Below the pieces are notes generated by a model. It worked only from the letters and a program-made list of their open reading frames with translations, did not search any database and had not been told where the DNA came from. Source: Alphaproteobacteria bacterium (GTDB taxonomy: Bacteria > Pseudomonadota > Alphaproteobacteria > Rhodospirillales > 2-02-FULL-58-16). Taken from it: DNA of 35,464 nt. Shown here piece by piece: positions 1 to 35,464 of this stretch; position 1 is the stretch's first letter; each line of letters begins with the position of its first letter. The stretch lies in NCBI GenBank assembly GCA_024278615.1, contig JAJRSS010000198.1, positions 5,001 to 40,464 of the forward strand, read 5' to 3'. The translations under genes and the position numbers were made by a program.

Positions 1-2
1 AT

Positions 3-785
3 GCGCTTTATCCCATCATCAGCCTGGGCGAGACGGCGGAAAATATAGCCGAAGAAATGCAGATCACCCGGGATGAACAGGACGCCTTCGCGGTGGAAAG
101 CCATCGCCGGGCGGTTACCGCCATCGGCCAGGGCCGCTTTGCCGACGAGATCGTCGCCATCGAAGTCCCTCGGCGCAAGGGCGGCCCGGTGGTTGTGGAT
201 ACGGATGAACATCCCCGCTACGCCAGGACCAACGGCTCCTATGAACTGGTCACTTCCGTGGAAGACATGGCAAGGCTGCGGCCCTCTTTCCGCAAGGGCG
301 GTTCGGTAACGGCGGGAAATTCCAGCGGCATCAACGACGGCGCCGCCGCCCTGCTGTTGATGGAAAGCGAACGGGCGAAAGACCTGGGCCTGAAACCGAT
401 GGCGAGATGGGTGGGCTCGGCCACCGCCGGCGTCGATCCCGGGGTAATGGGATATGGCCCTGTGCCGGCGACGGAAAAATTGCTCAAGCGCTTGGGGCTT
501 ACCGTCGATGATATCGGGCTGGTGGAATTGAACGAGGCCTTCGCCGCCCAGACCATCGGCTGCATGCGGCGCCTGGGCCTTAAACACGAAATCACCAACG
601 TCAACGGCGGCGCCATCGCCCTCGGTCACCCGACGGGGTGTTCCGGGGCCAGGATCATGGTCACCCTGGTGCACGAAATGAAGCGCCGCGCGCCGGCGGA
701 AAAGCGCCCCTTCTATGGCTTGGCGACCCTTTGCGTCGGCGTCGGCATGGGGGTTTCCACCGTCGTCGAGTGGATTGGCGACTAG
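3..785 (+). CDS. Thiolase (acetyl-CoA acyltransferase family), 5' truncated by the window edge
   Basis: The reading frame is open from the left edge and ends at TAG 783-785; the missing 5' part should carry the N-terminal active-site Cys. Visible is the C-terminal half of a thiolase: NEAFAAQ near 535-552, the family signature [17 protein letters not shown] with the catalytic His of GHP (about 598-645), and the second catalytic Cys in LCVGVGMG near 730. Thiolases cleave or condense 3-ketoacyl-CoA with CoA in beta-oxidation or acetoacetyl-CoA metabolism. The Gly-rich loop reads C-V-G-V-G-M-G where the family usually has C-x-G-G-G-x-G. The CoA-transferase gene starts 14 bp downstream, so the two probably form an acyl-CoA operon. 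Substrate chain length cannot be read from the sequence. Confidence 0.93.
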
Positions 786-799
786 GCGGTGCAGAGGTC

Positions 800-2014
800 A
801 TGAAACGCCCCCTTGCCGGTATCCGCGTCACCGGGCTGGAACTGTACATGGCCGGCCCCTATTGCACCCTTCTGCTGGCCGACGCCGGCGCCGATGTGAT
901 CAAGATCGAACGCCCGGGCACCGGCGATCCGCGCCGCGCCATGCCTCCTTTCGCCGAAAAGGACGGGGCCAGGAAAGCGACCGGGTTCATGGGCTATAAC
1001 CGCAACAAGAAAAGCCTGGCCCTCAACCTGCGCGCCACCGAGGGAAAGGAAATCTACCGCAAGCTGGTCGCCTCCTCCGACGTGGTGGTGGAAAACCTGC
1101 GCCCCGGTTCCATGGATCGCCAGGGCCTGGGCTATGCCGACATGAAGAAGCTCAAGCCCGACCTGGTGTGGGCCATCATCTCCGGCTTCGGCCGCTTGGA
1201 GGGGTTCAGGGGGCCCTACAGCGACCGCCCGGCCTTCGACATCGTCGCCGAATCCATGAGCGGCATCATGCACCAGGTGGGGTTCGCCGATAAGCCGCCG
1301 TCATGGACCATATATGGCATGGCCGATATTTATTCCGGGTTGGTCACCGCCTATGGCGTCATGCAGGCCCTGTTCATGCGTGAACGCACCGGCGAGGGAC
1401 AACTTGTGGATTCGTCCATGCTGGACAACATGCTGTCGCTCAACGAAGCCATGGTGGCGCTGTATTCCGTCGCCGGCCAGGTTCCCACCCGGGGCGTACC
1501 CAAGAACCTGTATCCCCGGGGGGCCTATCAGACCAAGGACGGCTACATCGCCCTCAACATCCCCGACAACATCCAGTGGGGACGCCTGATGGAGACCATG
1601 GGCCGCAATGACCTGGCCGACGACGAAAGGTGCAATTCGGGCACCGCCCGATCGGCCAACCGGGAATTCATCGACCCCGTGATCGAAGGATGGCTGGCTT
1701 CCCTCACCCGTGCCGAAGCAGTGGAAACCCTGAACGCGGCGGGCATCCCCTGCGGCCCGGTGAATACGGCGGAGGACGTCTTCGCCGACCCCCACGTGGC
1801 GGCCCGGGGGACGCTGATGCCCATCGACGATCCGGACGTGGGTGAATTCGTCTTCGCCCGCACGCCGCCGCTGATGTCCAGCGCCCCTACCCTGCCGGCG
1901 GTGGCCGCGCCCCGCCTGGGCCAGCACACCCGTTCCATCCTGCAAGAGCTTGGGTATTCCACTGCTAATATCAGCCGCCTGGCGGCGGACGGTGTTGTTC
2001 AGGTTGACGATTGA
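800..2014 (+). CDS. Family III CoA-transferase (CaiB/BaiF type)
   Basis: This is a 404-residue protein of the CaiB/BaiF family, which moves CoA between carboxylic acids or isomerises acyl-CoA thioesters in the cytoplasm. The N-terminus (RVTGLELYMAGPYCTLLLAD, then IKIERP) is the usual Rossmann-like start, followed by NRNKKSLALNL and VVVENLRPG. The likely catalytic aspartate is D176 in MADIYSG, by family position. GQLVDSSMLD follows at about 200-209. ATG 800 is chosen because the family N-terminus begins there, with an AGAGG just before it; the frame stays open upstream but only overlaps the thiolase. The enzyme lies 14 bp after the thiolase, suggesting a shared catabolic pathway. Alpha-methylacyl-CoA racemase is an alternative within the same family. 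Confidence 0.92.
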   Translation: MKRPLAGIRVTGLELYMAGPYCTLLLADAGADVIKIERPGTGDPRRAMPPFAEKDGARKATGFMGYNRNKKSLALNLRATEGKEIYRKLVASSDVVVENLRPGSMDRQGLGYADMKKLKPDLVWAIISGFGRLEGFRGPYSDRPAFDIVAESMSGIMHQVGFADKPPSWTIYGMADIYSGLVTAYGVMQALFMRERTGEGQLVDSSMLDNMLSLNEAMVALYSVAGQVPTRGVPKNLYPRGAYQTKDGYIALNIPDNIQWGRLMETMGRNDLADDERCNSGTARSANREFIDPVIEGWLASLTRAEAVETLNAAGIPCGPVNTAEDVFADPHVAARGTLMPIDDPDVGEFVFARTPPLMSSAPTLPAVAAPRLGQHTRSILQELGYSTANISRLAADGVVQVDD

Positions 2015-2035
2015 GGGAAAGGAGCCGGAAAGAAC

Positions 2036-2641
2036 CTACCCGGCCTTCATCATGCTGGGCTGGCAGTACTGCTTGCGGCTCTTGAGCTTGCGGCAAAGAG
2101 AGGCCGCCGCGTCCTTATCCCCCAGGGGACCCGCCTTCAGGCGATAATAGATGCCCTTGCCGGGGCCCAGATCCACCTGAGTGACTTCGTGTCCCAGCCC
2201 ATCCAGCGCGTCCTTGTAGACGCGGCGCAACTGGACCCACCCCCGGTCAGCCGCTTTCTTGGACCGATACGAGGCCAGATGAACGGCGCTTCGCGGCCCC
2301 TTGGGCTTTTCCGCTTTCTTCATTTCAACTTCGCCGCTGACCATGCCTTTTTCCGGCGGCGGTTGCATGGAAGATTCCACATAGCCGCGTTCCTTGGTGT
2401 ATTCGTCGGATGAAATCAGGCCGATGGCGCGAAGCTGTTCCAGGCGGCGGACGGAATCGGCGGCCTCCATCAGGCCCTGGGGCGGACCGGCCGGGCTGGC
2501 CACCACCTTGGGCGCCGAAGGCATCAGGGCATCGAGGATCATGGACCGCTCGGAAGTGTGCTGATCAACGCTTAGCGCCCGCATCTCCAGCGCCCGGCCG
2601 ATCGCCCGGAGCCGCTCGGAAATCCGTTCGGAACTGGGCAC
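2036..2641 (-). CDS. SPOR-domain protein, probable 3' half of an interrupted TPR-SPOR gene
   Basis: Taken alone this is a 201-residue protein from GTG 2641. Residues about 116-198 look like a SPOR domain (HLASYRSKKAADRGW, YYRLKAGPL, ASLCRKLKSRKQYC); such domains bind denuded glycan strands of septal peptidoglycan. Residues 10-41 and 65-97 are two copies of a short helical module; the second reads LRAIGLISSDEYTKER. It has no signal peptide, which is odd for a peptidoglycan-binding domain. It is in the same frame as the upstream lipoprotein, 11 codons after that gene's TAA, and no good ribosome site precedes the GTG. The simplest reading is that both are parts of one lipoprotein gene broken by a CAA-to-TAA type change; translation from GTG 2641 is uncertain. 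Confidence 0.7.
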   Translation of the reverse strand: MPSSERISERLRAIGRALEMRALSVDQHTSERSMILDALMPSAPKVVASPAGPPQGLMEAADSVRRLEQLRAIGLISSDEYTKERGYVESSMQPPPEKGMVSGEVEMKKAEKPKGPRSAVHLASYRSKKAADRGWVQLRRVYKDALDGLGHEVTQVDLGPGKGIYYRLKAGPLGDKDAAASLCRKLKSRKQYCQPSMMKAG

Positions 2642-2671
2642 CGGACGGTCCAGGCCCGCCGCCGGGGGCGG

Positions 2672-3472
2672 TTAAGAGAGCGGCAGCAAGGCGCCGATGT
2701 TGGCCTGCCGGCGGACATTGAATTCCCGCTGGGTGATCAGGCCCTGCCCGCGCAGTTGCTTCATGGTCTTGAACCGGGAAGCCACATTGGCGTCGGAATT
2801 TTGCAGCATGGCCGTCGCCTGCACGGTACCGGCGCTGGGCCCACCGCCGGTGGCCAGGGGGAAGGCCTGGATGCTCTGACCCGATGCGGTGGCCTGCATG
2901 GCCGGATTCATCGGCGTCAGGGACGATACGGGCATGGCGGAGGTCATCGGCATGGCCAGGGGCGCCGGCATGGGGATACCGGCCGGAGCTCGTCCGTTCA
3001 TGGCCATCTGTTGGGAGCTGGCGGCGCCATTCCGTGACAGGGAAGAACCGTCGCGGCTTTCAAGAACCGCCAGGTTTACATTGGCGATATCGGCGACGGA
3101 GCGGGTGGAGAAATTATTCCAAACCACCGATTGTTCCGTTCGCGGCGGATTAAGGGCGAGAACGGCACGGTACATTTCCCGCGCCTTGGTCAGCCGGCCC
3201 GTATGCTGATAAAGAACCGCCATGCCGAGAAGCGCGTGCACGTCCTGGGGATTGGCCTTCAGCGCATTGCCGAAATTTACCTCCGCTTCTCCATAGTTGC
3301 CCTTGCCCATGGCGGCCAGGCCAAGATCGGCAAATTGATTTAGGTTTTTGGAGACCGGGTTCTGCTGCCAAAAGGCCGGGTCGAACAGGCTGCCCGTGGC
3401 ATAGGCGCCGCAGGCTCCCAGCCAGACGGTGGCCAGCACAACGACGCTGATGTTCCTGATGGTGCGTTTCAC
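2672..3472 (-). CDS. TPR lipoprotein, probable 5' half of an interrupted TPR-SPOR gene
   Basis: The product has 266 residues and starts at GTG 3472 with AGGG about 8 nt upstream. Residues 1-21 are a lipoprotein signal ending in the lipobox LGAC (Cys21), so the mature protein should be membrane-anchored. Residues about 44-111 form two TPR units (GNYGEAEVNFGNALKANP, then a second ending YRAVLALNPP), which usually bind protein partners. Residues 140-225 are a Met/Pro/Ala-rich linker. Residues 233-264 are a helical module (KQLRGQGLITQREF) that recurs twice in the downstream SPOR protein. The stop TAA at 2674-2672 is followed in the same frame by a Pro-rich linker and those modules, so the intact ancestor was probably a 478-residue TPR-SPOR lipoprotein. 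The 5' half alone could still be exported. Confidence 0.75.
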   Translation of the reverse strand: MKRTIRNISVVVLATVWLGACGAYATGSLFDPAFWQQNPVSKNLNQFADLGLAAMGKGNYGEAEVNFGNALKANPQDVHALLGMAVLYQHTGRLTKAREMYRAVLALNPPRTEQSVVWNNFSTRSVADIANVNLAVLESRDGSSLSRNGAASSQQMAMNGRAPAGIPMPAPLAMPMTSAMPVSSLTPMNPAMQATASGQSIQAFPLATGGGPSAGTVQATAMLQNSDANVASRFKTMKQLRGQGLITQREFNVRRQANIGALLPLS

Positions 3473-3540
3473 GAACCCTGTTCCCTTCCCCGAAGCCTGA
3501 TCGTTCCGGGCTCCTCCACCTTCCCCCAGGATGTGGCTAG

Positions 3541-3555
3541 AGGGTTATAAACCCT
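3541..3555. promoter_or_regulatory. Inverted repeat upstream of the TPR lipoprotein
   Basis: AGGGTT-ATA-AACCCT is a perfect inverted repeat in the AT-rich part of the intergenic region, 69 bp before the lipoprotein start. It is directly followed on the plus strand by TATACT (3555-3560). It may be an operator or part of a promoter; no known regulator site is recognised. Confidence 0.3.
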
Positions 3556-3602
3556 ATACTTTTATAGCCGGACAAAGACTAAGATTTGCTTAATCGCGGA
3601 GT

Positions 3603-3632
3603 CCCGAAAGGCGCGGTTTTCGGGGGTTTTTT
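3603..3632 (+). terminator. Rho-independent terminator-like hairpin, plus strand
   Basis: CCCGAAA (3603-3609) pairs with TTTCGGG (3618-3624) and six T follow at 3627-3632. The T-run is on the plus strand, yet both flanking genes are on the minus strand. It either ends a short plus-strand transcript starting in this intergenic region or is fortuitous. Confidence 0.45.
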
Positions 3633-3646
3633 GCCAGTTTCGCGCC

Positions 3647-4861
3647 CTATTCCGTCGCCGCCGGCCCGCCATCCGGCTTGACGGCGCGGCGAAGGGCGAT
3701 GACGAACAGGGCAATGAGGCCGGCGGTTCCCACCTGGACGCCGGCCACCGCGCCGCTGAGCGTAACCAGTAGCGGCGTCAGCCAGGCGAGAACAAGAACC
3801 TCCCGCTCCCAGGGCAGCCAGCCGTGGCGGTAGCCTTCCCAGGCCAGCAGGCCGATGGGCACGGCCAGCACCATGAGGTCGTATTCATACAGATAGGGCG
3901 ACAGGAACAGGGTCCCCGTCACCAGCAAGGCGGCGGCGGCGGGTGTCGCCCCCTGCTTCCACCAGACCCAGGCCACCGGCGGTATGACCAGGGCGGCCAA
4001 AATCCCATGGGCGGCGATGGACAGGGTCTTGTCCACGTTCAGCAGGATGAGGGTGGCATACAGGCTGGGCATTTTTTCGATGCGGAACAATCCTTCCGAC
4101 ATCAGTGCGCCGGCGCTGGCCAGGTTGTCGAGAAAAGCGGTCCAGGGCTCTATGCCGAAGACACCCAGGCTGGCGGCGGAAACGATTACCGTGGTCGCCG
4201 CCTCCGAAAGAAATACCGTCCATTGGCGGGCGCAAATCAGGGCCAGGGGAATCAGAATGCCCAGTTGGGGCTTGAAAGCCAGAAGGCCAAACATGATCCC
4301 GGCGACAACCGGCCGCCGGACAACCAGGTACAGGCCGCCGCCCAGGAAAGCGGCGCTGAGAAAACCGTTATGACCGTGAGCCAGGTTCATGAAGGTGCCG
4401 GGAAATGCCGCCAGCACCCACAGGGTTTCGGGCCGGGGCGCCATGCGCCACATCAAGAAGGCGAGCGGAAGAAAGGTCAGCACGCACCAGATCACATAGG
4501 CCGGCACGTAAGGCAAAAGGGCCAACCAGAAAATGGCGAAATGAAAGAAGGGTGGATAATTCCAAAGGGCGCTGTCCTTGAACCGGGGCAGCATGGCGCG
4601 CATGGTTTCGACCAGGGTTTCCATGTCGTAGGGCGCCGCCGGCCGGCCTTCGAGGATCAAAAAAGACGCCGCCCGGAAGATGCTGTAATCGGACCCCACC
4701 GGTTCGCCCCACGGGTCCATCAAGCCGTCGGCGAAGGCGAAACGGTAAATGAAAAATCCGCCATAGATAATCAGGAAGATCACCGGGTAAACCCGGATCA
4801 ACCGGGCATTGACCCAATGTTGGCCATGCTTGGGCCGGCCGCCCCTTGACCCGCCACCCAT
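3647..4861 (-). CDS. GT87/DUF2029-type polytopic membrane glycosyltransferase
   Basis: This 404-residue protein has about ten hydrophobic segments and matches the GT87 (DUF2029) pattern: GSDYSIFRAAS in the first extracytoplasmic loop, YPPFFHF, then HGHNGFLSAAFLGGGL and GLLAFKPQLGILIPLAL, and a late LSPYLYEYDL. Family members are polyprenyl-phosphate-sugar dependent transferases (mannosyl- or arabinosyl-type) adding sugars on the outer face of the inner membrane; the acceptor here is unknown. ATG 4861 is preferred because it overlaps the stop of the preceding acetyltransferase as TGATG; GTG 4864 one codon earlier is possible. It is the last gene of the minus-strand cluster. Its link to the metabolic genes upstream is positional only. 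Confidence 0.8.
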   Translation of the reverse strand: MGGGSRGGRPKHGQHWVNARLIRVYPVIFLIIYGGFFIYRFAFADGLMDPWGEPVGSDYSIFRAASFLILEGRPAAPYDMETLVETMRAMLPRFKDSALWNYPPFFHFAIFWLALLPYVPAYVIWCVLTFLPLAFLMWRMAPRPETLWVLAAFPGTFMNLAHGHNGFLSAAFLGGGLYLVVRRPVVAGIMFGLLAFKPQLGILIPLALICARQWTVFLSEAATTVIVSAASLGVFGIEPWTAFLDNLASAGALMSEGLFRIEKMPSLYATLILLNVDKTLSIAAHGILAALVIPPVAWVWWKQGATPAAAALLVTGTLFLSPYLYEYDLMVLAVPIGLLAWEGYRHGWLPWEREVLVLAWLTPLLVTLSGAVAGVQVGTAGLIALFVIALRRAVKPDGGPAATE

Positions 4862-5415
4862 CACCGGTGGCGGGAACCGCCGGCCGAACGTTCCCCTGCC
4901 CTTCCTTCCCGTTCGGCGTCGTCCAAGGCCCGCTCCATGTAGGTCACTCCCTCGATGGGGTTGTCATAATAGGGCGGCACTTCGGAAAAGCCGAGGCTGG
5001 CGTAAAGGGCCCTTGCCTCCTTTAACTGGGGAAGGGTGTCCAGGCACATGGCCCCATGACCGGCGGCGCGGGCGGCGTCCATGATCGCCAACGCCAGGCG
5101 GCGGCCCAGGCCTACCCCGCGCCAAGGTAGCCGCACATAGAGCCTTTTCATTTCGCAGCGGCCCAATTCGCGATGGCCTTCCCCCAGGGGCCACATGCCG
5201 ACGCCGCCGGCGATGGCCTCCCCTTCCCGGGCCAACAGCAGCCTTCCTTCCGGTTCCGCATACTTGCCGGGAAGATCCACCAGTTCCCGGTCGAACCCCT
5301 GGAAACACAAATCTACGCCCAACCATTGCTGGTATTCGGTGAACAGCGCCCGGATGTGATCCATGTCCGCCGGGCCCCGGGCCGGGGTGATCGTGGTCGT
5401 GATGGCGATGGTCAT
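4861..5415 (-). CDS. GNAT-family N-acetyltransferase
   Basis: The 184-residue product has the GNAT fold pattern. The acetyl-CoA motif A is CEMKRLYVRLPWRGVGLG, ending in the R-G-V-G-L-G pyrophosphate loop around residues 87-105, followed by an amphipathic helix and the motif B region LDTLPQLKEARALYASLGF. Such enzymes transfer acetyl from acetyl-CoA to an amine of a small molecule or protein; the substrate is not predictable. The gene overlaps the upstream PhzF-like gene by ATGA (5412-5415) and the downstream glycosyltransferase by TGATG, so the three are probably translated in a coupled manner. The last 20 residues are Arg/Gly-rich and probably disordered. Confidence 0.85.
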   Translation of the reverse strand: MTIAITTTITPARGPADMDHIRALFTEYQQWLGVDLCFQGFDRELVDLPGKYAEPEGRLLLAREGEAIAGGVGMWPLGEGHRELGRCEMKRLYVRLPWRGVGLGRRLALAIMDAARAAGHGAMCLDTLPQLKEARALYASLGFSEVPPYYDNPIEGVTYMERALDDAEREGRAGERSAGGSRHR

Positions 5416-6233
5416 TTTTCCGTTATGGCGGCGGAATCGGGCACGGAGATGGTGCCTTCCAGGTAAAAAACTGCCCGGCCCGACAATCGCACCCGGTCGC
5501 CGACAAGTTCACACTCAACGTCGCCGCCCCGGGGGGAAACCTGCCGGGCACGCAACCTGGTCTTGCCCAGCCGTCCGGCCCAGTACGGGGTCAACGTGCA
5601 GTGGGCGGAACCGGTGACCGGGTCCTCGGGGATACCCGCCTTGGGGGCGAAAAAGCTGCTGACGAAATCGTAGTCCCCGCCAGGGGCGGTAACGCTGACG
5701 CCGGTCTTGTCCAGGGCGGACAATCCCTGCATATCGGGTGAAATTTTCCGTACCATGGATTCATCCTCGAAAACCGCCATATATTTCCATTTCACCGCCA
5801 GCAATTCCGCCGGCTCGGCGCCCAGCGCGGCAACCAGCCCATCGGGCACGGCGCAGGGTTCGGGCGGCAGGGCGGGAAAATCCATGGTTATCAGGTCCCC
5901 GTTGCGGGATACCTCCAGAGTGCCGCTGCGGGTGATGAAACGCACCCGGTCTTTTTCGGGGAAAAGCCGCGTTAAAACAAGATGGGACGTGGCCAGGGTG
6001 GCATGGCCGCACAAATCCACCTCGCAGGCCGGGGTGAACCAGCGCAGGTCGTAATCCCCGCCCGCCTTGTCCGCACGGGGAACGAAAAACGCCGTTTCCG
6101 ACAGGTTGTTTTCCGCCGCGATAGCCTGCATGGCGTCGTCGCCGAGCCACTCATCCAGCGGGCAGATGACCGCCGGGTTGCCGCCGAACACGCCGTCGGC
6201 GAAGGCATCGATCTGATAGATGGGAATTTGCAT
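5412..6233 (-). CDS. PhzF-family isomerase/epimerase-like protein
   Basis: This is a 273-residue cytoplasmic protein of the PhzF/YddE family, which has the two-domain diaminopimelate-epimerase fold. The N-terminus is typical (YQIDAFADGVFGGNPAVIC), E46 in ENNLSETAF matches the catalytic Glu of PhzF, CGHATLATSHLVL follows at about residues 80-92, and EDPVTGSAHCTLTPYW lies in the second domain. PhzF itself isomerises a phenazine precursor, but most homologues such as YddE have no assigned substrate, and no phenazine genes lie nearby. ATG 6233 has AGAGAGAAG just upstream. It is 12 bp after the dehydrogenase gene and overlaps the next by 4 bp, so it sits in the middle of the operon. Confidence 0.9.
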   Translation of the reverse strand: MQIPIYQIDAFADGVFGGNPAVICPLDEWLGDDAMQAIAAENNLSETAFFVPRADKAGGDYDLRWFTPACEVDLCGHATLATSHLVLTRLFPEKDRVRFITRSGTLEVSRNGDLITMDFPALPPEPCAVPDGLVAALGAEPAELLAVKWKYMAVFEDESMVRKISPDMQGLSALDKTGVSVTAPGGDYDFVSSFFAPKAGIPEDPVTGSAHCTLTPYWAGRLGKTRLRARQVSPRGGDVECELVGDRVRLSGRAVFYLEGTISVPDSAAITEK

Positions 6234-6245
6234 GGCTTCTCTCTG

Positions 6246-7307
6246 CTACGGCAACGCCGCCTCGATGGCCTGGCCCAGCTCGGTGGTGGTTGCGCCGCCG
6301 CCCATGTCCGGGGTCATGGCCGCGCCATCCTTGAGCACCGTTTCAATGGCCTGGACGATGGCCGCCCCCGCGTCTTCGTGGCCCAGGTGGTCCAGCATCA
6401 TGGCGCCGGACCAGATCTGGCCGATGGGGTTGGCGATGCCCTTGCCGGCGATATCCGGGGCGGAACCGTGCACCGGCTCGAACATGGAGGGGAATTCCCG
6501 TTCCGGGTTGATGTTGGCCGATGGCGCGATGCCGATGGTGCCGGTCACCGCCGGACCCAGGTCGGACAGGATGTCGCCGAACAGGTTGGACCCCACCACC
6601 ACGTCGAACCAGTCCGGGTTGCGGACGAAATGGGCGGTCAGGATGTCGATGTGGAACTGGTCGGTCCTGATATCCGGATAGCGCAACCCGTTGGCCTTGA
6701 ACCGTTCATCCCAATAGGGCATGGAATGGATGATGCCGTTGGACTTGGTGGCCGAAGTCAGGTGCTTGGCGGAACGGCTTTTGGCCAGCTCGAAGGCGTA
6801 AGTCATGATCCGGTCGGTGCCCCGGCGGGTGAACACCGATTGCTGAACCGCCAGTTCGGCGTCGGTGCCCTGGTAAAGCCGGCCGCCAATTTCCGAATAT
6901 TCGCCTTCGACGTTTTCGCGCACGATATAGAAATCGATGTCGCCCGGCTGGCGCCCGGCCAACGGCGACGGCACCCCTTCGAACAGGCGCACGGGGCGCA
7001 GGTTGACGTACTGGTCGAATTGGCGGCGGATGGGAATGAGCAGCCCCCACAGGGAAACGTGATCGGGCACCCCGGGAAAGCCCACCGCGCCCAGGTAAAT
7101 GGCGTCGTGGCCCTTGATGGTATCGAGGGCGTCCTCAGGCATCATGCTCCCGGTCCTTGCATGGTTTTCACAGCTCCAGTCGAAGGTGTCCCATTCAAAG
7201 GAGATACCGAACCGTTCGCCGATGACATCCAGAATCCGAATACCTTGCGGCACCACTTCCTTGCCGATACCGTCGCCGGGGATGACCGCTATTTTATAGG
7301 TGCTCAT
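6246..7307 (-). CDS. Tartrate / D-malate dehydrogenase-like enzyme (isocitrate/isopropylmalate dehydrogenase family)
   Basis: The 353-residue protein belongs to the metal- and NAD-dependent beta-decarboxylating dehydrogenases. Features are IAVIPGDGIGKEVV at the N-terminus, VNLRPVRL, IVRENVEGEYSEIGG, SATKSNGI with the active-site Lys, GSNLFGDILSDLGP with metal-binding Asp residues, and FEPVHGSAPDIAGKGIANP. ENVEGEY and TKSNGI-x-HSMPYWDER favour the tartrate dehydrogenase/D-malate dehydrogenase group (TtuC, DmlA) over LeuB. The reaction would be oxidation and decarboxylation of a 2-hydroxy-diacid using NAD+. The start overlaps the end of the acetyltransferase gene by 14 bp. LeuB is the main alternative, but the length and motifs fit the tartrate group better. 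Confidence 0.88.
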   Translation of the reverse strand: MSTYKIAVIPGDGIGKEVVPQGIRILDVIGERFGISFEWDTFDWSCENHARTGSMMPEDALDTIKGHDAIYLGAVGFPGVPDHVSLWGLLIPIRRQFDQYVNLRPVRLFEGVPSPLAGRQPGDIDFYIVRENVEGEYSEIGGRLYQGTDAELAVQQSVFTRRGTDRIMTYAFELAKSRSAKHLTSATKSNGIIHSMPYWDERFKANGLRYPDIRTDQFHIDILTAHFVRNPDWFDVVVGSNLFGDILSDLGPAVTGTIGIAPSANINPEREFPSMFEPVHGSAPDIAGKGIANPIGQIWSGAMMLDHLGHEDAGAAIVQAIETVLKDGAAMTPDMGGGATTTELGQAIEAALP

Positions 7308-7743
7308 TTTTCTTCCTTTTCCTCTCCGGTTTCATTCCTCGCGGGGTGGCGAAACAGGTTTCCAGTTTCTTCATCCCCACCTTGGGGTAATACTCCAGGC
7401 CTTCGGGCGCCGACAGCAGCAGCATGGTGACCTTTTCCGTTCCGCCCGCCGCCGCGTGGGTGCGGGCCAGAAGTTCTTTTCCGATCCCTTGGCGCTGGAA
7501 CGCCCGGTCGACTGCCAAGTCCGATACATAGCAGCAATAGGCGAAGTCGGTCACCGAGCGGGCAAGACCGACCAACAGCCCGGTCTCGTCCCGGGCGCAA
7601 ATAGTCAGGCCGGCGTTCCCGGCCATGGCGGTGATCTGGTCAGGGTTGTTCACCGGCCGCCGGGCGTCGAGGCCGGACCGTTTCAGGATATCCATGAATT
7701 CCGCCGGGTCCAGATTTTTCGCTTTGGAATAGGAAACGGCCAT
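7294..7743 (-). CDS. GNAT-family N-acetyltransferase
   Basis: A 149-residue acetyltransferase. ATG 7743 is chosen because the conserved domain follows closely and the start is 4 bp after the AlaX stop; 38 upstream codons in the same frame lie wholly inside alaX. The core reads VGLARSVTDFAYCCYVSDLAV, then the acetyl-CoA loop AFQRQGIGKELLART around residues 88-102, and a C-terminal EGLEYYPKVGMKKLE. This resembles small YhbS-like GNATs that act on small molecules or protein N-termini. It overlaps the dehydrogenase by 14 bp. Substrate unknown. It is not close to the other GNAT of the cluster, so the pair is unlikely to be a recent duplication. Confidence 0.85.
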   Translation of the reverse strand: MAVSYSKAKNLDPAEFMDILKRSGLDARRPVNNPDQITAMAGNAGLTICARDETGLLVGLARSVTDFAYCCYVSDLAVDRAFQRQGIGKELLARTHAAAGGTEKVTMLLLSAPEGLEYYPKVGMKKLETCFATPRGMKPERKRKKNEHL

Positions 7744-7747
7744 CGGG

Positions 7748-8452
7748 TTACTCGTCGAACAGAATGTTGACGCGCCGATTGTGCTTGCCCTTGTTTTCGA
7801 TCTTGCCCACCCGCACCCGGCCGATTTCGCCCGTCGACGCCACGTGAGTGCCGCCACAGGGCTGCAGGTCCACGTCGCCCACCTTGATCAACCGCACCCG
7901 GCCTGCGCCCGACGGCGGCTTGACCGACATGGTGCGCACCAGGTCCGCCTGGGCGGCCATTTCCCGATCGGTGATCCACTCGGTCGACAGGGGATGATTC
8001 TCCTCCACCAGACGGTTCAATTCGGCGGTGATGCGTTCCTTGTCCAGGGAAGTGTCGGGTAGGTCGAAATCAAGCCGGCTTTTTTGTGCCCCGATGGAGC
8101 CGCCGGTAACCCCGCCTTCGACAACGCTGCACAGCAGGTGCAGGCAGGTATGCATGCGCATGTGCTTGTAACGGCGGTCCCAATCGATCTCGGCGGTAAC
8201 CCCATCACCAATATTCAGCGCCGGAGCACCATCGGCGGGCACATGCAGGTGATCGTCCCCATCCTTCACCGTGCCGGTGACCGGCACCTCGCGGCCATCG
8301 GCGGTACGCAGGAATCCCGTGTCTCCGGGCTGGCCGCCGCCCTGGGCATAGAACACGGTGCGGTCGAGAACGATGCCGCGCCCGTCAACGGCGGTAACGG
8401 TGGCCTCGCAAGTCCTGGCGTAGGCGTCGTCGCGGAAGATTTCCTCGGTCAT
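7748..8452 (-). CDS. Alanyl-tRNA editing protein, AlaX type
   Basis: This 234-residue protein is a stand-alone homologue of the AlaRS editing domain. It would hydrolyse Ser (or Gly) wrongly attached to tRNA-Ala in the cytoplasm. The N-terminal part has YAQGGGQPGDTG at residues 35-46, and the zinc site is visible: H101 and H105 in HTCLHLL, C199 and H203 in CGGTH. The N-terminal beta-barrel plus zinc domain fits the AlaX-II class. It starts 13 bp after the threonine dehydratase-like gene. Pairing a tRNA editing factor with an enzyme that may consume Ser/Thr is suggestive of amino-acid balance, but that is inference. Confidence 0.92.
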   Translation of the reverse strand: MTEEIFRDDAYARTCEATVTAVDGRGIVLDRTVFYAQGGGQPGDTGFLRTADGREVPVTGTVKDGDDHLHVPADGAPALNIGDGVTAEIDWDRRYKHMRMHTCLHLLCSVVEGGVTGGSIGAQKSRLDFDLPDTSLDKERITAELNRLVEENHPLSTEWITDREMAAQADLVRTMSVKPPSGAGRVRLIKVGDVDLQPCGGTHVASTGEIGRVRVGKIENKGKHNRRVNILFDE

Positions 8453-8465
8453 GGCGTTGCCTCTC

Positions 8466-9425
8466 TCACTGCTTCAAGACCCGCTCGATCAACGCCCGGT
8501 CGGCGTTGCCGCCGGAAAGGACCAGTCCTACCTTTTTGCCCTTCATGGCGTCCTTTTCCTTCAGCAGCGCCGCCAGCCCGATGGCCCCTGCCCCTTCGGC
8601 CAGGTTGTGGGTGTCGGTCAGGTAATGGCCCATGGCGGCGAGGATGGCGTCATCGGAAACGCTGACCACCCGCCGGGCGCCCTTGAGGATGATCGCCAGC
8701 GCCTCGCCATCCGGAACCCGGCAGGCGACACCGTCGGCCAGGGTGTCGGCGGAATTGGTCGCCACCACTTGGCCCTTTTCAAAGGACAGCTTGTAGGCGG
8801 CGGCGTTTTCCGAAACCACGCCGACGATATTGGTCTTGAGCCCCAGGGCGTCGCGGGCTGAAATCAGCCCGCAGATGCCCGAGCCCATGCCGATGGGCAC
8901 ATAGACCGTATCCAGGTCCTTTACCCCACGCAGGAATTCCACCGCATAGGTGCCGACGCCGCCAACCAGCCAGGGATGGAAGGACCCGACGAAGTGCAGT
9001 CCCCGTTCCACCGCCAGGTCCGATGCGTATTCGGCGGCGGCCTGGAAATCGTCGCCGTGTTCCACCAGTTCTGCGCCCAGGGCGCGCATGGCAGCGTTCT
9101 TTTCCGGATTGTTGCCGTGGGGAATGACCACCACCGCCTTGAAACCATATTTGCCCGCCGCCAGGGGCACGCTTTGGCCGTGATTGCCCCGCGTCGCGGT
9201 AAGCACGCCCCTTACTTCCGGCTGTTGCCGGCGCAAGGCATCCATATAGACCAGCCCGCCGCGCACCTTGAAGGCGCCGATGGGGGTGTGGTTTTCGTGC
9301 TTGACCCAGACTTCCGCCCCGGTGCGTTCGCACAACAGGGGCCAGCAAATTTGGGGCGTCGGTGGCATGTGGCCGTAGACCACCTGGGCGGCGGCTTCCA
9401 GTTCCTTGAGATCGGGCAGTTCCAT
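8466..9425 (-). CDS. Threonine/serine dehydratase-like PLP enzyme (fold type II)
   Basis: The 319-residue product matches threonine ammonia-lyases without the C-terminal regulatory ACT-like domain. K53 in GAFKVRGG is the PLP-binding Lys, TRGNHGQSVPLAA is the substrate/PLP Asn loop, GSGICGLISA is the PLP-phosphate Gly-rich loop, and LSGGNAD is near the C-terminus. Such enzymes deaminate Thr to 2-oxobutyrate or Ser to pyruvate; related proteins act on hydroxyaspartate or in ectoine breakdown, so the true substrate is open. ATG 9425 has AGAGGA about 5 nt upstream. It is the first gene of the tightly spaced minus-strand cluster reaching down to 3647. Confidence 0.9.
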   Translation of the reverse strand: MELPDLKELEAAAQVVYGHMPPTPQICWPLLCERTGAEVWVKHENHTPIGAFKVRGGLVYMDALRRQQPEVRGVLTATRGNHGQSVPLAAGKYGFKAVVVIPHGNNPEKNAAMRALGAELVEHGDDFQAAAEYASDLAVERGLHFVGSFHPWLVGGVGTYAVEFLRGVKDLDTVYVPIGMGSGICGLISARDALGLKTNIVGVVSENAAAYKLSFEKGQVVATNSADTLADGVACRVPDGEALAIILKGARRVVSVSDDAILAAMGHYLTDTHNLAEGAGAIGLAALLKEKDAMKGKKVGLVLSGGNADRALIERVLKQ

Positions 9426-9537
9426 GGGGTCCTCTATATCAAAATTCGGCGCAACATGGGCGACAAAGAAGCGGCCGGTCCCGGCGTCGGAAATATCTCA
9501 ACACTCATCAGGCGTCCCCTTTGCCCTACCCTCACCA

Positions 9538-9563
9538 CCGATTCTCATCGCCGATTCTCATCG
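9538..9563. repeat. 13-bp perfect tandem repeat at the exporter stop codon
   Basis: CCGATTCTCATCG occurs twice back to back (9538-9550 and 9551-9563). The EamA gene's TGA (9560-9558) lies in the second copy, so the copy beyond it is noncoding. It is probably a replication-slippage product with no evident function. Confidence 0.7.
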
Positions 9564-10496
9564 TTTCCTGGCAACGGCGATGCCGCCAACGATGGCTGCC
9601 GCCGACAACAGGATGGGCAGGGTCAGGGTTTTCCCGAACAGCACCACGGCCAGGGTCAGGCTGACGACCGGCATGACGAACTGCACGGGCGCCATGCGCA
9701 CGACGCCGCCAACCGCCAACGCCCAATACCAGAAAATATAGCCGAGAATGGATGAGCCCAAAGCCAGATAGAAGATACCGCCCCACCCCGCCTGGGTGAC
9801 CTGGGACCAGTCCGTGGCCCCCCATAAGACCCACACCAGGACCGCCTGGGCCAATCCGGCCAGGCCGATGCTCCAGAAGGTGGTGCTGAGGGATCCCATG
9901 CGGACCGAAAGGCGGCCGCCGGCCACATACCCGATCCCGGCACAGATAGAGGATGCGACACACACCAGATCGCCGGCAATCGTCGCCTCGCCACCGCCAC
10001 CATTGCGAAATCCGATCAGGGCGGCGATACCGGTCAGCGAGACGAGAACGCCCAGGCTCCATCTGAACCCCGGGGCGCGCCGTTCGGCCAGGGCGCCGAA
10101 GGTCCCGGCAAAAACGGGAATAGAGGCGTTGATCAACGCCGCGTGGGCGGTGGAGGTCATCTGCACGCCGAGGCTGAAAAGAAGGGTGAAACCCAGGAAC
10201 CCTCCCGCCGCCGACAGGGCCAGTAGGCCCCACTGGCCCCGGTCCCGGGGCAACCGCATGCGCCCGATAAAGGCCGCGGGCAGGGTAAAGGCGGCGGCGA
10301 TAACCGTGCGCAGAACGCCGGCGGTAACGGCGTCAATTTCCGATACGGCGTATTTGGTCGCCGCCGGAGTAGCGCCCCAGATGATCATAACCAGCGCCGC
10401 CGCCCCATAGGCGGCGAGGAGCCGCCGGCGGGGAACGGGGGGTTCCGGGAGGATAGCCGAGGTTTTAGCGGCGGCGTCCGAGGCTGCCTGGGGCAT
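9558..10496 (-). CDS. EamA-family (DMT superfamily) membrane transporter
   Basis: From ATG 10496 the protein has 312 residues and about ten membrane segments in two EamA repeats. The first begins AAYGAAALVMIIWGATPAA and the second YVAGGRLSVRM followed by five more helices ending IVGGIAVARKR. Members are inner-membrane drug/metabolite exporters, often for amino acids or related compounds; the substrate is unknown. ATG 10496 leaves a short cytoplasmic tail; ATG 10577 would add 27 polar residues and has no Shine-Dalgarno. The gene is divergent from a MocR regulator, and a candidate operator (10595-10610) covers the TACAAT box that could be its -10. This suggests the exporter is that regulator's target. 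Confidence 0.88.
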   Translation of the reverse strand: MPQAASDAAAKTSAILPEPPVPRRRLLAAYGAAALVMIIWGATPAATKYAVSEIDAVTAGVLRTVIAAAFTLPAAFIGRMRLPRDRGQWGLLALSAAGGFLGFTLLFSLGVQMTSTAHAALINASIPVFAGTFGALAERRAPGFRWSLGVLVSLTGIAALIGFRNGGGGEATIAGDLVCVASSICAGIGYVAGGRLSVRMGSLSTTFWSIGLAGLAQAVLVWVLWGATDWSQVTQAGWGGIFYLALGSSILGYIFWYWALAVGGVVRMAPVQFVMPVVSLTLAVVLFGKTLTLPILLSAAAIVGGIAVARKR

Positions 10497-10594
10497 TCGC
10501 CTAGGCCCGCCAGAAAGGTTTTTCCGCCTCGATGCCGGTGTCGAACCATTCCCTCCAGGTGAGGGGCGGGGCATCAAAACTAACCCGGTCGTTT

Positions 10595-10610
10595 ATTGTA
10601 TCAAGACAAT
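10595..10610. promoter_or_regulatory. Candidate MocR operator near the exporter promoter
   Basis: ATTGT-N6-ACAAT is an inverted repeat. The same half-sites appear in the palindrome over the MocR start (10703-10719). Read on the minus strand it contains TACAAT, a plausible -10 for the exporter, so binding here would block that promoter. Confidence 0.4.
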
Positions 10611-10674
10611 TTATCCGCCTCATAACCATAATTCCTCGGTTTACGCCCCAATTTCATAAGAAAATCATATAATA

Positions 10675-10703
10675 TTGACACAATTTACCGGTCAATGTAT
10701 TTA
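10675..10703 (+). promoter_or_regulatory. Candidate promoter of the MocR gene
   Basis: TTGACA (10675-10680), 17-bp spacer, TATTTA (10698-10703). Transcription would begin about 6-9 nt later, at or next to the GTG start 10712, giving a leaderless mRNA. A perfect TATAAT also occurs at 10668-10673 but without a recognisable -35 at the right distance. Confidence 0.45.
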
Positions 10704-10719
10704 TTGTCACCGTGACAAT
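10703..10719. promoter_or_regulatory. Perfect 17-bp palindrome covering the MocR start codon
   Basis: ATTGTCAC-C-GTGACAAT has 8-bp arms and a 1-bp centre; the right arm begins with the GTG start codon. Its position between -10 and start suits autorepression. Nearby ATTGAC/GTCAAT (10674-10679, 10691-10696) forms a second inverted pair. Confidence 0.5.
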
Positions 10720-12106
10720 TTGGACTCCTCACCTGGAGGGTCGCAAGGGGCCCCTTTACCTGGCCGTCGCCGATGCCCTGGCCGAAGATGTGGGTAGTGG
10801 CGCGCTGGGCTCGGGAACCCGGCTGCCCACCCACCGGGACTTGGCCAACCGGCTGGGGGTGACCGTGGGCACGGTCAGCCGTGCCTATGGGGAGGCCCGG
10901 CGGCGGGGGTTGGTCACCGGAGAAGTGGGACGGGGAACCTTTGTCCGCGGCAGGTCCGGAAGCGGCGAGGCATTGCGCCTTACCGTTATCGGTGAAGATC
11001 AGCCTGTTCCCTACGACTTCGGCCTCAACCTGCCGGCGACCGGCGATGGCGACCAATGGCTGGCCCGCACCCTGGCCACCCTGGGGGCGGAAGGCGGGCT
11101 TTCTTCACTCATGGATTACCAGCCCGATGTGGGCATTCGGCGCCACAGGGAAACCGCCGCCCGGTGGATTTCCCGCACCGGCCTGACCGCGCCCGCCAAG
11201 AGGGTGGCCGTGTGCAACGGCGCGCAACATGGGATGTCGATCACCCTCATGGCCCTCACCCGCCCCGGTGATGTGGTGTTGACCGAGGAACTGACCTACC
11301 CGGGGCTGAGGGAACTGGCCGGTTTTCTCCAGCTTCGTCTTGTCGGCGTGGCCATGGACGGCGATGGCCTGCGCCCGGACGCCTTTGAAGAGGCCTGCCG
11401 CGACAATCAGGCCAAGACCCTCTACTGCATGCCCACATTGCAAAACCCCATTGCCACCATCATGTCCGAAAACCGCCGCCAGGAAGTCGTCGATATCGCC
11501 CGCCGCCATGACATCACCATCATCGAAGACGACGTTTACGGATTCCTGCCGGCGGACCGGCCGCCACCCCTCGCCGCCATGGCTCCCGAGATCAGTTACT
11601 TCATTACCAGCCTGTCGAAAAGTCTGGCGCCTGGCCTCCGGGTCGGTTACGTGGTCGCCCCCGATGGGATGGCACGGCGGTTGGGCGCCGTTACCCGTTC
11701 CCTGTGCCGCATGGCGACACCGCTGGCGGCCGAAATCGCCAGCCGGTGGATCGAGGACGGCAGCGCCGATCACATGGCCCGGTGGCAGCGGAAAGAAGCG
11801 CGAACGCGCCAACAGATCGCCCGGCGGGCCTTGACCGGCGTTTCCTGCATCACTCACCCGGACAGTTTCCACATGTGGATCCCCCTTCCCGAGCCCTGGC
11901 GCGCCGGAGAATTCACTTCCCACCTTCAAAACCGGGGCGTGGTGGTCATACCGGCGGACGCCTTTATGGTCGGCAGGAACAAGCCTCTCCACGCTGTACG
12001 CGTTTGCCTGGGCCCCATCAGCAGCCATCAACGGCTTGAGAAGGGGCTGTCCATCATCGCCGAATCCCTGAACCAGTCCCCCCGGCCCAATATTTCGGTA
12101 ATTTAA
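10712..12106 (+). CDS. MocR-type transcriptional regulator (GntR HTH + aminotransferase-like domain)
   Basis: The 464-residue protein has an N-terminal winged helix of the GntR family (residues about 13-80: LPTHRDLANRLGVTVGTVSRAYGEARRRGLV, GEVGRGTFV) fused to a fold-type I aminotransferase domain. In the latter, N245-P (LQNP), D273 with Y276 (EDDVYG) and K303 in SLSKSLAPGLRVGY are the PLP-site residues, all intact. MocR proteins use PLP or its amino-acid adducts to sense effectors and usually regulate a neighbouring gene, here most likely the divergent EamA exporter. The GTG start has no Shine-Dalgarno and no other start lies before the HTH. It converges with glmM (55 bp apart). Confidence 0.93.
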   Translation: MTIWTPHLEGRKGPLYLAVADALAEDVGSGALGSGTRLPTHRDLANRLGVTVGTVSRAYGEARRRGLVTGEVGRGTFVRGRSGSGEALRLTVIGEDQPVPYDFGLNLPATGDGDQWLARTLATLGAEGGLSSLMDYQPDVGIRRHRETAARWISRTGLTAPAKRVAVCNGAQHGMSITLMALTRPGDVVLTEELTYPGLRELAGFLQLRLVGVAMDGDGLRPDAFEEACRDNQAKTLYCMPTLQNPIATIMSENRRQEVVDIARRHDITIIEDDVYGFLPADRPPPLAAMAPEISYFITSLSKSLAPGLRVGYVVAPDGMARRLGAVTRSLCRMATPLAAEIASRWIEDGSADHMARWQRKEARTRQQIARRALTGVSCITHPDSFHMWIPLPEPWRAGEFTSHLQNRGVVVIPADAFMVGRNKPLHAVRVCLGPISSHQRLEKGLSIIAESLNQSPRPNISVI

Positions 12107-12161
12107 AATCCAGTGATTTGGTCCCCGGGCGCCGGCGGTTTCAATCGGGTCGAAGAATGCC

Positions 12162-13505
12162 CTAGGAAACCCGTTCCACCGCCTCGACGATTTCGCCGAC
12201 CACGGCGGCGATCAGGGCTTCGTCCTCGCCTTCGGCCATGACCCGGATCAGCGCCTCGGTGCCCGACTTGCGGATCAGCAGCCGGCCCTTGCCGCCCAGG
12301 CGGCTCTCGCCGTCGGTGATCGCCCGTTTGACGGAATCCACCTCCAACGGCATGGCGCCGTTGAAGCACACGTTGCGCAATATCTGCGGCAACGGTTCGA
12401 ACACCCGGCAAACCTCGCTCGCCGGCTTGCCCTTGAAGATGATCACCGCCAGCACTTGCAGGGCGGCGATCAGCCCGTCGCCGGTGGTGCCAAAATCGCT
12501 GAGGATGATGTGACCCGATTGTTCGCCGCCCAGGTTGAAGCCATGGCGCCGCATGTGTTCGACCACGTAGCGATCACCCACCTGGGTCCTGACCAGCTTC
12601 AGCCCGGTGCTTTCCAAATGCCTTTCGAAGCCCAAATTCGACATCACCGTGGCGACCACGCCGCCGCCGCGAAGCCGGCCTTCCTCCGCCCAGTGGTGGG
12701 CCACCACCGCCATGAGCTGATCGCCGTCCACCAAGTTCCCGTCGGCGTCGGCGATGAGCACCCGGTCAGCGTCGCCATCCAGGGAAATGCCCAGGTCGGC
12801 GCCCATCTTGCGGACCTGTTCGCACATTAGCTGGGGATGGTTGGAGCCGCAATCTTGGTTGATGTTGAAACCATCGGGGGAAGCGCCGATGGGGAAGACT
12901 TCGGCCCCCAGCTCCCACAATACCTCGGGCGCCACCTTGTAGGCGGCGCCGTGGGCGCAATCGACGACGATTTTCAAACCTTCCAGCCGCAGGCCGCGGG
13001 GAAAGGTCTGCTTGACGAATTCGTTGTAACGGCCCCCGGCATCATCCAGGCGCACGGCGCGGCCCAACAGCCCGGAAGGCACCAGGCCGTCCGTCACCCC
13101 GTTGTCCACCCGTCTTTGAATTTCCGCCTCCACCTCATCGGCAAGCTTGAAGCCGTCCGGCCCGAACAGCTTGATACCGTTGTCCTCGAAAGGATTGTGG
13201 GAAGCGGTAATCATCACCCCCAGGTCGGCCCTGAGTGACCGCGTAAGCATGGCGATGGCCGGCGTCGGCATGGGACCGACCAGCACCACATCCATGCCCA
13301 TGGAGACGAAACCGGCGGTCAACGCGGGTTCGATCATGTAACCGGAAAGGCGGGTGTCCTTGCCGATGACCACCCGGTGCTGATGGACGCCGCGGGTGAA
13401 ATAGGCCGCCGCCGCCATGCCCACCTTGAGCACCGTCTCGGCGGTCATGGGTTCCGTATTGGCGGCGCCGCGAATTCCGTCGGTGCCGAACAGCTTGCGG
13501 GTCAT
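12162..13505 (-). CDS. glmM: Phosphoglucosamine mutase
   Basis: The 447-residue enzyme interconverts glucosamine-6-P and glucosamine-1-P, leading to UDP-GlcNAc for peptidoglycan and lipopolysaccharide. All four family motifs are seen: TASHNP with the phosphorylated S102, the Mg site DGDADR, the sugar-binding GEQSGH, and the phosphate-binding [10 protein letters not shown]. The N-terminus [11 protein letters not shown] places the start at ATG 13505, with GGAT upstream; 36 further in-frame codons upstream look noncoding. It follows folP after a 164-bp gap, the usual alphaproteobacterial ftsH-folP-glmM order. The gap carries two short palindromes that may hold its own promoter. Confidence 0.97.
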
Positions 13506-13607
13506 GGGTTCATCCGCGTTTTTCAATTTTTTCCTTGGCCCGGGTGTACCGTTAGCCGGGATATTGGGGCCAGGGTCTTGAGGAGAACCATTTCCCGGCC
13601 CCGCCGT

Positions 13608-13631
13608 GAACATGTTCTACGACAGTTGTCG
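13608..13631. promoter_or_regulatory. Two adjacent short palindromes upstream of glmM
   Basis: GAACATGTTC (13608-13617) and CGACA-GT-TGTCG (13620-13631) lie 2 bp apart in the folP-glmM gap. They could be an operator. GTTC-N7-GTTG (13614-13628) is one base off the alphaproteobacterial LexA pattern GTTC-N7-GTTC, which is weak support. Confidence 0.25.
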
Positions 13632-13669
13632 CAGATTCGCCGTTAAAATTTTGTTACAGAATTTTACAT

Positions 13670-14550
13670 TCACGCCGGTCCCGGCCGCGCTTCCCGGAAA
13701 CCCTGTATGGCCGCCCAGACATCCAGCGCCTGGCGGGTTTCGGCAACGTCGTGAACCCGCAGGATATGCGCCCCGCCGGCGATGCCGGCCAGGCCGGCGG
13801 CGATGGAACCGGCCAGCCGCCGATCCGCCGGCCCGCCCCGGCCAATGCGGGCGATGAAGCTTTTGCGGGACACTCCCAGAACCACGGCGCACCCCAGGTC
13901 CCGGTAAAGGGACAACCGGCCCAGGATATCCAGGTTGTGGTCCAGGGTCTTGCCGAAGCCGATGCCCGGATCGACGGCGATGCGCGCGCGTGGAATGCCG
14001 GCGGCTTCCGCCGCCGCCACCCGGGACGCCAGATAGTCATGGACTTCCCGGGCCGCGTCTTCGTATTGGGGATTCTCCTGCATGGTCAGGGGATCCCCTT
14101 GCATGTGCATGAGAATTACCGAAGCGCCGGTTTCGGCGGCGGCGGCAAGGGAGTCCGCGTCTGCTTCCCGGGATCCTTCCAGGGCCGTGATATCGTTGAT
14201 GATGGCGGCGCCGGAATCCACCGCCGCCTTCATCACGGCGGCGCGGCGGGTATCGATGGAAACAATGGCGCCGGCGGGGCCGGCGGCCAGTTGCCGCACC
14301 ACCGGCAACACCCGGGCCAGTTCCTCGCCGACGGAAACGGGCGGCGCGCCGGGCCGGGTGGATTCCCCGCCCACATCGATGATCGCCGCGCCTTCTTCGG
14401 CCATGGCTTGTCCACGGGCGATGGCGGTGGCGGCGTCAAAGGTTTCGCCGCCGTCGGAAAAACTGTCGGGGGTAACGTTGACCACGCCCATGATCAGGGG
14501 GCGGTCGAGAGCCAGCCCGGCAAAGACCGGCGGGCGGGCGCCGGAATCCA

Positions 14551-14551
<1 letters not shown>
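13670..14551 (-). CDS. folP: Dihydropteroate synthase
   Basis: The 293-residue enzyme condenses p-aminobenzoate with 6-hydroxymethyl-dihydropterin pyrophosphate in folate synthesis and is the sulfonamide target. The substrate loops are intact: GVVNVTPDSFSDGG at residues 22-35, GGESTRPGA, INDITAL, LMHMQGDP, DPGIGFGKT and the phosphate-contacting SRKSF. The ATG overlaps the ftsH stop as TGATG (14549-14553), so translation is probably coupled to ftsH. Location is cytoplasmic. No 7,8-dihydroneopterin aldolase or HPPK gene is fused or adjacent. Confidence 0.97.
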
Positions 14552-16476
<1,925 letters not shown>

Positions 16477-16635
16477 GTCCGTGTCCTTTCTTCACAGCCT
16501 AATACCAGCCCCCCACAGTGCTAACGTGCTCCCGGTTAAGATTTCAACAAACAGGGAGTTTGACCGCGGGTTCAGGGCGCAAACACCCCTTGGCCGGAAG
16601 TATTCTTGCCCTCTAGAGATAGCATGCCACGGCAC

Positions 16636-18069
16636 TTATGCAATATGGTAGCCAACATGGAAGCCGATCCCGCCCAAGGCATTGGCCGGCCTGAATTCCA
16701 TGGAAACAGCCAATTTACCGAGCCCACCTTGCCTAAAGTAGCCCAAATCAGGCCTTTGGTAGCCCAAATGGGGCACCACCGCCACCCCTTCCCGGTCGCG
16801 GATCGCCGGCAGGGAAGGCCGGACCGCCGGCGGAATGGCCGTTTGGCGCAAATCCGGCCATTGGGAGAGGATTTCGGCCCATCCGTCCCGGGTCAGATAA
16901 GCCAAATTAAATTCCCGGCCAACCGTTCCCCGGGCAAACCGGACCCTGAACCGGCCGTCCCAATACATTTCGCCGCCAACAGCGCTGATGCCCTTCGTTT
17001 CCCCTTCCCGGCCCCTTTTCCGGGTTTCCCTACAGACCAGAATCCGGCCTTTCCATGGTAAAATCCGGCATCCGGCCAGGGTCCGCCCCGGACCCAGGTT
17101 TCCTTCGGCAAGGCTTTGGTGAAGGGCCGCCAGTTTGGACCGGCGGGGAGCATAGGCGCCGCCGCCGACACAGGTCACCAGCCGTCCAAGGGCGTGAAGC
17201 GAGATCTCCTTGGCAACCCCGGCACCGGTGAAAACCTTTTCTTCGGCAAGGGCGTAGCCGGCGGGCAACACCTGGGCATGCCGGGCAAGGAAGTCGGAGA
17301 CGGATTTATCAAGCGCGATCCGTTTTTTCCCATACCGCGCCGCCTCCGCCGCCAGCCGTTGGGGCGAAAGCCCCGTCCTGCCCAGGGACGGCAGTCGCCG
17401 GCGGACCCTGATGCGAGCAAATTTTCGGTTTTGATTGGATGGATCCTCGATCCACGGCTGCCCGAACCGGCACAGCGTCGTCCGCAGATCGTCCCGCCCA
17501 CATCCCAGCAGTGGACGCAACAGGCGCACCGCCGGCAACTCGGTAACCGCCGCCATGGCTGAAAGGCCCACGTCCCCGCTGCCCTTTTCAAGACGCATGA
17601 GGAAGGTTTCAGCCTGATCTTCCTGGTTGTGGCCAACAAGCAGGTGAAGGACGCCGGCATCCCTGGCCCATTGGGCCAACAGGCGGTAGCGGGCGTCGCG
17701 CGCCGCCGACTGAAGTCCCGAGGCGGGTTTGGCGCCGGTCCAGGCAAGCACGCGGTGGTCAATGCCCCGCGCACCCAGCCACCGGGCGACCCGTTTTGCT
17801 TCGTCGGTGGATTCCGGCCGCAGCCCGTGGTCCACGGTCAGCGCCGTCACCCGGCCACCCCGTTCGCGGGCCCAGCCGTGGGCCAGCAAGACCAGGGCCA
17901 TGCTGTCACCGCCGCCGGAAACGGCGACGCCAAGGCGAGGGGCCGATTCGAAGGGCCCCAAGGCGTCCATCAGGGAGGCGAAAACCGAATCCGTAATGCC
18001 GCCGTCACCAATTCCGGCACCGGAAATAGGGGCCACTTCCCAAGGCGGGCTTTCAGACCGGGCCGTCAC
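16636..18069 (-). CDS. tilS: tRNA(Ile)-lysidine synthase
   Basis: The 477-residue enzyme attaches lysine to C34 of tRNA-Ile(CAU) so that it reads AUA. The PP-loop SGGGDS is at residues 51-56, followed by TVDHGLR, a GLQSAARDARYRLL segment and VGHNQEDQAETFLMRL, all typical of the TilS ATPase domain; the C-terminal 200 residues are the less conserved tRNA-binding part. It starts at GTG 18069, overlapping the cpoB stop by GTGA. The N-terminal 40 residues before the PP-loop are unconserved, so a slightly later start is possible. Essential in bacteria with this decoding scheme. Confidence 0.95.
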   Translation of the reverse strand: MTARSESPPWEVAPISGAGIGDGGITDSVFASLMDALGPFESAPRLGVAVSGGGDSMALVLLAHGWARERGGRVTALTVDHGLRPESTDEAKRVARWLGARGIDHRVLAWTGAKPASGLQSAARDARYRLLAQWARDAGVLHLLVGHNQEDQAETFLMRLEKGSGDVGLSAMAAVTELPAVRLLRPLLGCGRDDLRTTLCRFGQPWIEDPSNQNRKFARIRVRRRLPSLGRTGLSPQRLAAEAARYGKKRIALDKSVSDFLARHAQVLPAGYALAEEKVFTGAGVAKEISLHALGRLVTCVGGGAYAPRRSKLAALHQSLAEGNLGPGRTLAGCRILPWKGRILVCRETRKRGREGETKGISAVGGEMYWDGRFRVRFARGTVGREFNLAYLTRDGWAEILSQWPDLRQTAIPPAVRPSLPAIRDREGVAVVPHLGYQRPDLGYFRQGGLGKLAVSMEFRPANALGGIGFHVGYHIA

Positions 18070-19148
18070 TTGCAGTTATTGTTTTTCTTTTCGCGGTCCA
18101 AGTCCCTTTTGATCCGGGCCGGGGCCTTGGGAAACTCCTTGCTCAACTTGGCGAAGGCGGCGCAGGCCTCTTTGCTCTTGTCCAGCCGGGCCATGGACAT
18201 GCCAAGCTTGAGCAGGGTGTCCGGCGCCTTGGCACCCTTGGGATTTAACTGGTACCCCTTCAGGTAGATCTCGGCGGCGCGAACGTATTTGCCGCGCACG
18301 AAGTAGGTGCCGCCCAGCCAAAAGCGGGCGTTGGCGGCCAGGGGGTCATCGCCATGGGCTTCAATGAAGGCGGTGAACGCCTCCTTGGCGGCCTCATAGT
18401 CGTTCTTCCTGAGGAGTGAAAAGGCATAGTCGAAGCGCTCCATGGGCGTACCTTCCGGCAATACGCTGTCCGGAGCCGTTTCCAGGGCGGCCACGGGGCC
18501 ATCCTGGCCCGCCGGCGGCGCCACCGCGCCTGTCGTGATGGCCGGCACGTCCGATTGGGGAATAACCCCCAGGGTTCCCGGTTGGCTGGCGCCCGGCAGT
18601 TGGGTCTGAACCGCCGGGGGAGAAGGTGCGGCGGAAATTTGCGGCGGCGCCACGCCGGCGGCGGCCGGGCGGCGTTGCTCCAACGCGGTGAGCCGGAAAT
18701 CCACGTCGCTGACCAGTTTTTCGATACGCTGTTTAACCAGTTGCAATTCGTAGCTGATGTTTTCCGCCGTGCCGGTAGCCAATCTCAACTCTTCTTCCAA
18801 AGCGGTCAGCCGGACTTCCAGCCGGGCAATGGCCGGCCGGCCGCTGTCCGATGAAGTCGTACCGGCAGCACTATCGACAGCCAGGGGGGGCGTTGCGCCG
18901 CCTTTTGAAATCTGAACATTCAACGTGCGGATGTCCCGTTCCAGCCGCTTGATCCGTTCCAACAGCGAAGTCAGGACGCCGGCCTGGGCCAGGTTTTGAG
19001 CCAGGGATTGGGCGAGGGGTTGGGCCGGCACCGCCAAGGCCGTCATGGTCGCGGCCGCAAGGGCGAAGGCCAACGGCGCAACGGCCGGCAACAGCACCGC
19101 CGCAATTCCTCTCCACACAAACCCGGAAAACCCAAACCCCTGCTTCAT
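18066..19148 (-). CDS. cpoB: Cell division coordinator CpoB (YbgF)
   Basis: From ATG 19148 (GAGG about 10 nt upstream) the protein has 360 residues: a signal peptide with a long hydrophobic stretch (about 13-42), then coiled coils (SLLERIKRLERDIRTLNVQI, and a second near RLEVRLTALEEEL), a Pro/Ala-rich linker, and C-terminal TPRs starting at RFDYAFSLLRKNDYEAAK and including ANARFWLGGTYFVRGKY. CpoB is periplasmic, binds TolA and couples peptidoglycan synthesis with outer-membrane constriction. An in-frame ATG at 19244 would put 32 polar residues before the signal peptide and is unlikely. It lies at its usual place after pal but behind a terminator, with its own candidate promoter. Confidence 0.93.
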   Translation of the reverse strand: MKQGFGFSGFVWRGIAAVLLPAVAPLAFALAAATMTALAVPAQPLAQSLAQNLAQAGVLTSLLERIKRLERDIRTLNVQISKGGATPPLAVDSAAGTTSSDSGRPAIARLEVRLTALEEELRLATGTAENISYELQLVKQRIEKLVSDVDFRLTALEQRRPAAAGVAPPQISAAPSPPAVQTQLPGASQPGTLGVIPQSDVPAITTGAVAPPAGQDGPVAALETAPDSVLPEGTPMERFDYAFSLLRKNDYEAAKEAFTAFIEAHGDDPLAANARFWLGGTYFVRGKYVRAAEIYLKGYQLNPKGAKAPDTLLKLGMSMARLDKSKEACAAFAKLSKEFPKAPARIKRDLDREKKNNNCK

Positions 19149-19208
19149 CTCATAACCCTCATCATCCTTGGTTCCCTTCGCCCTGGAAATCCCAGCCGTG
19201 GGGGATAC

Positions 19209-19238
19209 GGCATAAAAAACCAATTGGCGATCAATCAA
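19209..19238 (-). promoter_or_regulatory. Candidate cpoB promoter
   Basis: On the minus strand TTGATT (19238-19233), 18-bp spacer, TATGCC (19214-19209), about 60 bp before the cpoB start and after the pal terminator. It is the best match in this gap; moderate support only. Confidence 0.35.
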
Positions 19239-19333
19239 TTTCATTTGCGGTGATCAATGCCGAACAGGAGCGCCTTCATCGGACAAGACCCCGAATCCAA
19301 CCGCTGAACGGAACCGTGAACCCCATTCTGGGC

Positions 19334-19376
19334 AAAATTAGGGCGCTTGCCCATCCCGCCGGAAGAGCAAGCGCCC
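19334..19376 (-). terminator. Rho-independent terminator after pal
   Basis: Perfect 10-bp arms GGGCGCTTGC and GCAAGCGCCC (19341-19350, 19367-19376) enclose a 16-nt loop and are followed on the minus strand by TAATTTT. It lies 32 bp past the pal stop and would end most tol-pal transcripts before cpoB. Confidence 0.8.
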
Positions 19377-19408
19377 AAACACGTCACCGGGGTTGGTGTG
19401 GCCGGTGC

Positions 19409-19963
19409 TTAGCTGCCCGCTGCCCGGGTTACGGTGGTCACCCCCCGGCGGTTTTGCGCCCAGGCTTGCTCGTTGGAGCCGAGCGCCACGGGGCGTTCCT
19501 TGCCGTAGGATATGGTTTTTATCCGGCCCGGGCTAATGCCCAAGGCGACCAGATAATCCTTGACCGAGTTGGCCCGGCGATCGCCAAGGCCCAGGTTGTA
19601 TTCCCGGGTGCCCCGTTCATCCGCATGGCCTTCAATCATCACCGTTACCGAGGGATACCGTTTCAGCCAAGCGGCCTGTTTTTCCAGCACGCTGCGGGCT
19701 TCCCCGGTCAGGTTGTACTTGTCGAAACCAAAGAAAACACGATCCCCCACGTTGACCACAAGGTCCTCCTGGGAACCCGCTTGCGGCCCCTGGGGCTGCG
19801 GCGCCACCGTCGCGGAGGAGGTCGTTGAGGAGGAGGTCGTGGTTGAAGAAGTTGAAGAGGTGGAAGCCCCGGTGCCGCTGCTGGCGGCGCTCTGCTCGGG
19901 AGCTGTTTCGCAGGCGGCGACGAAGGCGAATGCCACCACCATGCTGATTAACTTAAGGCGCAT
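19409..19963 (-). CDS. pal: Peptidoglycan-associated lipoprotein Pal
   Basis: The 184-residue outer-membrane lipoprotein has a signal with lipobox VAAC (Cys18), then a Ser/Thr-rich linker (about 25-55) and a C-terminal OmpA-like domain that binds peptidoglycan: VFFGFDKYNLTGEA, then IEGHADERGTREYNLGLGDRRA with the diaminopimelate-binding Asp and Arg. Pal cycles between peptidoglycan and TolB to hold the outer membrane during constriction. GAGGAG lies 9 nt before ATG 19963. A 175-bp AT-rich gap separates it from tolB, so pal may also have its own promoter; I could not pick one confidently. Confidence 0.97.
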   Translation of the reverse strand: MRLKLISMVVAFAFVAACETAPEQSAASSGTGASTSSTSSTTTSSSTTSSATVAPQPQGPQAGSQEDLVVNVGDRVFFGFDKYNLTGEARSVLEKQAAWLKRYPSVTVMIEGHADERGTREYNLGLGDRRANSVKDYLVALGISPGRIKTISYGKERPVALGSNEQAWAQNRRGVTTVTRAAGS

Positions 19964-20138
19964 TTAATAAATCTCCTCATGGCCATAGCCTTTGACTCGA
20001 TACAACATTCGCTGGGTAAACAGCAACGACTATTCAATTTCCCTGCAAAGCATGTTTGGTTTTGTCTTTGAAAAAAAACTAAAAATTTCACAAAATTGCT
20101 AATAACCCTTTTAGATACTGAACTATATGCCGCCCTGT

Positions 20139-21503
20139 TCATGGAATCAAGGGGGACCACGCAGGATCGGAGGCATCTATGGGCGTAATGACTTCGCGTT
20201 CATTTTGTCCCGTCAAGTCGACGGAAAAGAGTCGTGAACGTCCGCCGCTGCCGTCTTTCTTGGTCGGCTCTTTGCGGAAAAACATCAATACCCGTCCGTT
20301 GGGCGCCCATGTGGGCGCTTCAACCAGGAAGTCCTCGGCCAGCAGCCGTTCTCCGCTGCCGTCGGTGCGCATGACGCCAATGTAGAACTGCCCCCGGTAC
20401 ATTTTAGTAAAAGCGATAAGATCGCCCCGGGGCGACCATACGGGGGTGGCATAGCGGCCCTGGCCGTGGCTGATCCGCGTGACGCCGTTGCCGTCGGCAT
20501 CCATGATATAGAGCTGTTGCGTGCCCCCCCGGTCGGAATTGAAAACCACCCGCTCGCCGTTCGGCGAAAAACTTGGCGAGGTGTCGATAGCCGAATGGTT
20601 GGTCAGCTTCTTCAGCGCCCGGGTGCCGAGATCCATGGTGTAGATCTCCGAGTTGCCGTCCTTGGCGGCGCTCATGATCACCGTCTTGCCGTCGGGCGAG
20701 AACCGGGGTGCATAGGTCATGCCGGGAAATTCGCCCAGCACTTCCTGGCGGCCGCTATCGATGTGAAAGATATAAACCCGGGGCAAATTGCCGTGATAGG
20801 AAAGATAGGTGATTTCCTGCTGGGTGGGGGAAAACCTGGGGGTCAGGACAAGCGACGAGCCGTCGGTCAGGAAACGGTGGCCTTCGCCGTCCTGGTCCAT
20901 GATCGCCAGGCGCTTTATTCTTCGGTCCTGCTTTCCGCTTTCGGCGATATAGACGATGCGGGTATCGAAGTAGCCGTCTTCACCGGTGATGCGCTTGTAA
21001 ATGGCGTCGGCGATGATGTGGGCGACACGGCGCCAGTTTTTAGGAACGGTGAAATACGCCAGCCCCACCATCTGCTGTTCGGCGAACACGTCCCACAAGC
21101 GGAATTCAACCTTCAGGCGGCCATCGGGCATGGTCTGCGTCCGCCCCTGCACCAAAGCCTGGGCGTTGATCACCCGCCAATCGCCAAACCTGGGCAGGGA
21201 ATTCAGGGACTCGCCAGTCTGGATGAAGGCCCGGGAATCGATTGGCTTGAACAGCCCGGAGCGCTCGAGGTCGTTGGAGACCACAGTAGCGATGTCTATG
21301 CCGAACTGGCCTTCTTCCAGCCTTTCGCCATAGAAATCGGTGATGGCGATGGGCATGGGTTCGACCGTGCCCCGGGTAATGTCGATCTTCAGTTCCGCCC
21401 TCGCCGGCCAGGCGACGGCCAGGACCATCAGCAAAGCGGCGGCCATGATCCACGGCTGCCTGATTGCGGTTTTGCGATTCCGGGTTGGGTGATTGGCCGT
21501 CAT
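20139..21503 (-). CDS. tolB: Tol-Pal system periplasmic protein TolB
   Basis: The 454-residue protein has an N-terminal signal peptide (about residues 1-36, ending PARA), an alpha/beta domain ([21 protein letters not shown]) and a C-terminal six-bladed propeller with repeated W/F-S-P-D/N-G units ([48 protein letters not shown]). TolB binds Pal and TolA in the periplasm. ATG 21503 overlaps the tolA stop by ATGA and places the signal peptide correctly; the frame is open 16 codons further upstream, but those lie inside tolA. Confidence 0.97.
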
Positions 21504-22414
21504 GTCCCAAACATCTCGCTGGGATTGAAAGTTAGGGTCATTGTTTTCCACCGTTCATATTTTGCCGGAGGCAGTTTGAAGGGTTGGCACCTCTTGTTCA
21601 ATACCGCCCTTAGGGCGCTTTCCGCCGCCGAGCGGTAAAAACCGTCCAGTTGCATAAGCAATCTGTTCTGAATGGCGGCTGAACGGACGGTGCCGTCCTG
21701 GTTCATCTGCACTTTGACCTCGATAACCAGGTCTTTCGCGTCCTTGGCCCCGGCCGGCAGGTTCCAGCACCGTGCGATCTGGTCGCGCACCAGATCGATT
21801 TCACTGATGGTCACCGGGCGGGAAGCATCTTGGGAGCGCTTCCTGGTCAGCACCTTGGCGATCTGGGATTCAAAGGATTCCTCCTGCTTGGTCTTTTTCT
21901 TTTCTTCCTTTTTATCCTTGACCTGCGGCGCCTGCTTCTTGAGCTTCTCCACGGTCTTGAGCACCGCGGCAAAGGCGTCCGGCGGCTTGGGCTTTTTCCG
22001 CGGTCTCAGGTTGGCCAGCTTCTTGGGCGCCTTCTTGGACAACTTCTTGGGCTTGACCACCGGCTTGGGCTTGGGTTTAGGTTTCTCCTTGGCCTTAGGT
22101 TGGGGCGGGGGCGGCGGCGCGGCGGTAGCCACCGGCTCCTGCTCCGGTTCGGGCTCAGGCTCGGGAAGGGGCGGCACCGTGGCCACGACCTTGGGCGGCT
22201 CGGGCGGCGGTGGCGGTTCGGCTTTTTTGGGTTCCTTTTTCGGCTTGGGCGGCGGTGGTGGCGGCGCATTGGTCGTTTCGGCCACGGTGACCAGTTCAAC
22301 GACGATGGGTGTATCGGCGGGCGGCAAGTCGCTTCGCAGGGTTGGAATACCATAATACGCCACCACGGCGATCATCACGTGCATGAATACGGATGCGAAA
22401 AGTCCTCCGCGCAT
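21500..22414 (-). CDS. tolA: Cell envelope protein TolA
   Basis: The 304-residue protein spans the periplasm from one N-terminal membrane helix (about 4-21) to a C-terminal domain. Between them is a Pro/Lys/Glu-rich stalk (residues about 50-150, many [12 protein letters not shown] and EPEPEP runs), shorter and more Pro-rich than the Ala/Lys helix of E. coli. The C-terminal domain contains [21 protein letters not shown] and [12 protein letters not shown], the TolA/TonB-like region that contacts TolB and Pal. Start ATG 22414 has GGAG 8 nt upstream. It is 5 bp after tolR and overlaps tolB. Family assignment rests on context plus the C-terminal motif. Confidence 0.93.
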
Positions 22415-22419
22415 GACCG

Positions 22420-22896
22420 CTACTCCGAACCTTTTTTCTTTTTGGGCTTTCCACCCGCGTCCGCCCGGCTCGTAACCAGGGCCACCTTGGAAAAACCGGC
22501 GCTGTTAATGATGCCTATCACTTTCATGACCCGGCCGTAGTTGATGTCGTTGTCGCCACGAATGAAAATCCGCGCTTCCCGGTTATTGCCGGTAATGGCT
22601 TGCAGCCGGGGGACCAGGGTTTCCAATTCCAGCGCGGTTTCCTGCAAATAAACTTGGCCGTCCTTGCCGACGGTGATGGCCAGAGGTTCGTCCTGCCCCT
22701 GAATGGCCGCCGCCTTGGTTTTTGGCAGGTCCACCTCGACGCCGACGGTCAGCAGCGGTGCCGTGACCATGAAGATCACCAGCAGCACCAGCATCACATC
22801 GACCATGGGCGTGACGTTGATTTCGGCCATCGGCCGGGTTGCCCGGCGGCGGGACCGGCGGCGGGACATTTGGGGATGAGAGGTCGCGGCGCCCAT
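22420..22896 (-). CDS. tolR: Tol-Pal proton-channel subunit TolR
   Basis: The 158-residue ExbD/TolR-family protein has one membrane helix (about 33-50) whose D33 in TPMVDVMLVLLVIFMV is the proton-carrying Asp, preceded by AEINVTP. The periplasmic domain contains VDLPKTKA and IRGDNDINYGRVMKV, typical of the family. With TolQ it forms the proton-motive-force-driven motor that energises TolA. The N-terminal 22 residues are Arg-rich, fitting a cytoplasmic tail. It starts 10 bp after tolQ. Confidence 0.96.
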   Translation of the reverse strand: MGAATSHPQMSRRRSRRRATRPMAEINVTPMVDVMLVLLVIFMVTAPLLTVGVEVDLPKTKAAAIQGQDEPLAITVGKDGQVYLQETALELETLVPRLQAITGNNREARIFIRGDNDINYGRVMKVIGIINSAGFSKVALVTSRADAGGKPKKKKGSE

Positions 22897-22906
22897 GGTG
22901 TTTTAC

Positions 22907-23632
<726 letters not shown>

Positions 23633-23636
23633 TCGG

Positions 23637-24104
23637 TCAATCTCGCCGTTTTGTGTCAAAAAACTTGTTAAGTGGAGTGCGCAGTTTTTCCGGCATGCGC
23701 ACCGGGTGTCCGCCGCGGTTGACGCAGGCCAGCTTGAGGTTCAGGCGCACCAATTCGCCGCCGTCCCTTTCGATGCGCTGTTCGGCCAGGAAAGAGGCGC
23801 CGCCCAGCCCCAACAGCCGGGAGAGCACTTTCAGCCGGTCGTCCAGGCGCGCCGGCCGCTTGTAGTCCGCGGTACAATGGCGGACCACCAGGGATACCCC
23901 GTCCTCGGCCAATAGCCGGGAGCTTTCCACCCCCAGGCCGCGCAGGAATTCTGTACGCGCCCGTTCGGCGTATTTCAGGTAGTTGGCGTAATAAACGACG
24001 CCGCCCGCATCCGTATCCTCGAAATAGACGCGGACGGGAAATACGTGCCGGCCCCCGGAATCCCATGTGGAATCCCATGTGGAATCGCATGCGGTTTCAG
24101 TCAT
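23637..24104 (-). CDS. ybgC: Tol-Pal-associated acyl-CoA thioesterase YbgC
   Basis: The 155-residue hotdog-fold thioesterase has the active-site segment [29 protein letters not shown], with the catalytic Asp at D32. YbgC hydrolyses short or long acyl-CoA (or acyl-ACP) thioesters and commonly sits before tolQ. ATG 24104 overlaps the ruvB stop by 8 bp; 13 more codons are open upstream but lie within ruvB. The N-terminus carries D-S-T-W repeated twice, from a 12-bp tandem repeat, before the conserved domain. Confidence 0.93.
24057..24092. repeat. 12-bp tandem repeat inside ybgC
   Basis: GGAATCCCATGT occurs at 24057-24068 and 24069-24080, with a 10/12 copy at 24081-24092. It encodes D-S-T-W units in the variable N-terminus of YbgC, in frame, so length change would be tolerated. 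Confidence 0.75.
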
Positions 24105-25143
24105 CGGCGCCGTCCCCGCCCGCCACCAGTTCCAGTTGGCCAACCGACGCCGGCGCCGCCAGGCCCAGGCGGTGATAGGCCTGGGCGGCCAGGGCCCGGC
24201 CCCGGGGCGTGCGCATGAGGAAACCCTGCTGGATCAGATAGGGCTCGATCACTTCTTCGATGGTGTCGCGTTGCTCGGACAGGGCGGCGGCCAGGGTTTC
24301 CACCCCCACTGGCCCGCCACCGTAGTTTTCGGCGATACACGAAAGGTAACGCCGGTCCATGGCGTCCAGCCCGTCCTTGTCCACTTCCAGCCGGTCGAGG
24401 GCGATGCCGGCAATCGCCGCGTCGACGGTGATATCGCCATCCACGGCGGCGAAATCCCGCACCCTGCGCAACAGCCGGCCGGCGACCCGGGGCGTTCCCC
24501 GGGACCGCCGGGCGATCTCCGCCGACCCGTCAGCGGTCATGCCCATGTTCAGCAGTTTGGCCGCCCGGGCGACGATGCGCTGCAATTCCTCCGGCGTATA
24601 GAATACCAGGCGCATGGGAATGCCGAAGCGTTCGCGCAAGGGGTTGGTAATCAGTCCCGAACGGGTGGTGGCGCCGACCAGAGTGAAGGGCGCCAGATCG
24701 ATGCGCACGGAGCGGGCCGCCGGCCCCTCGCCGATAATCAGGTCAAGCTGGAAATCCTCCATCGCCGGATAGAGGATTTCCTCGACCACCGGGCTCAGGC
24801 GGTGGATTTCGTCGATGAACAGCACGTCCTGGGGCTGAAGGTTGGTAAGGATGGCGGCCAGGTCGCCGGGCCGGGCGATGACCGGGCCCGACGTGGCGCG
24901 GAATCCCACCCCCAGTTCCCGGGCGACGATCTGCGCCAGGGTGGTCTTGCCCAGTCCCGGCGGGCCGTGGAACAACACGTGGTCCATGGCTTCGCCGCGG
25001 GTGCGGGCCGCCTTGATGAAAACATCCAGGTTCTCGCGCACCTGGACCTGGCCGACGAATTCGCCCAGGCTGTGAGGGCGCAACCCGGTCTCCTGGCGAT
25101 CGCCGGAGGTTTCGGCCGGGGAAAGGATGCGGTCTTCAATCAC
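24097..25143 (-). CDS. ruvB: Holliday junction branch-migration ATPase RuvB
   Basis: The 348-residue AAA+ motor drives branch migration with RuvA. Seen are the family opening [11 protein letters not shown], Walker A GPPGLGKT (60-67), Walker [10 protein letters not shown] (D111-E112), sensor 1 VGATTRSGL with the following arginine-finger region LRERFG, and the C-terminal winged helix [18 protein letters not shown]. The start is GTG 25143, overlapping the ruvA stop by GTGA; the first residues MIEDRIL fit the family. Confidence 0.98.
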
Positions 25144-25772
25144 CGGGCAGGCTCTCCGCTGCTCAACTCGGCGAGCCCGGCACGGATCAGCGCTTCAATG
25201 CCCGCGTCACTGCCCAGCTTGGTCGCCGCCTGGGAAACCGCGCCCAAAGCCTGGGACGGATTATAGCCCAGGTTAATCAGGGCCGAAGTCGCATCCGACG
25301 CCGCCCCGTTGGCGGCCGCCGGAGCGGACACGCCATCGGCGCCCGGTGGGGTGACGGCCGAACCCAGGACCATGACCCCCACCTTGTCCTTCAACTCGCT
25401 GACGATGCGGCCCGCCAGCTTGGGCCCGACGCCGCTGGCCCGGGTGATGGCCGCCTTGTCGCCGGCGGCGATGGCGCGCACCAGCCCGTCGGGTTCAAAC
25501 AAGCCCAGGATGGCCAGCCCTACCTTGGCCCCCACCCCCTGCACGGTGGTCAGCAGGCGGAACCAGTCCCGTTCCGCCGCGTCCATGAATCCGTACAGAT
25601 GGATGTGGTCTTCCCTGACGTGGGTCTCGATTCGGATGCTGGCCGCTTCACCCCGGTTCAGGCGGGCCAGGGTGCGGCCGGAACAGAAAACGAGATAGCC
25701 GACGCCGGCCACATCGATCACCGCCCAGTCCTGGCCCAGGGAATCCACAACGCCGGTCAGTTTGGCAATCAA
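25140..25772 (-). CDS. ruvA: Holliday junction DNA helicase subunit RuvA
   Basis: The 210-residue protein binds four-way junctions as a tetramer. The N-terminal OB-fold ([37 protein letters not shown]) is followed by two helix-hairpin-helix units ([26 protein letters not shown]), a long Ala-rich linker and the C-terminal RuvB-binding domain ([16 protein letters not shown]). The start is TTG 25772, supported by GGGAGGGGA directly upstream and by the family N-terminus. It is 18 bp after ruvC. Confidence 0.97.
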
Positions 25773-25790
25773 GGTCCCCTCCCCCTTTCC

Positions 25791-26303
25791 CTACGCATTG
25801 GCCGCCGCCGGCATGCGGGCGGCGGTCTGAACGTGATGAGCGTGGCAGATGGCGACGGCCAGGGCATCCGCCGCGTCGGCACTGTCCACGGCGCAGCCGG
25901 GCAACAGGGTGCGGACCATCATCTGGACCTGTTCCTTGGCCCCGTGGCCGGCGCCGGTCACCGACTTTTTTACCTGGTTGGGCGAATATTCGGACACCAT
26001 CAGCCCGGCCAGTGCCGGGGTTAGCAGGACCACCCCCCGGGCCTGCCCCAGCTTGAGGGTGGAGGCCGGGTTCTTGTTGACGAAGGTTTCCTCCGCCGCC
26101 GCCGCATGGGGCCGGTAGCGCTTGATGATTTCAGCCAGTTGCTCATGGAGTTGCACCAGACGTTGGCTCATGGGCAGGCCGGTACCGGTGCGAATAACAC
26201 CGTTGGCGACGTGGCTCAGGCGGTTGCCGTCAATATCAATTACCCCCCATCCGGTGAAACGCAGGCCGGGGTCCAATCCGAGGAGTCTGTTGGGTCCTGT
26301 CAC
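25791..26303 (-). CDS. ruvC: Holliday junction resolvase RuvC
   Basis: The 170-residue endonuclease cuts Holliday junctions symmetrically. The four acidic catalytic residues are placed as in the family: D11 in [14 protein letters not shown], the Glu pair in [11 protein letters not shown] (71-72), and D143/D146 in [18 protein letters not shown] 26303 is preferred because it gives the normal length; the frame is open 19 codons upstream without family similarity. An AGGAGG lies 15 nt upstream, rather far, and AAGG 11 nt upstream. A 134-bp gap separates it from yebC. Confidence 0.96.
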
Positions 26304-26437
26304 TGAACTTTTAACCTTCCTCCTTGGGCCTCTTGGGCATTGTTCCGTTGACCTCCCCAATGTTCACCGCCCGGATTTTTTGGGCATTATTTGTTTTAGG
26401 CACCCCTGATTATTTGACGTCCCGGGATTTGTCCGGC

Positions 26438-27187
26438 CTAAGCGCTAAGCCGCTCCAGCACGTCGTCGGCCACCTCGAAGTTGACCGCCACCCGCTGCAC
26501 GTCGTCGTTGTCATCCAGCACGTCAAGCAGTTTGAACAGGGTTTCCGCCGCCGCTTCATCCACCGGCACCATGGTCCGCGGCTTCCAGTCCAGGCGGGCG
26601 GCATCCGCTTCACCGAACTTTTCCTCCAGCGCGTCACGAACCGTGCTCAGGTCGTCGGCGGCACAGTTGATTTCATGGCCGGCGTCGCCGGATTCAACTT
26701 CGATGGCGCCGGCTTCCAGGGCGGCGTCGAACATGTCGTCGGCGCTGGCCTTGCTGGCGTCGTAATGAATGAGGCCGATGCGCTCGAACATGAAACTGAC
26801 GCTGCCGGTTTCACCCAGGTTGCCGCCGTGCCGGGTGAAGGCGGCGCGGATCTCGGACGCCGTGCGGTTGCGGTTGTCGGTCAGGGCTTCGATTATCACC
26901 GCCACGCCGCCGGGCCCGTAGCCTTCATAACGGATTTCATCGTAATTGGTGTCGTCGCCGCCGCCGGCGCCCCGTTTGATCGCCCGTTCGATGTTGTCCT
27001 TGGGCATGTTCACCGCCCGGGCGGCGGCAATGGCCGAGCGCAACCTCGGGTTCATGGCCGGGTCGGGAAGGCCGGTCTTGGCGGCCACGGTCAATTCGCG
27101 GATGTGCTTGGAGAAAATCTTGGCCCGCTTGGCGTCCTGCGCACCTTTGCGGTGCATGATGTTCTTGAACTGGGAATGACCGGCCAT
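26438..27187 (-). CDS. yebC: YebC/PmpR family regulator
   Basis: The 249-residue protein shows the full YebC pattern: [20 protein letters not shown] at the start, [36 protein letters not shown] and [11 protein letters not shown]. Family members are cytoplasmic; some are described as DNA-binding regulators of quorum-sensing or ruv genes, and others as ribosome-associated factors related to mitochondrial TACO1. Its place just upstream of ruvCAB is conserved in many bacteria. ATG 27187 follows a leader with a good promoter match at 27257-27284. Confidence 0.96.
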
Positions 27188-27256
27188 GTTTTTTTCTTAC
27201 TGATTTGGCAAATTGGAACGCAATTGATTCAAATAGTTTTTACGCGGCGAATCCGC

Positions 27257-27284
27257 ATATTAATGCTTCATAACTCGCTAACAA
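27257..27284 (-). promoter_or_regulatory. Candidate yebC-ruv promoter
   Basis: Minus strand TTGTTA (27284-27279), 16-bp spacer, TAATAT (27262-27257), 70 bp before the yebC ATG in an AT-rich stretch. It is the strongest sigma-70-like match in this gap and could drive yebC and possibly the genes beyond it. Confidence 0.45.
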
Positions 27285-27353
27285 AGCAGTATGGCGAGAT
27301 TGGGGCGGCGGCAGTGGATTTGCGCTCTTTTGTTCAGTTTCCTCGCCATCGTG

Positions 27354-28166
27354 TCAAACCGGCCACTGTTCCGCCAATCGGCCGCCCACCCTTAACGGCG
27401 CCACGCGCCGGGCCAGGCCCGTTTCGTCGTCGGTTTCCAGATACACCGCGCATAGTGTCGCCTCGCCATCCGCCGGTTCTAGCCGCCCGGTGGGCAGCTT
27501 GCTGGTGAACCGGGCGAGGGCGGTTTCCTTGGCCATGCCGATCACCGAATCATAGTCCCCGCACATGCCGGCGTCGGTCTGGTAGGCGGTGCCGCCGGAC
27601 AGGATCTGGGCGTCGGCGGTGGGCACGTGGGTGTGGGTGCCGACGACCAGGGACACCCGCCCGTCCAGGTGGTGGCCCATGGCTATTTTCTCGCTGGTCG
27701 CCTCGGCATGCATGTCGGTGACGATGCAATCCACCGACATCCCCAGGCGGTGATTGGCCAACGCCTGATCGACGGCGGCGAAAGGATCATCCAGGGCGTC
27801 CATGAACAGCCGCCCCATGGGGTGGATGATCATCACCGTGCGCCCGCCGCCGGCCGGAAAGACACCCGAGCCGCTGCCCGGCGTGCCCTCGGGATAGTTG
27901 AGGGGCCTGAGCAGGCGGGGCTCATCGCCGATGGTGTTCATGATTTCCCGCCGGTCCCACACGTGGTTGCCGGTGGTGATGGCGTCGGCGCCGGCGTCGA
28001 AGATTTCATTGCAAATTTTTTCCGTGATGCCGAACCCGTGGGCGGCGTTTTCACCGTTGACGATGACGAAGTCCAGGTCCAGGCGATGACGAAGGCCGGC
28101 CAGGTGTTGGTTGATCACCGCCCGCCCGCTCTGCCCAACCACGTCACCGCAGAAAAGCACTTTCAT
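27354..28166 (-). CDS. YmdB-family metallophosphoesterase
   Basis: The 270-residue protein belongs to the TIGR00282 metallophosphoesterase family that includes Bacillus YmdB. Metal ligands are visible in FCGDVVGQSGR (D8), VNGENAAHG, TTGNHVWD, VDMHAEATSEK-like TDMHAEATSEK and GTHTHVPTAD. YmdB is a phosphodiesterase acting on cyclic nucleotides and influences RNA turnover and biofilm choice; in alphaproteobacteria the role is not established. The start ATG overlaps the stop of the cyclo-ligase gene by ATGA (28163-28166), so the two are probably translated together. Confidence 0.92.
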   Translation of the reverse strand: MKVLFCGDVVGQSGRAVINQHLAGLRHRLDLDFVIVNGENAAHGFGITEKICNEIFDAGADAITTGNHVWDRREIMNTIGDEPRLLRPLNYPEGTPGSGSGVFPAGGGRTVMIIHPMGRLFMDALDDPFAAVDQALANHRLGMSVDCIVTDMHAEATSEKIAMGHHLDGRVSLVVGTHTHVPTADAQILSGGTAYQTDAGMCGDYDSVIGMAKETALARFTSKLPTGRLEPADGEATLCAVYLETDDETGLARRVAPLRVGGRLAEQWPV

Positions 28167-28816
28167 GGCGAAACCTTCATCGCCATCGCTTCCGTCACCA
28201 CCCAGTCCAGGGGCTGGTCATGCCGGCCGTGCGGAACATCATTCATCCGCTGTCCGGCGAAGGCGGCGCCGGCGGCGATCACCGGCCCGGCCCGCCGCAA
28301 AGCCTCCAACGTGCGGTCATAGTAGCCGCCGCCATAGCCGACCCGGAATCCCCGCTCGTCGAAGGCCAGCAGGGGGACCAGCACCACATGGGGGGTGACT
28401 TCCGGCTGCGACCGCCGCGGATGGCGGGTGGCGAAGCCGCCTTCTTCCAGCCTGTCCCCCGGCGACCATTCGCGGAACACCAAAGGCCGGCCCCGGCCGG
28501 TTACCACCGGCAAGGCGCAGGTCCAGCCCTGACCATGGAGACGGCCAAGCAACGGCCTGAGATCGATCTCGTCCTTCAGGGGCCAGAACCCGGATACGAT
28601 CGAAGGTTGATCCAATCCCATTTCCGCCATGGCCTCTTCAAACCGGTCCGCCAGCCGTTCCCCCGCATCCGCCGGCGCCTCTTGGCGGGCGGCCCTGCGC
28701 CGTACCCGGGCGAGGGCGCGAATGGCATCTTTTTCCCTATCCAGCACGGCATCAGGGGCCAAGGAGGGAGGAGAGGCTGGCGGGGGAGGATGGGCGGAAG
28801 GATTGAACTTGGGCAT
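28163..28816 (-). CDS. 5-formyltetrahydrofolate cyclo-ligase
   Basis: The 217-residue enzyme converts 5-formyl-THF to 5,10-methenyl-THF with ATP. The C-terminal ATP and folate motif PLLAFDERGFRVGYGGGYYDRTL is intact, as are FWPLKDEIDLRPLL and the early Arg-rich helix ALARVRRRAARQ. ATG 28816 is the likely start, with AGG just before it, though the family core begins about 33 residues later and GTG starts inside are possible. The seven T that end the preceding RNA region lie only 6 nt upstream of the ATG. The gene follows the predicted 6S RNA, the classic ssrS-ygfA arrangement. Confidence 0.93.
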   Translation of the reverse strand: MPKFNPSAHPPPPASPPSLAPDAVLDREKDAIRALARVRRRAARQEAPADAGERLADRFEEAMAEMGLDQPSIVSGFWPLKDEIDLRPLLGRLHGQGWTCALPVVTGRGRPLVFREWSPGDRLEEGGFATRHPRRSQPEVTPHVVLVPLLAFDERGFRVGYGGGYYDRTLEALRRAGPVIAAGAAFAGQRMNDVPHGRHDQPLDWVVTEAMAMKVSP

Positions 28817-28822
28817 TGGCCT

Positions 28823-28861
28823 AAAAAAAGTCCCTTGTAACGGGCCGCTGGGTAACGGGCC
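28823..28861 (-). terminator. T-tract and repeats after the 6S RNA region
   Basis: Seven T on the minus strand (28829-28823) follow AAGGGAC. The preceding segment has two direct copies of GGCCCGTTAC (28861-28852 and 28846-28837). A short CCC/GGG stem is possible but weak. It could be an inefficient terminator letting some transcription into the cyclo-ligase gene. Confidence 0.4.
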
Positions 28862-28869
28862 CGTGGGCT

Positions 28870-29025
28870 TGTCCTGGTCGGGGGTTAGGGATGAATAAGG
28901 GGACGGCGCCGCAATGGTCGTCGACCGATGGATCCTCTGTGGCCTGCTGTTGCAGGTGGGCGCCATATACCGAGCCCACGAGCCCGGCAGGGACAGCTCC
29001 CTAGAGGTTGATTGGCCCCAGGGAT
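28870..29025 (-). ncRNA. ssrS: Probable 6S RNA
   Basis: No frame is convincing here, and the stretch lies between zapA and the 5-formyl-THF cyclo-ligase gene, the standard location of 6S RNA in proteobacteria. The strand is minus. The 5' side has CCCTGGGGC (29023-29015) and CTAGGGAGCTGTCCCTG; the 3' side has CAACAGCAGGCCACAGAGG and ends near CCAGG (28877-28873), which can pair with the 5' CCTGG to close the stem. Length is about 156 nt. 6S RNA mimics an open promoter, binds sigma-70 RNA polymerase and lowers its activity in stationary phase. Both ends are estimates. Confidence 0.75.
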
Positions 29026-29066
29026 ACGTAGCCAAACGCGCCCCGCAGCAACCGTCTTGGGTGAAT

Positions 29067-29447
29067 CTAAGCCCCTTCGAGCCGTTGGGCAATGATTTCG
29101 ATGCGTTTTGCCAGGGTTTCCATATTAAACCCCAGGGCGTCCTCGGCCTTCAGACGGGCCGCCAAATCGGTCGAAATCTCCGGCGCCTTGTCCCCGGGGC
29201 CATTATTTCCCGCCGTTCCTTCCTGCCGGGCCCCTTCCTTCTGGGACAGGGCATCGGACAGTTCGTCGGCGATCAGCACGCTGGCCATGACCAGCAGGTG
29301 GGCATCGCCGACCTGGCCCACCGCGCTGACCAGTTCGCCGATTTTCTTGTTGACGTATTCGGCCAGCATTTCCAGGTGCTCTTCCTGGCCGTTGTCGCAG
29401 GCGATCCGAAAATTGCGGCCGTTGATGTTGACGGTAACCTGGCCCAT
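29067..29447 (-). CDS. zapA: Cell division protein ZapA
   Basis: The 126-residue protein stabilises FtsZ filaments at the division ring. The N-terminal half (VTVNINGRNFRIACDNGQEEHLEMLAEYV-type start, then VNKKIGEL and LLVMASVLIADEL) is the ZapA fold; the C-terminal half is less conserved but has a closing helix ETLAKRIEIIAQRL. ATG 29447 is 8 bp after the stop of the DUF4164 gene. The location directly before 6S RNA is conserved. Confidence 0.92.
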   Translation of the reverse strand: MGQVTVNINGRNFRIACDNGQEEHLEMLAEYVNKKIGELVSAVGQVGDAHLLVMASVLIADELSDALSQKEGARQEGTAGNNGPGDKAPEISTDLAARLKAEDALGFNMETLAKRIEIIAQRLEGA

Positions 29448-29455
29448 GGACCTGT

Positions 29456-29707
29456 CTACACCCCTTCCAGCGCCCGGCTGAGACGGCTTATGGCGTGGTC
29501 CAGACGCCCGGCGACGCTCTCGTTCAAGTCCTTGAGCCTGATGTTTTCTTCCACCAGGGACTCCAGTTTGGCGGCCGATCCGGCGTCATTTTGAGGACCG
29601 GACCGGGCAACCTTGTCCAGAACGCCTTCCAGCCGGGCCACCGCCTGATCGAGGCGTTCCCGCGCCTGTTCGGTCTTAGGCTGAATGTGAATAATCGTAT
29701 CGGTCAC
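29456..29707 (-). CDS. Small coiled-coil protein (DUF4164-like) paired with zapA
   Basis: An 83-residue protein from GTG 29707, almost entirely helical and acidic: ARERLDQAVARLEGVLDKV at about 14-34 and a second helix ESLVEENIRLKDLNESV with heptad hydrophobics at about 49-65. It resembles the small coiled-coil proteins (DUF4164) found next to zapA in alphaproteobacteria; a role as a ZapA or ZapB-like partner is inferred from location. It is 8 bp before zapA and has a good promoter upstream. Confidence 0.8.
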   Translation of the reverse strand: MTDTIIHIQPKTEQARERLDQAVARLEGVLDKVARSGPQNDAGSAAKLESLVEENIRLKDLNESVAGRLDHAISRLSRALEGV

Positions 29708-29747
29708 GGCTTGCCATCCCCTGAACTGTTAATTACTCATTGCAGGC

Positions 29748-29777
29748 AGGATAGGCGCTGCTCCGTTAAGCCGTCAA
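29748..29777 (-). promoter_or_regulatory. Promoter of the DUF4164-zapA transcript
   Basis: Minus strand TTGACG (29777-29772), 18-bp spacer, TATCCT (29753-29748), about 40 bp before GTG 29707. Both hexamers are close to the sigma-70 consensus. Confidence 0.55.
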
Positions 29778-29929
29778 CCGTGGCGGGGCATCAGGTCAAT
29801 ACCCCCCGGCATTACCCCGCTTCCCACACGATCGGGTATGGGCGCGCGACCCCAGGGGGGTGTTAACCTGACGTTAAACGGTGTGATAGGATAAGAAACA
29901 GCATCCACAATTTTTATATGGAGATTTGA

Positions 29930-30934
29930 ATGTCGGTACGGGTAGGTATTAATGGTTTTGGCCGCATTGGCCGATTGGCTTTCCGGGCGCTCATCGAATC
30001 CGGCCGCGACGATATCGAAGTGGTGGCGATCAATGACCTGGGCTCGGTGGAAGCCAATGCTCATCTGCTGAGGTACGATTCCGTCCACGGCATTCTGCCC
30101 GGCGAGGTAACCGTCGACGGGGACACCATGGACGCCGGCCGCGGCCCGATGAAAGTGACCGCCGAACGGGAGCCGGCCAATCTGCCCTGGGGCGAATTGG
30201 GTGTTGATATCGTCTATGAAAGCACCGGCATCTTCAACGACCGGGCCAAGGCCGCCCTGCACCTCGAAGCGGGGGCCAAAAAGGTCCTGATATCGGCTCC
30301 GGCCAAGGACGTCGACCTTACGGTGGTGTACGGGGTCAATCACGACAAGCTGACCGCCGACCACACGGTGGGTTCCAACGCGTCGTGCACCACCAACTGT
30401 CTGGCCCCGGTGGCCGACGTTCTCAACAAGACCGTCGGTATCGAAAAGGGTTTCATGACCACGATTCACTCCTTCACCGGCGACCAGCGCACCGTGGATA
30501 CCCTGCACCGCGACCTGCGCCGGGCGCGGGCGGCATCCGTGTCCATGATCCCCGCTTCCACCGGCGCCGCCAAGGCCGTGGGCCTGGTGCTGCCCGAATT
30601 GCAGGGCAAGCTGGACGGCACCGCTGTCCGGGTGCCGACACCCAACGTATCCATGATCGACCTGACCTTCGTCGCCGGCCGGGACACCACGGTGGATGAG
30701 ATCAACCAGGCCTGCCGGGCGGCGGCGGAAGGCCCGCTGAAGGGAGTTCTGGGTTACGTAACGGCGCCGCTGGTATCGGTGGACTTCAACCACAACGCCT
30801 TCAGTTCCAGCTTCGACGCCACCCAGACCCAGGTTGTGGGCGGCAATTTCGTCCGCATCCTGGCCTGGTACGACAATGAATGGGGTTTCTCCAACCGCAT
30901 GTCCGATACGGCGCTGGCCATGTATAACGCCTAG
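29930..30934 (+). CDS. gap: Type I glyceraldehyde-3-phosphate dehydrogenase
   Basis: The 334-residue enzyme oxidises glyceraldehyde-3-P to 1,3-bisphosphoglycerate. The Rossmann start is [11 protein letters not shown], the adenosine-ribose Asp is in AINDL (residue 36), the catalytic pair is C153 in SNASCTTNC and H180 in [10 protein letters not shown], and [12 protein letters not shown] closes the protein. The Asp favours NAD over NADP. GGAG lies about 7 nt before ATG 29930. The gene stands alone, divergent from the zapA genes and convergent with trcR, not with pgk or fba, so a second, gluconeogenic-type gap or an erythrose-4-P dehydrogenase role cannot be excluded. A long 7-bp inverted repeat (ACCCCCC 29801-29807, GGGGGGT 29855-29861) is in the upstream gap. 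Confidence 0.95.
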
Positions 30935-30956
30935 TCGCGAATGTGGCCGCTGGGTA

Positions 30957-31682
30957 TTACTCGGGAGTTTTCGTGGTTTCCGGCGCCGGAGCGGCAGGGG
31001 CAAACGGGTCGACCAGTGGTTCTTCCTTCTTTTCCTCGGGCTTGGGAGCATTGGGAAACAAGGTTTCCGCCGATAGGGGCTCGGGCTTGGGCGCCGGTCG
31101 AACCGAGGCGGCCGGTTGAACCGAGGAAACCGGTTCGGCCCTGGGCGCATGGACCGTTCCCGCCCGGGCCCGGGCCACGGCTACCTGCTTTTCCAGGTTT
31201 TCCGTCGTACATAGCCCCAGGGTCACCGGGTTCTGTGGTTTGATGTTCTGTGCGTTCCAATGGGTACGCTCGCGAACCGAGTTGATGGTCGGCTTGGTGG
31301 TGCCGATCAGCCTTGAAACCTGCGCATCGCTCAACTCGGGATAATTCTTCAGCAGCCAGGAGATAGCGTCGGGCCGGTCCTGGCGCTTGGAAACGGGCGT
31401 ATAACGGGCCCCTTTTTTGCGCGCCTTTGGCACTTCGACCCGGGGCTTGGCGGGAACCAGCCTGGCGTCAGGATCGGCGGCGCAGCGGTCGATTTCTTCC
31501 TGAGTCAGTTCGCCGTTGGCCACCGGGTCCAGGCCCTGCATGCCGATAGCCACATCGCCATCGGCGATAGCCTGTACTTCCAGTTGATGGATGCCGCAGA
31601 AAGAGGCGATTTGCTCGAACGTGAGGGTGGAATTCTCCACCAGCCACACGGCCGTCGCCTTGGGCATGAGAGGATGCGACAT
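30957..31682 (-). CDS. trcR: DUF1013 family protein, TrcR-like cell cycle regulator
   Basis: The 241-residue protein matches the alphaproteobacterial DUF1013 family, whose members are named cell cycle transcriptional regulator TrcR. The conserved core is PLMPKATAVWLVENSTLTFEQIA, FCGIH, DPVANGELTQEEI and a helix-turn-helix-like WLLKNYPELSDAQVSRLIGTTKPTINSVR. The last 75 residues are Pro/Glu/Ala-rich and probably disordered. ATG 31682 gives the usual MSxPLMPK start. It converges with gap (22 bp). The function here is assumed from the family. Confidence 0.88.
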   Translation of the reverse strand: MSHPLMPKATAVWLVENSTLTFEQIASFCGIHQLEVQAIADGDVAIGMQGLDPVANGELTQEEIDRCAADPDARLVPAKPRVEVPKARKKGARYTPVSKRQDRPDAISWLLKNYPELSDAQVSRLIGTTKPTINSVRERTHWNAQNIKPQNPVTLGLCTTENLEKQVAVARARAGTVHAPRAEPVSSVQPAASVRPAPKPEPLSAETLFPNAPKPEEKKEEPLVDPFAPAAPAPETTKTPE

Positions 31683-31853
31683 GAGATGCCTTCCAAAATT
31701 TACGCTGAACCCGGGATTCCAAGACCCGGTCCATGGTGATTCGGCCCTTAGTTAGTCCATTTATCGGGCCGGGTAAACCGTCTCTTTCCATCACTTTTCC
31801 AGGCCGGCGCTCCGCCGCGGGGCCAGGAAGCCAAAATCAGGGGAGCTAAAACG

Positions 31854-32855
31854 TCACAACCCGGTCCGCAGCACGATCTTGCCGATGTGGGCGCCGCTTT
31901 CCATTAGTTCATGGGCTTCAGCGGCTTCAGCCAGGGGGAAAGTAGCATGGATAACCGGCTTGATTTCGCCCGCGGCGATCATCGGCCACACCTGTTCCCG
32001 CAGCGCCTGGGCGATCTCTCCTTTGCGTTCAATGGATTGGGGGCGAAGGGTGGATCCGGTGAGGGTCAGCCTTTTCAGCATGACCGGCATGAAATCCAGT
32101 TCCACCTTGCTGCCGTGGAGGAAGGCGATATTGACCAGCCTGCCATCCCGGGCGAGGGCCTGGACGTTGCGGGGCAGGTAGTCGCCGCCGACCATGTCCA
32201 GAATCACGTCCACCCCCCTGCCCCCGGTGTATTCCTTGACCGCCGTGACGAAATCCTCCTCCGCGTAGTTGATCGCCAAGCTGGCGCCCAGTTCCAGGCA
32301 GGCGGTACATTTTGCCGCCGTGCGGGCGGTGGTGATGACCGTGCAGCCCAAACGGCTGGCGATCTGGATCGCTGTGGTGCCGATGCCGCTGGTACCGCCG
32401 TGGACCAACAGGGTTTCCCCCGCTAGCAGGCGGGCCCGTTCGAAAACATTGGTCCACACGGTAAAGAATGTTTCCGGCAGGGCCGCCGCCTCGACCAGGC
32501 TGAGGCCGGGGGGCACGGGCAGACATTGGGGCGCGGGTGCGATGCAATATTCCGCATACCCGCCGCCGGCGACCAGGGCGCACAGGTCTTCGCCCACCGC
32601 CCAGGCGTCCACCCCTTCACCGGTTTCGACGACCGTTCCGGCGATTTCCAGCCCCGGAATATCGGTTGTCCCGGGGGGCGGGTTATACAGCCCCATGCGC
32701 TGCAGGACGTCCGGGCGGTTAACCCCGGCCGCCGCCACCTGGACCAGAACCTCCCCGGGTCCGGGTCCTGAAATGGGGCGAAAGGCCGGTTTCAGGACCT
32801 TTGGCCCCCCGGGGCCATCGATTTCGATGCAGGAAACGGACTGAGGGATGGTCAT
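31854..32855 (-). CDS. NAD(P)H quinone oxidoreductase, PIG3-like (zinc-free MDR family)
   Basis: The 333-residue protein belongs to the medium-chain dehydrogenase/reductase superfamily. The N-terminal GroES-like domain has VAAAGVNRPDVLQRMGLY and PGLEIAGTVVETG; the Rossmann domain has VHGGTSGIGTTAIQIA; zinc ligands are absent. This pattern fits PIG3/TP53I3-type NADPH quinone reductases. The start is ATG 32855 with CGAGG about 6 nt upstream. The 20-bp unit holding this ribosome site and ATG is duplicated in tandem just upstream, creating a seven-codon frame that overlaps the real start. Confidence 0.9.
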   Translation of the reverse strand: MTIPQSVSCIEIDGPGGPKVLKPAFRPISGPGPGEVLVQVAAAGVNRPDVLQRMGLYNPPPGTTDIPGLEIAGTVVETGEGVDAWAVGEDLCALVAGGGYAEYCIAPAPQCLPVPPGLSLVEAAALPETFFTVWTNVFERARLLAGETLLVHGGTSGIGTTAIQIASRLGCTVITTARTAAKCTACLELGASLAINYAEEDFVTAVKEYTGGRGVDVILDMVGGDYLPRNVQALARDGRLVNIAFLHGSKVELDFMPVMLKRLTLTGSTLRPQSIERKGEIAQALREQVWPMIAAGEIKPVIHATFPLAEAAEAHELMESGAHIGKIVLRTGL

Positions 32856-32890
32856 GGATACCTCGGATCTGTCATGGATACTTCGGGTCC
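32851..32890. repeat. 20-bp imperfect tandem duplication at the oxidoreductase start
   Basis: The units 32851-32870 and 32871-32890 agree at 17 of 20 positions, each with GTCATGGATAC. Both contain a ribosome-site-like purine run and ATG on the minus strand. Because 20 is not a multiple of 3 the second ATG is out of frame. Confidence 0.8.
32852..32875 (-). CDS. Candidate seven-codon leader frame MTDPRYP
   Basis: ATG 32875 with CGAAG about 6 nt upstream opens a frame M-T-D-P-R-Y-P whose TGA overlaps the oxidoreductase ATG as ATGA. It may couple translation into the main gene or simply be a by-product of the tandem duplication. Confidence 0.3.
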   Translation of the reverse strand: MTDPRYP

Positions 32891-32938
32891 AAATGTTAAC
32901 ATAGGGGTGAAAATACACTCTAACGGGAGCGTTGCGCC

Positions 32939-33118
32939 ATGGATATCGAGGAGCTGGAACCCAAGAAAAAACAAGAGGTTAAGAACCTGGATGTGATGTC
33001 CATCGAAGCCCTGGGCGAGTACATCGCTGAATTGGAGGCGGAAATCGCCCGGGTACGGGAAACAATAAGGGAAAAGGAAGTCGCCCGGCAAAGCGCAGAT
33101 TCCGTATTCAAAAAATAA
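32939..33118 (+). CDS. Small DUF1192 protein
   Basis: A 59-residue, highly charged protein: MDIEELEPKKKQE, then MSIEALGEYIAELEAEIARVRE and a Lys-ending tail. The middle matches the alphaproteobacterial DUF1192 family, a short coiled-coil protein of unknown function. The start follows AACGGGAGC, a fair ribosome site. It is divergent from the quinone oxidoreductase (83 bp between starts). Confidence 0.85.
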   Translation: MDIEELEPKKKQEVKNLDVMSIEALGEYIAELEAEIARVRETIREKEVARQSADSVFKK

Positions 33119-33200
33119 AAACGTTAGGATTTACCGAAAAATGCCTGTATTCGCCTTGGTTCAGAGGTATTGAAAAGGAGCTTTTTTATTAATTATTTTT

Positions 33201-33323
33201 TAATACTTTCCCATTAGGTTGGTTGGTGAATGGGACATCGTTGATTAGCTCAACGTCTCGTTCCATTCACTTTGATGCCTCCCTGTTAAACTCCAGCCGT
33301 CTCTTCGGAGGCGGCTTTTTTTT
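33201..33323 (+). ncRNA. Candidate structured small RNA
   Basis: Within the 504-nt gene-free stretch 33119-33622, TAATAC (33201-33206) could be a -10 box, with transcription from about 33212. The RNA would hold a long hairpin: GTGAATGG (33226-33233) pairs with CCATTCAC, with inner CGTTGA/TCAACG. A single-stranded segment GCCTCCCTGTTAAACTCC with anti-Shine-Dalgarno-like CUCC motifs follows, then a strong UUCG terminator. It contains no good frame. It may be a free sRNA or the 3' UTR of the DUF1192 mRNA, whose stop is 177 bp before the terminator. No known RNA family is recognised. The 5' end is a guess. Confidence 0.5.
33295..33323 (+). terminator. Strong UUCG rho-independent terminator
   Basis: AGCCGTCTC (33295-33303), tetraloop TTCG, GAGGCGGCT (33308-33316), then T to 33323. 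The 9-bp stem has one G-U pair and eight T follow in total. It ends the DUF1192 transcript and/or the candidate sRNA. Confidence 0.9.
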
Positions 33324-33414
33324 GGCCACAAGGCCCCTTGACCCACTGCGACCGCTTTCTGTAAAGTCCCATGCCATCAAAGAACCGTGGGCGAGTTTGA
33401 CAGGTTAGAGGCAT

Positions 33415-33450
33415 AATAAAAATGGGGGTTGCCGGTAAACGGCGGCCCCC
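33415..33450 (-). terminator. Terminator hairpin downstream of the adenylate cyclase
   Basis: GGGGGTTGCCG (33424-33434) pairs with CGGCGGCCCCC (33440-33450) around GTAAA, 11 bp with two G-U pairs. On the minus strand it is followed by ATTTTTATTAT, so it most likely ends the cyclase transcript 170 bp past its stop. The rest of 33324-33622 shows only a weak plus-strand promoter-like pair, TTGACC/TGTAAA at 33338-33365, and no gene. Confidence 0.75.
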
Positions 33451-33622
33451 AAAATTCTTTCCCCCCGGATTTCAGCCAAGCACCGGCCATAAATCAAATC
33501 CCCGGTCCATCCGGTCGGCATGTGAACCATTGATGTAATTTCGCCGTCTCCCCGCATTTAAGAATCCGGGATAAAGCCCCGGGGGCCCCCTTCACAAGGG
33601 TGGCCAGCGCCGGAAGTGGGGT

Positions 33623-35464
33623 CTATCCGGCGCCTATTTTCTCGACAGCGGCAGCGGGTGCCGAAGCAGCCTCGGAAGTAGCCTGGGGAGTTGGCGTGGC
33701 GGCCCCATCGACCGCTGGTTCGGCGATTACCGGCTCGGGCGAAGCGGCAGGCGCTACCCCCGACGCGAGCAATTCATCGGTGGCTGGATCAGGTGTTGCC
33801 TCCGCCGCCGCGGCATTTTCCTGGGCGGCGTCGGGAGCCGTTTCCGGTACGGGTTGGGGCGCCGTTTCCATCTTTGGCGGCGCTTCCTCGGGAACGTAGT
33901 CTTCCCGCCATATGGCCTCGAAGAGGCTAACCGGTTCAGCGATACCCTTCATTTGGTACTGTCCCCGTTCCACGAAGTTCAGTTTGCTGCCGCTACAGAT
34001 ACTGAGCACCACGGCGCTGACCATTGTCTGACCGGCAACGGCCTTGTCGCAAATTCTGGCCGCCACCTGGACCGTGGCGCCGAAAAGGTCATCGTCTTCC
34101 TCTATGGGTTCGCCGGTATTGATGCCGATCTTCAGGTGCAGCGGCCGGTCGGCGTTCGAGAGGTTGGATTTTGCCGCCTTGCGCTGCATCTCGATCGAGG
34201 CCTCGACGGCGTTGGCCGCGGAGGCAAAGGACGCCATGATGCCATCGCCCGTGTGCTTGATTTCCTTGCCGTTGAAGTCGACCAGGGAGTCGCGGACGAT
34301 CCGGTTATGGGTATGCACCACTTCCTGGGCCAGTTGATCGCCCAGCCTTGCCGTCATGTCCGTGGAACCGGCGATGTCGGTAAACAGGACCGATACCGTC
34401 CCTTCAACCCGGTCTTTCCTGGTTGACGAATTCCAGGTCTCAAGGGCCTTGGCCAGCAGGCGCGGGTTGCCGGCCCCTTCCAGGGCCTCGGTCATGGCGG
34501 TGCGGCCGGATTGAAAAATCTGCATGTAGCGGGCATCGGCCAGCAGGTATTCCTGATACCGATGGGCAAAGGAATTCGCCTGCTCCGGTTTGAAGCCGAC
34601 CTGGAATACGCTCTGCTTCAACACCTCGGCCGCCGTTTCGTCTTCCAGGTCCTTCGCCCGGGATAGCACTTCCGCCGCGCCGGCCAGGAACAGGCTGACC
34701 CCGAAACGGTTGAAGCTGTCCATGGTGCCTATATTGGCCGGGGATTTTGCCATTTCCTCATCGAGGAAATTGGTGAGGTAGGTTTTCTGCTGCTCGGCAT
34801 AGGGCGCCAGGGGGACTTCCTCGGGCAGGGGCTCCATTTCGGGTTCTTCTTCGGCTTTCTCCCCCGCGTCTTCTTCCTCCGATTCTTCTTCCTCCGGCTC
34901 TTCTTCTTCCGGCACGGGCTCCGGCATGGGCGGCGGGGCACCCTGGCTTACCGGTTTTTGCTTCACCCGGACGGTGGATGTGGTGAATATCTCCATGCGG
35001 GACACGGAACGACCCATGAACATCGCGCTGAGCAGGAAGGTTAAGATGAATATGGCGAACTGCGTATCGGCGACTGTCGCCGGATCCATATCGATTCCCA
35101 TCTGAAGGATTTTCTGCATGACCATCGCCGCCAGCCATGTAACCACCATGGCGGCGATCAGGCTGAGCAGGATGAGCACGACAATTTTCGCGGTGAGAAC
35201 GGGTATCGGGGTGCCCTTGAGAACCTTGACGTATCTCCCGCCCCGGTGAAACCCCATGGATCGGAGCCTTGCCGCCGACGCCGGCCTTCTGGCGGACGGC
35301 CGCGTCCGACTGGCGGCGGCCATTTTGTTCTGGACCTGGTTTGGGTTGAAGCCGGGTCTGACCTTGTCGCTTGGGGTTCGATACACCAACCTGTCCGTAC
35401 CTTCCCCGGACAGGGCGTCATAAGTTTCCATGAGCACCCGGACGGCGCTGATGTGAGGATATTC
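33623..35464 (-). CDS. Membrane-bound class III adenylate cyclase, possibly 5' truncated by the window edge
   Basis: Numbering from GTG 35437 gives 604 residues. Two membrane helices (about 80-108 and 126-145) are followed by a Glu/Pro-rich segment (174-204), a helical region, and the cyclase domain (about 345-510). Catalytic residues: metal-binding D354 in LFTDIAGST and D398 in KHTGDG, purine-selecting K394 and T455, transition-state R461. The Asn usual in this site is Gln457 (ATVQVAARI), a variant also found in related cyclases. K and T indicate ATP as substrate, giving cAMP. The last 95 residues are Ala/Pro/Glu-rich. The frame stays open to 35464, so the true start may lie outside; Met39 is another option. 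Confidence 0.88.
   Translation of the reverse strand, partial: EYPHISAVRVLMETYDALSGEGTDRLVYRTPSDKVRPGFNPNQVQNKMAAASRTRPSARRPASAARLRSMGFHRGGRYVKVLKGTPIPVLTAKIVVLILLSLIAAMVVTWLAAMVMQKILQMGIDMDPATVADTQFAIFILTFLLSAMFMGRSVSRMEIFTTSTVRVKQKPVSQGAPPPMPEPVPEEEEPEEEESEEEDAGEKAEEEPEMEPLPEEVPLAPYAEQQKTYLTNFLDEEMAKSPANIGTMDSFNRFGVSLFLAGAAEVLSRAKDLEDETAAEVLKQSVFQVGFKPEQANSFAHRYQEYLLADARYMQIFQSGRTAMTEALEGAGNPRLLAKALETWNSSTRKDRVEGTVSVLFTDIAGSTDMTARLGDQLAQEVVHTHNRIVRDSLVDFNGKEIKHTGDGIMASFASAANAVEASIEMQRKAAKSNLSNADRPLHLKIGINTGEPIEEDDDLFGATVQVAARICDKAVAGQTMVSAVVLSICSGSKLNFVERGQYQMKGIAEPVSLFEAIWREDYVPEEAPPKMETAPQPVPETAPDAAQENAAAAEATPDPATDELLASGVAPAASPEPVIAEPAVDGAATPTPQATSEAASAPAAAVEKIGAG

Follow-up and report, generated by a model that had tools for sequence, protein, structure and literature searches.

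The window, by which we mean the whole stretch of 35,464 nucleotides that was analysed, carries a putative small RNA (sRNA) gene on the forward strand, adjoined upstream by a DUF1192 gene of the same orientation and followed by a convergent cyclase gene (Table 1). A CtrA box and a −10-like element precede the sRNA, the predicted start of which coincides with the foot of its 5′ hairpin. Another strong hairpin, TGGGGGTTGCCGGTAAACGGCGGCCCCCA, is located at 33423–33451, between the sRNA and the cyclase gene, and was picked up by the terminator scan. Elsewhere in the window, Rfam identifies a 6S RNA on the minus strand (28902–29054, 52.8 bits).

Table 1. Features of the sRNA locus and its upstream neighbour
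Feature	Position	Strand	Evidence
DUF1192 gene (59 aa), conserved upstream neighbour	32939–33118	+	Pfam PF06698, 57.3 bits (cutoff 25.5)
CtrA box TTAATTATTTTTTAA (TTAA-N7-TTAA)	33189–33203	+	Exact match; position and spacing conserved in relatives
−10-like element TAGGTT	33215–33220	+	+26 to +31 from box start; weak match in own copy
Predicted sRNA, about 98 nt	33226–33323	+	Box/−10 geometry, hairpin foot, terminator; predicted start 33226–33229
5′ nested hairpin (45 nt)	33226–33270	+	Folding, covariation
Core UUUGAU-GCCUCCCU-GUUAAA	33271–33290	+	Single-stranded or weak hairpin, anti-Shine-Dalgarno motif in loop
Anti-Shine-Dalgarno motif GCCTCCCTGTT, proposed seed	33277–33287	+	Near-invariant among relatives
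Intrinsic terminator, UUCG loop and T-run	33295–33323	+	Sequence, terminator pattern scan, kept pairs

The sRNA can be divided into a 5′ hairpin domain, a core, and a terminator. As read from the sequence, the outer stem of the 5′ domain is formed by GTGAATGG (33226–33233) and CCATTCAC (33263–33270), with CGTTGA/TCAACG nested inside. The segment TTTGATGCCTCCCTGTTAAACTCC (33271–33294) follows directly on the 3′ side, and UUUGAUGCCUCCCUGUUAAACUCC separates the nested hairpin from the terminator, in which AGCCGTCTC and GAGGCGGCT enclose the TTCG loop (33295–33316) ahead of the T run. The 161-nt region folds with −53.1 kcal/mol, compared to −32.4 kcal/mol in dinucleotide shuffles (z −5.98, 0 of 200), and the 5′ hairpin by itself has a z-score of −4.1. 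The structure of the opposite strand is weaker (z −3.7) and lacks the T-run. In the ensemble, the CCUCCCU of the exposed segment GCCUCCCUGUU is about 95% unpaired. The terminator was picked up independently by a pattern scan, which finds such sites equally often in shuffles. The nested hairpin with its UUCG terminator (z −6 against shuffles) and the unpaired CUCC-bearing segment, both put forward in the original prediction, are thus present; the span of 33201–33323 given there was right in place but started slightly early, as position 33201 lies inside the CtrA box, which had escaped notice in that prediction.

The fold is retained in relatives, where the 5′ domain has a z-score below −1.5 in 54 of 65 cases. 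Base pairs were counted on CM-fitted alignments; a MAFFT alignment (A3) had the inner hairpins out of register. In the alignment of 16 distinct sequences, which is fitted to the structure and leans towards it by construction, both sides have changed in 14 of the 28 pairs, and the cells with such double changes number 49; shuffles give 19.4 (0 of 500) and slid controls 5–12. When the ten closest relatives are aligned in the same manner, seven pairs and 18 cells are changed on both sides, and the pairs of the terminator are kept at 98–99% in the CM-fitted alignments. The model CM R1 scores the copy from the window, one of its own members, at 74.5 bits. The absence of conserved pairing in relatives had been named as the observation that would speak against an sRNA; the pairs are instead conserved and covarying. 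The hairpin, exposed core, terminator, and covarying pairs together indicate that the locus is almost certainly a discrete sRNA gene, arranged as predicted.

Orthologs were found in GTDB relatives of the same taxonomic family, and the pattern CCTCCCTGTTAAACT followed by a terminator was matched by 50 of the 297 genomes searched in the order; the reversed pattern has none among the matches listed. Comparison of the relatives identifies 33271–33290 as the most strongly conserved sequence of the family. The relatives fall into two classes. Those of class I, to which the copy in the window belongs, have one hairpin domain at the 5′ end, and in most of them the core reads TTTGA[CT]GCCTCCCTGTT. Class II paralogs of the order (ACGTGAAG-CCTCCCTGTTAAACTCGCCGGG, for example at L003 and L021) have the 3′ core in common with class I but differ in their several hairpins, some of which carry CUCCC or CCCCC loops, and in their CGCCGGG terminator. 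After profile refinement, a DUF1192 gene is located upstream on the same strand in 46 of 56 class I loci that were found without the use of the box, versus 0 of 32 in class II. Class II relatives are spread through the order (L017–L026, L034, L044, L061–L063). On one contig (G000:C40, 8551–9083; L003 1505 and 1985), a pair of class II copies of the 3′ core is packed into 480 nt; several hairpins there present CUCCC or C-rich loops, and a CtrA box is absent. Class I copies are also duplicated (L120 84 and 284; L199; G297:C110 and C124), and in two of these pairs each copy has its own CtrA box, which suggests repeated expansion of the sRNA.

The sequence TTAA-N7-TTAA is the CtrA motif (PMC12403871), and in Caulobacter CtrA boxes have been predicted upstream of ncRNAs (PMC5988900). 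A ctrA gene was identified in the genome at 413 bits (cutoff 350). The exact box is present in 40 of the 58 class I relatives that were fetched without it, and at least seven of its eight letters in 54; control spacings of 4–6 and 8–10 give 0–1 exact boxes, shuffles average 0.46, and class II has 0 of 30. The same box is recovered when DUF1192 is used as the only anchor: within 420 nt around and behind the stops of 30 DUF1192 genes of the order, selected by neither RNA nor box, the exact N7 box occurs in 19 regions, and none is found at spacings of 4, 5, 6, 8, 9, or 10. The module pattern is present in 21 of these regions, one of which (L316) is a spurious palindrome. Seventeen of the 20 genuine regions contain the exact box and 19 at least seven of eight letters, mostly 70–94 nt before the module; in two further regions (L313, L326) the module follows the box, yet lies beyond the pattern or the stretch searched. 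When about 85,000 genomes were scanned for the box together with the module, at least 80 named records and at least 118 stretches were obtained; all names listed are alphaproteobacterial, and they include Mesorhizobium, Brucella, Bosea, Devosia, Thalassospira, and Sneathiella. In a sample of the class, 15 of 385 genomes have both box and module, against 1 for the reversed control. The CCTCCC part of the search pattern resembles any Shine-Dalgarno complement. Three copies of the Thalassospira group and several of the Bradyrhizobium type retain boxes of only 7/8 or 6/8 letters.

Alignment of 140 relatives on the box reveals a rise of T-A-T at positions 26–28 and of T at 31, which corresponds to a −10-like element starting 11 nt after the box. 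From this geometry, the box covers the −35 position, and the 140 relatives contain no other conserved −35 element. A conserved TTAA-N7-TTAA near −35 is what is expected of a CtrA promoter, and the sRNA is very probably under CtrA control. A sigma-70 site at 33170–33199 from a simple scan is at chance level (two found, 1.0 expected) and is not the conserved element. The window has three exact boxes, versus 0.05 expected from shuffles. One of the other two (29863–29877) precedes a GAPDH-like gene (29930–30934, +) by 53 nt, and the third (19953–19967) is at the start of a gene for an OmpA-like/Pal-like lipoprotein (19409–19963, −).

The box tests fix the site of control and not its sign. CtrA can also repress, and a box over −35 could block the polymerase, in which case the RNA would accumulate when CtrA is inactive. 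We consider such repression unlikely, because a box ending 11 nt before the −10 element is the typical geometry of CtrA-activated promoters and no alternative −35 is conserved. It is still less likely that the RNA is a processed 3′ untranslated region of the DUF1192 mRNA without a promoter of its own, which had been offered as a second reading of the locus. In favour of this reading, DUF1192 directly precedes the sRNA on the same strand, an arrangement that is widespread among relatives, and neither reading of the sequence nor the terminator scan detected a terminator between the DUF1192 stop and the sRNA. However, the strict-N7 box and the −10-like element, conserved across orders at a fixed distance, are positioned between the gene and the RNA. 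Moreover, records of Mesorhizobium and Brucella/Ochrobactrum (L133, L136, L169, L206, L210) keep the box and the sRNA with no DUF1192 gene detected upstream, so the promoter and the RNA can travel without this neighbour.

The core of the sRNA is complementary to AACAGGGAGGC, which is Shine-Dalgarno-like. SisA, an alphaR8 sRNA of Caulobacter, pairs through a similar core upstream of start codons and represses transporters, TonB-dependent receptors among them (PMC12559287). Perfect 10-nt complements before an ATG occur at 26 places in ten genomes of the family; five of these places are antisense to sRNAs of the family, and the frames behind the remaining ones include TRAP DctP, ABC, and TAXI-type binding proteins. 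In the genome of the window, the frames include those of DctP (in two near-identical copies) and of an ABC binding protein, together with a cyclase-family protein that is secreted and an aldehyde:ferredoxin oxidoreductase. The predicted duplexes between the sRNA and ribosome-binding sites have energies of −19 to −26 kcal/mol. Solute-binding proteins account for 7 of 20 frames, two of the seven being near-identical copies, versus 2 of 19 with a control ribosome-binding site of the same G-rich part (p ~0.07); this enrichment is suggestive only, and a transporter-rich regulon can be proposed tentatively. The masking of ribosome-binding sites that had been predicted agrees with a core that is exposed and near-invariant in relatives, and repression through the anti-Shine-Dalgarno motif is quite probable.

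A decoy or sponge that binds other sRNAs rather than regulating mRNAs would be a different use of the same core. Sponging of an anti-Shine-Dalgarno sRNA family is documented, as by CrfA for SisA-D (PMC12559287), and the genome has paralogs with the same core; nevertheless, this role is very improbable, since the core is anti-Shine-Dalgarno like that of SisA and not G/A-rich like that of CrfA, and the paralogs carry the same sense sequence, which prevents mutual pairing through it. A small protein gene is hardly credible: a 61-aa frame with a TTG start (33223–33408) is the only listed frame of at least 60 codons spanning the sRNA, but it crosses the terminator, indels in relatives break any frame, and the changes follow base pairing.

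A trans-acting, probably Hfq-dependent, CtrA-controlled sRNA with an anti-Shine-Dalgarno core is therefore the best overall reading of the locus, and a likely one. Judged by sequence only, the RNA has the attributes of an Hfq-type sRNA, namely its own promoter, an exposed seed, and an intrinsic terminator with a U-tail. CtrA would bind TTAA-N7-TTAA over the −35 position and drive the synthesis of the roughly 98-nt sRNA from its own promoter. The 5′ hairpin may protect the RNA, whereas the terminator and U-tail would end it and could serve as the Hfq site. The GCCUCCCUGUU core would pair with AACAGGGAGGC-like ribosome-binding sites and reduce translation of those mRNAs; the solute-binding proteins of TRAP and ABC transporters are among the likely targets. 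When CtrA is active, the sRNA would thus be made and selected mRNAs with a matching ribosome-binding site silenced; those with AACAGGGAGG at this site are predicted to go down.

In alphaproteobacteria, CtrA is the central regulator of cell cycle and motility and is known to act mainly through transcription. Anti-Shine-Dalgarno sRNAs as such are already known. Through an sRNA that is widely conserved and carries a CtrA box, CtrA would gain a general means of shutting down translation in trans. It is conceivable, though somewhat doubtful, that many alphaproteobacteria share one ancestral CtrA-driven anti-Shine-Dalgarno sRNA beside DUF1192, through which active CtrA silences nutrient-uptake proteins; if so, the CtrA regulon would have a post-transcriptional arm that had not been recognised before. 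The presence of the family in the tractable genera Thalassospira, Mesorhizobium, Devosia, and Bosea makes the idea directly testable.

Rfam returns no match at the sRNA locus at the gathering score. Matches below threshold to STnc100, OmrA-B, SorY, and others are mainly terminator-like or of low complexity. EcpR1 and GspR are Sinorhizobium sRNAs with links to the CtrA circuit of the cell cycle, and gspR has no known promoter signature (PMC4414408, PMC5928217). The sRNA was identified with neither of the two: both act on cell-cycle mRNAs, EcpR1 uses UCCGCCGCAUCU, and the core found here is reported for neither.

The alphaR8/MmgR/SisA-D sRNAs resemble the sRNA in that a 5′ hairpin and an intrinsic terminator flank a single-stranded CCUCCCU anti-Shine-Dalgarno core, and in the presence of multiple copies per genome (PMC12559287). 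Membership in alphaR8/MmgR (RF00519, suhB) was rejected at 24.6 bits versus a cutoff of 41, and the 10-mer UUUCCUCCCU that defines these RNAs (PMC12559287) is not matched by AUGCCUCCCU in the window. Their neighbour is the FGase gene instead of DUF1192, and the sisA-D promoters have no common motif, in contrast to the CtrA box here (PMC12559287). The two families coexist in two genomes (G005 and G007), and CCTCCCT was not found in three RF00519 match regions (L083, L087, L098). The sRNA and alphaR8/MmgR/SisA are of the same mechanistic type.

The best relaxed match is to BjrC1505 (RF02356), with 34.1 bits and an E-value of 8.7e-05, below the gathering score of 50. The model matches 30 of 289 genomes of the class, and in the genome of the window this locus is its sole match. 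The sRNA and BjrC1505 have in common the 3′ core GACGCCUCCCUGUU, the type of terminator, the position of the 5′ hairpin, and the DUF1192 neighbour. The core UUUGACGCCUCCCUGUU with a GCCGC-type terminator of BjrC1505 corresponds to UUUGAUGCCUCCCUGUU with GCCGUC in the window. The sRNA also shares its genomic place with BjrC1505 loci that pass the cutoff: L103, L105, L106, L107, L110, L113, and L114, among them the high-scoring L103 and L106, are positioned behind DUF1192. This synteny identifies the RNA as a diverged BjrC1505 ortholog despite its failing the Rfam cutoff, so that, of the claim that neither a protein frame nor a known family explains the locus, only the part on the frame holds. 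Unlike BjrC1505 with its two small hairpins, the sRNA has a single nested one, and it differs further in its exact CtrA box. The start of the Rfam model lies around the box, and the promoter region is included in the model; if the 5′ end of BjrC1505 was mapped experimentally, the box would fall within the RNA there. The literature searched, partial in its coverage, contains neither a functional study of BjrC1505 nor a report linking BjrC1505-like sRNAs to CtrA, and BjrC1505 gains CtrA as a likely regulator. On sequence grounds, the RNA is a local, diverged copy of a class-wide sRNA family, the nearest described relative of which is BjrC1505.
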